From assembly GCA_016932475.1 (NCBI GenBank), contig JAFGCU010000013.1, positions 1-61,418 of the forward strand: a stretch of 61,418 nt of DNA, written 5' to 3'. Within the stretch, counting starts at the first letter, position 1; each line of letters begins with the position of its first letter. Of this stretch, positions 1-61,418 are shown one piece after another. Under the pieces are notes generated by a model, which saw only the letters and a program-made list of their open reading frames with translations, did not search any database and was not told where the DNA came from. The translations under genes were made by a program, and so were the position numbers. Source of the DNA: Anaerolineales bacterium. GTDB lineage: Bacteria; Chloroflexota; Anaerolineae; Anaerolineales; RBG-16-64-43.

Positions 1-118
1 AGCCGGGATGCGTCCCCCGCTCGCGAGAACTTCGCACCGGGAAACCGCCGGCGCTCATCGCTCGGAGGGCAGGCGCGGGGGCAGGCGTCGGCATGACGAT
101 CGCCGGCTGAGCAGTTGC
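1..118 (+). repeat. Dispersed GC-rich hairpin repeat, copy 1
   Basis: This stretch matches the reverse complement of 41617-41734 over 118 positions with no gap and about three mismatches. Its core forms a hairpin with arms GCACCGG and CCGGCGC. Related cores occur near 2581-2620 (reverse) and 52263-52301 (forward). The short ORF across it looks accidental. The repeat may extend beyond the window start. Confidence 0.85.
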
Positions 119-298
119 AAAATTTTTACAAATATATCTTTGTGCTCTTTGTGGCAATTCTTTACTTTTTCCTTTTTGGGAACGGACGACTTGGCGGATA
201 CGATGGCTTGACGGGCGCGAACAGGTTAAAATGAAGCTCAACTCACTCCCTTTCCGCCCTCCAAGATGCGGGCAGGGTCTTACAGGAAATCACGGCCG
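119..298. other. Intergenic spacer with AT-rich repeat half
   Basis: Positions 120-170 are AT-rich and contain CTTTGTGCTCTTTGTGG, the right arm of a hairpin family seen complete at 38775-38852 and 52884-52948. No convincing gene is seen. The promoter of the permease gene downstream must lie here, but I cannot point to clear -35 and -10 boxes. Confidence 0.5.
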
Positions 299-2284
299 AT
301 GGATGCCTCTCCGCGCTGGTCCACAAATACGAAGCTGATCGTCATGCTGGCCGTTCTGGTGGTGATCGGATTCTTCCTGGTCCGCTTCCAGGTTTTGATC
401 ATTCCCCTGATCATGGCCCTGATCCTGGCTTACCTGCTCAACCCCTTGGTCATCCTCCTGACAAAATATCTGCGGGCATCCCGCACGGCAGCCGTTTTAA
501 TCCTGTACGGGATCCTGATCCTCATCCTGATCGGCCTGACCGGCGGGGCGGGCTACCTGCTTCAACAGCAGCTTTCCGGCGTACTGGCGACGGTGCGCCG
601 TTTCATCGACAGCATCCCGGTTTGGATCGACACCCTCTCCGCTGAGCCGATTTTACTGGGACCTTTCACGTTCGACCTCTCCACCGCCGACATCACCCTG
701 CTTCAGGATGCTTTGCTGTCCGCCGCGCGGGATGGGGTCGGGCAGATCACGGAATTGTTGACCGGCGCCGCCACGGATGTGGTTTCGTTTGTCGGGTGGA
801 CCGTGTTCGCATTCATGGTGGCGTTCTACCTGCTGCACGATATGGACGCGTTGCAACACAGCCTGGTGCGGATCGTCCCGGAGAATCATAAAAAGGATGT
901 CGGGCGGCTGTTGTCGGAACTCGGCCCGATCTGGAACGCTTTTCTGCGCGGGCAAATGCTCCTCAGCCTGATCATGGGCCTGGCCATCGGAGCCGCGATG
1001 GGCCTGCTGGGAGTGCGCTACGCGCTGGTGCTCGGGCTGATGGCCGCCCTGGCGGAATTCATCCCGATCATCGGCGCGAATGTGGTCGGCGCCACCGCGG
1101 TTGTGATCGCCCTGTTCCAGCCGGCCAATTGGCTCGGGCTTTCCCCGGTCGCTTACGCAGTCGTGGTGGGGCTTACCGGGGGTGTGCTCCAGCAGCTCGA
1201 ATCCAATTTCCTCATCCCGCGGGTGATGGGGGACCAGCTCAAACTGCACCCCGCGATCATGATCATCGGCGCCCTGGTCGGGTTCAGCCTGCTCGGGCTT
1301 CCGGGGCTTCTGCTTTCCGGTCCGATCATCGCCACCGCGCGCGTCTTCGGGAAGTACGTGCACGCCAAATTGTTCGACCTTCCGCCATGGCCCGCGCAGG
1401 AAGGCGCACCTTCGGCCGACGCCAAACCGCCCCGGGTGCGGATCCGCCCGGCGCGCGAATCCGACAAAAAAGACATGCTCGAACTGACCGAGAAGATTTG
1501 GGAAGGGCACGACTACACGCCGCAGGTCTGGTCCGCATGGCAGACCGACCGCAAGGGGCTTCTGGCCGCGGCCGAGCTGGACAAGCGGATGGTGGGATTT
1601 GGGAAATTATCCTTCGTCGGGCCTGGGGAATGGTGGCTGGAAGGCTTGCGGGTCCATCCCGGGTTCCAAGGCATGAAAATCGGATCCCTGTTGACGGAAC
1701 ATCTGGTGGATGCATGGCGGAAACGCGGAGGCGGTGTGATCCGCCTGGCGACCTCTTCGGAACGCGTGGAGGTGCACCGCGTCTGCGGCCGGCTCGGCTT
1801 CCGGCGGGTGGGAGTCTTCCGGGTGACGGCGGCGAAACCACTGACCCGCGGCGCCTGTGAATACCGGCCCGTAACGAACGCGGAACTGCCGGAAGCGACC
1901 GCTTTCTGGAAAGAACACGGCGCCGCCTGGAAAACGCCGGATCTCATCAACGACGGCTGGCAATGGAGCCGCTTCACGGAGGCGTGGCTGGCCGAAATCG
2001 TCCGCCGGGGCGGCGCCTGGTGGTGGCGGAACCGTTCCGCCATTCTGCTGACGTATGATTCCGAACATGATCACAAGCCCAGCCTGGAAGTTTCTGCCTT
2101 CGTCGCGCCCTCCGGCATGCTGGCGCCGATGCTTCGCCAGATGCGGGTGCTGGCCCGCACGAAAAAGGCCGAACGCGCGGCGTGGGTGGCGCCCGATTTC
2201 CCCCGCATAACGCAAACCGCCCAACGCGCCGGATTCACCTCGGTGTGGGATTCCCGGCTGTGGCTCTTTGAGCGTTCCGAATAG
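299..2284 (+). CDS. AI-2E family transporter fused to GNAT acetyltransferase
   Basis: A two-part protein of about 661 residues. The first 370 residues or so are strongly hydrophobic, with repeated membrane segments typical of the AI-2E/PerM/YtvI permease family. From about residue 380 the protein is soluble and resembles a GNAT N-acetyltransferase. A glycine-containing acetyl-CoA loop (QGMKIG, around residues 455-460) follows a beta strand, as in GNAT motif A. The last 130 residues look like a second, more diverged GNAT-like half. PerM proteins normally end after the membrane domain, so the fusion is unusual. The ATG at 299 is preferred because AGGAAA lies about 10 bases upstream; an in-frame ATG at 266 has no clear ribosome-binding site. 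What the permease moves and what the acetyltransferase modifies are unknown. Confidence 0.85.
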   Translation: MDASPRWSTNTKLIVMLAVLVVIGFFLVRFQVLIIPLIMALILAYLLNPLVILLTKYLRASRTAAVLILYGILILILIGLTGGAGYLLQQQLSGVLATVRRFIDSIPVWIDTLSAEPILLGPFTFDLSTADITLLQDALLSAARDGVGQITELLTGAATDVVSFVGWTVFAFMVAFYLLHDMDALQHSLVRIVPENHKKDVGRLLSELGPIWNAFLRGQMLLSLIMGLAIGAAMGLLGVRYALVLGLMAALAEFIPIIGANVVGATAVVIALFQPANWLGLSPVAYAVVVGLTGGVLQQLESNFLIPRVMGDQLKLHPAIMIIGALVGFSLLGLPGLLLSGPIIATARVFGKYVHAKLFDLPPWPAQEGAPSADAKPPRVRIRPARESDKKDMLELTEKIWEGHDYTPQVWSAWQTDRKGLLAAAELDKRMVGFGKLSFVGPGEWWLEGLRVHPGFQGMKIGSLLTEHLVDAWRKRGGGVIRLATSSERVEVHRVCGRLGFRRVGVFRVTAAKPLTRGACEYRPVTNAELPEATAFWKEHGAAWKTPDLINDGWQWSRFTEAWLAEIVRRGGAWWWRNRSAILLTYDSEHDHKPSLEVSAFVAPSGMLAPMLRQMRVLARTKKAERAAWVAPDFPRITQTAQRAGFTSVWDSRLWLFERSE

Positions 2285-2318
2285 TCTGAAAATTTTTCCC
2301 GAGGATCGGAGACTTCAA

Positions 2319-2507
2319 ATGCCTGATACCCCTGAAATTAAAACCGAAACCGTCGCCGAAACCGAGAACTACCTGATCTATTCCGCGGAAGAACCCGACG
2401 GCGAAACAACCTGGAACATGGAACTGGGAACGGTCACGCTTCATTTCTTCCGGGAAGAATGGAAGGAGTTACTCGAACTCCTGGCGCAGGTAAAATCCAA
2501 ACCGTAG
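2319..2507 (+). CDS. Small acidic hypothetical protein
   Basis: A 62-residue protein starting 35 bases after the permease fusion, probably in the same transcript. GAGG/GGAG lies just upstream of the ATG. It is acidic (runs of Glu in the first half), has one Trp-Asn-Met-Glu-Leu strand-like segment, and ends in an amphipathic helix rich in Glu, Leu and Trp. No domain is recognised. A longer reading from 2268 overlaps the previous gene and has no better start. Confidence 0.6.
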   Translation: MPDTPEIKTETVAETENYLIYSAEEPDGETTWNMELGTVTLHFFREEWKELLELLAQVKSKP

Positions 2508-2824
2508 CCGATGCGCAAGTTCGAACGGTTCGCGCCCGCCCCCCGCCCGCCCACGCGCCCGCCCCCCGCCTGCCCCACGGGCGATGAGCATCGGCGGCCT
2601 TCCGATGTGAAGCTTTCGCGAGCCTGTCCTCGGCGATGCTTTTCGCCGGGGGCGGTGGAAGCTTTCCGGCCCGGTTCTGTTTCAAGAGCAGGGATGGTCG
2701 CGCCGCGACGGGAACGATTGTCTTTCGCGAGCCTGTCCCCTGCGATGATATTCGCCAAGGGCGGGGGGAACTTCCCTGCCCGGTTCTGTTTCAAGAGCAG
2801 GAATGACTGCGCGGCGGGGGAACA
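2508..2824. repeat. Tandem copies of a GC-rich repeat
   Basis: Two direct repeats of about 79 bases lie at 2618-2697 and 2728-2806, with the shared ending CCGGTTCTGTTTCAAGAGCA. A third, shorter and diverged copy (GCGAGCCTGCCCCCGGCGG) starts at 2859, inside the next gene. A reverse copy of the GATGAGCATCGG hairpin core is at 2581-2620. No gene is supported here; ORFs in both strands are by-products of the GC content. Confidence 0.75.
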
Positions 2825-3970
2825 GTGAGCGCCGGAGCCATGCCGGCGCGCGGCCTTCGCGAGCCTGCCCCCGGCGGTAGTTTTCTCGGTGGGTGGGCGC
2901 CGGCGCTGTGCGTCCTCCTGCTCGCGGGGGCGTATCTGGCATGGGTGTTTGTTCAAAACGGGTCCGATCCGCTCGCCTTTGCCCACCTTGGCACGCGGTT
3001 CAGCGCCGGCGATCCTTCCGGTTCGGACGGATACGACGGACAATTCAACTACTACATGGCGCGCGACCCCGACCCCGCGCGCGTCGCGCCGTTTCTTGAT
3101 GCCCCCGCCTACCGCTATCAGCACATTCTGTATCCGCTCCTGGCCCGCGCGCTCGCGCTCGGGTATCCGGATGCCATCCCCTGGACTCTGATCGCGATCA
3201 ACCTGGCCTGCCTGTTTGCAGTCACGTTCTTCACCGGAGAACTGCTGGCCGTGCGCGGCGCATCGCGCTGGGGTGGATTGGTCTTTGGATTGTGGGCCGG
3301 GTTGCTCGGCGCCGTGCGGCTGGACCTCTCCGAGCCGCTGGCCCTCCTTCTGGTGGTCCTCGCGCTCTGGATCGCGGGGCCGGAGCTGGACCGCAAACTT
3401 GTGCTGTGCTCGCTGCTGCTCGCCCTGGCGATGCTCGCCAAGGAGACGATGGTTCCGTTTATCGGGGGCTGGATGGCCTGGCTGCTATTACGGCGACGGA
3501 TCGGCGCGATGCTGGTGATCCTTGCGGCGATTGCGCCGTATATCGGATTGCAGATCTGGCTCTGGTCGGTGTTCGGATCTCCGGGGATCGGCAGCGGAGG
3601 AGCGGGAGCGACGCCGTTCGAATGGATCCCATTCGCCGGATTTCTGCGGATTGCGGGAGCCAGCCTGCCGGCGTTTGCCGCGCTGTCGATAGTTTATCTG
3701 CCGGGATTGCTGTTCCCGGCCGTTTACGGGCTGGCAGCTCCGCTTGCGGATCTCATCAAGCGGCGTGCAATTCCGGAAGGATTGCTGCTCCTGGCCAACG
3801 CCGCGATGATCGCCTTCGCGCCGTTTTCCACCTTCCGCGAACCGCTGGGGATTCTCCGGCTTGCCTGCGGAGTAATACTCTGCCTCTGGCTTTACGCCGC
3901 AGCGAAGAAATTCATTTGGTGGAAGAAACTCGGGCTGGCGGGCTTGGCGTACCTGGTTTTCCTGAGGTAG
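2825..3970 (+). CDS. Polytopic membrane protein, GT-C-like
   Basis: A 381-residue integral membrane protein with about 9-10 hydrophobic segments. Early in the protein, after the first membrane segment, it carries SDGYDGQFNYYMARDP, an extracytoplasmic loop motif (D-G-Y-D-G-Q-F) seen in families of uncharacterised GT-C-like membrane proteins. This suggests, but does not prove, a lipid-linked sugar transferase fold. Translation may begin at GTG 2825 (GGGGGAA upstream) or ATG 2840. The first 20 residues are encoded by a third degenerate copy of the upstream repeat, so the N-terminus is probably recent or the true start lies further in. No partner gene is adjacent. Confidence 0.7.
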   Translation: MSAGAMPARGLREPAPGGSFLGGWAPALCVLLLAGAYLAWVFVQNGSDPLAFAHLGTRFSAGDPSGSDGYDGQFNYYMARDPDPARVAPFLDAPAYRYQHILYPLLARALALGYPDAIPWTLIAINLACLFAVTFFTGELLAVRGASRWGGLVFGLWAGLLGAVRLDLSEPLALLLVVLALWIAGPELDRKLVLCSLLLALAMLAKETMVPFIGGWMAWLLLRRRIGAMLVILAAIAPYIGLQIWLWSVFGSPGIGSGGAGATPFEWIPFAGFLRIAGASLPAFAALSIVYLPGLLFPAVYGLAAPLADLIKRRAIPEGLLLLANAAMIAFAPFSTFREPLGILRLACGVILCLWLYAAAKKFIWWKKLGLAGLAYLVFLR

Positions 3971-4276
3971 AGAGGAAGGAATTGGACAGGATTTTCAGGA
4001 TTTTTCCATGATGGACAGATCTCTTTGCAATTGCTCATCCGTCCCCTCATCCCTCCCTTCTCCCAGCGCCTGTCCTCGAGGAGTGCGCCGGTTCGGTTTT
4101 TTTCTGGAACCTGCGCGACCTCGGAGCGAGGAGACGCCGGGAGAAGGCCTGCCCTCAGGGCCTGTGAAGCCGGTGATCGACCGGCGAAACGTTCAGGCGA
4201 AGAGGGTGGCCGAACCGGAGCTTCTATCCCGAGCGAAGGGAGGGAAGGCGACAGGAGGCCGGATGAGGGCGCGTTT
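3971..4276. other. Intergenic, no gene seen
   Basis: Contains GACAGGATTTTCAGGATT at 3984-4001; a similar GACAGGATTTGCAGGATT occurs at 41584-41601. The rest is GC-rich sequence with fragments resembling the other spacer repeats. No coding potential is convincing. Confidence 0.5.
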
Positions 4277-4380
4277 GTCATCCCCGCGTGTTTTTAGCGG
4301 GGATCCAGGGGTTTATCCCTGAGAGCATGGTTCCAAATTAGTTTGTCGTGGATTCCCGCTTGGTACACGCGGGAATGACG
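4277..4380. repeat. Inverted repeat of the GTCATTCCCGCG type
   Basis: The left end reads GTCATCCCCGCGTG and the right end reads CACGCGGGAATGAC, with internal AGCGGGGATCCA facing TGGATTCCCGCT. The arms can pair into a long imperfect hairpin. This resembles the widely dispersed GTCATTCCCGCG / GCGGGAATCCA intergenic repeat found in many bacteria. Confidence 0.7.
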
Positions 4381-4429
4381 ATCAGCGCTCATCGCTGGGA
4401 GGCCAGGCTCTGTCCTCCCCGTTCTACTC

Positions 4430-4546
4430 TGTCCTAACCCCCTCTCCCCCGACCCCTCTCCCCCTTCCCCATAAGGGGAAGGGGGAGAGGGGCGTCGGAG
4501 CCTTGGCGAATTCCCAAGGCGGAGACGGGGTGAGGGGGTCAGGACA
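4430..4546. repeat. C-rich palindromic repeat, copy A
   Basis: Ends are TCCTAACCCC and GGGGGTCAGGA. The centre is a perfect 18-bp hairpin, CCCCTCTCCCCCTTCCCC with loop ATAA, at 4453-4492. A second small hairpin follows (GCCTTGG / CCAAGGC, 4499-4519). It lies between two convergent genes, so it may end transcription from both sides. Full copies are at 10287-10404 and 15751-15861. Confidence 0.85.
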
Positions 4547-4551
4547 GTTGT

Positions 4552-5775
4552 CTACTCCCTCTGAAACTTCCACACCGCTATACCAAAAAACACGAAGGCA
4601 AAACCAAACAGAACGGCCGCCGGAAGGACAACGCCCGTCAGTCCCTGCGCACGCAGGATCAGGTTCTGCATCCCATGCATCGCCCAATAGGTGGGCGTCA
4701 GACGGCCGACCGCCTGGAAGGCCGCTCCCGTCACCTCGAGCGGCATCCAGGCGCCGCCCAGCCCGGCCAGGGCCAGCATCGGCACGATCGAGAACATCGC
4801 AATCTGCTCGGCGTTGCGCGCGATCGCGCCGATCAGCAATCCCATCGCGGCGATCCACACGGTCACGGCCGTTGCCATGATCAGGAACGCGGCCGGGGCA
4901 TCCCAGTAGGTCAGGCCGAACAGCAGCTGGCCGAAGGTTCCAAGAAGAAGAACCTGGACAAACACCAACAGGAACATCGCCAGAAAATGTCCGATCAGGA
5001 TCTCCATCCGCGAGATCGACGTGGTCAATAGTCGCTGGAGAGTCCCCGATTTCCGTTCCCAGACGATGATCTCCGCCGCCCCGATCAGCCCGGCGAGCGC
5101 GAAGGTCACCATGTTCCCCGGCGATGATTGCGCAAACCCGCTCGGCACCGCCGATTGCTCCGGTTTCTGCGAAGCCGCCGAACGGATTTCCAGTTTCACC
5201 GGAGCGGATTCCCACTCCTGCACCGCTTTTTGCACGGCTGTTTCCATAAACGCCGCGCGCTCGCAAGGCGAAGCGAACGCGTTTTGCGCCGCGGCGATGT
5301 CGGCGCTCCAAACGGCCGTTTGAACCGCGGCCTGCAGGCGGAAAACGATTCCCCGGACGGCGCGGCCGGCGTTCGAACCCGCATCCGACGAATTGTCGAC
5401 GAGGAACCGGAGCGGCATGTCATTTCCCTCGAATACCGCCGCCGTGTACCCGGCGGGGATGACGATCGCCGCCGCTAACTTTCCGTCGCTTACCTGCTTA
5501 GCCAGCGTATCGGCGTCTTTCTCATCCACCAACACCGGCCGGACCGCATCCGCCTTTTCCAGCAGAGCGATCAGGCCGCCCGCCGCCGCTCCCCCGTCGC
5601 GGTTGAGTACCCCCACCGCCAGGCGCGGATCCTCCTCGGAGGATCCCCCCAACCCGCCCATCATCACACCCATCAGCAGGGTGAAGAGGATCGGCGCGCC
5701 CACCAGGAACGCCGCGGATCGCCAATCCCGCACCAGTTGAGACACATCCTTCCAAGCCACATCCAACGCACGCAT
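4552..5775 (-). CDS. ABC-2 type transporter permease
   Basis: A 407-residue permease: one N-terminal membrane segment, a large extracytoplasmic domain of about 190 residues, then five or six membrane segments ending in a short basic tail. This is the standard layout of ABC-2/NatB/YhfS-type export permeases. The start is the ATG at 5775, preceded by AGGAGGG. A much longer open frame continues upstream in this frame but only overlaps the neighbour. It is the last gene of a four-gene operon with the permease at 5796-7055, the ATPase and a small membrane protein. The two permeases probably form a heterodimer. Substrate unknown; drug, lipid or peptide export is plausible. Confidence 0.9.
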   Translation of the reverse strand: MRALDVAWKDVSQLVRDWRSAAFLVGAPILFTLLMGVMMGGLGGSSEEDPRLAVGVLNRDGGAAAGGLIALLEKADAVRPVLVDEKDADTLAKQVSDGKLAAAIVIPAGYTAAVFEGNDMPLRFLVDNSSDAGSNAGRAVRGIVFRLQAAVQTAVWSADIAAAQNAFASPCERAAFMETAVQKAVQEWESAPVKLEIRSAASQKPEQSAVPSGFAQSSPGNMVTFALAGLIGAAEIIVWERKSGTLQRLLTTSISRMEILIGHFLAMFLLVFVQVLLLGTFGQLLFGLTYWDAPAAFLIMATAVTVWIAAMGLLIGAIARNAEQIAMFSIVPMLALAGLGGAWMPLEVTGAAFQAVGRLTPTYWAMHGMQNLILRAQGLTGVVLPAAVLFGFAFVFFGIAVWKFQRE

Positions 5776-5795
5776 CGGGTTACCCTCCTGCCGGC

Positions 5796-7055
5796 TCATT
5801 CCGAAAACCGCCGGTTGAATTTGAAAACGCCGATCCCGAACAGCACCAGGCTGAGCGCGAGCATCCCCGCCAGCGTGAACCACACCGGGGTTCCGGCCAT
5901 GGATTCCTGCCAGATGCGCGCGGCCCAGCCCTGGGGGGAGACCAGCGAGACGGTATCGGTGTAGGCCGAGTACTTCGAGAGGCCCGGGATGATTTCCGCG
6001 AATAGCCGGCTGATCCCGATCCAGCCGACCAGGTTGACGACCACCCCGTATACCATCCCGGCCTGCTTGGTGTTCTTCAGGAACGACGTGATGAAGATGG
6101 CGAAACTCGCACTCAAGGTTCCCGTGCCGATCACAGCCAGAACCACCGAGAGCGAATCCCCCCAGCGGATCCCGAACACCAGGGCGGACACGGCCAGCAA
6201 AACGATCAGCTGGACGGCCAGCGTCAAAAACACCGAGAGCATTTTCCCGCCCAGGATCTGCGAACGCCGGACCGGCATGGTGAACAGGCGCGGGAGAGTC
6301 CCTTCCTCCTGTTCGGTCAGAATCGATTGCGCCGAAGCGGTTCCGGTGAAGAAGCAGTAGAAGACCAGCATCATCGCCATGATCGCCGAGATCATCCGCG
6401 CCATGAAGTCCACGGATTCCCGCTTGGCGCCGGCCGTGGATTCGACCGCCAGCCCGCCCGCGCCGGCGGCCAGTTGCGCCGGAGCCCATTCGGTGTAGAG
6501 CGCGGAGATCCGGGCTGCGGTTGCGCCGTCCATCATCACCGAGCGGGACGCCAGGGCGCCGCCGGATGCCTTGATCACCACCCATCCTCCGGCAAATCCG
6601 TCGAGCGCCTGCTCGAGAATCGAGCGGACGATCGCCGGGCCGACGGTCTGGGCGGGATCCTGGTACACCTCAACGCCCGCCGCGGATTCCGGATCGCCGA
6701 TCCCCGCCGAGAATCCCAGCGGGATGATCACCGCGACCGCCGCCCCGCCCGTATCGACCGCCAAACGCGCGGGGGCCGGATCGGATTCGCGGGCCGCATC
6801 GAGGACATTCGAGAGTTCGTCCCCCGTCAGCACGTTCTCGAGCGCTATGGCTGCCTCCCCGGACGAATCCAGGTTAACGACCAACACCCGCGGCGCGGGA
6901 ATCGAAGGACTCTCGTCTCCGGAGGAGAGCCCGCCGAAGGCGGCAAAAAACACGCCGGTGGTCAGGAGCGGCAGAACCAGCGCGAACACCAGGATGAAGA
7001 CGGATCGCGCCGATCGAACGAGGTCTTTCCAGGCCACATTCCAGATTGTCATCAT
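5796..7055 (-). CDS. ABC-2 type transporter permease
   Basis: A 419-residue homologue of the downstream permease with the same plan: N-terminal membrane anchor, large external loop, and a C-terminal bundle of about five membrane helices. The N-terminus carries NVAWKDLVRSARS, resembling DVAWKDVSQLVRD of its neighbour, consistent with gene duplication. Start chosen at ATG 7055 (GAGAGG upstream); ATG 7052 is equally possible. The longest frame would use a TTG at 7070. It follows the ATPase by 11 bases and precedes the second permease by 20 bases. Confidence 0.9.
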   Translation of the reverse strand: MMTIWNVAWKDLVRSARSVFILVFALVLPLLTTGVFFAAFGGLSSGDESPSIPAPRVLVVNLDSSGEAAIALENVLTGDELSNVLDAARESDPAPARLAVDTGGAAVAVIIPLGFSAGIGDPESAAGVEVYQDPAQTVGPAIVRSILEQALDGFAGGWVVIKASGGALASRSVMMDGATAARISALYTEWAPAQLAAGAGGLAVESTAGAKRESVDFMARMISAIMAMMLVFYCFFTGTASAQSILTEQEEGTLPRLFTMPVRRSQILGGKMLSVFLTLAVQLIVLLAVSALVFGIRWGDSLSVVLAVIGTGTLSASFAIFITSFLKNTKQAGMVYGVVVNLVGWIGISRLFAEIIPGLSKYSAYTDTVSLVSPQGWAARIWQESMAGTPVWFTLAGMLALSLVLFGIGVFKFNRRFSE

Positions 7056-7066
7056 GGGTCCGCCTC

Positions 7067-8005
7067 TCAATCGCGCAGCGCTCTTCCCGTCAGGTGCAGG
7101 AAGACCGCCTCCAGGTTGGGCTCGCGGATTTCCAGCGAGGTGATTCTCACGCCGCGGGAGGCGGCGCTTTCAAACAGCCGCGGAAGAACCGCGTTGCTGT
7201 CCGCGGCCAGAACGGTGATGCGCCCGTCCTCGGCCGTCACGCCGCGGATGCCTTCGAGCGAACGCCACGGATCGATCACACGCCCGGATTCGGCGTTCAA
7301 CGCCAGCTCGATGCGCGTATCCTGGCCGACCATCCGGATCAGTTCCGCGTTCGTCCCGCAGGCGATGATCTTCCCCTTGTCCATCACCGCCACCCGGTCG
7401 GAAAGCTCCTCGGCTTCCTCCATGTAGTGGGTGGTGTAGAGCACGGTCATCCCATGGCCGCGAAGCTCCTTCACGGCGTCCAGAATATGCCGGCGGCTTT
7501 GCGGGTCGATCCCGACCGTCGGCTCGTCCATGATCACCACCGGCGGTTTGTGGAGCAGCGCCACGCCGATGTTCACGCGGCGCTTCATCCCGCCGGAGAA
7601 AGTCCCCACCCGCTCTTTCTGGCGGTCCGCGAGGCCGATGACCTCGAGCACTTCGTCGACCCGGCGGTTGAGAGCTTTCCCGCGCAGGGTGTACATCTTG
7701 CCCCAGAAGGAAAGGTTTTCGCGCGCGGAAAGATCCATGTAGAGCGCGATGTCCTGCGGCACGACGCCGAGCACCGCCCGCGCCCGGGCCGCCTGTCTGG
7801 TGACGGAATTTCCGAGCAGGGCGGCGTCGCCCGAGTCGGGCCGCAGCAGACCGGCGAGCATCGAAATGGTGGTGGTCTTCCCGGCGCCGTTCGGTCCGAG
7901 CAGGCTGAAGATCTCGCCGCACCCGACCGAGAAGCTCACCCCGTCCACCGCCGGAATGGCGCCGAAGGCTTTGCGCAGATCTTGAACTTGAATGGCCTGT
8001 TCCAT
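7067..8005 (-). CDS. ABC transporter ATPase (ABC-2 exporter)
   Basis: A 312-residue cytoplasmic ATPase that powers the two adjacent permeases. It has Walker A GPNGAGKTT, the Q-loop, signature FSGGMKRR, Walker B VVIMDEPT and the H-loop TTHYMEEAE, plus a C-terminal domain of about 90 residues common in the CcmA/DrrA-like exporter ATPases. The start is taken as ATG 8005, which lies 7 bases after AAGGAGG. The alternative GTG at 8011 is only one base from the same site and would be poorly placed. Confidence 0.95.
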   Translation of the reverse strand: MEQAIQVQDLRKAFGAIPAVDGVSFSVGCGEIFSLLGPNGAGKTTTISMLAGLLRPDSGDAALLGNSVTRQAARARAVLGVVPQDIALYMDLSARENLSFWGKMYTLRGKALNRRVDEVLEVIGLADRQKERVGTFSGGMKRRVNIGVALLHKPPVVIMDEPTVGIDPQSRRHILDAVKELRGHGMTVLYTTHYMEEAEELSDRVAVMDKGKIIACGTNAELIRMVGQDTRIELALNAESGRVIDPWRSLEGIRGVTAEDGRITVLAADSNAVLPRLFESAASRGVRITSLEIREPNLEAVFLHLTGRALRD

Positions 8006-8007
8006 TT

Positions 8008-8196
8008 TCACGCCTCCTTGCCCTGATCCATGGCATCGAGCGCGAGCGCGAACAGCCCGATGCCGAGCATGACGACCGTCGTTTCAGCCGGAGCGGCTTT
8101 CCGCACGCCGATGACGACCGCGGCGACCGCCATCGCCATCGCGATTCCCCTGAGCGCCAAAGAAATGATATGGGAAACGTTATTTTGGGTTGACAT
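8008..8196 (-). CDS. Small membrane protein of ABC operon
   Basis: A 62-residue protein, first gene of the ABC operon. It has two hydrophobic segments (about residues 10-30 and 36-52) and a short charged tail. AGGAGG lies 6 bases before the ATG. The ATPase start overlaps its ribosome-binding region closely, so the two are probably co-translated. No family is recognised. It could be an accessory subunit of the exporter or a small sensor for the nearby kinase. Confidence 0.7.
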   Translation of the reverse strand: MSTQNNVSHIISLALRGIAMAMAVAAVVIGVRKAAPAETTVVMLGIGLFALALDAMDQGKEA

Positions 8197-8274
8197 TTTT
8201 TCCTCCTGAATTTGATCCCAGCATACCCGCCGGCGCCGTTCCCCGCATCGTCCGGACGGATTTTTCCCCGCTGT

Positions 8275-8297
8275 CCGTTCGGACAATGTCCGAACGG
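8275..8297. promoter_or_regulatory. Palindromic operator candidate
   Basis: A perfect inverted repeat with 10-bp arms CCGTTCGGAC and GTCCGAACGG around AAT. It sits between the divergent exporter operon and the histidine kinase gene. A related half-site TCCGGACGGA is at 8251-8260. Its symmetry and place fit a binding site for a NarL/LuxR-type response regulator controlling both sides. Confidence 0.6.
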
Positions 8298-8335
8298 GCA
8301 GTGGAATATCGCTGCGCCCGGAGTACAATCAAGGC

Positions 8336-9565
8336 ATGAAAAGAATCCGTGCCTTTATCGCCCGTGTCACATCGCTTTCGGATCCCCATACCGAATGGCC
8401 GTTCATGCTGTTCCTGACCTTTGTGTTTGTGTTCATTTATATCTGGACGGTCATCTCCTCCGCCCGGGTCCGGGAGCCGGTGATCCTGGCGGCCTTTACC
8501 ATCCTGTTCAACATCCATCTGATATTTCACTGGATCAGCATCTGGTGGCTGAACAGGGGTTGGAACACCTGGCTGTATCTGGGGATCCAGGCGGCGATCG
8601 TCTTCACGCTGGTCTCGATCGCCGGGGAACTGGGCGTGATGATGGGGTTGTACCTCGGGTTGATCGGGGAAGCGGTGGGATTATTCTACGGATCCTGGCC
8701 GAAAAAAGTGCTAGCTGTGGCCGGCCTCCTCGCGCTTTCGGCTCTCAACTTTTACCGGGTTTTGCCCGACGGGCAAATCCTCTGGTGGGCGATCGCGATC
8801 CTGCCGATGACGGTCTTTGTGATCATTTACGTCCTGCTGTATTCCCGCCAGGCCGATGCGCGCGTAAAAGCGCAGGAGCTGCTCGCGGAATTGGAAGCGG
8901 CCAACAAGCGGCTGACCGAATCCGCCGACAAGATCGAGGATCTGACGCTCGCCAATGAACGGCAGCGGATGGCGCGCGAACTGCACGATACGCTGGCCCA
9001 GGGCCTGGCCGGATTGATCCTTCAGCTGGAGGCGGCGGATTCGCACCTAGGCCAGGGGCATCCCGACCGGGCGCAGACGATCGTGCAGCAATCGATGACC
9101 CGCGCCCGCGCCACGCTCGCCGAATCCCGCCGGGCGATTGACGGTCTGCGCAAGGAACCGGCCGGCAGTCTGGAGGAAGCGCTCCGGATGGAAGCCGACC
9201 ATTTCACTTCCGCGTTCGGCGTGCCATGCCGCCTGGCAATATCTTCTCCCGGGCCGGTCAGCAGCGAGATCCAGGAACTCATCGTCCGGATCGTTTCTGA
9301 AAGCCTGGCCAATATCGCCCGGCACGCGCATGCCCGCCAGGCTTCCATAGCCCTCGAGGAGAACGGGGGCGACCTCTCATTAGAAGTGGTCGACGACGGG
9401 ATTGGTTTTAACGCCGAGGCCGGCGAGGGACGCAAGGGGCACTACGGGCTGGTCGGTCTGCGCGAACGCGTTCGCCAGGCCGGCGGCACACTGGAGATAC
9501 AGAGCAAGCAGGGGGAAGGAACCCGGGTAAAGGCCGGCATTCCGATCGACCCGGATAAGAAATAG
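8336..9565 (+). CDS. Sensor histidine kinase, DesK/NarL type
   Basis: A 409-residue membrane kinase. Residues 20-185 hold about six membrane segments (sensor region), then a coiled coil of about 40 residues. The HisKA_3 box is ELHDTLAQGLAGL, with phosphorylated His217. The C-terminus has an HATPase domain with N box NIARHAHA, G1 DDGIGF and G2 GLVGLRERV. This class normally pairs with a NarL-type response regulator, but none is encoded next to it or anywhere in the window, so it is an orphan here. It is divergent from the ABC exporter operon, which it probably regulates. The ribosome-binding site is weak. Confidence 0.93.
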   Translation: MKRIRAFIARVTSLSDPHTEWPFMLFLTFVFVFIYIWTVISSARVREPVILAAFTILFNIHLIFHWISIWWLNRGWNTWLYLGIQAAIVFTLVSIAGELGVMMGLYLGLIGEAVGLFYGSWPKKVLAVAGLLALSALNFYRVLPDGQILWWAIAILPMTVFVIIYVLLYSRQADARVKAQELLAELEAANKRLTESADKIEDLTLANERQRMARELHDTLAQGLAGLILQLEAADSHLGQGHPDRAQTIVQQSMTRARATLAESRRAIDGLRKEPAGSLEEALRMEADHFTSAFGVPCRLAISSPGPVSSEIQELIVRIVSESLANIARHAHARQASIALEENGGDLSLEVVDDGIGFNAEAGEGRKGHYGLVGLRERVRQAGGTLEIQSKQGEGTRVKAGIPIDPDKK

Positions 9566-9613
9566 GCCATCGCCGTCACCGATGGCGTCGCAATGGAGAA
9601 TTCGAATTGCCGC

Positions 9614-9685
9614 ATAAGGCACAAAAATCACAAAAAACAAGATATTTTTTCGATGCTTTTTTGTGAATTTTGTGTTCTTTCTGGC
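9614..9685. repeat. AT-rich inverted repeat (CACAAAR family)
   Basis: AAGGCACAAAAATCACAAAAAACAAG and, 20 bases on, CTTTTTTGTGAATTTTGTGTTCTT are inverted with respect to each other and can form a hairpin. It belongs to a family also seen at 11655-11735, 38775-38852 and 52884-52948. It follows the kinase stop codon and may act as a weak terminator. Confidence 0.6.
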
Positions 9686-9784
9686 CAATCCACCCCCGCG
9701 ATACGTTTATTCCATTAATCCCTTCTTTGACTATAATCCTCGTGCTTCAATTCTGTTTCCGGAAGGATGTAAACAAATTCCGTG

Positions 9785-10231
9785 ATGGATAGACAACCGG
9801 AACCTTTGCCTCTTCGCATCCTTTTCTCGCTGGCCCTGGGCTCGTTCACGATGGTCCTCGGCACCGTCATCTGGGGGCTGGTCGGATATTTTTCCGACCG
9901 CGTGTTTTTAATTCTTGGTTTGCTGATCGGGATAGGTGCCGCCGCCGCAATCCTGCTGCCCCTGCGCCCGGTCTCAAAACGGACCGCGCGGATCCTGCTG
10001 CCGGTGGTTATCATCGCCGCCCTTGCGAGCATCCTCCTGGGCGAACTGTTGTATATCGTTTTGTTCATGATGCGCGATTTCCACTCCACCCCCATGGAGG
10101 CAATCCTCTCGGTGCTGAAAAGCCTGGGCGAGGTTCTCGCATCCTCGGATTCCGTCATGAGCGGGATCCTCGGGCTGATCGGCGCCGTCGGCGGATTCTT
10201 CGTGGTTTGGAACGCGATGTATTCCAAATAA
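9785..10231 (+). CDS. Small polytopic membrane protein
   Basis: A 148-residue protein with four hydrophobic segments (about residues 12-35, 40-60, 72-95 and 120-142) and short loops. It starts at ATG 9785; a GTG at 9782 is possible, and GGAAGG lies about 20 bases upstream, so the start is uncertain. No catalytic motif or family is recognised. It is a single gene facing the lipoprotein gene at 10472-11578. Confidence 0.65.
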   Translation: MDRQPEPLPLRILFSLALGSFTMVLGTVIWGLVGYFSDRVFLILGLLIGIGAAAAILLPLRPVSKRTARILLPVVIIAALASILLGELLYIVLFMMRDFHSTPMEAILSVLKSLGEVLASSDSVMSGILGLIGAVGGFFVVWNAMYSK

Positions 10232-10286
10232 AAAAAGCGCCGGGCTCCGACGCTTTTCCCTGCTTTGTCCTCCTCCTTCTTGCTGC

Positions 10287-10404
10287 CGTCCTAACCCCCT
10301 CACCCCCCAGCCCCTCTGCCCCTTCCCCGTAAGGGGAAGGGGCAGAGGGGAGTCGAAGCCTTGGTAATTTTCCAAGGCGAAGACGGGGCGAGGGGGTTAG
10401 GACG
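10287..10404. repeat. C-rich palindromic repeat, copy B
   Basis: The ends TCCTAACCCC and GGGGTTAGGA are inverted. The central hairpin, 10311-10350, has 18-bp arms CCCCTCTGCCCCTTCCCC and its complement around GTAA. Compared with copy A, a C-to-G change in the left arm is matched by a G-to-C change in the right arm, so pairing is kept. A second hairpin GCCTTGG / CCAAGGC follows, as in copy A. It lies between convergent genes. Confidence 0.85.
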
Positions 10405-10471
10405 GAGAAATGTCCCGGGAAGGGAGAGCATGTCCTCGAGCAAAGCGAGAGGAGGGCCGGGGGCGAGAGGG

Positions 10472-11578
10472 TTATGACAGCGCCTTTTCCCAATCCGTAA
10501 ATAAGTCGTACATTTCCGGCAGGGTCTTCCACTGCACCCGGCCGTCGTCAACGTACGGCTTCACCCGGCGCAGGAAATCCTCGAGCAGCGCCTCATCCCG
10601 CTCCGCCCCGATGCTCCAGGAGACGTAATACGTATTGATCACGCCCGCTTCGACATAGGAAAGAGCCTTTTCCAATTCGGCGATGAGCCCATCGATATCC
10701 GCAGCCGTGAAATCACATTTGGTATAGGAGTCGTTCGAATCCGCCTCCTCCGCGGCGCAAGTCAGGCTGCCGCCCGAGGGCAGAATCACCAGCCGGCCGT
10801 TCGGATCATGGAGGATCCAATCCTCACCGCTGTTCATCCGCCACGGGTGCAACCGCCCGGCAAGGTCGAAGGGATAGGCCTGGTGACACGCGCCCGGCCC
10901 GGCGCAATCTGCGAACCCCGCCGGACGGAGATCGTCGCGCAACGACATCAGCGCGTAGGCCACCGTGCCGGAAGTGAACAGGTAACCCGCGTCCGCAGCG
11001 GCGGTAACCCAATCGCAGCTCGAGACGATTCCAGAAACGTGGCGGACCTGTACCCCGAGGCCTTCCAGAGTCCGCTTGCGTTCCCGCAGAAGCGGGGCGA
11101 ACTCCGCGCAATTCATGTCCGCCTCACCGCCGATGTCGGCGTGCACGCCGATTCCGTGGCCGCGGTCCTCCATCTCCTTCAGCACGTTATCCCCCCAGGC
11201 GATGCACCCGTCGGTGAATTCCTTGCTCTCCAGCGTCAGGCGCGCCCCGTACGTTTCGAAGAGGGTCGCATACCGGCGGACCAGTTCGGCGTGCCTTTCG
11301 AATGCCCCCTGAGCCCGGGCGTCGTCCCATCCTTCCAGGTGGACCATAATCCCGTAATACAGGACGGGCGCGGATGAGTCCGCGGTTATGGACCCGGGCG
11401 CGCAATCAGCCGGGCAAACGGATTCATTCTCCGGTTTGGTGCAGACCCCGTCCCCGCAGCGGCCTTTTTCCGGCACGGATTGCGTCGGCGAGACGGAGGA
11501 TCCCGCGGTCGCGGCGAGGTTGCAGGCCACTGCCGTCAGGAGGATCAAGCCATAGGTGATGTGTGTGTGATTTTTCAT
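10472..11578 (-). CDS. Lipoprotein with Cys-rich motif and deacetylase-like domain
   Basis: A 368-residue secreted protein. The N-terminus is a lipoprotein-like signal ending in LLTAVAC (Cys19). A short cysteine motif follows, CGDGVC...CPADC, of the kind found as small secreted repeats. The rest (from about residue 70) resembles the NodB/polysaccharide deacetylase and glycoside-hydrolase superfamily barrel: MVHLEGWDD near its start, GHGIGVHADIGG in the middle, and a late INTYYVSWS strand. Clear NodB metal motifs are not obvious, so enzymatic activity is uncertain. AGGG lies 5 bases before the ATG. It is a single gene. Confidence 0.7.
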   Translation of the reverse strand: MKNHTHITYGLILLTAVACNLAATAGSSVSPTQSVPEKGRCGDGVCTKPENESVCPADCAPGSITADSSAPVLYYGIMVHLEGWDDARAQGAFERHAELVRRYATLFETYGARLTLESKEFTDGCIAWGDNVLKEMEDRGHGIGVHADIGGEADMNCAEFAPLLRERKRTLEGLGVQVRHVSGIVSSCDWVTAAADAGYLFTSGTVAYALMSLRDDLRPAGFADCAGPGACHQAYPFDLAGRLHPWRMNSGEDWILHDPNGRLVILPSGGSLTCAAEEADSNDSYTKCDFTAADIDGLIAELEKALSYVEAGVINTYYVSWSIGAERDEALLEDFLRRVKPYVDDGRVQWKTLPEMYDLFTDWEKALS

Positions 11579-12132
11579 GAAACCCTCCGTGATTTTCCGA
11601 AAAGAGATGTCTAGGACTCGCACTTTCCCATCCCCGGTCCTTGATGTCTTTCCATCCACGGAGGTGACTGAGGTCACGGAAGGTAATTTTTTATAACTCC
11701 GCGTGTCTCCGTGATCTCCGTGGATATACTTCCGACTTGACCTCCGCAGGATAAACGTACCATCTATTCGTACCCACCCCGGCTTTACTCTGCCCTCCCT
11801 TTAGTATCCCTCGCATTCCCTCGCTTTCCCTCGCTTTCCCTCGCTTCGCTCGGGACAGGCGCTCGGGACAGGCGCTCGGGACAGGTGCTCGGGACAGGCG
11901 CTCGGAACGGCGCGAGGGCAAGCGTTCAGGGCGGCTCTTGTTGATGAGCCTCTTTTTTTATATATCCCGCCGCCGGGTGGAAGATGTAAAGCGGCGGTTA
12001 AACCTTGGAGGATGCCGTGAATCCGCCGTGGACACACGTCCCTATGGTATTCTTTTTGTGTTGGTTTTATCAGTGGAATCCGTTATCATCCGTGTAATCC
12101 GGGTTCCTAGAAAGCGGGGTCTCCGCCCGATT
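11579..12132. other. Long spacer with several repeats
   Basis: Positions 11655-11735 carry CCACGGAGGTGACTGAGG and, inverted, CTCCGTGATCTCCGTGG, a variant of the CACGAAG hairpin family. Positions 11800-11847 hold short CCCTCGCTTT repeats, then a 13-bp tandem array. The promoter of the MoxR gene should lie after 11910, but no clear one is seen. An open frame upstream of the MoxR start (11938-12132) has no homology-like features and is treated as leader. Confidence 0.6.
11848..11905. repeat. 13-bp tandem repeat, about 4.5 units
   Basis: The unit GCTCGGGACAGGC is repeated without gaps, with one unit ending in T instead of C, and a final partial unit. The 13-bp unit would shift reading frame in every copy. 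It lies in a spacer and shows no CRISPR-like spacers. Confidence 0.9.
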
Positions 12133-13074
<942 letters not shown>

Positions 13075-13179
13075 ACCGCCGCCTGTCCGCAACGCCTCGG
13101 GTAGCAATATCCATACGAAATCCCTGCGTCTCCCATGCGGATGCCCGGCCTCCTTCTTGCTTGTGGTAAAGTCAACGCC

Positions 13180-14040
13180 ATGCAGAAAAAAACTGTCCTT
13201 ATCGTCCTCCTCCTTGCCGTAATGATAACGATGACCAGATGCTCCGGCCCAAACCCGGCGCCCTCCCCAACGGCCATGCCGACCGTCGGCCCCGAAACCG
13301 ATTTTCCGCATATCGACCTCGGCGAAGGCCTGTACCTTCGGCAGATCCGCGAGGATGTATTCGTCGTCACGCATGCCTTCCCCTGGCCTGCCAATTCGTT
13401 GATCGTCGAGATGGAAAATAAAGACATGGTCCTGGCGGGCACTCCCTACACGCCCGAGGCGATGCAGATCGTCCTGGATTGGATCGCGGAGCGTTTCGGC
13501 AAACGGAATATCACCGCCATCAATCCGGGATTCCACGTGGACAACCTGGGCGGGAACGGGGCACTGGCGGCACAAGGCATACCGGTTTATGGATCCGATC
13601 TGACCGCCGATTTGCTCGAGGAACGGGGCGAACAGACCCGCCAGCAGATTTTAAGGATGCTGGCGGGGCCGGGAAACGAAACGTACCACCGAGCTCATTC
13701 GGCAATCCCCTACATCCCCCCCTCGCGGCTTTTTCCGATAACCGAAGGGCTGACACTCGATTTTAATGGCGAGGAGGTCATCGTGTATTATCCCGGCCCA
13801 TCCCAGGCGCCGGATAAAGTCGCCATTTACTTCCCCCATTTGAGAATATTGTTCGGCAGTTGCATGATCCTCGGCGGCGATCAGATCGGCAATACGGCCG
13901 ATGCCGATCTCGCGGCTTGGCCGCAGGCGGTCGAAAAATTAAAGCGGTTCGACGCTGCATTCGTGATCCCGGGGCACGGCGACCGTCTGGACCCGGGATT
14001 GATCGACCATACGATGGAGTTGCTTACCGCCGGGTCATGA
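13180..14040 (+). CDS. Metallo-beta-lactamase-fold lipoprotein, altered Zn site
   Basis: A 286-residue secreted protein. The signal segment ends in ITMTRC (Cys21), a poor lipobox, followed by a Pro/Thr linker. The body is an MBL fold of the class B1-like type. The loop that normally reads HxHxD is G117-F-H119-V-D121, so the first His is Gly. The position of the second-strand His (in GHTxD) is Ser208 in GPSQAPDK. The Cys of the LFGGC motif is kept (Cys228 in LFGSC) and the final His is kept (His266 in VIPGHG). By analogy the Zn2 ligands (Asp, Cys, His) remain while Zn1 has lost two of three. It may bind a single metal or act differently. The start at 13180 gives the signal peptide. Confidence 0.82.
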   Translation: MQKKTVLIVLLLAVMITMTRCSGPNPAPSPTAMPTVGPETDFPHIDLGEGLYLRQIREDVFVVTHAFPWPANSLIVEMENKDMVLAGTPYTPEAMQIVLDWIAERFGKRNITAINPGFHVDNLGGNGALAAQGIPVYGSDLTADLLEERGEQTRQQILRMLAGPGNETYHRAHSAIPYIPPSRLFPITEGLTLDFNGEEVIVYYPGPSQAPDKVAIYFPHLRILFGSCMILGGDQIGNTADADLAAWPQAVEKLKRFDAAFVIPGHGDRLDPGLIDHTMELLTAGS

Positions 14041-14087
14041 TCCGGCGGAATGATCCGGGCATACCGCTGGATGCATTCCGCTTCTAC

Positions 14088-14115
14088 TTGACTCCCCTAA
14101 TCGCTTTTGTATAAT
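14088..14115 (+). promoter_or_regulatory. Sigma-70-like promoter of serS
   Basis: TTGACT at 14088-14093 and TATAAT at 14110-14115, with a 16-bp spacer. The start of transcription would be near 14122, giving a leader of about 300 bases that contains the T-box. Confidence 0.8.
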
Positions 14116-14121
14116 CCCTCT

Positions 14122-14405
14122 ACGACGCGCGTGAAGAACGCCATCCTCCACGCTCCCAGCGAACTGCCGGCCGGTGCAAGGCAGAGGGCGGACGGGAACG
14201 CCTCCACTTCACCGATCCTTGATCCGTCGCCTGCCGGGACTTTCGTCCGAAGCAGGCCGGGGCGGCCCGTTACCGCCGAAACGAGATCCCCAACCGGGGA
14301 TGAAGGCAGGTGGCACCACGAGAACCCCTCGTCCTGCGGATGCCGGCGTTTGCGCGCCCGGGGAAATGGCGCGCAATTCCGGGGAAGGCAAAGGGATTCT
14401 TTTTA
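14122..14405 (+). ncRNA. T-box leader of serS
   Basis: A T-box riboswitch that senses uncharged tRNA. Stem III is the hairpin ATCCCC-AACC-GGGGAT (14286-14301). It is followed at once by the antiterminator: GCAGG, a 7-base bulge TGGCACC, ACGAG, loop, then CTCGT-CCTGC (14306-14337). The bulge bases TGGC complement the GCCA end of a tRNA with G at the discriminator, as in tRNA-Ser. A strong hairpin TTGCGCGCC / GGCGCGCAA (14350-14376) and a T-rich run at 14398-14403 could be the competing terminator. I could not assign the specifier codon in stem I with confidence. Confidence 0.85.
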
Positions 14406-14421
14406 ATTAACGGAGACCGAA

Positions 14422-15693
14422 ATGCTCGACATCAACTACGTCCGCGCCCACCCCGATGACATCCGAGAAATGCTCCGCCGGCGGAACACCGAAGGACCGC
14501 TCGACCTGGTGCTCGAAGCCGACGGCCGGCGGCGGACCCTGTTGGCCGAGACGGAAACGCTGAAAGCCCAGCGCAACGCGGTCAGCAAGGAAATCGGAAA
14601 GGGAAAAAATGCCCCCGATCGCGAGGCGAAGATTGCCGAAATGAAACAAGTCGGCGATCGGATCGCGGCGCTCGACGAAGAGGTGCGCAAGACGGAAGAG
14701 GCCCTGACGCGGGCGCTGTCGGCGATCCCCAACCTGCCCGATCCGCGCACACCCGTCGGCCGCGACGAAAACGACAACGTCGTCCTGCGCGCCTCGGGCG
14801 AACCGCCCAAGCTTGCTTTCGAGCCCAAAGCCCATTGGGACCTTGCCCCGGAGCTCGGGATCCTCGATTTCGAGCAGGGCGCGCGCATGACCGGCTCGCG
14901 TTTCTACATTTTATATGGAGCCGGAGCCCGCCTGCAGCGGGCGTTGATCTCCTGGATGCTCGATCTGCACATCCGCCAGGGGTACCGCGAGGTCTACCCT
15001 CCGTACATGGTGCGCGGCGAAGCGCTCTTCAACGCCGGCCAGCTTCCGAAATTCGCCGACAACCTCTACCACGACGCGGAAGAGGATCTGTGGATGGTCC
15101 CGACAGCCGAGGTCCCGCTGACCAATTTGCTAGCCGGGGAAATCCTGGAGCCCGCCCGGCTGCCGCTGCGCTACACCGCCTACACCGCCTGCTTCCGGCG
15201 CGAGAAGATGGCCGCCGGCCGCGATGTGCGCGGGATCAAACGCGGGCACCAATTCGACAAGGTGGAAATGTATAAATTCGCCCGCCCGGAAAACGCGGAC
15301 GCGGAGCTGGAGGGGATGCTCGCGGACGCGGAGGCCGTGCTCCAGGGGCTCGGGCTGACCTACCGGGTAAAACAATTGTGCACCGGCGACCTGGGATTTT
15401 GCGCGGCCCGCACCTACGACCTGGAAGTGTGGTCGCCGGGCGTGGCCGAGTGGCTGGAGGTTTCCTCGGTCAGCAACGACGGCGATTTTCAGGCGCGCCG
15501 CGCGGGGATCCGCTACCGCCCGGAGAAGGGCGCCAAGCCCGAATTCGTCCACACCTTGAACGGCTCCGGGCTGGCCCTGCCGCGCACAATGATCGCGGTG
15601 ATGGAAAATTATCAGACCGCCGAAGGCGGGATCACGGTTCCCGAGGTTTTGCGGCCGTGGATGGGCGGGATCGAAGTGATAAAGAAGGAATGA
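14422..15693 (+). CDS. serS: Seryl-tRNA synthetase
   Basis: A 423-residue class II aminoacyl-tRNA synthetase that charges tRNA-Ser (and tRNA-Sec where present). Residues 1-110 form the antiparallel coiled coil that grips the long variable arm. The catalytic domain contains the TAEVPLTN strand, motif 2 (FRREKMAAGRDVRG and the following KRGHQFDKVEM) and motif 3 (GSGLALPRTMIAVMEN). Length is normal for the family. GGAG lies 8 bases before the ATG. Expression is controlled by the T-box leader. It is the only gene in its unit and ends just before a C-rich palindrome. Confidence 0.98.
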   Translation: MLDINYVRAHPDDIREMLRRRNTEGPLDLVLEADGRRRTLLAETETLKAQRNAVSKEIGKGKNAPDREAKIAEMKQVGDRIAALDEEVRKTEEALTRALSAIPNLPDPRTPVGRDENDNVVLRASGEPPKLAFEPKAHWDLAPELGILDFEQGARMTGSRFYILYGAGARLQRALISWMLDLHIRQGYREVYPPYMVRGEALFNAGQLPKFADNLYHDAEEDLWMVPTAEVPLTNLLAGEILEPARLPLRYTAYTACFRREKMAAGRDVRGIKRGHQFDKVEMYKFARPENADAELEGMLADAEAVLQGLGLTYRVKQLCTGDLGFCAARTYDLEVWSPGVAEWLEVSSVSNDGDFQARRAGIRYRPEKGAKPEFVHTLNGSGLALPRTMIAVMENYQTAEGGITVPEVLRPWMGGIEVIKKE

Positions 15694-15750
15694 TCGTTCC
15701 CTAAAAACAATATTCCCCAATCCATCTCCTTTTTCCCATTCCCGCCGCTT

Positions 15751-15861
15751 TCCTAACCTCCCACCCCTGACCCCTCCCTCCTTCCCCTTACGGGGAAGGA
15801 GGGAGGGGAAATCGATTGCCGTGCTTCAGGAATAGCTACACTGGGGGTGGGTGGTTAGGAC
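15751..15861. repeat. C-rich palindromic repeat, copy C
   Basis: Ends TCCTAACC and GGTTAGGA are inverted. The central hairpin at 15771-15808 has 17-bp arms CCCCTCCCTCCTTCCCC and its complement around TTAC. The right half of the element differs from copies A and B and lacks their second hairpin. It lies between the convergent serS and lipoprotein genes. Confidence 0.8.
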
Positions 15862-15918
15862 AGAGGGGATCGCAGAGTGAGAAAAAATATGGGAGAAGAC
15901 AGCATTGCGATTGAAACG

Positions 15919-15958
15919 AAAAAAACGGAGCGCCCTGCGCAGGGCGCTCCGTTTTTTT
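15919..15958. terminator. Bidirectional terminator
   Basis: A perfect palindrome CGGAGCGCCCT-GCGC-AGGGCGCTCCG flanked by AAAAAA on the left and TTTTTTT on the right. It can act in both directions, ending serS and the lipoprotein gene that faces it. Confidence 0.95.
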
Positions 15959-15999
15959 CGTTCATCCATCGTTCCGGGCTTTGGCGCCCGGCCGTCCGC

Positions 16000-16695
16000 T
16001 TACGGAATGCTGACGACGAAATTGTCGAAGAAGACGTCGACCGGAGCATCGTCGTACGACCCGGCGATCAGGCCCACGCTTCCCTCGATGAAATCAGTAT
16101 CCGCCACTTCGATGAGCTTGGTGCCGTTGGCGTACAGAGTCAGGATGCTGCCGACGCATTCCGCCCGCATCGAGTTTTCGGCGGCTCCCTGGTGGATCAC
16201 GCCGTCTTCATCCGCCGGCATCTCCTCCGTATCCACCAGCTGGTCCTCGCCGTCTACGAATTTCCCGATGGCGTAGTAGCCGTCGGAAGCGAGGACCAGA
16301 TAATAGAAATTGTCGTCGTCCTGATAGCGGCAGATCACGCCCATATCGTGCGGCGTATCATCGGAAGCCGGGAAATCGACCTCGATCGCGACATCCGCGT
16401 AGGATTCGGGATCGTCGGGATCGGCCATCAGGTACGACATCGGTTCGGCGACCGAGATCAGGTAGACCCCATCGGCGTATGCGGTGGTGCCGAATTCATC
16501 GGTGATGACATCCCAACCCCCGGAATCATCCGAGAAATCATCTTTGAAAAGGACCGTTCCGGAGGGGTCCGGAGTATTGGTCGCCGCAACGGCCGGCGTG
16601 TTCGCGGTTTCCGTGGCCGCGGATGAGAAGGAACAGGCGAAAAGGAGCATGGAAGTCGGAATTGCCCAAGCAAGAATCCGATCAGGTTTTATCAT
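16000..16695 (-). CDS. Lipoprotein with LamG/DUF1080-like domain
   Basis: A 231-residue secreted lipoprotein. The signal ends in LLFAC (Cys21), followed by a Thr/Ala/Pro linker. The remaining 190 residues are rich in Asp, Tyr and beta strands (DDFSDDSGGW near the start, YLVLASDGYYAIGKF in the middle, FFDNFVVS at the end). This is the pattern of the concanavalin-like jelly-roll domain (DUF1080/LamG) found in many surface proteins that bind sugars. GAGGAG precedes the ATG. No enzyme motif is seen. A related domain forms the N-terminal part of the DUF4956 protein at 47230-48579. Confidence 0.8.
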   Translation of the reverse strand: MIKPDRILAWAIPTSMLLFACSFSSAATETANTPAVAATNTPDPSGTVLFKDDFSDDSGGWDVITDEFGTTAYADGVYLISVAEPMSYLMADPDDPESYADVAIEVDFPASDDTPHDMGVICRYQDDDNFYYLVLASDGYYAIGKFVDGEDQLVDTEEMPADEDGVIHQGAAENSMRAECVGSILTLYANGTKLIEVADTDFIEGSVGLIAGSYDDAPVDVFFDNFVVSIP

Positions 16696-16889
16696 ACGGC
16701 TCTCCTCAAGGTTTTTTTCGGCCGGGTATCCCGGCCGACAACCATTATAAATCCAGCATCCCTGGACAACCGCCGGCGTGTCAAATCCGAACGTCCCCCC
16801 CCCGCCGGTTCCGCCCGTCCGATCGCATAGAACGCATTCGGAGCCCGCAATCCCTATCCCGGCACTCCAGGCGGAAGCCTGGGGAAATT

Positions 16890-16930
16890 ATATATAAAAC
16901 GGGCGGCTCGAAATAGCCGCCCGTTGCGCT
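16890..16930 (-). terminator. Terminator of the FHA gene
   Basis: Inverted repeat ACGGGCGGCT-CGAAAT-AGCCGCCCGT at 16899-16924. On the minus strand it is followed by TTTTATATATAATTT, so it fits termination of the FHA-domain gene. Confidence 0.85.
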
Positions 16931-16957
16931 TTTTTCCGGATTATCGACGGTCTGAAA

Positions 16958-17530
16958 TCACCCGCAGGTAGTGATCATCCCAAAGAATATATTGAACGGT
17001 GAAGTGCAGTACAAATTCAGGTAGTCGAAGATGAACGCACCGATCAGGGCCACGATGCACAATCCGGCCAGCACGAGGCAGCCGACGATCAGGCCCTTGT
17101 TGCTTTTTCCCGTCCTGGCGGGGGCCGCTTGTTGCGGCGGAGGGGCATACTGCTGTTGCTGAGGAGGAGGCGGCGGCGGCTGGCGCGTCGCGGCCTGCCG
17201 CCCGGAGGCGGCCACGGTCGCGGCGGCCCCTTCACCCTGGAAGGTCATCAGCACATTTTCCCCAAAGCCGACCTCATCGCCGGGAGCCAGGTTGCGCGGG
17301 GCCGTGAGCCGTTGACGGTTGATAAAGGTGCCATTGGTGGATCCGAGATCCTCCAGCACATACGCGCCGCCGCGGCGGGAGATGCGCGCATGGTTGCGGG
17401 ATAGTTCGGCGTCCTGGACGACGATATCGTTGCTGGCCTCGCGGCCGATGCTCATCGTATCCATCGTCAGTTCATAGACCTTGCCGGGGTTGGGGCCCAC
17501 ATTCATCACCAGACGGTATCGCTCGGCCAT
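16958..17530 (-). CDS. FHA domain membrane protein
   Basis: A 190-residue protein. The N-terminal 95 residues are an FHA domain that binds phosphothreonine peptides, with the classic motifs SIGREASNDI, LSRNHARI and GSTNGTFIN. A linker of about 45 residues rich in Pro, Gln and Ala follows, then one membrane segment (GLIVGCLVLAGLCIVALIGA) and a short C-terminal tail containing two cysteines. The FHA domain should face the cytoplasm. AGGAGG lies 4 bases before the ATG. No Ser/Thr kinase is encoded in the window. Confidence 0.92.
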   Translation of the reverse strand: MAERYRLVMNVGPNPGKVYELTMDTMSIGREASNDIVVQDAELSRNHARISRRGGAYVLEDLGSTNGTFINRQRLTAPRNLAPGDEVGFGENVLMTFQGEGAAATVAASGRQAATRQPPPPPPQQQQYAPPPQQAAPARTGKSNKGLIVGCLVLAGLCIVALIGAFIFDYLNLYCTSPFNIFFGMITTCG

Positions 17531-17901
17531 TTTCTCCTCCTGGATTAGGGATTGCTCCGAGTTTACTCTTAGACAAGTCGCGAGTCAAATTCCGCTGTTT
17601 CCGCCCGCCGTGGATCGGCCCGGACGTAAAGGCCGCATAAATCCCGGCCCGGGTTTTTCGCAATGCGCGGAAAACAAGCCTGCAAATTCCGCGCGCGCCT
17701 TTTCTTTTTTGGCATGTGTTTATAGAATAGGAAAACCGGCTCCGCCGCACCGGATCCCCGCTCCCGCAACCAGCGTGAACGGCCTTTTTAACCGGGTAAA
17801 AACCGGGCTCCGTCCGGGATGGGGGATATCCGGTCTCCGGCGGATCGGAAGCGCTTATCGTTGCGGATACGCAACGCACTCTATTCCCCGAGGATGGATA
17901 C
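17531..17901. other. Divergent intergenic region
   Basis: The space between the FHA gene and the glycan operon must hold promoters in both directions. A weak TATAGAAT lies at 17721-17728 on the plus strand, after the T-rich run TTTTCTTTTTTGG. No gene is seen. Confidence 0.4.
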
Positions 17902-19956
17902 ATGACAGAATCGCCTTTTCCACAGCCACCCGAGCCGCTCCCCTCCCCGGCCGAACCTCCAGCGCCCCAGACACCCGCGCCGCCCGCATTGCGATTGGAA
18001 TCCCCTTCCCCGAACACCCACAACCCGTCCCCACAGCGCAGGATCACCGCCGCCGCCGCCGTTCTCCTGGTCCTTACCGGTTTTCTTCTTCTCTATTCCT
18101 ATCCGACGGAACCGGAAAAGTACATTCCCCTGGCGATGGGCTTCATCGCAGCGGGCGTCTTCCTTTTTCTCCTGACGTTGTTCCTCAAACCCTCCGCGGC
18201 GGAGATCCGCCATGCGGCCAGCCTGAAAATCCCCTCCCGCGGGGCGTGGATTGTTACCGGAGTTGTACTCAGCATTCTGGCTACGGTGATGATGCTGGCG
18301 TTCCTGCAATTCGACCGCCAGAATTACATTCCCGTGATAACCATGTGGTTCGGCGCCGCCGTCTGCTACCTCACCGCTTTCGCCGGCGTGCTTCCCGCGC
18401 GGGCGGACCTGAGCTCCTGGTGGCGCATGCATTGGAAGGAATGCCTGGCGGTCGGTTTGATCACTCTCCTGGCGGCCGCGCTTCGCTTTTACAAACTCGG
18501 AGAAATCCCCCGCACCATCAACGGCGACGAAGGCTGGCTCGGCAACATCGCCATTTCCTCGATCCATTCGCCCTACGCCAATCCCTTTTCGCTGTGGCAG
18601 AATTTCGGCGGGCTGTACCTCCAGACGATCAATCTGGGAATGCTGTTCTTTGGCGTCAGTCCATTCTCCCTGCGGCTGATGCCCGCCATCGCCGGAACCC
18701 TCGCGATTCCCGCGCTGTACCTCTTTGCGCGCCAGATCGCCGGGAAGCGGATTGCGGTCCTGGCCGTCCTCCTGCTGGCCATGTCGCACACGCACCTGAA
18801 TTTCAGCCGAACGGTGGGAGTCGGATACATCCAGGACACCTGGCTCGTGCCCCTGGAGCTGTATCTTTTCCTGAGCGCGCTGCAAAAACAAAGCCGCCTG
18901 CGGGCGGCAGCCGGCGGCCTCCTGCTGGGGATCCATTTCAGCGTCTATCTGACGCCGCAGATATTCACCGGCATGCTGGTGGTTTTTTGCATCCTGGTGC
19001 TGTTGTTCTTCCGGAAATCATTCCCCAAGGCCGGCCGGATATTCGCGGTCTTCTGGGGCGGGTTGGCGATCATGCTGGTTCCGGAGGCGGTATTTGCCGC
19101 GCTGCATCCCGAGGACTTCTTCGAGCGCCTGAACCTGGAAGGCACCCTCTCCTCCGGCTGGCTGACCCAGCAAATACAGGCCACCGGACAGAGCGCCGTT
19201 CAGGTTCTCGTAGACCGGGTGACGCATGCGTTTCTATCGCTCATCTATTATCCGGCAATCGATTACTATGGCTCGCTGCTTCCGGTCCTCAGCCTCTTTA
19301 CCGGTGTGTTCTTCCTGATCGGGGTCGGAATCTCGCTTTGGAGGACGCGCTCGATCAACCATCTCCTCCTGAACGGGTATTTCTGGGTCGGACCGCTCGC
19401 GATCGGGCTGTTTTCCATTCCCGCCACGGCGGATTCCTACCGCGTGTTGATGATCCTCCCGGCCGCGATACTCCTGGCCGCGATCGGGTTGGACACGATC
19501 CTGAACTCCATCGGGGGGGATTGGGGACGGAACAGGGCAACCTACTCCGGGGTGGCCGCCTTCCTCCTGATCAGCCTCTTTGCCTTCAACATGTGGACCT
19601 ACTTCGTCGATTTCGCCGGGAAATGCCGGTATGGCGGCGACCGGCAAACACGCTTTGCTTCCTACCTGGGAAGGTTCATGGCCGACGTTCCGCCCGCGGA
19701 AACGGTGTACCTCCTCAGCGACGACATCTTCCGGTATGGAACGCACCCCTCCGTGGATTTTCTGACCGGCGGCCGACTCATCACCAATCTGCCGGATCCG
19801 ATCGATGCGGCGGATCCGGCCAGCGGCGAAATCCTGATCGCCTCGCCGGATCGAATCCCCGAATTGTACGCCTGGATCCACGAGCATCCGGGAGGCGAGT
19901 TGGAGGCGTTCTACGATTGCGATATCCTGTTCCTGCTCGCCTATCACGTGCCGTAG
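17902..19956 (+). CDS. GT39/GT-C family membrane glycosyltransferase
   Basis: A 684-residue membrane protein. Residues 1-48 are a Pro-rich cytoplasmic extension, followed by about 12-13 membrane segments. The first large outer loop carries NGDEGWLGN (around residue 207), matching the acidic D-E motif of the PMT/ArnT-type (GT39) transferases that use lipid-linked sugars. The last 110 residues form a soluble periplasmic domain. GAGG precedes the ATG. It opens a five-gene operon with almost no gaps, so it probably transfers the sugar made or modified by the following genes onto a lipid, protein or glycan outside the cell. Confidence 0.85.
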   Translation: MTESPFPQPPEPLPSPAEPPAPQTPAPPALRLESPSPNTHNPSPQRRITAAAAVLLVLTGFLLLYSYPTEPEKYIPLAMGFIAAGVFLFLLTLFLKPSAAEIRHAASLKIPSRGAWIVTGVVLSILATVMMLAFLQFDRQNYIPVITMWFGAAVCYLTAFAGVLPARADLSSWWRMHWKECLAVGLITLLAAALRFYKLGEIPRTINGDEGWLGNIAISSIHSPYANPFSLWQNFGGLYLQTINLGMLFFGVSPFSLRLMPAIAGTLAIPALYLFARQIAGKRIAVLAVLLLAMSHTHLNFSRTVGVGYIQDTWLVPLELYLFLSALQKQSRLRAAAGGLLLGIHFSVYLTPQIFTGMLVVFCILVLLFFRKSFPKAGRIFAVFWGGLAIMLVPEAVFAALHPEDFFERLNLEGTLSSGWLTQQIQATGQSAVQVLVDRVTHAFLSLIYYPAIDYYGSLLPVLSLFTGVFFLIGVGISLWRTRSINHLLLNGYFWVGPLAIGLFSIPATADSYRVLMILPAAILLAAIGLDTILNSIGGDWGRNRATYSGVAAFLLISLFAFNMWTYFVDFAGKCRYGGDRQTRFASYLGRFMADVPPAETVYLLSDDIFRYGTHPSVDFLTGGRLITNLPDPIDAADPASGEILIASPDRIPELYAWIHEHPGGELEAFYDCDILFLLAYHVP

Positions 19957-19962
19957 GCCGGG

Positions 19963-20703
19963 ATGGACCCGCGCGAATACGCGTTGATGTACGCCGTCGA
20001 AGACCGCCACTGGTGGTACCGCGGGATGGCGGCGATCACGTGCGCATTCCTGGACCGTTGGTATGAAAATCGTGAACCGATTCGCATTCTGGACGCCGGC
20101 TGCGGAACGGGGGCGGCCATGACCACCTATCTCGCCCGGTACGGGACGGTTTGGGGGATGGATATCGCCGCGGAGGCGCTGCGGTTTTGCCGGCAGCGGG
20201 GCGCCGCGCGCCTGGCGCGGGCGTCGGTGGCGAGCCTCCCGTACGCCGAGGATACTTTCGACCTGGCGACATCCTTTGACGTGTTATACGAACAGGCGGT
20301 CCCCTCCGACCTTGAATCGCTGCGGGAGCTGCGCCGCGTCCTCGCGCGGGGCGGACGGCTGCTGCTCCGCCTGCCGGCCTACGCCTGGATGCGCCGCTCG
20401 CACGATGCGGTCGTGCACACCCGCCGCCGCTATACACGCCCAGAGGTGGAGAACCTCCTGCGTGAAAGCGGATTCCGCATCGAGCATGTCTCCTATGCCA
20501 ATGCGGCGCTTCTTCCCGCCGCGATGCTGAAAAAAATCGGCGAGCGGCTCTTCCCCCCTGCCCGGGCGCAATCCGACCTCGCGCTGCGCGCTGGCATCTT
20601 CAACGGCCTGCTGGCGCGGATCCTCGCGGGGGAAGCGGCCCGGGTGACGCGCTCCGGCCTGCCGTTCGGGCTGAGCATCTTCGCCGCGGGGATCAAACCG
20701 TGA
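19963..20703 (+). CDS. Class I SAM-dependent methyltransferase
   Basis: A 246-residue soluble methyltransferase. Motif I is ILDAGCGTGAA (residues about 43-53), then GMDIAAEAL for the acidic ribose-binding strand, LPYAEDTFDLATS for motif IV, and RVLARGGRLLLRLPAY for the post-IV strand. The N-terminal EYALMYAVEDRHWWYRG is typical of methyltransferases found with glycosyltransferases. It starts 6 bases after the GT-C gene and overlaps the next gene by 4 bases (GTGA). Likely methylates a lipid carrier or sugar in this pathway. Confidence 0.9.
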   Translation: MDPREYALMYAVEDRHWWYRGMAAITCAFLDRWYENREPIRILDAGCGTGAAMTTYLARYGTVWGMDIAAEALRFCRQRGAARLARASVASLPYAEDTFDLATSFDVLYEQAVPSDLESLRELRRVLARGGRLLLRLPAYAWMRRSHDAVVHTRRRYTRPEVENLLRESGFRIEHVSYANAALLPAAMLKKIGERLFPPARAQSDLALRAGIFNGLLARILAGEAARVTRSGLPFGLSIFAAGIKP

Positions 20704-21425
20704 GCGCGCCCATCCGGTTGCCTGGTATCAGCGCGGTATTCCCCGCCATGAACGACGGCGGGACGATCGCAAGCATGATCTGGATGGCGCGCGCGGCGCT
20801 GCGCCAAGCGGCCGCGGATTACGAGATCATCGTCGTCAACAACGGCAGCCGGGATTACACCGGAGTGGTCCTTGCGGAATTGGCCGCCGCGCTGCCCGAA
20901 TTGCGCGTGATCTCCCACGACCAGCCGCTGGGGTACGGGGGCGCGCTGCGCGCCGGTTTTTCCGCCGCATCGAAGGATTGGGTTTTTTACACCGACGGCG
21001 ACGCCCAATACAATCCGCTCGAGCTCGGCCTCCTGGTGAGCGCCGTGACGGAAGGCGTGGACGTGGTGAACGGCTATAAAACCGCGCGCCAGGATCCGTG
21101 GTACCGCACGGTCCTCGGGCGGATGTACCATCACACCGCCCGGCTCCTGTTCGGGTTCCGCCTGCGGGATGTGGATTGCGATTTCCGGCTGTTCCGCCGC
21201 GCGATCCTCGCCACCGTTCCGCTCACCAGCACGTCCGGGACGATCGGCCTGGAGATTGTCAAACGCTTTCAGGACGCCGGATTCCGGTTCGTGGAAGTGC
21301 CGGTCAGCCATCATTTCCGCAGTTACGGGGATTCGCAATTCTTCCGCCCCCGCCGCCTGTTGAGGATGGCGAAAAATCTCGCGGCGCTTTGGATCCGGCT
21401 CGTCCTGCGCAAGGGCCGGTCATGA
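20700..21425 (+). CDS. Family 2 glycosyltransferase
   Basis: A 241-residue GT-A enzyme. Residues about 9-20 (ISAVFPAMNDGG) form the nucleotide-sugar entry strand, VVNNGSRD the second strand, and TDGDAQYNP holds the D-x-D metal site. The layout resembles dolichyl/polyprenyl-phosphate mannose or glucose synthases (DPM1/GtrB-like) without the C-terminal membrane pair. Such enzymes make the lipid-linked sugar used by GT-C transferases, which fits the first gene of the operon. It starts with GTG overlapping the previous stop, and its own stop overlaps the next ATG (ATGA). Confidence 0.92.
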   Translation: MSAPIRLPGISAVFPAMNDGGTIASMIWMARAALRQAAADYEIIVVNNGSRDYTGVVLAELAAALPELRVISHDQPLGYGGALRAGFSAASKDWVFYTDGDAQYNPLELGLLVSAVTEGVDVVNGYKTARQDPWYRTVLGRMYHHTARLLFGFRLRDVDCDFRLFRRAILATVPLTSTSGTIGLEIVKRFQDAGFRFVEVPVSHHFRSYGDSQFFRPRRLLRMAKNLAALWIRLVLRKGRS

Positions 21426-22423
21426 ACAAACCCTCGGTGGAAAAGGATTTCGCCGGCCGGCGCGTCCTCATCACCGGCGGCATGGGGTTCATCGGCAGCA
21501 ACCTTGCCCGCCGGCTGGCGAATCTCGGCGCGGAGGTGACCCTGCTGGATTCCCTGCCGGCCGGGATCGGCGGCAATCCCTACAACATTTCCGGCTATGA
21601 ACAGCGGCTGCGGGTGCGGGCGGGAGATCTGCGGGACGCGGATGCAACCGCCGACGCGGTCCGGGGGCAGGAATTAATTTTCAATCTCGCCGGCCAGGTC
21701 GGCCACGTCCAAAGCATGGAGGATCCGCTCGCCGATCTGGATATCAATGTCCGCGGCCAGCTTTCCTTCCTTGAAATCTGCCGGCGCGAGAGCCCGGACG
21801 CCAAAATCCTGTACGGCGGAACCCGCCAGGTGTACGGGCCGCCGCGCTACCTGCCGGTGGACGAAGACCATCCGGTTAATCCGGTGGACGTCAACGCGGT
21901 TCACAAACTGGCGGCCGAGCGCTATCACATCCTCTATCATCGCGTCTACGGATTGCGATCGGTCGTCCTGCGGATGACCAACGTCTACGGTCCGCGGATG
22001 CGGGTAAAGGACGGACAAAATAACTTTTTGGGGTTGTGGATCCGGCAACTCCTGCACGGCGAGGAGATCACCGTGTACGGTGACGGGAGTCAGGCGCGGG
22101 ATCTGCTGTATGTCGAGGACGTGGTGGATGCGCTGCTGCTGGCCGCGCTGACTCCCGGTATCGAAGGCCGGACCTTCAACCTGGGGGGGGCGGATTCCGT
22201 CGCCCTGTTGGAGCTGGCCAAGCGGATGATCGAAATCCATGGCGCCGGCACCTACCGCCTGATCACGTTCCCGGCCGGCCGGAAGAAGATCGATATCGGT
22301 TCATTTGTCTCCGATATTTCCAAAATTCGCATGGACCTCGGGTGGGAACCCATCACCCCGCTCGGGGAGGGGCTGCGCCAGACCATCGCATACTTCCGGC
22401 AGCACGGCGAACACTATTGGTGA
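21422..22423 (+). CDS. NAD-dependent sugar epimerase/dehydratase
   Basis: A 333-residue extended SDR. The NAD loop is ITGGMGFIGSN (about residues 20-30), then GDLRDADAT, LAGQVGHV and GGTRQVYG. The catalytic YxxxK is replaced: the site reads N158-A-V-H-K162, so the Tyr is Asn while Lys is kept. Later motifs (RMTNVYGPRM, GDGSQARDLLYVEDV) match NDP-sugar epimerases/dehydratases. This variant, with Asn and intact Lys, is also seen in some O-antigen cluster enzymes (recalled, not checked). It probably modifies a nucleotide sugar in the same pathway as the aminotransferase that follows 4 bases later. Confidence 0.9.
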   Translation: MNKPSVEKDFAGRRVLITGGMGFIGSNLARRLANLGAEVTLLDSLPAGIGGNPYNISGYEQRLRVRAGDLRDADATADAVRGQELIFNLAGQVGHVQSMEDPLADLDINVRGQLSFLEICRRESPDAKILYGGTRQVYGPPRYLPVDEDHPVNPVDVNAVHKLAAERYHILYHRVYGLRSVVLRMTNVYGPRMRVKDGQNNFLGLWIRQLLHGEEITVYGDGSQARDLLYVEDVVDALLLAALTPGIEGRTFNLGGADSVALLELAKRMIEIHGAGTYRLITFPAGRKKIDIGSFVSDISKIRMDLGWEPITPLGEGLRQTIAYFRQHGEHYW

Positions 22424-22427
22424 CAGC

Positions 22428-23522
22428 GTGAGGATCCCCGTTGTGGATATTGCCCGGCAGGACAGGAGCATCCGCCCGGAACTCGAGGCGGCGATCGGCC
22501 GCGTAATCGACCGGTCGCGATTCATCCTGGGCGCGGAGGTGGAAGCATTCGAGCAGGCCTTCGCCGCATACTGCGGAGTGGCGCATGCGCTCGGAGTCGG
22601 TTCCGGGACGGATGCGCTGCAGGTCGCGCTGCTGGCGTGCGGGATCGGCCCGGGGGACGAAGTGATCACCGTCTCGCACACGTCTCCGGCAACCATTGCC
22701 GCCATCGAACTGACAGGGGCCGGGGCCGTTCCGATCGACATCGATCCGCGCCGCTTCACGATGGATCCGGGCCGGATCGCCGCCGCCTGCACGCCGCGCA
22801 CGCGCGCGCTGCTTCCGGTCCATCTGTACGGCCAGCCCGCCGACCTCGGACCAATTCTGGAATTCGCCGCGCGCCGGGGCCTGCCGGTGATCGAGGATTG
22901 CTCGCAGGCGCACGGCGCGCGGTACCGCGAAAAATCCGTCGGCGCCTGGGGGCGGATCGCTGCCTTCAGTTTTTACCCGACCAAGAATCTCGGCGCCTAC
23001 GGCGACGGCGGAGCCGTGGTCACCGACGATCCGCAGCTGGCCGAGCGGGCGCGCCAGATCCGGCAGTATGGCTGGGACGCAGGCCGTGTCAGCCGGCGCA
23101 AGGGAATTAACAGCCGCCTGGACGAAATCCAGGCCGCCATTCTGGGCGTTAAACTGCGGAGGCTGGAGGGTTGGAACGCCGAACGCCGCAGGCTGGCATC
23201 TATGTACGACAGCCGCCTGACGGCGAAAACACTGACGACGCCGTACGCCGCGCCGGATTCGATCCATGTCTATCACGCCTACGTCATCCGCCATCCGCGC
23301 CGGGATGCGCTGCGCGCGCATCTGGCGCAGCGCGGGATCAGCTCCGCAATCCATTTTTCCCCTCCCGTCCACTTGCATCCGGGATTTTCCAACCTGGCGG
23401 GCTTCTCCGCCGGCCTGCCGGAAAGCGAAGCCGCGGCGCGGGAAGTGCTGACCCTGCCGCTCTTCCCCGGGATGCGCGAGGACGAACTGCAACAGGTGGT
23501 CGACGCCGTCACCGCTTTTTGA
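22428..23522 (+). CDS. DegT/DnrJ/EryC1 family aminotransferase
   Basis: A 364-residue PLP enzyme. The PLP lysine is Lys186 in FYPTKNLGAYGDGG. Upstream motifs are GVGSGTDAL (phosphate binding), VSHTSPATI and EDCSQAHGA (Asp to the pyridine N). The family makes amino sugars from keto-sugar nucleotides, which fits the preceding epimerase/dehydratase. The start is GTG 22428, four bases after the previous stop, with no room for a long leader. A longer frame from 22305 only overlaps the epimerase gene. Confidence 0.95.
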   Translation: MRIPVVDIARQDRSIRPELEAAIGRVIDRSRFILGAEVEAFEQAFAAYCGVAHALGVGSGTDALQVALLACGIGPGDEVITVSHTSPATIAAIELTGAGAVPIDIDPRRFTMDPGRIAAACTPRTRALLPVHLYGQPADLGPILEFAARRGLPVIEDCSQAHGARYREKSVGAWGRIAAFSFYPTKNLGAYGDGGAVVTDDPQLAERARQIRQYGWDAGRVSRRKGINSRLDEIQAAILGVKLRRLEGWNAERRRLASMYDSRLTAKTLTTPYAAPDSIHVYHAYVIRHPRRDALRAHLAQRGISSAIHFSPPVHLHPGFSNLAGFSAGLPESEAAAREVLTLPLFPGMREDELQQVVDAVTAF

Positions 23523-23699
23523 AAATTCTCCACGAAGAGCACGAAGAAAAACCGGAAGAGCACCAAGGGTTAATTCCATTTGCAGGGGCGACCCAATGGG
23601 TCGCCCCTGCTTTTCCGCGTGTGCCCTCCGTGGATTAAAAATCCATAATATCTCCACAAAGAATACGGGGCTTGTCCCGAATTCGGCGCTATACTACCC
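23523..23699. repeat. Spacer with two hairpin repeats
   Basis: CCACGAAGAGCACGAAGAAAA (23531-23551) is a half-copy of the CACGAAG family, with CCCTCCGTGG near 23624 as a possible partner. A perfect palindrome GCAGGGGCGACCC / GGGTCGCCCCTGC is at 23581-23610. These follow the last gene of the glycan operon and may act as its terminator. Confidence 0.65.
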
Positions 23700-23728
23700 T
23701 TGACTTATCCATAAGGGATGCTTATTAT
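23700..23728 (+). promoter_or_regulatory. Promoter of the MarR-ABC operon with operator candidate
   Basis: TTGACT (23700-23705) and TATTAT (23723-23728) with a 17-bp spacer. The spacer contains the palindrome CTTAT-CC-ATAAG (23704-23715), then TAAGGGATGCTTA. A MarR dimer could bind here and repress its own operon. Confidence 0.7.
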
Positions 23729-23761
23729 TTAGAACGCTTAACTATTCAGGGAGATTAACCG

Positions 23762-24220
23762 ATGGCCGCAAGCGATCAATTCCTGGCCGCGATGCACAAA
23801 TTCGCCGGCCTATTCATGCGGAATTCGATGCGGAACTTCCTCCACTTCGCCAAGGAGAATGGGGTCTCCTTGCCGCAAATCGGAGCCCTCTTCCGAATCC
23901 GCAAGGGCGACTGCAGCGTGTCCGACATCAGCGCCGAGTTGAGAATCACCAACGCCGCCGCCAGCCAGATGCTGGAAAGCCTGGTGCGGCAGGAATTCAT
24001 CCGCCGCTCCGAAGATCCGGACGACCGGCGCGCCAAGCAGATCGTCCTTACGGAGAAGGGCAGGAAAATCCTTCTGGACAGCATGCAAGCCCGGCAGGGC
24101 TGGATGCAGCACCTGGCGCATGCTCTCACTCCGCAGGAACAGGCGCAGATCACCTCAGCCCTGACCCTGCTTGCGGAGAAAACCGCGGCGCTGGAAAAAG
24201 AGCACAAGCTCCACGCCTGA
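23762..24220 (+). CDS. MarR family transcriptional regulator
   Basis: A 152-residue winged-helix repressor. The recognition region is VSDISAELRITNAAASQMLESLVRQ, and the wing follows as RRSEDPDDRRAKQIVLTEKGR, the standard MarR pattern. Flanking helices at both ends form the dimer. It is the first gene of an operon with two ABC exporter subunits, so it very likely represses them until a toxic ligand binds. GGGAG precedes the ATG. Confidence 0.95.
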   Translation: MAASDQFLAAMHKFAGLFMRNSMRNFLHFAKENGVSLPQIGALFRIRKGDCSVSDISAELRITNAAASQMLESLVRQEFIRRSEDPDDRRAKQIVLTEKGRKILLDSMQARQGWMQHLAHALTPQEQAQITSALTLLAEKTAALEKEHKLHA

Positions 24221-24261
24221 TCCGCGCGGATGCGAAAAACAAACCTTGGAGCGCATAATCC

Positions 24262-26502
24262 ATGATCCGACTGGCGAAATACTATAAACCCTACCTTGGA
24301 TTGATCTTACTCACGATCGTGCTGCTGTTTGTCCAAGCCAATGCCGATCTGGCCCTGCCGGATTACATGTCGAAGATCGTCAACGTCGGCATCCAGCAGG
24401 GCGGAGTGGATACCGCGATCCCGCTGGCCATCCGCCGGAGCGAAATGGACAAACTGATTCTCTTCCTCGATCCGGAGGCGAAGGCGGAGGTGCTGGGCAG
24501 TTACACGCTGATCGACGGGGATTCCCCCGAATACGAGCGCTCCCTCGAAACGTATCCGGCCCTGGCCGGCGAACCCGTCTACGTTCTGAAATCCCTCGGC
24601 GCGGCGGAGACGGAGAAGCTCAATCCGGTGATGGCGAAAGCCCTCCTGACCGTAGCCGGGATCGAGGAAATGGCGGCCGATCCGGAGAAGCTGGCGGCGA
24701 TCGCCAAAACGATGAATATCGATCCCGCGAGGATCCCGCCCGGCGCCGATCTCTTCGCCCTGCTGGGGATGCTGCCCGACGCGCAGCGGGAGCAGATCGC
24801 CGCGGCGATCCACGCCCGCTTCGAGGCGATGGGCGAAAGCATGCTCCTCCAGGCGGCCGCCGCGCCGGTCAAGGCGGAATATGCGGCCCTCGGGATGGAC
24901 GCCGAAAAAATCCAGATGGATTCCATCCTTCATTACGGCGCGCTGATGCTCCTGCTGACACTGCTGGGCGGATTGTGCACGATCGGAGTCGGGTTCCTCT
25001 CCGCGCGGGCGGCCTCCGGGTTGGCGCGCGACCTGCGCCGGCTCCTTTTCCAGCGCGTGGAGAGCTTCTCCAGCACCGAATTCGACAAATTCTCCACCGC
25101 ATCGCTGATCACCCGTTCGACCAACGACATCACCCAGATCCAGATGGTCGTATTCATGATGATGCGGATGATCTTCTTCGCGCCGATCATCGGGGTGGGC
25201 GGCGTTATCCGGGCGATCGGCAAGAGCGCCTCGATGTGGTGGATCATCGCCCTGGCGGTGATTGTCCTCCTCGGGCTGATCTTGATCGTCTTTTCGATCG
25301 CGCTCCCGAAATTCAAGAGCATCCAGAACCTGATCGACCGGCTCAACCTGGTGACCCGCGAAAACCTTTCCGGCATGATGGTGATCCGCGCCTTCAACAT
25401 GCAGGCGTTCGAGGAAGCCCGGTTCGACAAAGCCAACAAGGACCTGACCGGCACGATGCTCTTCATCAACCGGTTGATGGTGGTGATGATGCCGGTGATG
25501 ATGCTGGTGATGAATGGGCTGGTGCTGCTGATCATCTGGGTCGGCGCCCACCAGGTCGCCGAGTCGCAGATGCAGGTCGGCGACATGCTGGCGTTCATGC
25601 AATACGCGATCCAGATCGTCTTTTCCTTCCTGATGATGTCGGTGATGTTCATCATGCTTCCGCGCTCGGCCGTCTCCGCGGACCGCATCGCCGACGTCCT
25701 CGAGACCGAACCCGCCATCCGCGATCCGCAGACGCCGAAGGTGTTCCCCGAGCCTTTCCGCGGCACGGTCGAATTCCGGAATGTGAGCTTCCGCTACCCC
25801 GGAGCCGAGGAGGACGTCCTGCACGACATATCCTTCACCGCCCAGCCGGGGCAGACCACGGCCTTCATCGGCACGACCGGCTCCGGAAAATCCACGATCG
25901 TCAGCCTGATCCCGCGGTTCTATGAAGTCAGCGACGGGGCCGTCACCATCGACGGGGTCGACATCCGCGCGGTGACCCAGAAGGACCTGCGGGAAAAAAT
26001 CGGGTACGTGCCGCAGAAGAGCAACCTGTTCTCCGGAACGATCGAAAGCAACCTGAGCTACGCGGACCCGGAGGCGGGCGAGGAAGCGCTGAAACAGGCG
26101 GCCGACATCGCCCAGGCCTCCGAATTCATCTTCGCCAAACCGGAGGGAATGCAATCGGAAGTGTCGCAGGGCGGGACGAACGTTTCGGGGGGCCAGAAAC
26201 AGCGCCTGTCGATCGCCCGCGCGCTCCTCAAACGCGCGCCGATCTACATCTTCGACGACAGCTTCTCCTCGCTGGATTTTAGAACCGATTCCAAACTGCG
26301 CCAGGCGCTCAAGGAAAAAGTCGGCGGGAGCACGCTGTTATTCGTCACCCAGCGCATCTCGACCATCAAGCGCGCCGAACAGATCATCGTCCTCGACGAA
26401 GGCAAAATCGCCGGGAAAGGAACGCACTCGGAACTGATGAAAAGCTGCGAAGTGTACCGGGAGATCGCCCTGTCGCAGCTGAGCCAGGAGGAACTGTCAT
26501 GA
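24262..26502 (+). CDS. ABC exporter subunit, degenerate catalytic site
   Basis: A 746-residue fused membrane-ATPase subunit, longer than the usual 580. Between membrane helix 1 and the next (residues about 50-215) lies an extra, mostly helical outer domain rich in Ala, Glu and Met. The ATPase has Walker A GTTGSGKST (about 537-545) and signature VSGGQKQR. Walker B reads IFDDS, so the catalytic Glu is Asp666. This is the pattern of the degenerate partner in heterodimeric exporters such as TM287 and BmrC. It overlaps the next gene by 4 bases (ATGA). Confidence 0.93.
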   Translation: MIRLAKYYKPYLGLILLTIVLLFVQANADLALPDYMSKIVNVGIQQGGVDTAIPLAIRRSEMDKLILFLDPEAKAEVLGSYTLIDGDSPEYERSLETYPALAGEPVYVLKSLGAAETEKLNPVMAKALLTVAGIEEMAADPEKLAAIAKTMNIDPARIPPGADLFALLGMLPDAQREQIAAAIHARFEAMGESMLLQAAAAPVKAEYAALGMDAEKIQMDSILHYGALMLLLTLLGGLCTIGVGFLSARAASGLARDLRRLLFQRVESFSSTEFDKFSTASLITRSTNDITQIQMVVFMMMRMIFFAPIIGVGGVIRAIGKSASMWWIIALAVIVLLGLILIVFSIALPKFKSIQNLIDRLNLVTRENLSGMMVIRAFNMQAFEEARFDKANKDLTGTMLFINRLMVVMMPVMMLVMNGLVLLIIWVGAHQVAESQMQVGDMLAFMQYAIQIVFSFLMMSVMFIMLPRSAVSADRIADVLETEPAIRDPQTPKVFPEPFRGTVEFRNVSFRYPGAEEDVLHDISFTAQPGQTTAFIGTTGSGKSTIVSLIPRFYEVSDGAVTIDGVDIRAVTQKDLREKIGYVPQKSNLFSGTIESNLSYADPEAGEEALKQAADIAQASEFIFAKPEGMQSEVSQGGTNVSGGQKQRLSIARALLKRAPIYIFDDSFSSLDFRTDSKLRQALKEKVGGSTLLFVTQRISTIKRAEQIIVLDEGKIAGKGTHSELMKSCEVYREIALSQLSQEELS

Positions 26503-28388
26503 ACAACCCCGGCGGCAATTCCCAGACACCGCGCGACTCCCTGCGCGGCCGCGGACCGATGGGCGGCCATGGCCCGATGGGCGGCGGCCCGATGGCGATG
26601 ATGAAAGGCGAAAAACCCCGCGATTTTAAGGGCACCTTCGCGAAGCTGATCCGCTACCTGGGCGAGTACCGGCTGCCGATCCTGATCGTCATGCTGTTCG
26701 CGGTCGCCTCCACCATTTTCTCCATCGTCGGCCCCAAGATCCTGGGCAAGGCCACGACCAAGCTGTTCGAGGGCGTCCTGGCCCAGATTTCCGGAACCGG
26801 ATCCGTAGACTTCGAATACATCGGCAACATCATTCTCCTGACGCTGGGCTTATATCTTGTGTCCACCCTGTTCAGCTACATCCAGGGCTGGGTGATGTCG
26901 GGCCTGTCGATGGACATCACCTACCGGTTCCGCCGCGACATTTCCGAGAAGATCAACCGCATGCCGCTGCGCTACTTCGACGGGACGAACCACGGCGAGA
27001 TCCTATCGCGCGTGACCAACGACGTGGATACGGTCAGCCAGACCCTCAACCAGAGCCTGACCCAGATGATCACGTCCGTGACGATGGTGCTCGGAGTCCT
27101 GGTCATGATGTTTTCCATCAGCTGGCAGATGACCCTGGTGGCGGTTGCCGTCATCCCGCTCTCCCTCCTGATCATCACCCTGATCGTCCGCACTTCGCAG
27201 GTTTACTTCAAACAGCAGCAGGATTATCTGGGCCACGTCAACGGGCACGTGGAGGAAATGTACGGCGGGCATACCGTGATGAAAGCCTTCAACGGCGAGG
27301 AGCGCAGCGTCCGGCAATTCGACGTCTTCAACGACACCCTTTACGATTCCGCCTGGAAATCCCAGTTCCTGACCGGGTTGATGATGCCGATCATGAACTT
27401 CGTCGGGAATCTTGGGTACGTGGGGATCTGCATCCTGGGCGGGTACCTGGCCATCCGGAATATGATCACCCTCGGAGACATCCAGGCGTTCATCCAGTAC
27501 ATGCGGTCCTTCACCCAGCCGATCACGCAGATCGCCAACATCTCCAACGTCCTGCAACAGACGGCGGCGGCGGCCGAGCGCGTGTTCGAGTTCCTGGCCG
27601 AACCCGAGGAGACGCCCGACACCGCCCGGCCCATCCGCGCGGAGCAGCTGTCGGGCCGGGTGGAGTTCCAGGACGTCCGCTTCGGGTACACACCGGAAAA
27701 AATCATCATCCACGATTTCAGCGCGACGGTCGAACCCGGCCAGCGGATCGCGATCGTCGGCCCGACCGGGGCCGGGAAGACCACCATGGTCAAGCTGCTG
27801 ATGCGCTTTTACGACGTCTCGAGCGGGGCGATCCGGATCGACGGCCACGACATCCGCGACTTTTCGCGCAGGGACCTGCGCCGCTTGTTCGGAATGGTCC
27901 TGCAGGATACCTGGCTGTACAACGGGACCCTGATGGAGAATATCCGCTACGGCCGGACCGGCGCGACCGATGCCGAGGTGATCGCCGCCGCCCGGGCCGC
28001 CCATGCGGACCACTTCATCCGCACCCAGCCCGAGGGCTACCAAACCCTCCTCAACGAGGAGACCACCAACATTTCCCAGGGGCAGATGCAGCTGATGACA
28101 ATCGCCCGCGCGATACTCTCCGATCCGCAGATTCTCATCCTCGACGAGGCCACCAGCTCGGTGGACACCCACACCGAGATCCTGATTCAGAAGGCGATGG
28201 GCGTGCTGATGCAGGGACGCACGTCCTTCATCATCGCCCACCGGCTTTCGACCATCCGCGACGCCGACCGGATCCTGGTCATGAACAACGGCGACATCGT
28301 CGAGCAAGGCCGTCACGAGGAACTGCTGGCGCGCGGCGGCTTCTATGCCGGCCTGTACAACAGCCAGTTTGAAACCGCGGTGAATTGA
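26499..28388 (+). CDS. ABC exporter subunit, canonical catalytic site
   Basis: A 629-residue membrane-ATPase partner of the preceding subunit. A Gly/Met/Pro-rich N-terminal tail of about 35 residues (GPMGGHGPMGGG) precedes six membrane helices. The ATPase has Walker A GPTGAGKTT, signature ISQGQMQLMTIAR (with Gln after Ser) and a normal Walker B LILDEATSSVD. Together the two subunits form a TM287/288- or BmrCD-like multidrug exporter. The Gly-rich tail is typical of this partner. Confidence 0.94.
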   Translation: MNNPGGNSQTPRDSLRGRGPMGGHGPMGGGPMAMMKGEKPRDFKGTFAKLIRYLGEYRLPILIVMLFAVASTIFSIVGPKILGKATTKLFEGVLAQISGTGSVDFEYIGNIILLTLGLYLVSTLFSYIQGWVMSGLSMDITYRFRRDISEKINRMPLRYFDGTNHGEILSRVTNDVDTVSQTLNQSLTQMITSVTMVLGVLVMMFSISWQMTLVAVAVIPLSLLIITLIVRTSQVYFKQQQDYLGHVNGHVEEMYGGHTVMKAFNGEERSVRQFDVFNDTLYDSAWKSQFLTGLMMPIMNFVGNLGYVGICILGGYLAIRNMITLGDIQAFIQYMRSFTQPITQIANISNVLQQTAAAAERVFEFLAEPEETPDTARPIRAEQLSGRVEFQDVRFGYTPEKIIIHDFSATVEPGQRIAIVGPTGAGKTTMVKLLMRFYDVSSGAIRIDGHDIRDFSRRDLRRLFGMVLQDTWLYNGTLMENIRYGRTGATDAEVIAAARAAHADHFIRTQPEGYQTLLNEETTNISQGQMQLMTIARAILSDPQILILDEATSSVDTHTEILIQKAMGVLMQGRTSFIIAHRLSTIRDADRILVMNNGDIVEQGRHEELLARGGFYAGLYNSQFETAVN

Positions 28389-28407
28389 TCCGCAGCATCG
28401 ATAAATA

Positions 28408-28440
28408 CCGGGGTGATCGTTAAGCCCACCCCGGGATTTT
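28408..28440 (+). terminator. Terminator after the ABC exporter
   Basis: Hairpin CCGGGGTG / CACCCCGG with an 11-base loop, followed by GATTTTT, 20 bases after the stop codon of the second exporter gene. Confidence 0.85.
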
Positions 28441-28595
28441 TCGCACCCGGAGGGATTTCCCGACCCTCCCGACCCTTAGGGTTCCGAAAGGTTCCCCCCC
28501 AACCCTTGGGATTCTGAATCGAACAAATCGGGACGGGCCGAAGCGTTCCAACCGAGTGAGGCAGCCCGAGCGGCCGCTTCTTCCTCACGGCTCAC

Positions 28596-28623
28596 TTGAC
28601 AGGAGCCGGTGTTGGAGGATAAT
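28596..28623 (+). promoter_or_regulatory. Sigma-70-like promoter of pheST
   Basis: TTGACA at 28596-28601 and GATAAT at 28618-28623, with a 16-bp spacer. Transcription would start near 28630, giving a leader of about 310 bases. Confidence 0.8.
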
Positions 28624-28629
28624 TCCCCC

Positions 28630-28930
28630 TCATCGCACAGGCTGCGACGGAGGAAAGTAAGCGGATTGCCGCCGACAGGGAGGAACGGACTCAGACTGAA
28701 ATCCGTTCCCGGAAAAAAACCGCCGAAGTTCCCTCCCGAGCCCTTCGATTGAAAACCCGCATGCCGTCGGCTTGCGGGTCCGGTAGATCGAAGCGGAATC
28801 CCGCCGTTATCCGGGACGCCGCTATCCCGGATGCGCACGCCGGGACGCCGGTCCGAGTCGGCCCCGTACCGGGGCAATCAGGGTGGCACCGCGGGAATGC
28901 AATCCCGTCCCTGAGCCGGACGGGTTTTTC
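28630..28930 (+). ncRNA. T-box leader of pheST
   Basis: A T-box riboswitch. A helix CTTCGAT / ATCGAAG (28743-28795 region) encloses the hairpin CCCGCA...TGCGGG. Stem III is GCCCC-GTACC-GGGGC (28861-28875). The antiterminator follows: CAGGG, bulge TGGCACC, GCGGG, loop, CCCGT-CCCTG. The competing terminator is CCCGTCC / GGACGGG (28904-28924) with TTTTTCTTTT. The bulge carries TGGC, whereas a tRNA-Phe with A at the discriminator would want TGGT. I cannot fix the specifier codon; TTC occurs more than once in the 3' half of the likely stem I. Confidence 0.9.
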
Positions 28931-28932
28931 TT
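28904..28932 (+). terminator. T-box terminator hairpin of pheST
   Basis: CCCGTCC-CTGAGCC-GGACGGG followed by TTTTTCTTTT. The 5' arm is shared with the antiterminator, so the two folds exclude each other. Confidence 0.9.
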
Positions 28933-28945
28933 TTAAGGAGGAATG

Positions 28946-29971
28946 ATGCTGGAGCGATTGGAAGGGTTGGAAAAGGACGCCCTTGCGGCGCTGGAGGCCG
29001 TGCAGGATTCTGCGGCGCTCGCCGCCTGGAAAACGGCCTGCCTCGGCCGCAGTTCGCCGCTCGCCACCTTCATGGGCGATCTTGGCAGCCTTCCGGCCGA
29101 ACAACGGCCGCAGGCCGGCAAGCGCGGCAATGAAATCAAGCGCGCGCTGGAAAGCGCGTTGGCCGCGCGCGAGGAAACGCTGAAGGCAGCCGATCTGGAA
29201 CGCTCCCTGCAAAGCGAGAAACTCGACGTCACCCTGCCCGGCCGCCCGGTCCGCCGCGGACGCCTGCATCCCTCCTCCCAGGTGCTGCGCCGGATCTACA
29301 CGGTGTGGGCCGACATGGGTTTCCAGATTTACCGGAGCCGGAATGTGGAGCTGGACGAGTACAACTTCACACTGCTCAACATCCCGCCCCATCACCCGGC
29401 GCGCGACATGTGGGATACCTTCTACGGGACCGATCCCGGCGTGCTGCTGCGCACCCATACCAGCCCCGGGCAGATTCACGCGATGCGCGAATACGCCCCC
29501 GAACCGGTGCGGGTGATCCTGCCCGGGATGTGCTTCCGCTACGAGCAGATCACCGCCCGCTCGGAGATCCAATTCCATCAAGTGGAAGGGCTGGCCGTCG
29601 GCCCCGGGATCACCTTCGCCAACCTTAAGGGGACTCTCGCGGATTTCGCCCGCCGGATGTGGGGCGGGAACGTGCGCACCCAGTTCCGTGCCGACCACTT
29701 CCCCTTCACCGAACCCAGCCTGGAGATGGATATCGAATGCTTCCTATGCGGCGGCAAGGGCTGCACGGTGTGCAAATACAGCGGCTGGCTGGAGATTCTG
29801 GGGGCGGGGATGGTGCATCCAACGGTGCTCAAGAACGGCGGGTACGACCCGAAGACCGTTTCCGGCTTCGCCTTCGGAATGGGGCCGGAAAGGATCGCCA
29901 TGCTGCGCCACGGGATCGAGGATATCCGCAATTTCTGGGGCAACGACCTGAGGTTTTTGGAGCAGTTCTAG
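28946..29971 (+). CDS. pheS: Phenylalanyl-tRNA synthetase alpha subunit
   Basis: The catalytic alpha subunit of PheRS, 341 residues. The N-terminal 85 residues form the coiled-coil arm that binds tRNA-Phe. The class II core has RTHTSPGQIHAM, the FRYEQITARSEIQFHQVEG motif 2 region, and motif 3 in GFAFGMGPERIAMLRHG. Four cysteines (Cys265, 268, 273, 276) in CFLCGGKGCTVC form a zinc-knuckle-like insert found in some bacterial PheS. AAGGAGG lies just upstream; ATG 28946 has better spacing than ATG 28943. Confidence 0.97.
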   Translation: MLERLEGLEKDALAALEAVQDSAALAAWKTACLGRSSPLATFMGDLGSLPAEQRPQAGKRGNEIKRALESALAAREETLKAADLERSLQSEKLDVTLPGRPVRRGRLHPSSQVLRRIYTVWADMGFQIYRSRNVELDEYNFTLLNIPPHHPARDMWDTFYGTDPGVLLRTHTSPGQIHAMREYAPEPVRVILPGMCFRYEQITARSEIQFHQVEGLAVGPGITFANLKGTLADFARRMWGGNVRTQFRADHFPFTEPSLEMDIECFLCGGKGCTVCKYSGWLEILGAGMVHPTVLKNGGYDPKTVSGFAFGMGPERIAMLRHGIEDIRNFWGNDLRFLEQF

Positions 29972-29973
29972 CT

Positions 29974-30002
29974 GACGATCGACGATCGACCATCGACCAT
30001 CG
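29974..30002. repeat. GACCATCG short repeat, copy 1
   Basis: GACGATCGACGATCGACCATCGACCATCG-like iterations of GA(C/G)NATC, lying between pheS and pheT. Similar clusters occur at 44579-44595, 45796-45834 and 46388-46431. An inverted trace (ATGGTCAATCGTCCATGG) follows at 30033-30050. Confidence 0.75.
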
Positions 30003-30094
30003 CAAAAACAATCGCAAGGCGGATGGTTTGAGAATGGTCAATCGTCCATGGTCTCTTCATTAAGACACCGATATGGTGAAAAGGGAGTCCCGTC

Positions 30095-32689
30095 ATGAGA
30101 GTACCTCTATCCTGGCTTAAAGAGTACGTGGATTTCGACCTTGCCCCCGAGGAGCTCGCCAAACGCCTGACCTTCGCCGGGCTGGAAGTGGAAGAGATCG
30201 AATACATCGGCCTGGCCCCGCGGAACGGGCACATCGACGGGCTGCCGCACACCGACGTCTCCGGTCCGAAAGCCAAAGGCCTTGCCTGGGACCGGTCACA
30301 TATCGTCGTCGGGCGCGTCTTCGAAGTGATGCCGCACCCGAACGCCGACCGTCTGGTGCTGTGCCAGCTCGACGACGGGCTGACGATTCACACCGTGCTC
30401 ACCGGCGCGCCGAATTTGTTCCCGTACAAGGGCAAGGGTCCGCTCGCCCGGCCGCTCAAGGTCGCCTACGCCCGCGAGGGCGCGACCCTCTACGACGGCC
30501 ACAAGCCCGGGCAGGTGCTTGCAACCCTCGCGCGGATGAAGATCCGCGGCGTGGAATCCTATTCCATGATCTGTTCGGAAAAGGAGCTGGGGATTTCCGA
30601 CGCGCACGAGGGCGTGATGATCCTGCCCGACGACGCCCCGGCCGGGATGCCCCTGGCGGAGTACCTGGGGGATGTGATCTTCACGGTGAAGATCAACCCC
30701 AACATGGCGCGCAACGCCTGCGTACTTGGGGTGGCCCGCGAGGCGGCGGCGCTCACCGGGCGCAAGCTCCGCCCGCCATCCTTCGAGATGAAAGCCGAGG
30801 GCCCGCCCCTCCGCAAACTGCTCAAGATCCGGATCGAGCGACCGGAGCTTAATCCGCGCTTCGCCGCGGCCCTCATCCGGAACGTGAAGATCGGCCCCAG
30901 CCCGGAATGGATGCAGCGCCGCCTGACCCGCGCCGGAATGCGCCCGATCAACAATATTGTCGACATCACCAACTATGTGATGCTCGAAACCGGCGAACCG
31001 CTGCACGCTTTCGACTGGGATTCCCTCTCGGCGCGCGCCGGAGGTCCGGTGACGATCATCACCCGCACCGCCAAACCGGGGGAGACGCTCGTCACGCTCG
31101 ACGGGGTCGACCGCCAATTGGATGATTTTACGATCCTGGTGTGCGATGAAAAGGGCGCGCTTTCGATCGCCGGCGTCATGGGCGGCGCCGATACCGAGGT
31201 GCGCGACGGAACCACCAACATCCTGCTCGAAGGGGCCTCGTGGGATTTCATCACCATCCGCCGGACCGTCGACGCGCAGAAGCTGCCCTCGGAAGCCGCT
31301 TTCCGGATGTCGCGCGGCGTGCATCCATCCGTCGCCATGCGCGGGCTCACCCGCGCCGCTGAACTGATGCGCACCCTCGGCGGAGGAACGATCGCGCGCG
31401 ATATCGTCGACGCCTACCCGAAAAAGGCGCCGATCGTGCGCGTCGATCTGCCGCTGCGGGAAGTGCGCCGCCTGCTTGGGATCAGCATCCCGCTTAAAAA
31501 AACCGCGCAGATCCTGGAAAGCCTCGAATTCTCCTGCCGCGTGAAGGAATCCGCCCCGCGGCGGAAGCGGCGCGAGAAGGTGACCGAGGAGGATGTCACC
31601 TTGCAGGTGACCGTCCCGGATCACCGGCTCGATATTGGAACCGGGGTAATCGGCCAAGCCGACCTGATCGAGGAGATCGCGCGGATTTACGGGTACGACC
31701 GCATCCCTGAAGCGCAGATCTCCGACCTGCTGCCCAAGCAGCGCGGAAACCCGGCGCTGGAACAGGAAGAGGCCGCCCGGGACATACTGGCGAATCTCGG
31801 CCTTCAGGAGGTGCTGACGTACCATCTGACGGCGCCCGAACGGGAGGCCGCGCTCTATCCGCCGGGAGCGGCCGCTCCCGCCCCGGCCTACACCCGCCTG
31901 GCCAATCCGATCGTGCCGGAACGGAGCGTGATGCGCCGTTCGATCCTCGCTTCGGTGCTGGAGACCGCCTCCCGCAACGCGGCCCACACCGACCGGATCG
32001 CGCTGTTCGAACTCGGAACGGTGTATATCCCTGGAGAAGATCCGCTGCCGGCCGAACCCGTCCATTTAGCCGTCGTCCTGGCCGGCCCGCGGACGGATCC
32101 GGACTGGCAAACCGCGGACCGCGCGCCGATGGATTTCTTCGACCTGAAGGGAATCCTCGAGGCTTGGATCGCCGGATTGCACGTGCCTCCGGCCGTGTTC
32201 GAATCCGCTTCCGATCCGCGCTTCCATCCCGGACGGTGCGCAAGCATAACCGTCAACGGGGCGGCGATCGGCCTCATGGGCCAGCTTCATCCGCAGACGG
32301 CCGCGCGCTACGAATGGGCGGGCCGGGACCTGCTGGCGGCCGAGATCAATTTCGAAGCCCTGCGGCCCCACCTCCTGCAGCGTTACGCCGTCGCGCCGAT
32401 ATCCGACTACCCGCCGGTTCTCGAGGACCTGGCCGTGGTGGTCGCCGAGGATATGCCGGCCGAAAGGGTGATCCAAACCATCCGGACCGCGGGCGGCGAT
32501 ATCGTCAGGCGGGTCCGGTTGTTCGACGTGTACCGCGGCGAGCAGGCGGGGGCAGGCATGAAAAGCCTGGCCTTCTCCCTCGCCTACCAGGCTCCGGACC
32601 GGACTCTTTCAAGCGCCGAAGCGGCCGAGATCCGCACCCGGATCATTAATGCACTTGAGAAGGACCTGGGCGGGAAGGTGAGAAGGTAA
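30095..32689 (+). CDS. pheT: Phenylalanyl-tRNA synthetase beta subunit
   Basis: The 864-residue beta subunit. Domain order: N-terminal B1, an EMAP-like tRNA-binding domain (about residues 65-210, with PHPNADRL), the B3/B4 editing domain (GVMGG, about 365), B5, the class II-like core (YGYDRIPEA), and the C-terminal ferredoxin-fold anticodon-binding domain (YPPVLEDLAVVV to the end). It is about 60-70 residues longer than the usual 790-800; a basic insert RRKRREK lies in B5 (about residues 485-500). GGGAG precedes the ATG. A 123-base spacer with repeats separates it from pheS, and the two form a heterotetramer. Confidence 0.97.
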   Translation: MRVPLSWLKEYVDFDLAPEELAKRLTFAGLEVEEIEYIGLAPRNGHIDGLPHTDVSGPKAKGLAWDRSHIVVGRVFEVMPHPNADRLVLCQLDDGLTIHTVLTGAPNLFPYKGKGPLARPLKVAYAREGATLYDGHKPGQVLATLARMKIRGVESYSMICSEKELGISDAHEGVMILPDDAPAGMPLAEYLGDVIFTVKINPNMARNACVLGVAREAAALTGRKLRPPSFEMKAEGPPLRKLLKIRIERPELNPRFAAALIRNVKIGPSPEWMQRRLTRAGMRPINNIVDITNYVMLETGEPLHAFDWDSLSARAGGPVTIITRTAKPGETLVTLDGVDRQLDDFTILVCDEKGALSIAGVMGGADTEVRDGTTNILLEGASWDFITIRRTVDAQKLPSEAAFRMSRGVHPSVAMRGLTRAAELMRTLGGGTIARDIVDAYPKKAPIVRVDLPLREVRRLLGISIPLKKTAQILESLEFSCRVKESAPRRKRREKVTEEDVTLQVTVPDHRLDIGTGVIGQADLIEEIARIYGYDRIPEAQISDLLPKQRGNPALEQEEAARDILANLGLQEVLTYHLTAPEREAALYPPGAAAPAPAYTRLANPIVPERSVMRRSILASVLETASRNAAHTDRIALFELGTVYIPGEDPLPAEPVHLAVVLAGPRTDPDWQTADRAPMDFFDLKGILEAWIAGLHVPPAVFESASDPRFHPGRCASITVNGAAIGLMGQLHPQTAARYEWAGRDLLAAEINFEALRPHLLQRYAVAPISDYPPVLEDLAVVVAEDMPAERVIQTIRTAGGDIVRRVRLFDVYRGEQAGAGMKSLAFSLAYQAPDRTLSSAEAAEIRTRIINALEKDLGGKVRR

Positions 32690-32695
32690 CGAGCC

Positions 32696-32742
32696 CCCCC
32701 TGTAGGAGCGCGGCGACGCCGCGCCCCTACAGGGGGGTGGGA
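32696..32742. repeat. Hairpin repeat between convergent genes
   Basis: CCCCCCTGTAGGAGCGCGGCG and, inverted, CGCCGCGCCCCTACAGGGGGG. It forms a long hairpin after pheT and is very similar to the TGTAGGGGCGCGGC intergenic repeat found in many bacteria. Confidence 0.8.
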
Positions 32743-32756
32743 TGACGGATAAAATA

Positions 32757-32788
32757 AAACGGCCCGCTTGCGCGGGCCGTTTTTTGAT
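32757..32788. terminator. Bidirectional terminator
   Basis: AAAACGGCCCGC-TTGC-GCGGGCCGTTTTTT, a perfect hairpin with A-run and T-run, between the convergent pheT and cold-shock genes. It can end both transcripts. Confidence 0.95.
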
Positions 32789-32802
32789 TTTCGTTGTCAG
32801 GA

Positions 32803-33015
32803 TTATTCCATCGGGGTGACCCGAGCCGCTTGAAGACCTTTGGGGCCGGTTTCGATCTCAAACTCGACCTTCTGGCCTTCGTGCAGCTTCTTGTATCCCT
32901 CCATTGTGATAGCAGAAAAGTGAACAAACACGTCCTCGCCGCCATCCCGGGCGATGAAGCCATAACCCTTGGTGGCATTGAACCACTTTACTGTGCCCAC
33001 GATACGATCTGCCAT
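32803..33015 (-). CDS. Cold-shock domain protein
   Basis: A 70-residue CspA-type protein that binds single-stranded RNA and DNA. It has RNP1 KGYGFIARD and RNP2 VFVHFSAI, with VKWFNATK before them. Length is standard. AGGAGG lies 7 bases before the ATG. It is a single gene with a short leader after the upstream terminator. Confidence 0.97.
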
Positions 33016-33069
33016 TGTCTTGCCTCCTGGTGCAAGAAGAGTTTCGGAAGCGCCGGGATTCCGGGGGGT

Positions 33070-33106
33070 AAGAAAAAAGCCGCCCGGCGGTTCTCCGGAG
33101 CGGCTG
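33070..33106 (-). terminator. Terminator of the PIG-L gene
   Basis: On the minus strand AGCCGCTCCGG and CCGGGCGGCT pair around a short loop, followed by TTTTTTCTT. It is placed between the deacetylase stop and the cold-shock gene, so the latter must have its own promoter in the 55 bases before its start, or depend on read-through. Confidence 0.85.
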
Positions 33107-33192
33107 CTCTTGCCACTACATACCCAGTCCCGCGCTTGCAGAATCGATGGTATCACCCGACATAAAGGCTGTCAAGCGGGCGGCAGGCGAGC

Positions 33193-34044
33193 TTATCGCC
33201 CATCGTCCACTCCCTCGAACAGATCGCGCTCGATCCGTTTCGGCGGAGGCAGCGGATGAGCCCGCATATAATCCTCCGACGACCCCATCAGCCGCATGAG
33301 ACCGAGTGCAATCCCCGGCACCCCTCCCCCGCCCTGGCTGGAATGGCAGGCGGAGGCCTTCTGCTTGACGCCGATTACCGGGCCGAAATTGATTTTCGCG
33401 TGGATCGGGAAGTCCACCCCGGCCAAAGAGACCAAGTCGATATCGCGGTTCTTTCCGAAATGCCCCGGATCCTGCCCGAGCAGGGCCAGGATGCGCGCGG
33501 CCATGCGGATAAAGCCGTGCGGGAATGTGTGGAAATACAGCTTCTGCGGGGAATATGGAGCGCCTTCGTCCGGATACGCCCCCGGATCGGGAGCCAGCCG
33601 GAAAGCTTCGACCGCGGCCCGATGCGCGGCGATGTGATCGGGATGTTTATACCCGCCGATGGGATCGAAGGTGATCACCACCTGCGGCCGCAAGCGGCGG
33701 ATAAGCCCGACGATCGGCCGGGCGACTTCCGCAACCGGTGCGGCCGCCAGCGCCCGCGGATGGGCGTTATCCGGCGAACCCTCCATGCCGGAATCCCGGT
33801 AATCCAATAAATGCACACCCGCGAGGCCGAGGATCTCCGCCGCGCATCGCAGCTCGTATTCGCGCATTTCGCCAGTCGAGGCAAAGCCTCTTAGGCCGGG
33901 GGGAGCCTCGCCCGCTTCGCCGCGCGTGGCGCACGCCAGGTGGACCTCCACACCGCGCCGGGCATACAACGCGAGCGTTCCACCGGCGCCGAAGGTTTCA
34001 TCGTCCGGATGGGCAAAAACCGACAGCAGCCGCCGGTCACTCAT
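33193..34044 (-). CDS. PIG-L family zinc deacetylase
   Basis: A 283-residue protein of the LmbE/MshB/PIG-L family, which removes acetyl groups from GlcNAc-type substrates. Zinc ligands are in AHPDDE (residues about 11-16) and HPDH (about 133-136). CATRGEAGE and DYRDSGMEG are further family motifs. Family members act on GlcNAc-inositol, GlcNAc-malate or diacetylchitobiose; the substrate cannot be told here. No thiol-biosynthesis neighbours are present. Confidence 0.92.
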   Translation of the reverse strand: MSDRRLLSVFAHPDDETFGAGGTLALYARRGVEVHLACATRGEAGEAPPGLRGFASTGEMREYELRCAAEILGLAGVHLLDYRDSGMEGSPDNAHPRALAAAPVAEVARPIVGLIRRLRPQVVITFDPIGGYKHPDHIAAHRAAVEAFRLAPDPGAYPDEGAPYSPQKLYFHTFPHGFIRMAARILALLGQDPGHFGKNRDIDLVSLAGVDFPIHAKINFGPVIGVKQKASACHSSQGGGGVPGIALGLMRLMGSSEDYMRAHPLPPPKRIERDLFEGVDDGR

Positions 34045-34083
34045 GGGAAATCGATTGCTCGCAAAGGCCGGATGGGTTCCCGG

Positions 34084-34281
34084 TCAGGGTTGAGGGTATC
34101 CCGGTTCCGGAGTCGGATTCCCGCCGCCGGCCGGGTAACCGGCTTGGGCCGAAGGGATTGAGTGCTCCCCGCCGGTTCCGGGCGTGGCGGTGGAATCGCC
34201 GCCCCCGCTGCAGGCGGTCAACAGCGCGGAAAAGACCAACACGGCCATGACAACCAACAGGAAAAACTTGCTCGAGCGCAT
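34084..34281 (-). CDS. Small lipoprotein
   Basis: A 65-residue lipoprotein. The signal is ended by the lipobox LLTAC (Cys24), after which come SGGG and a Thr/Pro/Gly-rich low-complexity tail with GYP repeated. GGAG precedes the ATG at a good distance. Nothing suggests a catalytic role. It lies 39 bases upstream of the deacetylase gene and may share a transcript with it. Confidence 0.75.
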   Translation of the reverse strand: MRSSKFFLLVVMAVLVFSALLTACSGGGDSTATPGTGGEHSIPSAQAGYPAGGGNPTPEPGYPQP

Positions 34282-34340
34282 TCCCGTCTCCTTCCCCGGG
34301 ATTTTTTCCTCCGGGGCTATGGTAGAATTCCTGCATCCGC

Positions 34341-34412
34341 GCCCCTGTAGCTCAGTGGATAGAGCGCCACCCTCCGGAGGTGGATGCCGGTGTTCGAGTC
34401 GCCGCAGGGGCG
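34341..34412 (+). tRNA. tRNA-Arg (anticodon CCG)
   Basis: A 72-base cloverleaf. Acceptor arm GCCCCTG / CAGGGGC, D-stem GCTC / GAGC, anticodon stem CCACC / GGTGG with loop CTCCGGA (anticodon CCG, reads CGG), 4-base variable loop, T-stem CGGTG / CGCCG with loop TTCGAGT, and discriminator G. The CCA end is not encoded. Confidence 0.97.
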
Positions 34413-34428
34413 CCTTGTATTTTAACAC

Positions 34429-34528
34429 CCTCCCCCCTGTAGTCCCCCCATTTGCTCCTCGGAAAGATTTCGCAACAGGCGATTGTGGCGGAGCAAATGG
34501 GGGGACGTGTTTTTGGGGGGAGGATTCA
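34429..34528. repeat. C-rich hairpin repeat
   Basis: CCTCCCCCCTGTAGTCCCCCC, then ATTTGCTCC facing GGAGCAAAT and GGGGGG...GGGGGGAGG on the other side. The arms pair over about 35 bases. A similar ATTTG / CAAAT hairpin is at 38907-38975. It lies between the tRNA gene and a gene on the other strand. Confidence 0.75.
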
Positions 34529-34539
34529 GGAGGGGGCGA

Positions 34540-35040
34540 TCATCCCGGCTTCCCCAATTCCACCATCGCCGCCTTGCGTGTCCCGGTTATGAACAGCGCC
34601 AAGGTGCTCCGGCCAAACAGGCCGTGCACCTCGCCCGGATTCAGGAGGACCGTCCGCCCGAGATGCTCCTCGTTGGCCTTGTGGTCATGTCCATAACACA
34701 CCAAATCGAATTTTCCCGATTCAGCCAGCGGGCGGGCGACCTCCGGGTAGTGCACAAGCGCGACCTTCAAACCGTCGAAGGTCAGGTCGCCGAATTCGCC
34801 CAGGAAATGGATATTTCCGGCCGCGGCCGCCGTCAGCATATGGAGCCGGCGGTCGCCGTCGTTGTTCCCCCATACGATGTAAACCGGTTTGCCCTTAACC
34901 CCCTCGATCAGGCGCTTCGTGACAAACGGCGAACAGAGGTCGCCGCAATGCAGAATCGCATCCGCCTCGGAAAGGTGCGGCATGGCGGAATCCAGCTTCC
35001 AGACGTTGTCGTGCGTGTCGCTGAGGATTGCAATCCGCAT
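34540..35040 (-). CDS. YfcE/MJ0936-type metallophosphoesterase
   Basis: A 166-residue phosphodiesterase of the calcineurin-like fold. All metal-binding motifs are present: SDTHDN (residues 8-13), GD in HCGDLC, GNND, and GHDH in CYGHDHKAN. The short length matches YfcE. GGAGGGG precedes the ATG. Physiological substrate unknown. Confidence 0.95.
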   Translation of the reverse strand: MRIAILSDTHDNVWKLDSAMPHLSEADAILHCGDLCSPFVTKRLIEGVKGKPVYIVWGNNDGDRRLHMLTAAAAGNIHFLGEFGDLTFDGLKVALVHYPEVARPLAESGKFDLVCYGHDHKANEEHLGRTVLLNPGEVHGLFGRSTLALFITGTRKAAMVELGKPG

Positions 35041-35292
35041 GGTCCCCTCCATCGAAACTCAATTTGGTTATGGGAGGATTGTACCCGACTTGCGCAGCCG
35101 GGATCTTCCGGAGGAAAAAGAAATGGACGGGATTTTGGGATTTTGGCATTTTAGATTTCAGGATTCCCTCGCAAAACCAAGTAAATCCCCATAAATAGTT
35201 CCCGCCCAATCCGGATTGATTCCAACAATGACTGCCGGGATGGGATGAATCGTATATCATTAAGGATATAATTCCACTCGAGGAGCTACATC
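35041..35292. other. Spacer between divergent genes
   Basis: AT-richer than surroundings. It contains GGGATTTTGGGATTTTGGC-like short runs, resembling other spacer repeats, and TATATCATTAAGG before the DUF1232 gene. No gene is seen. Confidence 0.4.
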
Positions 35293-35670
35293 ATGTCCAA
35301 TCCCACGCCCAGCCTACCCACTCCGCCGCAGCGGAACGTCATTCAGCAAACGCTTCTGCGCATCCGCCTGGTTTGGCGGCTGATCCGCGATCCGCGCGTA
35401 TTATGGCTGCTGAAGCTGGTGCCGGTCGGCGGCCTGCTGTATATTTTCTTCCCGTTCGATCTGCTGATAGACCTGGCGCCGGTCATCGGACAATTGGACG
35501 ACGCGGGCATCATCCTTGGGAGCTTGTGGCTCTTTGTGGAGATGTGTCCGCCCGACATCGTCAAGGAACATATGGACGATCTGACCGCGATCCATGTCAA
35601 GGGAACCTGGAAAGAGCCGGACCAGGGGAAATTGCCCGGGGCGAGCGGGGAAACCGATTCCACCAAGTAA
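35293..35670 (+). CDS. DUF1232 membrane protein
   Basis: A 125-residue protein. The core (about residues 30-85) is the DUF1232 motif: LLKLVPVGGLLYIFFPFDLL, then DLAPVIGQLDDAGI, forming one or two membrane helices with a conserved P-x-D-x-x-D. GAGGAG lies 8 bases before the ATG. A terminator inside the opposite gene follows. Function unknown. Confidence 0.9.
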   Translation: MSNPTPSLPTPPQRNVIQQTLLRIRLVWRLIRDPRVLWLLKLVPVGGLLYIFFPFDLLIDLAPVIGQLDDAGIILGSLWLFVEMCPPDIVKEHMDDLTAIHVKGTWKEPDQGKLPGASGETDSTK

Positions 35671-35723
35671 CCGAAGCGGATTTGAAGGGCACGAAGAAAA
35701 CCTGTAAACCCGTGGAAAATAGA

Positions 35724-37112
35724 TCAGTTTGAAACGGAACGCGATTTCGACGGCCGGAGTTTTCTTCCGGCCGTTTTTTCTTCCTCCAGCACACCGGTCA
35801 GGTCGTACGGGAGGGCGCCGGTGATGCGGACCGGCACCATCGCCCCCAAAGGCGCGTCCCCCTCGATCAGCACCACGCCGTCGACCTCGGGTGCATCCCG
35901 GAAGGAACGGCCGACGGTCAGCCCCTTCTGATGCCCCTCCACCAGAACATCCATCCGCTTCCCGATCCACGCGCGGTTCGCCTCAAGCGAGATCCCCTGC
36001 TGCAGTTCCATCAGGCGGTTGCGGCGTTCCTGCTTGAGAGCGGGCGGGACATCGTCCGGAAGCGCTGCGCTCGCCGTTCCCTCCTCGCGCGAGTATAAAA
36101 AGCAGCCGACCCGGTCGAACCGCATCTCGCTCAGAAATGCCGGGAGCGCTTCGAATTCCAATTCGCTTTCGCCGGGAAATCCCACAATGAACGCGGTCCG
36201 CACGGCCAGGCCGGGGAGACGCGCGCGCATTTGTTCGACCGTGCGGCGCACCCAATCCACATCCGCCGGGCGGTTCATCCTGCGGAGCACATCCGGATGC
36301 GCGTGTTGGAGCGGGATATCGAGGTACGGCACCACCTGCGGGAGCGACCCCATTGCGTCGATCAACCGGTCGCTTACGGCGCCGGGAAAGGCATACAGGA
36401 TCCGGATCCAATCGATGCGCGGCGCGGCGGATGCGATCCCCTCCAGCAGGCCGGGCAATCCGTCGCGCTCGCCGAGATCGCGCGCGTATGCGGTCGTATC
36501 CTGCGCCAGAAGCACCAGCTCGCGCACGCCGGCCTCCTGAAGCATCCGCGCTTCCTCGAGAATGCGGATCTTCGGCCTGGAAACCAGCGGCCCTTTGATC
36601 ATAGGAATGGCGCAGAAGGCGCACGGCCTCCGGCAGCCGTCGGCGATCTTCAGGTAGGCGCTGGCTCCGCGCACCGCCGCGCGCAGCACATCCCGTTCAT
36701 CGGTGCCGACGGACGCCGCCGCGGGCAGATGGATGACGGTCGGCGAACCGGACCCGGGCCGCAACTGCTCGACCACCGCGAGGATGTCCATCCAGCGCCG
36801 GGTGCCCAGGATCGCATCCAGGCCGGGGATTTCCCGCGCCAAGTCCGCGCCGCTGCGCTGGGTGAGGCAGCCCGCGGCGATCAACAGCTGGCCGCCCCGT
36901 TTGGCGCCGGCCAGCTTCCGCAGCGTATCGACCGATTCGGCGCGCGCGGCGTCGATGAAACCGCAGGTATTGACGATAATCACGTCCGCCCGGGCGGACG
37001 TGCGCGCGGGCGAGAATCCCCCGCGCGAAAGCAGCTCGGCCATCGAATCCGAATCGACCGTGTTCTTGGCGCAGCCAAGCGTGATCACATGATAGGTGCG
37101 TTTGGCGGGCAT
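35724..37112 (-). CDS. rimO: Ribosomal protein S12 methylthiotransferase RimO
   Basis: A 462-residue radical-SAM enzyme that adds a methylthio group to an Asp of ribosomal protein S12. The N-terminal cluster is held by Cys14, Cys50 and Cys82 (LGCAKN, NTCGF, AGC). The radical-SAM cluster is Cys160-x3-Cys164-x2-Cys167 (CRRPCAFC). A C-terminal TRAM domain follows (about residues 380-450). LGCAKNTVDS is diagnostic of RimO rather than MiaB. It starts within TGATG, overlapping the rodZ-like stop. A terminator for the opposite gene is embedded in its last codons. Confidence 0.97.
   Translation of the reverse strand: MPAKRTYHVITLGCAKNTVDSDSMAELLSRGGFSPARTSARADVIIVNTCGFIDAARAESVDTLRKLAGAKRGGQLLIAAGCLTQRSGADLAREIPGLDAILGTRRWMDILAVVEQLRPGSGSPTVIHLPAAASVGTDERDVLRAAVRGASAYLKIADGCRRPCAFCAIPMIKGPLVSRPKIRILEEARMLQEAGVRELVLLAQDTTAYARDLGERDGLPGLLEGIASAAPRIDWIRILYAFPGAVSDRLIDAMGSLPQVVPYLDIPLQHAHPDVLRRMNRPADVDWVRRTVEQMRARLPGLAVRTAFIVGFPGESELEFEALPAFLSEMRFDRVGCFLYSREEGTASAALPDDVPPALKQERRNRLMELQQGISLEANRAWIGKRMDVLVEGHQKGLTVGRSFRDAPEVDGVVLIEGDAPLGAMVPVRITGALPYDLTGVLEEEKTAGRKLRPSKSRSVSN
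35751..35779 (+). terminator. Terminator inside the 3' end of rimO
   Basis: CGGCCGGA-GTTTTCT-TCCGGCCG followed by TTTTTT on the plus strand. It should end the DUF1232 transcript about 80 bases after its stop, while the same bases code for the C-terminal basic tail of RimO on the minus strand. Confidence 0.85.
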
Positions 37113-38200
37113 CAGGGGACCGGGGTGTCGGCCGGAGTGGGCGTGATGGTCGGCGTGAAGGTGACCGAGGGAACGGGGGTGAGGACGCCGGTCGGCGTGT
37201 AGGTGCGCGCGACCACTTCGCCGAAACGCCCCATCGGCCCGTCATCGATGCCGTTGAAGATCACACGGATTCCGGCGCCGTTGCCGGTGGAAATGGCGAC
37301 GGTTCGCTGGCCGACGTAGTCAAACGTATCATCCGGCTGGACCCGGCCGGCAAACACCGTCTTGCCGTCCACATCCACCTGCAGGTAGGCGCGCAGGACG
37401 ACAACGATATGGATTCGGACATCGGTATAGACCCCGCCGAGCGGGGTGGGGAAAGCGGTGGGGATGGGCGTATCCAGAGATACGATACCCGTGGTGACGG
37501 CGGATCCCGATTCGCCCGCCGGCGGCGTCTGTTCGTCCGCCGCCAGGGACGGGGTGCCGGCTCCGGCCGGATCCGTTTCGGAGCCGGTCTGGGCGGGCGT
37601 GAGGCCGGCCGAGGGCGTGTCGGCTGCGGCGGGCTGCGGGCTGCCCGGGATGATGGATTCCGTTAATGAGGGCGCCGCGGGTTCTTTTATGCTGAGGGCG
37701 ATGTGGTAACCGCCCCAGCCAAGCAGCGCGAGAACCGCGAGGGTGACCATGGCTCCCAGCAGGACATCCAGCCGGAGCCAATTGCGCAAAAGCGGTGCCG
37801 CCGGGACCGGACGCGCGCCGATGCCGCCCGCCTGCCGGGAAACCACCGGCGCGGTGATCGATGCGCGGGGCCGGGTGGCGCCCGTCGGCGGGGGCGGTTT
37901 ACCTTTTTCGGGTTCCTTCGGTGCGGGAGCCGCCGGCGCCGGAGCCGGGGGTTTTTGCGAAGGCTGCGGCCGGGCACCGCCGGTGTGCGCCGCAATCTCC
38001 TCCGGATCGATGCCGAGGAAGGCCGCGTAGTTGCGAATAAAACCGCGGGCCTGGGGAACCGAGGGGATGCTGCTAAGATCGTCGGATTCGATCGCCTGCA
38101 GGTGCTTTATGCGGATGCGAGTGAATCCCTCGACCTTTTCCAGGGTCAGGCCGAGGGATTCTCTTTTTTGGCGCAGAAGACCGCCAAGGGTTTCGCCCAT
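37112..38200 (-). CDS. rodZ: RodZ-like HTH membrane protein
   Basis: A 362-residue protein. Residues 1-75 form an HTH_25 domain (ETLGGLLRQKRESLGLTL, then IPSVPQARGFIRNYAAFLG). A Pro/Ala-rich linker, one membrane segment (about 153-172), a Pro/Thr linker, and a C-terminal DUF4115-type beta domain (VYTDVRIHIVVVLRAYLQV) follow, ending in a TPTP-rich tail. The arrangement is that of RodZ, the MreB-binding cell-shape protein. Its stop overlaps the rimO start, so the two are probably co-translated. ATG 38200 is preferred to an upstream TTG. Confidence 0.85.
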   Translation of the reverse strand: MGETLGGLLRQKRESLGLTLEKVEGFTRIRIKHLQAIESDDLSSIPSVPQARGFIRNYAAFLGIDPEEIAAHTGGARPQPSQKPPAPAPAAPAPKEPEKGKPPPPTGATRPRASITAPVVSRQAGGIGARPVPAAPLLRNWLRLDVLLGAMVTLAVLALLGWGGYHIALSIKEPAAPSLTESIIPGSPQPAAADTPSAGLTPAQTGSETDPAGAGTPSLAADEQTPPAGESGSAVTTGIVSLDTPIPTAFPTPLGGVYTDVRIHIVVVLRAYLQVDVDGKTVFAGRVQPDDTFDYVGQRTVAISTGNGAGIRVIFNGIDDGPMGRFGEVVARTYTPTGVLTPVPSVTFTPTITPTPADTPVP

Positions 38201-38236
38201 CAAACGCCGGTCCTTTGCCTGCAAGAAGCGGCCGGT

Positions 38237-38743
38237 CTAGACGGAGGGGGAGGCGGGCTCGGCGGGTGCCGGTGCCGCTTCGACGGCTTTTTCTTCCTCG
38301 CCCTCGCTCTTGACCAAGACCGTGATTTCCGGGATAAGGTCGACCGTCAGGCGAATGGCAACTTTGTACGTGCCCAAATCGCGCAGCGGCTGGTGGGCGA
38401 TGTGGCGGCGGTCCACATGGATACCGGTCTCGCGTTCGATCGCGGCTGCAATATCGCCGGTGGTGATCGATCCGTAAAGCCGGCCGGTTTCGCCGGCGCG
38501 GGCGATGAAGGTCAGCGAGACCGCCTGCAGCTTTTCGGCGACCGCGCCCATTTCCTGGTTAAGCCGCGTGCGCTCGGTGAGCGCCGACTGGCGGATTTTT
38601 TCCGCCTGCTTGATGGCGCCGGGAGTGGCCAGCATGGCAAGTTTTTGCGGAATGAGGAAGTTGCGGCCATAGCCGTCGGCCACTTTCTTCACATCCCCCG
38701 CGCGGCCCAGTTTGTAGACGTCCTTGAGGAGTAATACTTTCAT
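38237..38743 (-). CDS. rplI: 50S ribosomal protein L9
   Basis: A 168-residue ribosomal protein of the large subunit. The N-terminal domain begins MKVLLLKDVYKLGRAGDVKK and has VADGYGRNFLIPQKLA. A long helix and the C-terminal domain (LYGSITTGDIAAAI) follow. A Glu/Ala/Pro-rich tail of about 20 residues extends past the usual 148. AAAGGGC precedes the ATG. It is first in an apparent rplI-rodZ-rimO unit. Confidence 0.97.
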   Translation of the reverse strand: MKVLLLKDVYKLGRAGDVKKVADGYGRNFLIPQKLAMLATPGAIKQAEKIRQSALTERTRLNQEMGAVAEKLQAVSLTFIARAGETGRLYGSITTGDIAAAIERETGIHVDRRHIAHQPLRDLGTYKVAIRLTVDLIPEITVLVKSEGEEEKAVEAAPAPAEPASPSV

Positions 38744-38774
38744 CGTCAAGCCCTTTCGTGGTGAGAGAGAGATT

Positions 38775-38852
38775 TCCACCAAGGACGCTAAGGAAAACCT
38801 GAAAGACACTTATATTTTCTTTGTGTTCTTCCGGTTTTCTTCGTGTTCTTCG
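38775..38852. repeat. CACGAAG hairpin repeat, full copy
   Basis: CCACCAAGGACGCTAAGGAA on the left, and on the right TTCTTCGTGTTCTTCGTGG. The arms, about 35-40 bases each, pair with a few mismatches around an AT-rich centre. It is the most complete member of this family in the window. Confidence 0.8.
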
Positions 38853-38906
38853 TGGAACGGCGAAGGGTACAACGCCGGAGGCGGATTTTACCAGAAACCC
38901 CCTCCT

Positions 38907-38975
38907 CTGTCCTCCCCCATTTGTATCGGAGGATTCATGCTGTTTTTTTATTGTTTTGAGAAGCAAATGGGGGAG
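38907..38975. repeat. C-rich hairpin repeat
   Basis: CCTCCCCCATTTG and CAAATGGGGGAGG are perfectly inverted around about 45 bases. Same arm type as 34429-34528. Confidence 0.8.
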
Positions 38976-38988
38976 GATTAGGAGGGGA

Positions 38989-41574
<2,586 letters not shown>

Positions 41575-41974
41575 ACCTTTTTTGACAGGATTTGCAGGAT
41601 TATTAAAAGAAAAATCGCAACTGCTCAGCCAGCGATCGTCATGCCGGCGCCTGCCCCCGCGACTGCCCTCCGAGCGATGAGCGCCGGCGGTTTCCCGGTG
41701 CGAAGTTCTCGCGAGCGGGGGACGCATCCCGGCTCGCTTCCGGTTCATGAGCCGGGATGAATGCAAAGCGGGGGTGGACTTAGCCGGCATCCATGGAATC
41801 GCCGAAAATCATTGGACCCCGGCTTCGAGCATGTCGGGGTGACGGACAACACCAAGAACGCCTGTGACGTAAAGTTGAAAATAATCCGTGAAAAATCGGC
41901 CTAAGCTGCTACGAAAAATCTTCAAGCGTCAATCCTGCCAAAATCATGGGAATCCTGTCTATTAACTCCCGACC
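41575..41974. other. Spacer with inverted repeat copy
   Basis: Contains GACAGGATTTGCAGGATT at 41584-41601, the inverted 118-bp repeat copy, and then 240 bases with no gene. The radical-SAM gene promoter must lie near 41900-41960; no clear boxes are seen. Confidence 0.5.
41617..41734 (-). repeat. Dispersed GC-rich hairpin repeat, copy 2
   Basis: The reverse complement of this stretch matches 1-118 at about 115 of 118 positions, without gaps. The two copies are inverted and 41.6 kb apart. Confidence 0.9.
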
Positions 41975-43870
41975 GTGAACCCCGAAACGATCTCCCGCCT
42001 CCTTCCGCGCATCCTGCCGCATGTGGAGAAGCCAGGCCGCTACACCGGCGGCGAGCTGAACCAGTCGGTCAAAGATTGGGATTCCACGCCCGTCCGTGTC
42101 GCGTTGCTCTTTCCGGATATCTACGAAATCGGGATGTCGAACCTCGGGCTGTCGGTGTTGTATGAAATCATCAACGCCCAGCCGGATGCGCTGGCCGAGC
42201 GCGTGTATCTTCCCTGGGATGATATGGAGGCGGCGATGCGGCGCGAGGGGATCCCGCTCTTCTCCCTCGAAAACCGGCGCCCGGTCGCGGATTTCGACCT
42301 GCTGGGGATCACACTGCCGTATGAATCGCTCTACACGAATGCGCTGCACGCGCTGGACCTGGCGGGGATCCCCCTGCGCGCCGCCGACCGCGGCGAGCGG
42401 CACCCGTTGGTGGTGGGCGGCGGGCACACCGCGTTCAACCCCGAGCCGGTCGCGGATTTCTTCGACGCGTTCGCCGTCGGCGAAAGCGAGGAGCTGATCC
42501 TCGATCTGCTGGACATCCTGCGGCGGAGTAAAAAGGAAGGCAACCCGCGGCCCGCGATGCTGGAGCGGATGGCGCGCGTGTGGGGGATGTACGTCCCCTC
42601 CTTTTACACACCCGATTATCGCGGTGACGGCACGATCGCGCGGATCACGCCCCGGGCCCAAACCGTTCCGGGCGGAGCGGGCATCCCGCTGCCGGTCGTC
42701 AAGCGGATCGTCCCGCGCCTGCCCCCGCCTCCGCTGCGGCCGGTCGTCCCCTACCTCGAGACGGTCCACAACCGTTACGCGATCGAAATCATGCGCGGCT
42801 GCACGCGCGGCTGCCGGTTCTGCCAGGCCGGCTACGTCACCCGCCCGATCCGCGAGCGTTCCGTCGCACAGATCGTCGCGTCGATCTCCGCCGCGCTCGG
42901 CAACACCGGCTACGAGGAGGTGGCGCTGCTTTCGCTTTCCTCCTCGGACCACTCGCACATCACCGAGCTCGTGCGCGCCCTGGGCGAAACCTTCGGCGGC
43001 GCGCACCTGCGCATCTCCTTGCCCTCGCTGCGAATCGAGACCGTCTCGGTCGACCTGGTCGAGGCGTTGCGCGGCAACCGCAGCGGGAATTTCACGCTCG
43101 CGCCCGAAGCCGCGACGGAAAGCATGCGCGCGGTGCTCAACAAGCCGATCGCCGCCCGGCAGCTGATCGAAACGGTGCGCGAGATCTACAGCCGCAAGTG
43201 GACGACCGTCAAACTGTATTTCATGATCGGCCATCCGCGCGAGACGGCCGACGACGTCCGCGCGATCGCGGAGCTGGCGCGCGCGGTCCTGGCCGAAGGG
43301 CGGCGGAGCCTGGGGCGGCGCGCGGAGGTGCACGCCGGGGTGAGCACGCTCGTGCCCAAGGCGCACACGCCCTTCCAGTGGCTCCCGATGGACAGCCGCG
43401 AGCAGATCCAGGCCAAGCAGGACCTCCTGCGGCGGGAATTGCGCGGTCCCGGGCTGAGGCTGGATCTCACCCCGCCGGAGGTGACGCTGCACGAAGCGCG
43501 CCTCGCGCGCGGCGACCGCCGGATGGGCGGGGTGATCGAGCGCGCCTGGCGCGGCGGCGCGCGCTTCGACGCCTGGAGCGAGCGCTTCCAACCCGCCATC
43601 TGGTACGGCGCCTTCGAACAGGCGCGGCTGGACCCGGCCTTCTACTCCCACCGCGAACGCGCGGCGGACGAGATCTTCCCGTGGGATCACATCAGCGCCG
43701 GGGTGCGCAAGGAATATCTGCGGCAGGAATATGAAGCCAGCCTCGCAGGGCGCACGCGCGGGGATTGCCGCGAGGAATGCTTCGGCTGCGGGATCCTGCC
43801 CGCCTTCCGCGAACTGCGCGATGCGCTTCCACTCGATGAACAATTCTGCCCGACGGCGCGGCCGAAATGA
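41975..43870 (+). CDS. B12-binding radical-SAM protein (TIGR03960 type)
   Basis: A 631-residue enzyme. Residues 30-200 form a B12-binding-like domain (VALLFPDIYEIGMSNLGL). The radical-SAM cluster is Cys276-x3-Cys280-x2-Cys283 in MRGCTRGCRFCQAG, and the barrel continues with SLPSLRIETVS. This length and pairing with a DUF2344 protein match the TIGR03960 family, often next to the gene for TIGR03936. No function has been settled for this pair, as far as I recall. It starts with GTG without a strong ribosome-binding site and overlaps the next gene by 4 bases (ATGA). Confidence 0.93.
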   Translation: MNPETISRLLPRILPHVEKPGRYTGGELNQSVKDWDSTPVRVALLFPDIYEIGMSNLGLSVLYEIINAQPDALAERVYLPWDDMEAAMRREGIPLFSLENRRPVADFDLLGITLPYESLYTNALHALDLAGIPLRAADRGERHPLVVGGGHTAFNPEPVADFFDAFAVGESEELILDLLDILRRSKKEGNPRPAMLERMARVWGMYVPSFYTPDYRGDGTIARITPRAQTVPGGAGIPLPVVKRIVPRLPPPPLRPVVPYLETVHNRYAIEIMRGCTRGCRFCQAGYVTRPIRERSVAQIVASISAALGNTGYEEVALLSLSSSDHSHITELVRALGETFGGAHLRISLPSLRIETVSVDLVEALRGNRSGNFTLAPEAATESMRAVLNKPIAARQLIETVREIYSRKWTTVKLYFMIGHPRETADDVRAIAELARAVLAEGRRSLGRRAEVHAGVSTLVPKAHTPFQWLPMDSREQIQAKQDLLRRELRGPGLRLDLTPPEVTLHEARLARGDRRMGGVIERAWRGGARFDAWSERFQPAIWYGAFEQARLDPAFYSHRERAADEIFPWDHISAGVRKEYLRQEYEASLAGRTRGDCREECFGCGILPAFRELRDALPLDEQFCPTARPK

Positions 43871-44514
43871 GCCGGACCTTTTACCGGATCCTGTTTTCCA
43901 AGACCGCGGCGATGCGCTTCACCGGCCACCTGGACCTGCAGCGCGCCTGGGAGCGGCTGCTGCGCCGGGCGCGGATCCCGATCGCCTATTCCGCCGGCTT
44001 TCATCCCCACCCGCGGATTCAAATCGGCGCGGCCCTGCCGCTCGGAGCGCTCGGCGGGAACGAACTGATGGACATCGAAACGAGCATTGCTTGCGACCCG
44101 GTTGAAACCTCGAACCGGTTGAATAATTCCGCGCCGCCGGGGATGCGGATCATCCGGGTGGATGCGCTGCCGGAGGGATCGCCCGGACTGGAAAAAATAA
44201 TCCTGGCCGGCGATTATTCGGCCGAACCGATCGAGGACGCCTGGCCCGCGGATCTGCCGCAGCGGATCGAAAGCCTGCTGGCAAGCGCAACCTTGGCGCG
44301 CGAGCGGCGCGGCAAAACCTACGACCTGCGGCCGCGGATTCTCACCCTCGCACTGGACGGCAGCATTTTGCGCATGCGGCTCAGCCTTACGGCGGAAGCG
44401 ACGGGCCGGCCGGATGAGGTGCTGGCGGCGCTGGGGGCGGAAGGCGTAACGGTGGATGTGAAGCGGGAGAGGTTGGTGATGCGGGATGCGGACGATGCCC
44501 GCCCCCGAGTGTAG
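43867..44514 (+). CDS. DUF2344 (TIGR03936) protein
   Basis: A 215-residue protein. The N-terminus YRILFSKTAAMRFTGHLDLQ and YSAGFHPHPRIQIGAALPLG (GFHPHP) are the family signature. Its C-terminus is shared with the radical-SAM fusion partners seen in other genomes. It overlaps the radical-SAM gene, so the two proteins are probably made in equal amounts and work together. A hairpin CCCCCGA / TCGGGGG at 44502-44524 covers its stop codon. Confidence 0.92.
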   Translation: MSRTFYRILFSKTAAMRFTGHLDLQRAWERLLRRARIPIAYSAGFHPHPRIQIGAALPLGALGGNELMDIETSIACDPVETSNRLNNSAPPGMRIIRVDALPEGSPGLEKIILAGDYSAEPIEDAWPADLPQRIESLLASATLARERRGKTYDLRPRILTLALDGSILRMRLSLTAEATGRPDEVLAALGAEGVTVDVKRERLVMRDADDARPRV

Positions 44515-44576
44515 TTATCGGGGGGACGATAGGCCATACCTGCCCTCGAGTGGTTTTATCGGGGGGAGGGCAGACC
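44502..44576. repeat. Two tandem C/G hairpins
   Basis: CCCCCGA-GTGTAGTTA-TCGGGGG and, 45 bases on, CCCTCGAGTGGTTTTATCGGGGGGAGGG. The first overlaps the end of the DUF2344 gene. Their loops are alike, so they look like a duplicated unit. Confidence 0.65.
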
Positions 44577-44578
44577 AG

Positions 44579-44595
44579 CGACGATCGACCATCGA
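44579..44595. repeat. GACCATCG short repeat, copy 2
   Basis: CGACGATCGACCATCG, a short version of the cluster between pheS and pheT. Confidence 0.65.
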
Positions 44596-44760
44596 AAGCA
44601 GATCATTCCGGACAGGGTGTTGACAAAGCCGATCGAGCCCCGCCCCGCTTCCCCGCTTCCCCCGCTGTGCGAGGGCAGGCGCAAGGGCAGGCTCGCAATG
44701 ACAACTCGCCATTTTTTCAGCACCCTGCTAGTATCAGCCGGTGAAAGTGAGGAGGGAGCG

Positions 44761-45414
44761 ATGTTGCGAAGATTTCGCGAGCCCGTGAACAGCCTGACCC
44801 ATCTGATCGCCGCCGCCGTCGCCTTCGCCGGCACCATCGTGCTGGCCTTCCTCGCCCGGAATGATGCGGTAAAACTGGCTTCCCTAATTCTCTACGGTTT
44901 GACGCTGGTGTTGATGTTCTCCTCCAGCGGGCTCTACCACCTGGCCCAAGCCGGTCCCAAAATAACCCTCTTCCTGCGCAAGCTCGACCATTCGGCGATC
45001 TACCTGCTCATCGCAGGAACGTACACCCCGATCTGCCTGCATTATTTCACGGGCTTCTGGCGGGGCGGCTTCCTCGCGATCGTATGGGCTCTCGGCCTGA
45101 TCGGCATAACGGTAAAGCTCTTTGTCATCAACGCGCCGCGCTGGGTCACCGCGGGGATATACCTGCTGATGGGCTGGCTGGCCATTGCGGGAGTCGGCGA
45201 AATCCTGGCGCAGATGCCCGCCGGCGCGATTCTGTGGCTGCTGGCGGGAGGATTGTTCTTCACCGGCGGCGCCTTCGTCTACATGCTCAAGAAGCCCGAT
45301 CCGTTTCCCGACGTTTTCGGCTTCCATGAGATCTGGCACATCTTCGTGATCCTGGGCGCTTACAGCCATTTTGCGCTGATGCTGATCTACGTCGCGCCCG
45401 GCGGGGCGGCTTAG
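44761..45414 (+). CDS. Hemolysin III family membrane protein
   Basis: A 217-residue protein with seven membrane helices of the hemolysin III/PAQR family. The family zinc motifs are visible: S-x3-H in SSSGLYHLA, KLDHSAIYLLIAGTYTP, and HEIWHIFVILGAYSHF. Bacterial members are poorly characterised integral membrane proteins. GAGGAGGGAG lies directly before the ATG. A longer frame from 44617 has no better start. It is a single gene. Confidence 0.95.
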   Translation: MLRRFREPVNSLTHLIAAAVAFAGTIVLAFLARNDAVKLASLILYGLTLVLMFSSSGLYHLAQAGPKITLFLRKLDHSAIYLLIAGTYTPICLHYFTGFWRGGFLAIVWALGLIGITVKLFVINAPRWVTAGIYLLMGWLAIAGVGEILAQMPAGAILWLLAGGLFFTGGAFVYMLKKPDPFPDVFGFHEIWHIFVILGAYSHFALMLIYVAPGGAA

Positions 45415-45982
45415 TCTCCAATCCACTCGCAGGATCCCGTCGACGCATCTCATCTCCGGAATGACTTTTGCAGGACACGAGCGCCGGCAACTGCTTCCGG
45501 CGGCATGCGCATCTTTCCTGTTTATCATCGGATGAGGTCTCCTAACGACGCCCCTCACCCCGCCCGGCCTGCCCGCCGAAGGGTGGCGGGGGCAGAAGGG
45601 TTGCAGGTCCACGCGATCGCCAGTTTGCACAACGAAAATAACGCGGGCGGCCCGCAGCCGCCGACGGAATTACATGGACGATGAATTACGATGCGCCGCA
45701 CGACGCTTATTGGAGGCCGGATTCGCCGCATGAGGCGCTGGGGCTTCTAACCGGCGGCGCTCAGTCTCTACCATGCGGTGAAGGATGCCGCAGGGTAGAC
45801 GGCGGACGATAGACGGTAGACCATCGACCATCGTCAAGGAAAAACCAGATGCCCACTCAGTTCCCAATCAGGTTGAAACTTTTTCCGATCCCGACTGTCT
45901 AATCCATAGGTTGCCCGCGGCCGGCTCCAAGAGCCGGCAGTGCACGCCACCGATTTTCCGTAATCATAAGGAGATGTCTGAG
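45415..45982. other. Long spacer, no convincing gene
   Basis: About 570 bases. It holds a C/G-rich stretch (45555-45600) and the GACCATCG cluster at 45796-45834. A 43-codon frame from 45681 encodes SPHEALGLLT, faintly like the C-terminus of some IS3-type transposases, but too short to call. Confidence 0.45.
45796..45834. repeat. GACCATCG short repeat, copy 3
   Basis: AGACGGCGGACGATAGACGG then TAGACCATCGACCATCGTC. Same repeated word as 29974-30002 and 46388-46431, upstream of a lipoprotein gene. Confidence 0.7.
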
Positions 45983-46384
45983 ATGAAGCGGAGAGGTTTT
46001 TTTGCATTTCTGCTGGCGGGAACGCTGCTTGTCCTGTCAGCGTGTTCCACTTCCGTCAACGGCACACGCCGGGTCTCCACGCGTTCCGAAGGATTGACCT
46101 TCACGAACAGTTCCGACACATACGAGAACGAGCTGACCATCGAACCGGGGATGGTTTTTCATACTCTCTCGATCAAGCGGATCAAGCTGACCTCCGGCGG
46201 ATTAACCCTGACCCTGATCGGGCCGGACGGGAGCGTTGTGTGGGAACAATCCTTCGCCGACTCCGCCGATTTCCGGCGCGACCTGAGCCTGGATGCGCTT
46301 CTCGGGAAATGGATCCTGCGGATCGAGCTGACCGGAGCGACCGGCAGCTACGATCTCGTTTGGAGAGCGGGAAACACGCCGTAA
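45983..46384 (+). CDS. Small lipoprotein with beta domain
   Basis: A 133-residue secreted lipoprotein. The signal ends in LLVLSAC (Cys21). The rest is an all-beta domain of about 100 residues, with LTLTLIGPDGSVVWEQ, typical of C-terminal strands in small Ig-like or PPC-type domains. The ATG at 45983 has AAGGAG 9 bases upstream; ATG 45974 is too close to it. No enzyme motif. Confidence 0.75.
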   Translation: MKRRGFFAFLLAGTLLVLSACSTSVNGTRRVSTRSEGLTFTNSSDTYENELTIEPGMVFHTLSIKRIKLTSGGLTLTLIGPDGSVVWEQSFADSADFRRDLSLDALLGKWILRIELTGATGSYDLVWRAGNTP

Positions 46385-46387
46385 AAA

Positions 46388-46431
46388 CCGACCATGGACG
46401 ATGGACCATCGACGATAAACGATCGACCATC
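46388..46431. repeat. GACCATCG short repeat, copy 4
   Basis: ACCGACCATGGACGATGGACC and ATCGACGATAAACGATCGACC: several units of the same word, between convergent genes. Confidence 0.7.
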
Positions 46432-46445
46432 CAAAACCGGCAATT

Positions 46446-46478
46446 CTCCCCCGTCAGGGAAACCGCTTGACGGGGGAG
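46446..46478. terminator. Hairpin between convergent genes
   Basis: CTCCCCCGTCA and TGACGGGGGAG, perfectly inverted around an 11-base loop. No T-run follows directly, but it lies between the lipoprotein and VTC genes and may stop both. Confidence 0.55.
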
Positions 46479-46504
46479 GGAAGGGAGGGGGCGGTGGAAT
46501 TTTT

Positions 46505-47230
46505 TTAAAAATACACCCGTTCGATCCCCTGCACGTACTTCGAATTGCGGCTGACCCGGAAGGGGAAGTAACCCGCGACGCGGTCGGCCCGCGGCTCCTG
46601 TTCGATTTCGTACTTTATTTCCACGATCACATCGCACGCGTTGCGCTGGCGGTGCAGCAGGGAGTTGGACAGCGCCGCGTTGATCTTGTAGAAATCCTGC
46701 CGCCAGTCCACCGTGATGCGGAAGCGCCCGTCGCGCGTGGCGTGGTAGCTGCGCTGGTAGCAATTCAGCAGGACGGGGCTCAGGGTGCGCAGGTCGGTGC
46801 GCACCACCGGCGGCAGATCCGAGCGGCCGGCCGCCTCCTGGAAGGCGCGGCCGCAAAAATCCCCGTCGAGCATGAAGGGCGCCATGGCATAGGAGATCTT
46901 CCTGCCCACCAGCCCGTCCTTGACTTTGATCTCCAGCATCGGCCGCGCGATAGGGCCGGTGAGCGCGCCGTACCAGCGCAAGCGCACCTTGCGCCGCGTC
47001 TCCGCGCCGGAGACGTTATCGTAATAATTCTGCATGTCGGCCGTATCGAGGTAAAGGCTGTTGATCTGCCGCGGCGGGTAGGGGTCGTGGAACATCAGCG
47101 GATGCAGGCGCACGAGGGCTTCCACCTGGCGGGGGAGCAGCTCCTCGGTCAGTAATTTCCGTTCGTAGCGGCGGGAACGCAGATGCGTATACCCTTGCGC
47201 GTCCGCCGCCGGATTGCCTCCGGTTGCCAT
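46505..47230 (-). CDS. VTC domain protein (polyphosphate polymerase-like)
   Basis: A 241-residue protein of the VTC (CYTH-like tunnel) family. The strands and basic residues that line the tunnel are visible: SRRYERKLL, SLYLDT, RRKVRLRWYG, LEIKVKD, and near the end SRNSKYVQGI. In yeast VTC4 this fold makes polyphosphate; in bacteria it commonly sits with CotH and DUF4956 genes, where its product is not established. Its ATG overlaps the previous stop (TGATG), so it is coupled to the DUF4956 gene. Confidence 0.92.
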   Translation of the reverse strand: MATGGNPAADAQGYTHLRSRRYERKLLTEELLPRQVEALVRLHPLMFHDPYPPRQINSLYLDTADMQNYYDNVSGAETRRKVRLRWYGALTGPIARPMLEIKVKDGLVGRKISYAMAPFMLDGDFCGRAFQEAAGRSDLPPVVRTDLRTLSPVLLNCYQRSYHATRDGRFRITVDWRQDFYKINAALSNSLLHRQRNACDVIVEIKYEIEQEPRADRVAGYFPFRVSRNSKYVQGIERVYF

Positions 47231-48579
47231 CACCAGATCCCTTTGTTATCCAGGAAGGAGATTTCCATGGCGGGCGAAATCGCTTGCAGCGCCGCGCGCG
47301 CTTTTTCCAGATCCGCCAGATGGCGGAACTCGACCACGTACGACAATTCCATCCGGTCGGCGTTCTCGTCGTAGCGGATCAGGCGCAGTTTCTCGCAGTG
47401 CTTCCCGATCACTTCCTGCACCTGCTGCATACCGGCCTTTCCGGGAGCGCGGCTGGTGACGGTCAGATGCAGGTTGATATCCGCCTGCGTCTGGCGCAGC
47501 AGACGCGCCAGGCCGATGAGCAGGATCACCACCACCAGGCTGAGCAGGGTGACCAGGCGCTGGTTATCCCCCAGGCCGATGCCGAGGCTGATGGCGAAGA
47601 ACAGATAAGCCAGCTCTTCGGGTTCCTTGACCGCCGTGCGGAAACGGATGATGGACAGCGCACCCACCAAACCGAGCGAGAGCGCCACCGACGAGCGCAC
47701 CACCAGAATGATGAAGGTGGTGGTGGCGGTGACCAGCATGAAGTTGGCGGCGAATTTCCGCCGGTTGGAGAGCGAGGAACCCCAATGGATGTAGACCCGG
47801 CTGAGGATGAAGGAGGAGGCCACGGCCAGAAGCAGGTTGACCGCGAACGCGCCCAGGTCGAGCGTGGTTCCCTGAGCGGCGGCGAGCTCCTGCCAGAGCG
47901 CCTGGAAGCCGTCCGGCGCGGCGGTCGGACCGGGCGCCGGGGTCGCCAAGCCGCTGGGCTGGGCCGCGGGCTCGGCCGCCCCTTCGGCGCCCGCGTCCGG
48001 GGCGATCCCCTGCAGCGAGACGTCGTCCACTTCGCTCGTCCGTTCGCCGTGCGAGGCGAAGACGACCGTCCCTGCGCCCAGCGGTTCTGGGTCGGTGGCG
48101 GTGAGCACGCGGCTGCCGTCGACGCTGACGGTGTGCTCGCCGCCCTTCAGTGTGATCGTAAACTCCATCCAGGTATTTTCGGCGGGCTGCCACCCGGAGG
48201 ATTTGGCCAGCTCGGTGGATTGGTCCGACGGCTGGTTCTTAAAGAGGACCATATTGCCTTCGAGGATTGCCAGCAGATAGCCGCCGGCATCGGAAGCGCG
48301 GTAGTTGGCATGCGTCTCACCGGATCCGGAGAAGCGCAGTTTGAAGCCCAGGTCGAAATCCTGCCAGGCGCCCGCGCGGGACGCGAAATTGCCGGGGCCG
48401 ATCCGCAGGAACCCATCGGCAACGATCGCCTCGGGCGAATGCTCCCAACCGGGGAGTTTCGGGTCGTCGAATGATTCCTGGAAACCCGGATTCTGGGCGG
48501 CCGCCGGGCGCGCGCCCTGGCCCGCGGCGAGAAGGACGGCGGCGGATAAAGCAATTATGGATTTTATTTTGGGCTTCAT
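47230..48579 (-). CDS. LamG-like domain fused to DUF4956 membrane domain
   Basis: A 449-residue protein. After a signal peptide (about residues 1-28) comes an outer jelly-roll domain of 160 residues (GFQESFDDPKLPGWEHS to DDVSLQGI), a Pro/Ala linker, four membrane segments, and a cytoplasmic domain of about 80 residues. The membrane part (RSSVALSLGLVGALSIIRFR, TAVKEPEELAYLFF) is the DUF4956 signature. DUF4956 proteins usually have only the membrane part, so the secreted sugar-binding-like domain is an addition. It lies between CotH and VTC genes and overlaps the latter. The membrane domain probably links the outer CotH to the inner VTC. Confidence 0.9.
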   Translation of the reverse strand: MKPKIKSIIALSAAVLLAAGQGARPAAAQNPGFQESFDDPKLPGWEHSPEAIVADGFLRIGPGNFASRAGAWQDFDLGFKLRFSGSGETHANYRASDAGGYLLAILEGNMVLFKNQPSDQSTELAKSSGWQPAENTWMEFTITLKGGEHTVSVDGSRVLTATDPEPLGAGTVVFASHGERTSEVDDVSLQGIAPDAGAEGAAEPAAQPSGLATPAPGPTAAPDGFQALWQELAAAQGTTLDLGAFAVNLLLAVASSFILSRVYIHWGSSLSNRRKFAANFMLVTATTTFIILVVRSSVALSLGLVGALSIIRFRTAVKEPEELAYLFFAISLGIGLGDNQRLVTLLSLVVVILLIGLARLLRQTQADINLHLTVTSRAPGKAGMQQVQEVIGKHCEKLRLIRYDENADRMELSYVVEFRHLADLEKARAALQAISPAMEISFLDNKGIW

Positions 48580-48597
48580 GACAATCCTCTCCGTATG

Positions 48598-50268
48598 TCA
48601 TTCCTGCGGCGCGGACGCCGCCGGGTTTTCTTCCTGCTGCAACGCCAGCCGCACAAAAGTCCCGCGCTCAGTGACAAAATCAAGGAGCGCTTCCCAGGAA
48701 TGGTCGAATGAGTCGGGCGGGTACATGGGCGAGTCGCCGTAAAAGGCCAGATCCCCGGTGGATTGGGTGATGAAAGGCGCGATCATCCGGTGATACTTCT
48801 GCACGAGGCTGGTCAGGTTGGCGCCATTGAACCAGTGGCGGAGCAGCAGATCCATGTAGGCCGCGTACTTGCTCCGGTATCTCTCCGTTTGAACCGCCTT
48901 GTCGAACAGCGGGGCGCGCGGCATCAGCTCCGGGTTGGCGCGTTCGAACAGCGGATTCTGCGGATTGCCGCCCCAGGTGAGATCCCAGGGGATCCATTCA
49001 AAGATGCCCGTGGCGGGATCGTGAAAGAGGTAGTAGTTGTTGCCCGTAAAAGGATACGAATCCCAGTTGCTCAGGATGGTGATAACGGCCAGGTAACGCA
49101 GGAAGGAGTCCATATCGAACACGGCTTCCAGCGCCCGCATGAATTCCTCGTCGCTCGCATACACGGTCCCATCGAGGACCCGGCACAGAGTGACGATATC
49201 GCCGTAGTCGGCTTCCTCCTCGTTGTTCATCTTGCCGTAGGAGTACTGGCCGTTCTGGACGGGGTATTCCCCGATCGTCTCGCCGTAGTACACCAGGTCC
49301 ATCGGCCCGCGCTGGGCGTGGCTCGCCTTGTAGAGGTTGCCGCCCTCGCTCGCCGCGCCGAAGCGGTTGGAGATGTACTTGTTGTCGACCCGTTCGACCA
49401 GGGTGTAGACGCCCTGGTAAACCGGCGGCTCTTCATCGTCGTCCCGGTCGATCCATAGCTCCACGAAGGCCGCGTGGCTGGAAGGCAATCCGGCGGCGTA
49501 CATCATTTCGTAGGAAAGCTTTTCCATCAGCAGGCTCGGGTCGCCGATGTTGTTGAGCAGCATCAACTGGCGCAGGTTGCGGAATTCCTGACCGTCCACG
49601 TACGCATCGGTATCTATCTTCCACGGCTTTTTCGCGCCGGAGTTGCGCAGGGAAAACTGCCCGCGCATTCGGAAGCCGATATCCTTCAATTCCTCGCCGA
49701 ACACGATTGCGTCGGCGCGCGCCTGGTATTTCGATTCCGGATCGGCCCACATTGCGTCCCAATCCGCCCCGGAAAGCGAAATGTCGATCCGGCGCACACG
49801 GCTGTCGTCGAACACCGTCCAATAATCCACGCTGCTGGAGGCCGGGTGGCGCACGCGGACGGTCACCCGGTCGGTGGCGGAGCGGCCGAGCTCATCCGTC
49901 ACGCGCAGGCTAACGGCGTACTCGCCGGGCTTGGAGTAGAGGTACTCGGCGTAGCCGCCAAGCGCGGTGGCGTCGTAATCGGTCGCGCCGTTTCCGTCGA
50001 GATCCCATTCGTAGCGAACGATGGAGGCGTTTTCCGAACGGCTGCCATAGGCGCTGAAGTAGACCTTCAGCGGCGCCCAGCCATTGTTGTAGATGGCATT
50101 CGCTTGCGGGGAGACGAGCGGGCTTTCCTGCGGGCTTGGAGGCCACGAACCGGGAAGGAAAATGCCGGCGGAGAGGATGCCGATTCCGGCAAGCAGGAAA
50201 AGGGCGATGGAAGCCCGCTCGAGGGTTCGGCGGAGTTTGGCCGGGCGCAGATCGCGACGCAGTGTCAT
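48598..50268 (-). CDS. CotH kinase family protein with PKD domain
   Basis: A 556-residue protein. A membrane anchor (about residues 20-40) is followed by a PKD domain (YEWDLDGNGATDYDA) and the CotH domain (residues about 150-530). CotH features are FRMRGQFSLR, LLNNIGDPSLLMEKLSYEMM, YQGVYTLVERVD, and FEWIPWDLTWGG. In Bacillus CotH phosphorylates spore-coat proteins. The segment usually read as PWDLD has Thr instead of the second Asp, a change that might affect metal binding. The start at 50268 follows the end of the upstream spacer. It opens the CotH-DUF4956-VTC operon. Confidence 0.9.
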   Translation of the reverse strand: MTLRRDLRPAKLRRTLERASIALFLLAGIGILSAGIFLPGSWPPSPQESPLVSPQANAIYNNGWAPLKVYFSAYGSRSENASIVRYEWDLDGNGATDYDATALGGYAEYLYSKPGEYAVSLRVTDELGRSATDRVTVRVRHPASSSVDYWTVFDDSRVRRIDISLSGADWDAMWADPESKYQARADAIVFGEELKDIGFRMRGQFSLRNSGAKKPWKIDTDAYVDGQEFRNLRQLMLLNNIGDPSLLMEKLSYEMMYAAGLPSSHAAFVELWIDRDDDEEPPVYQGVYTLVERVDNKYISNRFGAASEGGNLYKASHAQRGPMDLVYYGETIGEYPVQNGQYSYGKMNNEEEADYGDIVTLCRVLDGTVYASDEEFMRALEAVFDMDSFLRYLAVITILSNWDSYPFTGNNYYLFHDPATGIFEWIPWDLTWGGNPQNPLFERANPELMPRAPLFDKAVQTERYRSKYAAYMDLLLRHWFNGANLTSLVQKYHRMIAPFITQSTGDLAFYGDSPMYPPDSFDHSWEALLDFVTERGTFVRLALQQEENPAASAPQE

Positions 50269-50375
50269 TGGTATCGATTATACGTATTTTGATTCCCGGC
50301 GCTGCTCGGTTGACACAGGGGCGCGCCGGAAAATCCCCCTGGGCCGGCGATTCCGGCATTTGATAGAATACCGGC

Positions 50376-51050
50376 ATGAACCAGGATTCTTCGAAGGATC
50401 TCATCATCCGGTTTTCATGGCCGGTGAAAATATCGGTGCTGCTGGTCACCGCAGCCGCGCTTTTTGCGTTTGTCCCCCTGGCGCTGGAAGCCGTCCCCGA
50501 GGAAGCCCTGGGACCGATGGTCGCATTTCTCGCGATTCCGCTCCTTTTCGCGTACCTCTCCATTGTGGTGTTCACCTACCGCATCCAAATCGCCCCGGAC
50601 CGGATTGCCACGGAGGCGTTCCCCAGCCCCTTCCTGCGTTCCGAGCAGTGCCTGCTGGCGGAAATTTCCGCGATCGAAAAGGACAAATGGTGGTCCACCC
50701 TGTCCATTTATCGATACAAGAAACCCGCGCCCTTCCGGATCACCCCCTTGGAGCTCCGGGAAGCCGGCCCGATTGAAATTCTGAACGCGGTTCAGGCGCG
50801 GATCGGCAGGGATATTTTCCTCGAACGCGTCACCGGCCCTCTCCGCCGGATCTGGAATTGGCACAAGCTGTTGATCAATGCCATTTTTTTATTGGTTTCC
50901 GCCTGGCTCTCCCTCCAGTTGCTGGAAGTCGGAGGAGAGCCGGACATCCCGGATGCGGTTCGCGGGATTGTCCTAGGCGGTCTCTTTATCGCCGCCATCC
51001 TTATCGCATCCGTCGATTGGTTCCTATACCGGTCCCTTAACCGCGAATAG
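50376..51050 (+). CDS. Four-helix membrane protein with PH-like loop
   Basis: A 224-residue protein with two membrane helices near the N-terminus (about residues 17-68) and two near the C-terminus (168-215). The 95 residues between them look like a bacterial PH-like beta domain, facing the cytoplasm. No motif assigns a function. The ribosome-binding site is weak. It is divergent from the CotH operon. Confidence 0.7.
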   Translation: MNQDSSKDLIIRFSWPVKISVLLVTAAALFAFVPLALEAVPEEALGPMVAFLAIPLLFAYLSIVVFTYRIQIAPDRIATEAFPSPFLRSEQCLLAEISAIEKDKWWSTLSIYRYKKPAPFRITPLELREAGPIEILNAVQARIGRDIFLERVTGPLRRIWNWHKLLINAIFLLVSAWLSLQLLEVGGEPDIPDAVRGIVLGGLFIAAILIASVDWFLYRSLNRE

Positions 51051-51132
51051 CAGTGCCCGGGTGATTCGAGACCGGCCGGACCGGAAGCATGATCCTTCCG
51101 CCGGCCGGCGGGCGAACAGGAGACCCTACATC

Positions 51133-52083
51133 GTGAACGGACTCATCTTCCGCCGGATCGGGATCGCCCTGGCAGCCGTCCTCGCAACCGCCGCCGGAGG
51201 AATCCTCCTTTTCCTGGCACTATACGCGAATGCCGTATACACCCCGCCCTCCGGCGAAATCAACGGGAGGATCGTTTCCGGCGGGGAAGAGCGTACGTAC
51301 GTCCTGCACGTCCCCGCCTCCTACGACGGAACCGCGGCCGTCCCGCTTGTGATCAGCATGCATGGTTTCGCCGAATGGCCCGCCCACCAGATGCAGATCA
51401 GCCGCTGGAATAAGCTGGCGGACCGCGAGGGGTTCCTCGTCGTCTACCCCGCCGGCACCGGTTTTCCCCTGCGCTGGAGGATTCTCCGGGACGAATCCGG
51501 ATCGGCCGTCACGACGATCGACATGGAATTCATAAACACGCTGATCGATCTTCTGCTGGCGGAATACAACATCGATCCGGCCCGGGTATACGCCAACGGT
51601 CTTTCGAACGGCGGCGGGATGTCGGACATGCTGGGATGCGCGCTTTCGGGGAGGATAGCCGCCATCGGCACCGTATCCGGCGCCTATTTATATCCGCGGG
51701 AGGTGTGCCATCCGGGGCGCCCCGTTCCGGTGATTGCCTTCCATGGCACGGCGGATACGATCGTGCCGTACGCCGGCGGCGAGGGATCCCCCTTTGACGC
51801 CTCCTTCCCGCACGTAGAGGATTGGGCGGCGGGTTGGGCGGAGCGAAACGGCTGTGCGGGAACGGCCGAGGCACTGCCGCCCTTCGGCGAGGTGACGGGA
51901 ATCCGCTACGGCGGATGCCGCGCCGGCGCCGATGTGACTCTGTATACCATCCACGGCGGCGGGCATGCCTGGCCCGGGGGCGAACCCCTGCCGGAGTGGA
52001 TCGCCGGCCGCACTACGAAGGATATAGACGCCACGGCCGTGATGTGGGCGTTTTTCAGCCGGTATACGCTTGTCCCCGGGTAA
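51133..52083 (+). CDS. LpqC/feruloyl-esterase-like secreted hydrolase
   Basis: A 316-residue alpha/beta hydrolase anchored by one N-terminal segment. The nucleophile lies in NGLSNGGGM (G-x-S-x-G, about residue 158), the Asp in FHGTADTIVPY, and the His in GGGHAWPGG. The layout matches LpqC/PHB-depolymerase-type esterases (ESTHER esterase_phb group), which cut short-chain or feruloyl esters. GTG 51133 is preferred, with AGGAG upstream; the longer frame from 51061 adds only a basic tail. Confidence 0.88.
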   Translation: MNGLIFRRIGIALAAVLATAAGGILLFLALYANAVYTPPSGEINGRIVSGGEERTYVLHVPASYDGTAAVPLVISMHGFAEWPAHQMQISRWNKLADREGFLVVYPAGTGFPLRWRILRDESGSAVTTIDMEFINTLIDLLLAEYNIDPARVYANGLSNGGGMSDMLGCALSGRIAAIGTVSGAYLYPREVCHPGRPVPVIAFHGTADTIVPYAGGEGSPFDASFPHVEDWAAGWAERNGCAGTAEALPPFGEVTGIRYGGCRAGADVTLYTIHGGGHAWPGGEPLPEWIAGRTTKDIDATAVMWAFFSRYTLVPG

Positions 52084-52431
52084 TTCCCGGCCTATGCACC
52101 GGTTTCCTCATCCAAGGGCTTGTTATTCTTATACCTTCACAGCCAACAAAACCTTCCATTAATGACTTTGCCGGTAAAAATCCTATCTCCACTACCTGTA
52201 CGATGCGCCCCGCTCCACCTCTCCCTCGCCCTCTTAACCCTCTGCGAGCATACCCCCGCCCGCGATAACTTCGCATCGGGAATTCGCCGATGCTCATCGC
52301 TCGCGGAGCAGGTGCTGGGAGAGTGATAAAAGGGCGAGGGAGAGGATACGTTCGACACCTTTTCACAGTGGATTCAGCAATACACCCCCAAATAAACCAT
52401 GTTATTTACGGCACGGGTATTGACAACCTCG
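52084..52431. repeat. Spacer with nested palindromic repeat
   Basis: CCTCTCCCTCGCCCT (52218-52232) and AGGGCGAGGGAGAGG (52331-52345) are perfect inverted ends of a 128-base element. Inside, GCATCGG-GAATTCG-CCGATGC is the hairpin core of the repeat at 1-118. No gene is seen. Confidence 0.75.
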
Positions 52432-52759
52432 TATAATGAAATCAAGAGCGGGCAGTTAGCACCCACCCAACAGCCCAAATCGAGGGCTTGGTTATGCGGC
52501 GTCGCGTCGGGATTTTTATAATCCCGCTTTCCTTCCAGGGAAACGACAACCGATCCGTGCTGTGCCCGCTCATTTTAATTACAGGAAGCCGAAAAGTCGC
52601 TTAAGGCGGCCGAGCAGCGGTTTTTGCAGACCGAGACCATCGGTAATTTGGCGCGGTCTCGCCCGCCCTGGTCGGGCTGGGCCAGGGATACGCCCGCAAA
52701 GAGCGCGGCTGCCCGGACCCGCCACGGTTTCGCCGGGGCAGGGCTCGACCGGCTTTTTT
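52432..52759 (+). ncRNA. Candidate structured RNA of unknown type
   Basis: TATAAT at 52432-52437 could start an RNA near 52444. Part 1 (52446-52571) is closed by a 9-bp helix GAGCGGGCA / TGCCCGCTC and holds three inner hairpins: AGCCC / GGGCT, a perfect CGGGATT-TTTAT-AATCCCG (52508-52526) and TTTCC / GGAAA, with GTCG / CGAC enclosing the last two. Part 2 (52586-52759) is closed by AAGCCG-aaaa-GTCG / CGAC-CGGCTT, encloses GAGACC / GGTCTC and CCCTGG / CCAGGG, and ends in TTTTTT like a terminator. It does not show the RNase P, tmRNA or SRP RNA core sequences I know. No long frame or homolog-like protein supports coding. Confidence 0.55.
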
Positions 52760-53252
52760 CAAAACCCTAATAAATAATTAATCAGCCGAACTTCTCTTCC
52801 TATCAATTTCCCCGAGGCAGCGCCGCTCATGGGATTCCGAGGGGATCCTCCGGCTCCTTATTCGCCGTAAGAAAGCCTGCCATATAGGGCACAAAAGGCA
52901 CTTGGTATTCCGAAACATTATCTTTGTGCTCTCTGTGTCCTTTGCGGCCGACCCTGACTTCCCCAATCACGGATCGCCGTCATGGTAAAAAAAGACCTGG
53001 ATTCTGGATGAGCATCGGAACGAACGCGCGGAGCGCCATCTATCCGCAATCTCCAGCTCATCATTCCATCATTAAGGATCAGCGGCATGTTCCCGGCGGG
53101 CTGGATCCGCGATCCTCCGCTCCGCACCGCCGAATGACGGCCGGTTTACTCTCATGCCAACGCGAATTCAATTGCCTTCCGAATGTCAGCCTCGCGGAAT
53201 TCCTCTGATACAATCGTTCCGGACGGTTTTTCCGGGTCCAAACGAGGGAATT
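52760..53252. other. Spacer after the RNA candidate
   Basis: About 490 bases. An AT-rich inverted repeat lies at 52884-52948 (AGGGCACAAAAGGCACTTGG and CTTTGTGCTCTCTGTGTCCTT). GATACAAT at 53209-53216 may be the -10 box of the methyltransferase gene. No gene is convincing. Confidence 0.5.
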
Positions 53253-53912
53253 TTGCCTGATTCGAAACAGGAAATCCTTGATTTTTTCCGCGACCAGGCC
53301 TGCCGCTACGACAGGGGGGTTTGGGCATACCGGCTGATGGGTATCGACGAAGGCCGCTTCCGGCGCGAAACAGTCCGGGCGCTGGCGCTGGCGCGGGGCG
53401 ATACGGTGATCGACCTGGCCTGCGGCACCGGGTTGAATTTTCCGCTCCTGCAAAAAGCGGTGGGCGCCTCGGGCAAGATCATCGGCGTGGATCTCTCGCC
53501 GGAGATGCTCGGCCGGGCCCGGCGCCGGGTGGAAACAGCCGGCTGGCGCAACGTCGAGCTGGTGGAGGCGGACCTGAACGCGTACGACTTCCCGGCCGGG
53601 ACGGCGGGCATGCTGTCCACGTTCTCGATGTACCTGGTCCCCGATCCGGAAGACGTAATCCGCCGCGGCGCGGCGGCCCTCCGCCCGGGCGGGCGGCTGG
53701 CGATCCTTGACGCCAAATATCCGGACCGGCCGCCGGCCTGGACGGCGGTTTTCCCCCGGTGGCGGGAGCAGCCGTTCGGAATCGACCCCAAATTCCTCGC
53801 GCAGCGGCCGATGGAATATATCCGCCGCCATATGAAGGAAATCCTCTTCCAGGAATATTACTTCGGATACCTGTATTTATCCGTCGGCCGAACAAAAAAA
53901 ACGGATTCTTAA
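53253..53912 (+). CDS. Class I SAM-dependent methyltransferase
   Basis: A 219-residue soluble methyltransferase of the UbiE/Methyltransf_25 type. Motif I is VIDLACGTGLNF, then IGVDLSPEML, VEADLNAYDF, and RPGGRLAILDAKYPD. The N-terminal DFFRDQACRYDRGVW helix is common in lipid/quinone methyltransferases. The start is taken as TTG 53253, with GAGGG upstream. A frame from 53154 adds 33 residues with no ribosome-binding site and a Pro-rich, unlikely N-terminus. Substrate unknown. Confidence 0.85.
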   Translation: MPDSKQEILDFFRDQACRYDRGVWAYRLMGIDEGRFRRETVRALALARGDTVIDLACGTGLNFPLLQKAVGASGKIIGVDLSPEMLGRARRRVETAGWRNVELVEADLNAYDFPAGTAGMLSTFSMYLVPDPEDVIRRGAAALRPGGRLAILDAKYPDRPPAWTAVFPRWREQPFGIDPKFLAQRPMEYIRRHMKEILFQEYYFGYLYLSVGRTKKTDS

Positions 53913-54105
53913 CCCCGGCCGGTTCGGATTATGGTCAACCCCGATCGCTTTAATTTCCAGCCGCGATCGGCGGCTGCGGAACAACAGTAAAGGTCAGCGG
54001 TATATTCCAAAACACCCTGTTCCGGCGTGCGCCGCCCCCGGAAAAGTGCTATCCTATACACCTCAGTGCGGATTCTCCGCCCCCGCCTGCGAAGGAGGGA
54101 TTCCC

Positions 54106-55818
54106 ATGCGCAAACCTTTCAACAACCATCACGGGCTGACCGGGAACGCCGTCACCGGTTGCCACGTCGCGTTCTTCGGCCTCGACCTCGCGCCCGGGCA
54201 GCGGCCGGGCTTCCGCGGCTTCGCCTTCCAGCGCACCGACCATGCCGAGGAAGACAAAATCTGGCTGCGGGGGACGAAGACCTTCGAAAAAACGGAACCG
54301 ACTCCCGCGCGGGGGGAGACCTTCTCCACCCGCAAGCACCCGGTCCAATCCTTCCAATGGGCGGATTACAGCGTCAAGCCGGGCCGCCACTACACGTATA
54401 AAATTTTCGCACTGTACGGCGATCCGGCGCACCTCAAACCGAAACACCGGGTAACCGTCCGGATATCGACCGAAACCGAAACCGGTTCCACCCATTCGGC
54501 GTTCTTCAACCGCGGCTCGGTGGCCACCCAGGAATACGCGCGCAGGTTCCTCAACGAGCGGCCGAGCAAGGCCGGGCCGGGTGCCTACGAATGGCTCTCG
54601 CGCGGGTTGCTCGAAGCGTTGACCGCCTTTCTCGACCGCGCCGGCCCGGGTTGGGATATCCACGGCGCGATCTACGAATTCCAATGGCCGTCGGCGCTGG
54701 CGGCGGTGAAGCGCGCCAAGGAACGCGGGGCGAAGGTGAAGGTGCTGTTCGACGACATCGTGGCGCATGATAAGGACGGCAAACCGCTCGGGCCGTGGAA
54801 GCGGAACCGCGAGGCGATCCAAGCCGCCCGGATCAAATCGCTGTGCCAGGGGCTGGCCAACGGCAACCTCATGCATAATAAATTCTTCATCCTGAGCCGG
54901 GACGGGGCGCCGGCGGCGGTCTGGACCGGTTCGACCAACCTGACGGAAAACGGCATCTTCGGACATTCGAACGTGGGCCACATCGCGGAAGACTCCGCCG
55001 TCGCGCAGGCGTACATGGATTACTGGAACCGCCTGAAAAAAGATCCGAAGGTAGACAACGCTTACCGCGGCGCCAACATGGCCAGCACGCCCGCCCCGCC
55101 CGATCCGTGGGACCGGGTCACCCACCCGGTGTTTTCTCCGCGCGGCACGCAGCTGGATTCGCTCGAGTGGTATGTCGCGATCGCGGGCGGGGCCGAGCGC
55201 GGGCTGTTCATGACCTTTCCGTTCGGGATGCACGACAAGTTCCAGGCGGTGTACCGCAGGGATGATGCCGTCCTGCGCATGGCGCTCCTGGACCGGGCGT
55301 ACGGCAGCCCGAACAACAAGCTACGGGATGAAAAAGACATCCAACGCATCCGCAACCGCCCGAACGTCGTCCTCGCGATCGGCAACCGGATCATCACCGA
55401 CAGCTTCGACCGCTGGCTGGCGGAGCTGGATAAGATCACGCCCGGCGTGCACGTCCCGTGGGTCCACACCAAGTACATGCTGGTCGACCCGCTGGGCGCC
55501 TCGCCCACGGTCGTGACCGGCAGCGCCAACTTCAGCAAGGCCAGCACCGATAGCAACGACGAGAACATGCTCGTGATCCGGGGCGACAAGCGGATCGCCG
55601 ATATTTACTTCGGCGAGTTCCTGCGCCTGTACAGCCACTACGCCTACCGCGAGGCGGTCAAGATCTACCTGGACAAGAAGAAAAGGGGGCAACCCGAGGA
55701 GTGGCAGCCGCAGTATCTGTTCGATACGGACGATTGGATGGCGGAGTATTTCGATCCGGCGGACAGGAGCGGACGCTTCATGCGGCGGACGTACTTCGCC
55801 GGACCGATGGCGAAATAA
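54106..55818 (+). CDS. Phospholipase D-like protein
   Basis: A 570-residue protein without a signal peptide. It begins with about 130 residues that look like an Ig-like beta domain, then two PLD halves. The first HKD-like site is MHNKFFIL followed by WTGSTNLTENG; its usual Asp is Ser. The second is HTKYMLVD followed by VTGSANFSKAS, which is canonical. The pairing of one degenerate and one good HKD suggests a nuclease-like or lipase-like enzyme of altered activity. AGGAGG lies before the ATG. Confidence 0.85.
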   Translation: MRKPFNNHHGLTGNAVTGCHVAFFGLDLAPGQRPGFRGFAFQRTDHAEEDKIWLRGTKTFEKTEPTPARGETFSTRKHPVQSFQWADYSVKPGRHYTYKIFALYGDPAHLKPKHRVTVRISTETETGSTHSAFFNRGSVATQEYARRFLNERPSKAGPGAYEWLSRGLLEALTAFLDRAGPGWDIHGAIYEFQWPSALAAVKRAKERGAKVKVLFDDIVAHDKDGKPLGPWKRNREAIQAARIKSLCQGLANGNLMHNKFFILSRDGAPAAVWTGSTNLTENGIFGHSNVGHIAEDSAVAQAYMDYWNRLKKDPKVDNAYRGANMASTPAPPDPWDRVTHPVFSPRGTQLDSLEWYVAIAGGAERGLFMTFPFGMHDKFQAVYRRDDAVLRMALLDRAYGSPNNKLRDEKDIQRIRNRPNVVLAIGNRIITDSFDRWLAELDKITPGVHVPWVHTKYMLVDPLGASPTVVTGSANFSKASTDSNDENMLVIRGDKRIADIYFGEFLRLYSHYAYREAVKIYLDKKKRGQPEEWQPQYLFDTDDWMAEYFDPADRSGRFMRRTYFAGPMAK

Positions 55819-55927
55819 CATCCTGCGGTGGCGCCCATCCGGCAAGCAGCCCGGGGCGGCGCCGTTCCTTACGCCCGAGGGCGTCGAGCGCGGCCGCGCT
55901 TATTTTTCCGGTGTGGGAGGAAACCCC

Positions 55928-56575
55928 ATGGAGATCATCCCAATCGAAGCCCTTGGGTACGGCGGCCAGCCGGTGCCCGCCTCGATGATCGTGCATCCCG
56001 GAGCGACGGACCGTCTGGGGATCATCCTGCCCGGCTACCGCCACACGGTCGACAGGCCGGACCTGCATTACGCGGGGCTGATCCTGCAAGCCAAAAATGC
56101 GGATGTGCTGAGAATCGAATACTCCTACTCGAAAACCGATTTCATGAGCTTGCCCGATCCGGAACGGGCGGAGCGGCTTTCCGCCGACGTGCGGGCGGCT
56201 TGCGCGGCCGGCTTGAAGCAGCGCGCCTACCGTAAGATTACCTTGGTCGGCAAATCGCTCGGCACACAGGCCGCGGGGCACCTGCTGGAGGATCCGGCTT
56301 TTTCGGGGGCCGAGTGTGTCTGGTCCACGCCGATCCTTCCCGACGGGCGGCTGTGTTCCCAGATCAAGAAACACCGCCCGCGATCGCTGTTCATCATCGG
56401 CACCGCGGATCAGTTTTACCGGCCCGCGATCCTCGAGGAGTTGGTCGATGCCACCGGGGGAAAAGCCCTTGTCCTCCCGGACGCGCATCACGGACTGGAG
56501 ATCGAGGGCGATATCCCCGGCACGCTCGCCGTGCTGCAAAGGATCGTGGATGCGATGCGGGAATTCATCGAATAA
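55928..56575 (+). CDS. Alpha/beta hydrolase fold protein
   Basis: A 215-residue small hydrolase. The nucleophile motif is VGKSLGTQA (G-K-S-L-G, around residue 107), then IIGTADQFY for the acid and DAHHGLEIE for the His. Its closest look is the short dienelactone-hydrolase/alpha-beta-hydrolase group. The start is ATG 55928 with GGAGG 4 bases upstream; a GTG at 55913 is less likely. It follows the PLD-like gene by 109 bases and may be in the same unit. Confidence 0.8.
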   Translation: MEIIPIEALGYGGQPVPASMIVHPGATDRLGIILPGYRHTVDRPDLHYAGLILQAKNADVLRIEYSYSKTDFMSLPDPERAERLSADVRAACAAGLKQRAYRKITLVGKSLGTQAAGHLLEDPAFSGAECVWSTPILPDGRLCSQIKKHRPRSLFIIGTADQFYRPAILEELVDATGGKALVLPDAHHGLEIEGDIPGTLAVLQRIVDAMREFIE

Positions 56576-56770
56576 GCGATCCAGGGGCTTTGTGCAATAA
56601 TCTTGTACGCGGATTTCACCTATCACTCGGATTGCGCGGTTTTTATAATGACCCCAATGCAAAAAGATGTCGTCGTATCCCCGCCATCCGCGTACGATTT
56701 CCCCCCTTTAAAAGAAACCGCGGGAATCCGGGAATAATCATCCGGCCGGCATGACCGGAAAATTCCCCTC

Positions 56771-56799
56771 TTGACAATATTGAATATGACATGTAATAT
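56771..56799 (+). promoter_or_regulatory. Promoter of the ArsR operon
   Basis: TTGACA (56771-56776) and TAATAT (56794-56799), 17 bp apart. ATATT (56777-56781) and AATAT (56795-56799) form an imperfect inverted repeat that could be the operator for the ArsR-like product. Confidence 0.85.
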
Positions 56800-56823
56800 T
56801 TTTCTTACACATGAAGGAGATGC

Positions 56824-57162
56824 TTGACTAAGCTACCGACCGGAGACCAATTCCTGCACATGTTGAGCGCGCTGGCCAACCCCCAGCGCCTGCGGATCCT
56901 CGCCGCCCTCAGCAAGCGGCAGGCGTACGTCAGCGAACTGGCGCGCGAGTTGAAGATGAGCCGCCCGCTCCTGCACATGCACCTGCAGCGGCTGGAGGGC
57001 GCGGGCCTGATCATCGGACGGCATGAAGTCTCCGCCGACGGGAAAGCGCTCCGCTATTTCAAGGTGGCTGAATTTCACGAGCAACTCACGCCCGGGCGAA
57101 TTTCCGAGGCTGTGGAAACCCTGACACTCGAAAACGAACCATACCGAAAGGAAAAACGATGA
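56824..57162 (+). CDS. ArsR-family regulator without cysteine
   Basis: A 112-residue winged-helix protein. The recognition part is VSELARELKMSRPLLHMHLQRLE, and the fold and length are those of ArsR/SmtB. It contains no Cys at all, so it cannot use the usual metal site and probably senses something else. The start is TTG with GGAG 5 bases upstream; the ATG at 56820 is out of frame. Its stop overlaps the next ATG (ATGA). It heads a three-gene operon with two membrane proteins. Confidence 0.88.
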   Translation: MTKLPTGDQFLHMLSALANPQRLRILAALSKRQAYVSELARELKMSRPLLHMHLQRLEGAGLIIGRHEVSADGKALRYFKVAEFHEQLTPGRISEAVETLTLENEPYRKEKR

Positions 57163-57404
57163 CTATCGATTGGCCTGTGGCGCTCATCATCATGGTTTTG
57201 ATTGCGGCGGGAGCGGGGGTTCTTTCCGGTATCCTCAACCATCCCCACGACGTCGCCCTGAAGACCGTCAGCGAGAAGTACGCTTCCCAGTACCAGGCGC
57301 TGGCGCAGGAAACGCGCGATCTTCAGAAGGCGATCCAAACCGATCTTGCCGATATTCGCACGAAAGTGGAATCCATCGAACGCATGATGCGCGAAGTGGG
57401 TTGA
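57159..57404 (+). CDS. Small membrane-anchored coiled-coil protein
   Basis: An 81-residue protein. The first helix (PVALIIMVLIAAGAGVLSGI) is a membrane anchor; the rest is a coiled coil with heptads of Lys, Val, Glu, Leu and Ile. It overlaps the ArsR-like gene and probably acts with the membrane protein that follows. No family is recognised. Confidence 0.75.
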   Translation: MTIDWPVALIIMVLIAAGAGVLSGILNHPHDVALKTVSEKYASQYQALAQETRDLQKAIQTDLADIRTKVESIERMMREVG

Positions 57405-57463
57405 CGGCTGCGCCGCCATTCCGCATAAAAAAACCACCCAGAGCTTTATGGAAAGGAAGCTGC

Positions 57464-58186
57464 ATGATGAAGACCTTAATGCAGAAAGAAACGGTCGATC
57501 CCGCCTGGAAACCGCTCTACCGGGTCGGCGGTTATGCGCCGTGGGTGATGATCGGGTTGATCCTGATCCAGATCCTGGTTATGTTCTCGGGAGAGCCGTA
57601 CCCGGTCAGCATCGAAGACTGGTTCTCCTTGTTCCAACGCCGCCTCGTACTCGGCCTGCTCTATATCAATGTCCTGGATATTTTTACGATTTCCCTGTTG
57701 GGCGTGGTCCTGCTTGCACTGTGCGTTGCGCTGCGGAAGGGAAATGAATCCGCCACAGCCATTGCGGCCTTCCTCGCCGTGCTGGGCACCGCGGTGTTTG
57801 TGACGCCGCGGGCGGACATTCTCGCCGCATCCCTATCCCTGACCCGCGAATATGCCGCGGCGATGGATTCGGTGAAACCGGAAATCCTCAACGCCGGCCG
57901 GGGCGTCTTCGCCATGGGTCTGCCGACGCTGCAAACCACTGGCTTTCTCTTCATCGCCGCCGCGGTGGTGATCCTTTCGGCGCTCATGCTGCGAAGCGGA
58001 GCATTCGGAAAAGCAGCCGCCATAACGGGCGTCCTGGCCGGGATTCTGGCCATCACTGATTATTTCCTTGCGGTCTTCGCGCCCGCGCCCGCCAATGCGC
58101 TGCTGATGATCGGAATCCTGGCGTGGACGGCCTGGTGGATCCTGATCGGGCTTAAGCTGCTGCGCTTGGGAGGGATCGGCGCATAA
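57464..58186 (+). CDS. Polytopic membrane protein of ArsR operon
   Basis: A 240-residue protein with about six membrane helices. A short loop with Gly-Lys-Gly-Asn-Glu faces the cytoplasm, and the last helix is LAWTAWWILIGLKLL. No known motif. ATG 57464 is in frame and AAGGAAG lies upstream; ATG 57467 is also possible. It ends the operon before a terminator. Confidence 0.75.
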   Translation: MMKTLMQKETVDPAWKPLYRVGGYAPWVMIGLILIQILVMFSGEPYPVSIEDWFSLFQRRLVLGLLYINVLDIFTISLLGVVLLALCVALRKGNESATAIAAFLAVLGTAVFVTPRADILAASLSLTREYAAAMDSVKPEILNAGRGVFAMGLPTLQTTGFLFIAAAVVILSALMLRSGAFGKAAAITGVLAGILAITDYFLAVFAPAPANALLMIGILAWTAWWILIGLKLLRLGGIGA

Positions 58187-58216
58187 GCCCATCCGGATTA
58201 AGGCAAACATCCAGAA

Positions 58217-58255
58217 AAGATCCTGCCGATTGTGGAGAAAATCAGGATCTTCTTT
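58217..58255 (+). terminator. Terminator of the ArsR operon
   Basis: AAGATCCTG and CAGGATCTT are perfectly inverted around a 17-base loop, followed by CTTTATTTG. Confidence 0.8.
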
Positions 58256-58326
58256 ATTTGAGAGGATACAGACCCCGAAATTCGTATAATTAACCTGTTG
58301 GACTTTTTGCTGGAAGGGTATTCCCG

Positions 58327-59091
58327 ATGATCACGAAAGACATACAAATAATCGCCCAAAACGAAAACCTCGCCGCCTTGGGGTTTGCCCCCGCCTCAGA
58401 CCTGGACGGCGAACCGGATGGGCACCGGCCGGAGGATCTCCTGCCGGGCGCGCGGGGCTTGGTTTCCTTCGCCATTCCCGTACCGCGCGCGGTATACCGG
58501 ACGCCGGCGCACTCGGCGGACTTGGTCTGCCGGACGCAAAGCCTTCTCTACCGGCGGCTCGATTCAATCGCCGTCAGGATCGCCGGGCTGCTGGAAGAGC
58601 AGGGCGAACAGGCGCTTCCGATTTTCGGCTGCGCTCCCATGGAGATAAACCGGAAAGGCGACGTGGCGGGGTTTATCAACCAGATCCGCATTGGCCAGGC
58701 GGCGGGTATCGGCGTGGTGGGGCGGAACGGTTTGCTGATTAATGCCCGCTACGGGTCACGGTTGATGCTGGGCGGCGTGGTGACCACGGCTCTGCTGCCC
58801 GCGCTTCGCCGCACCGGCCCCAAGGAACCCGGCTGCCCCGCCAATTGCCGGATATGCGTGGATGCCTGTCCTGTCAAAGCCATCGAATTCGAGGAACCAA
58901 AAATCCACATCATGCGCTGCCTGGCGCACACTTCCCGGACGCCGCTTATGTCTCGGCTGGATTTCGCCGTCCGGAGAGCCCTGCGCCCGGAATCGGCCGC
59001 GCGGCTCATGAACCAAACAGCCCTCGACGAACACACGCTGCATGTGTGCTCGAAATGCGTTGCGCTGTGCCCCTATGGGCTGGATGATTAA
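58327..59091 (+). CDS. QueG-like ferredoxin-type Fe-S protein
   Basis: A 254-residue protein. The N-terminal part resembles the cobalamin-binding half of QueG-like reductases. The C-terminal third holds two 4Fe-4S sites: CPANCRICVDACP and CSKCVALCP. It is shorter than QueG (about 370) and lacks its HEAT-repeat tail, so it is more likely one of the paralogous epoxyqueuosine-reductase-like proteins with unknown electron acceptor. It starts at ATG 58327. Confidence 0.8.
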   Translation: MITKDIQIIAQNENLAALGFAPASDLDGEPDGHRPEDLLPGARGLVSFAIPVPRAVYRTPAHSADLVCRTQSLLYRRLDSIAVRIAGLLEEQGEQALPIFGCAPMEINRKGDVAGFINQIRIGQAAGIGVVGRNGLLINARYGSRLMLGGVVTTALLPALRRTGPKEPGCPANCRICVDACPVKAIEFEEPKIHIMRCLAHTSRTPLMSRLDFAVRRALRPESAARLMNQTALDEHTLHVCSKCVALCPYGLDD

Positions 59092-59220
59092 TCACCCGCC
59101 TTCCTGAGCGCCGTTGAATTAGAATCCGTCTGCTGCGCCAGGCCGGATGAGGAAAGCATCACGGCCGGTTGAAATTGATGAGCGCGTACGCCCGAGGTTT
59201 TTCCGCACCCCGGGAGGAAT

Positions 59221-59991
59221 ATGAATCCTCCGCCGCTGGAACGCATATCCCTGCAATTTCCCGGAATGCATCCGGAATTCCACGGCCGCCTGCTGGCCCT
59301 GCTGGCGGATCTCGGCCGGGCCGGCGAGAGCCACCTCGAGCTCTCCATTTCGGATCCCGGTTTTTTCCCCCGCCTGTCGATCGAATTCCAATCCCCCGGC
59401 GCTTGCCCTTTGGCGGCCATGCGTGTCGGCGGGGCCGATGTAATCACGCGGATCGAGAACATCACCGGCGCGGAAAAACGCAATCCGCTTCCCTACCAGC
59501 CCCTGGCGATCGGCGCCGTATCCACGCGGATCGGGGCGGCCGGCTGGAAAATCATCCGCGCCGACCATATCGGTTTCAACCTGCCCTGGTTCGGGCCGGG
59601 CGTGCACCCCCGGATCGGGGACTTGCGGAAGCAGCTTGCCGGGGCATGCTTGTATCACACATACCCGGGCGGCGAACCATGGGATTTTATTCTTCCCGGA
59701 GATCCGGAGGAGATAGCCCGGCGGAAATCGGTCGACTACTCAATAACGCGGCGGCCGAAATTCGAATTGGTCTCGTTCGATGGCGCCTCCACCCCGCTCG
59801 TTCAATTCGACATCAGCGCGGATGCCCGGTTTGAGGATTTCACCCGGCTGTTTCCGGAAGCATTGGCCGATCCGGCCTTCCGGAACATTTGGATCTATCT
59901 GGAAAATCCCTATTCCATCAACGTTTGCCTTGTGATCAACGAGGATTCCGTTGGGGATTGGTGCGGCATGTTCCAGGGGTGCCGTATCTAA
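59221..59991 (+). CDS. Hypothetical protein, unrecognised
   Basis: A 256-residue soluble protein. It has no signal peptide or membrane segment. Aromatic-rich strands (FNLPWFGPGVHPR, DFILPGDPEEIA, RRPKFELVSFDGAS) alternate with loops, suggesting an all-beta or alpha+beta enzyme-like fold. I do not recognise a family. GGAGG lies 4 bases before the ATG. It stands between the Fe-S protein and a SRPBCC protein, without clear functional link. Confidence 0.7.
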   Translation: MNPPPLERISLQFPGMHPEFHGRLLALLADLGRAGESHLELSISDPGFFPRLSIEFQSPGACPLAAMRVGGADVITRIENITGAEKRNPLPYQPLAIGAVSTRIGAAGWKIIRADHIGFNLPWFGPGVHPRIGDLRKQLAGACLYHTYPGGEPWDFILPGDPEEIARRKSVDYSITRRPKFELVSFDGASTPLVQFDISADARFEDFTRLFPEALADPAFRNIWIYLENPYSINVCLVINEDSVGDWCGMFQGCRI

Positions 59992-60072
59992 TACCGCAAA
60001 GCGCCGCGCGGGGGATCCACCCGGCGGGGGCGGCATCGCCTCGGGGATTCGCCCGCGCAGAAAGGCTGGACG

Positions 60073-60582
60073 ATGACACGGCATAAAATGGACCGCGCGG
60101 TCGAGGGCGAAGTGATCGTGGACGCCCCGATCGAACGGGTCTGGCGCGCCTGGACGGTCGCGGAGGAAGCGCAAACATTCTTCGCCCCAAAATGCGCCAT
60201 TGACTTGCGCCCGGGCGGCAAGTATGAAATGCTGTTCGACCTCAAAGCCGCGCCCGGTGATCAGGGCGGGGAAGGGGTGGTCCTGCTCGCCCTCCAGCCG
60301 CCTGTGATGCTTTCGTTTTCCTGGAACGCGCCGCCCGAGCTCCCGGATATCCGCGCCCAGCGCACGCATGTGACCGTCCGGTTGCAGTCCGTGGAACCGG
60401 ACCGCACCCGCGTATCGCTCATCCACGACGGCTGGGGCGAGGGCGATGGATGGGACGCCGCGTACGATTATTTCGAGCGAGCCTGGAAACGGGTTGTCCT
60501 CCCGAGACTGAAATACCGCTTCGAACACGGGCCGATCAATTGGAATCATCCGCCGGACCTTAACGGCTTCCAACCGGAATGA
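60073..60582 (+). CDS. SRPBCC/AHSA1-type domain protein
   Basis: A 169-residue protein of the START-like fold. The N-terminus VIVDAPIERVWRAWT and the C-terminal helix YDYFERAWKRVVLPRL are the hallmarks of the AHSA1/CoxG-like group. Such proteins bind hydrophobic ligands or modulate chaperones; no ligand can be named. The upstream neighbour ends 80 bases before. Confidence 0.9.
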   Translation: MTRHKMDRAVEGEVIVDAPIERVWRAWTVAEEAQTFFAPKCAIDLRPGGKYEMLFDLKAAPGDQGGEGVVLLALQPPVMLSFSWNAPPELPDIRAQRTHVTVRLQSVEPDRTRVSLIHDGWGEGDGWDAAYDYFERAWKRVVLPRLKYRFEHGPINWNHPPDLNGFQPE

Positions 60583-60585
60583 CCG

Positions 60586-60612
60586 CGCCCGATCGTTTAC
60601 CGATACGATCGG
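60586..60612. promoter_or_regulatory. Hairpin before the HEXXH lipoprotein gene
   Basis: CCCGATCG and CGATCGGG are perfectly inverted around a 10-base loop. TACAAT follows at 60616-60621 and may be the -10 box of the next gene. It could be a regulatory site or the terminator of the SRPBCC gene. Confidence 0.5.
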
Positions 60613-60630
60613 GAGTACAATCGAATCATA

Positions 60631-61418
60631 ATGCGCAAACATCTCCTCTGGATGTTTCTTTTCCTCAGCCTGGCCTGCAACCTTCCAACCGGCGGGCTCG
60701 CGCCGCTCACTCCGAATTCGCAGGAAACTCCGGGCTCCCCGCCGGAAAATACCATCCCGCCCCTAATCGATCCGGCCGCGTCCACACCGCTGGCGATCGT
60801 CCCCATCCCGGCCAGCGACATCCAGATCGACGGATTTCCGTATCAAGCTTATCAAGCCCCCGGGGATCCGTTCCGGTTTGTGTGCCCGTCGCCTTGCGCG
60901 ATCGATCCGCAGCTGATCTACGCGCAATATGCGGGTTTCCGGAGCGCGCACGATATCCTGACCCGCCTGATCGGCGTGGATACGCTCCCCGAATTACAGC
61001 CGGTGGACATCCATATCGCCAACGACGGAAAATGCGGGGCGCTCGCGGAAGTGGGTGTCCTCGCCTACGCCAATTATGACGATAACTTCCGCGCCTTCGC
61101 CTGCACCTTCATCTTCGAATATTCCGAGGGGACCGGCGGAACAGCCTACTCGCCCGAAGACGCGGTCCGGCTTGACCGGCAGGCGGTTCTGATTCATGAG
61201 TATCTGCATACGGTCTTCTTCGGCCGCACCTCAATGAGGATCGGGGCCTTTCATGATTTTGTGACACCCGTGGCGCTTTACGTCTGGGACGAACGGCCGG
61301 AAGATGATTTCTTCTGCGATTACCACCCCCAGACTCCGCCCGGCGATAGGGGTGGATACCTTCTCCAGGAACTATGCCGGCGCAACGGATTGACCTGGGA
61401 GAAGCTGGCGCTCAGCCT
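60631..61418 (+). CDS. HEXXH lipoprotein, cut by window end
   Basis: The frame is open from ATG 60631 to the end of the window (262 codons seen) and therefore has no stop here. The N-terminus is a short lipoprotein signal ending in LSLAC (Cys16). A Pro-rich linker follows, then a domain with VCPSPCAID. The zinc-protease motif HEYLH is at residues 189-193, within IHEYLHTVFFG. The remaining part has more aromatic and acidic residues that may supply the third ligand. It is probably an extracytoplasmic metalloprotease-like protein; the C-terminus is missing. Confidence 0.75.
   Translation, partial: MRKHLLWMFLFLSLACNLPTGGLAPLTPNSQETPGSPPENTIPPLIDPAASTPLAIVPIPASDIQIDGFPYQAYQAPGDPFRFVCPSPCAIDPQLIYAQYAGFRSAHDILTRLIGVDTLPELQPVDIHIANDGKCGALAEVGVLAYANYDDNFRAFACTFIFEYSEGTGGTAYSPEDAVRLDRQAVLIHEYLHTVFFGRTSMRIGAFHDFVTPVALYVWDERPEDDFFCDYHPQTPPGDRGGYLLQELCRRNGLTWEKLALS

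Follow-up and report, generated by a model that had tools for sequence, protein, structure and literature searches.

A previously uncatalogued structured RNA in an Anaerolineales genome, with relatives beside IS110-family transposase genes

IS110 recombinases are RNA-guided and are in development as genome-engineering tools. That some IS110 elements carry a second RNA of conserved structure, and that stray copies occur in genomes lacking the transposase, suggests a directly testable layer of control. Published bridge RNAs are located at the left end in the IS110 group and at the right end in the IS1111 group (PMC11208160). In ISPpu9 of Pseudomonas putida (IS110/IS492 family), the small RNA Ssr9 is encoded downstream of tnp; it is ∼180 nt long, lies on the transposase strand, has its own promoter and a predicted terminator, and anneals to the antisense RNA Asr9. 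Tandem and orphan copies of Ssr9 occur, and some ISPpu9 copies lack it (PMC8450116). Ssr9 is the closest precedent for the RNA described here and the sole comparable case found in the literature looked at. The present RNA likewise lies 3′ of an IS110-family transposase gene in six elements (though not at the locus where it was noticed), occurs in tandem and as orphan copies, is carried by some copies of the element only and is preceded by its own promoter-like boxes. Unlike Ssr9 it is convergent with the transposase gene and ∼130 nt long; the likeness drawn here is one of layout. It resembles bridge RNA and seekRNA in being structured, noncoding and carried by IS110-family elements (PMC11208160, PMC11187229); it differs from both by an inward promoter-like box of its own, by its position on the opposite strand and by the lack of a match to the left junction in the four elements tested.

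The window, that is, the whole stretch of DNA analysed, comprises 61 418 nt of contig JAFGCU010000013.1 (assembly GCA_016932475.1). An initial annotation had proposed an orphan structured RNA of about 315 bases, made of two folded domains. This description holds for domain 1, which is a real, previously uncatalogued structured RNA of ∼130 nt on the forward strand, with predicted limits at about 52446 and 52578, that is supported by covariance models R1–R3, homologs and covariation; it does not hold for domain 2. Against dinucleotide shuffles, the folding energy of the 315 nt stretch gave a z value of −3.5 and that of domain 1 alone −4.75. Searches of the window (E up to 10) and of the homolog loci against Rfam 15 returned no match at gathering score, only chance-level ones.

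Domain 1 is preceded by the promoter-like boxes TTGACA (52420–52425) and TATAAT (52432–52437), 6 nt apart; the latter is the box that had been annotated. The annotated perfect closing helix of 9 bp (P1) was read directly in the sequence: GAGCGGGCA (52446–52454) pairs with TGCCCGCTC (52563–52571), so that the domain ends in a closing helix of its own, followed by ATTTTAATT. Within it, P1b is formed by AGCAC (52458–52462) and GTGCT (52557–52561), a helix in which homologs show a double change from A-U to C-G. The P2 hairpin (52472–52488) has the arms AGCCC/GGGCT in the window copy and in its nearest homolog (genome G003), and CCGGG/CCCGG at the equivalent place in other members. P3 pairs TTGGTT (52488–52493) with AACCGA (52548–52553), and P4 pairs GGCGT (52498–52502) with ACGAC (52543–52547), with one mismatch in the window copy. 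The fold is completed by the hairpins P5 (CGGGATT/AATCCCG) and P6 (TTTCC/GGAAA) at 52508–52543.

Conservation beyond the genome of origin was established by a homolog in another genus of the same family (G003), which is 79 % identical, spans 52433–52572 and then stops. A covariance model built from these two sequences retrieved a third member (G099, E 0.0013). Model R2, built from these three copies, all of which lack a transposase, was used to scan 400 genomes of the order and yielded five further members (G135, G193, G352, G128 and G289; E≤1.1e-5). By covariance models and promoter pattern together, the RNA was found in about 10 of the 400 genomes (Anaerolineae, Chloroflexota), usually once per genome. 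Most genomes surveyed were MAGs, and the E values of the models are rough; stricter filters were applied to searches of more than 40 genomes, so weak homologs may have been missed. When positions 52380–52780 were searched against the own genome, no second copy of domain 1 (52432–52572) was seen. A second weak match of model R3, which includes IS110-linked copies, on contig C107 of the same genome proved to be an ordinary hairpin with a T-run, and three loci found by promoter pattern (L103, L104 and L106) look like chance matches. In viral contigs three patterns produced matches, of which R3 recognised none, and a search of plasmids for the RNA gave no matches.

The helices were checked for covariation on the eight sequences, with P1, P1b, P2, P4 and two crossing helices scored as the structure; compensatory changes were present. 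In 34 pairs, 84.2 % of the cells were paired, versus 33–43 % when partners were slid by one to three columns. Changes on both sides were counted in 13 pairs (shuffled mean 7.4), and the covariation score was 0.266 (shuffled mean 0.166), a value reached by 0 of 500 shuffles, which ignore relatedness. P4 was paired in 97.5 % of cells across the family. In the alignment it changes from GGCG/CGCC to AGCG/CGCT in G135, where the crossing helix P3 also changes, from GAGGU/ACCUC to GAGAU/AUCUC. The P3-equivalent helix crosses P2 as a pseudoknot in six f4/f11 homologs; in the window copy and in G003 the centre is arranged differently and P3 is nested, not crossing. Nearly all members carry TTGAC-like and TATAAT-like boxes upstream, with a gap of 6–9 nt in most and ∼3 nt in G289. 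The strand assignment is supported by P1 being followed by a U-run at the RNA end in G193, G352 and G289; over all 34 pairs, G-U accounted for 13 cells and A-C for 12, counts that favour neither strand.

The annotation had left the choice between a trans-acting RNA and a new class; this has been narrowed by the physical linkage of the family, in other genomes, to IS110-family elements. In G352 and G289 (contigs JAPLGV010000288 and JABGQU010000025) an IS110-family transposase gene (PF02371, PF01548) lies on the opposite strand, and the RNA abuts its 3′ end. Homology between the two DNAs is continuous from the RNA promoter as far as ∼280 nt upstream of the transposase start (71 % across 1641 nt). 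In G193 the RNA is followed by a scrap of a transposase 3′ end, a relic. Because R2 was built only from transposase-free copies, its recovery of IS110-linked copies is independent of that link. Genome contigs were then scanned with the G352 and G289 transposases; of the 21 loci found, the close ones are mostly titled Anaerolineae, Anaerolineales or Chloroflexi MAGs. In four of them (L067, L068, L069 and L074), with transposases ∼52–56 % identical to the query, the RNA has the same position and orientation; each copy was recognised by R3 (E 2.4e-9 to 1.3e-5), with no other match in 84 kb. The RNA is convergent with the transposase gene in all six elements, judging its strand from promoter and U-run. 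The transposase frames run on the opposite strand and seem to stop at the P1 region or slightly within it (exact stops were read by eye in some elements). The RNA would lie inside the IS element. Of the 11 transposases with an identity of at least 52 %, five are without the RNA. In G289 a duplication of ∼200 bp (L034, ∼1200–1606) has placed a tandem copy of RNA and promoter beside the IS110 transposase.

Five IS110-linked loci (L066, 3640–3700; L067, 2690–2765; L068, 3900–3975; L069, 3895–3960; L074, 3900–3965) have a second conserved unit of ∼65 nt, which lies ∼50–100 nt past the RNA promoter. Oriented away from the RNA, it combines a TACAAT-like box with the word ACCCCC and a hairpin that has GGTTCGTCTTTTT at its end. 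L102 has a copy as well, there in front of an apparent ATG start. The unit could represent a leader, a further small RNA or a piece of the IS end. At the other side of the element in L068 (2123–2164), the left IS110 end abuts RHS-core codons (ANNNPVRY.DPTG) of an apparent orphan RHS C-terminal cassette. An intact RHS-like gene is present on the same contig, and homology to it breaks off at 2164, a sign that the left boundary of the element is there. L102 was considered as an empty insertion site and rejected, its left-flank match being RHS-gene sequence from elsewhere in the contig.

Five of the eight type-I copies have no IS110 nearby. The window copy is among them and, lacking a transposase, is an orphan. 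In the assemblies G000 (that of the window), G003, G099 and G135, no transposase of this clade was detected anywhere at E 1e-10, and G128 has a partial one elsewhere in the assembly; no transposase remnant was found near the RNA in any of these five. The distribution is patchy, as sister genomes are mostly without the RNA.

Since relatives adjoin the end of an IS110 gene in other Anaerolineae, the window copy looks like a stray accessory RNA. The reading modestly favoured here is that 52446–52571 represents an orphan copy of an accessory noncoding RNA family of some IS110-family, bridge-RNA-guided elements of Anaerolineae, which would act through its fold and modulate transposition, the DEDD transposase or the bridge-RNA complex being its most likely binding partner. 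Transcription would start near 52444–52446 and end after P1 at the U-rich tail. Action through the fold is suggested because the sequence diverges while the helices persist and there is no antisense match to the element 5′ region: complementarity of the RNA to left-end transcripts gave z values of −1.7 to +0.8, and cognate pairs were no better than non-cognate ones. That the fold is conserved more than the sequence also speaks for a protein partner, of which the transposase would be the simplest candidate. The window copy, whether stray or retained, could act only in trans. Counting against an accessory role are the transposase-free copies, the five RNA-free transposases and the lack of left-end complementarity beyond chance. 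A bolder version, which we would put forward only tentatively and think rather improbable, is that of a new accessory RNA class of bridge-RNA-guided IS110 recombinases, pseudoknotted in most members, whose orphans hosts might retain to modulate the element in trans or to serve as decoys against it.

The most serious alternative, although an unlikely one, is that the RNA is a host gene or an independently mobile gene, at the 3′ end of which IS110 elements insert. Insertion of this kind has a parallel in integrases, which use tRNA genes as insertion sites. IS110-free copies do exist in f1 and f4 and have kept promoter and fold, and the placement of the RNA within the IS is itself deduced. A widespread host RNA is improbable because the family is rare and patchy. 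Moreover, the point of abutment is the same in elements whose transposases are only ∼52–56 % identical, and in f11, which has IS110-linked copies, neither the RNA nor IS110 is present in the genomes sampled from the same genera (g93, g101). Frames that end inside the P1 region would also leave no space for a normal right end of the IS ahead of the RNA.

Should the RNA do no more than limit read-through at the 3′ end of the transposase gene, as an antisense or terminator device, the convergent, overlapping 3′ ends and, in f11, the U-run after P1 would be accounted for. The covarying internal fold exceeds what a terminator needs, however, and is kept by orphan copies, so this function on its own is considered improbable.

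That the RNA serves as the guide (bridge or seeker) RNA at the right end, in the manner of the IS1111 group, is considered very doubtful. Its site 3′ of the transposase gene and its length of ∼130 nt do resemble those of IS1111 guide RNAs (PMC11208160, PMC11187229); its orientation opposite to the transposase and its own promoter-like box differ from the published cases. Furthermore, a left noncoding region of the IS110-group type is present, and its conservation is good across nine elements, among them those that lack the downstream RNA. In two of the four elements tested, this region contains an 8 nt word that matches the element's own left junction; in the RNA, no word of at least 7 nt matched the left junction in the four elements tested. 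As far as tested, the RNA does not appear to be the bridge RNA, whose position would be held by the separate left-end region.

A single two-domain transcript of 315 nt, as first annotated, has the adjacency of the folded domains and the T-run after domain 2 in its favour and is hardly credible, since the homology with G003 goes no further than the end of domain 1 (52572) and domain 2 is a dispersed repeat with copies in the genome without domain 1. This repeat copy (52603–52768, forward strand) lies outside the RNA; the annotated T-run is present (∼52753–52758) and belongs to the repeat, not to the RNA. The search with 52380–52780 returned the locus itself and 21 partial matches, all of them in the second half; the nearest copy of domain 2 is 85 % identical over ∼166 nt (about 52603–52766). 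The repeat is also found in a sister species and in G003. The two domains are unrelated and adjoin by chance. Domain 2 resembles REP/MITE-like dispersed repeats in its many partial copies of intergenic type, its inverted repeats and its T-run, a likeness of general features that assigns it to no class and ties it in no way to domain 1.

Two further observations concern the surroundings of the RNA. The window encodes a PLD-like protein of 590 aa (54046–55818), which is 73 % identical to the product of a gene beside the RNA in G003. In both genomes the RNA lies within ∼1.5 kb of these orthologous genes, and the relative order differs; three other family members gave no full-length match to the PLD-like gene. 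RNA and PLD-like gene may have arrived together. As a general partner of the RNA the gene was rejected, being near it in these two genomes only. Upstream of the RNA, the same spacer contains an imperfect inverted repeat of ∼128 nt (52219–52346), the strands of which are 73 % alike.
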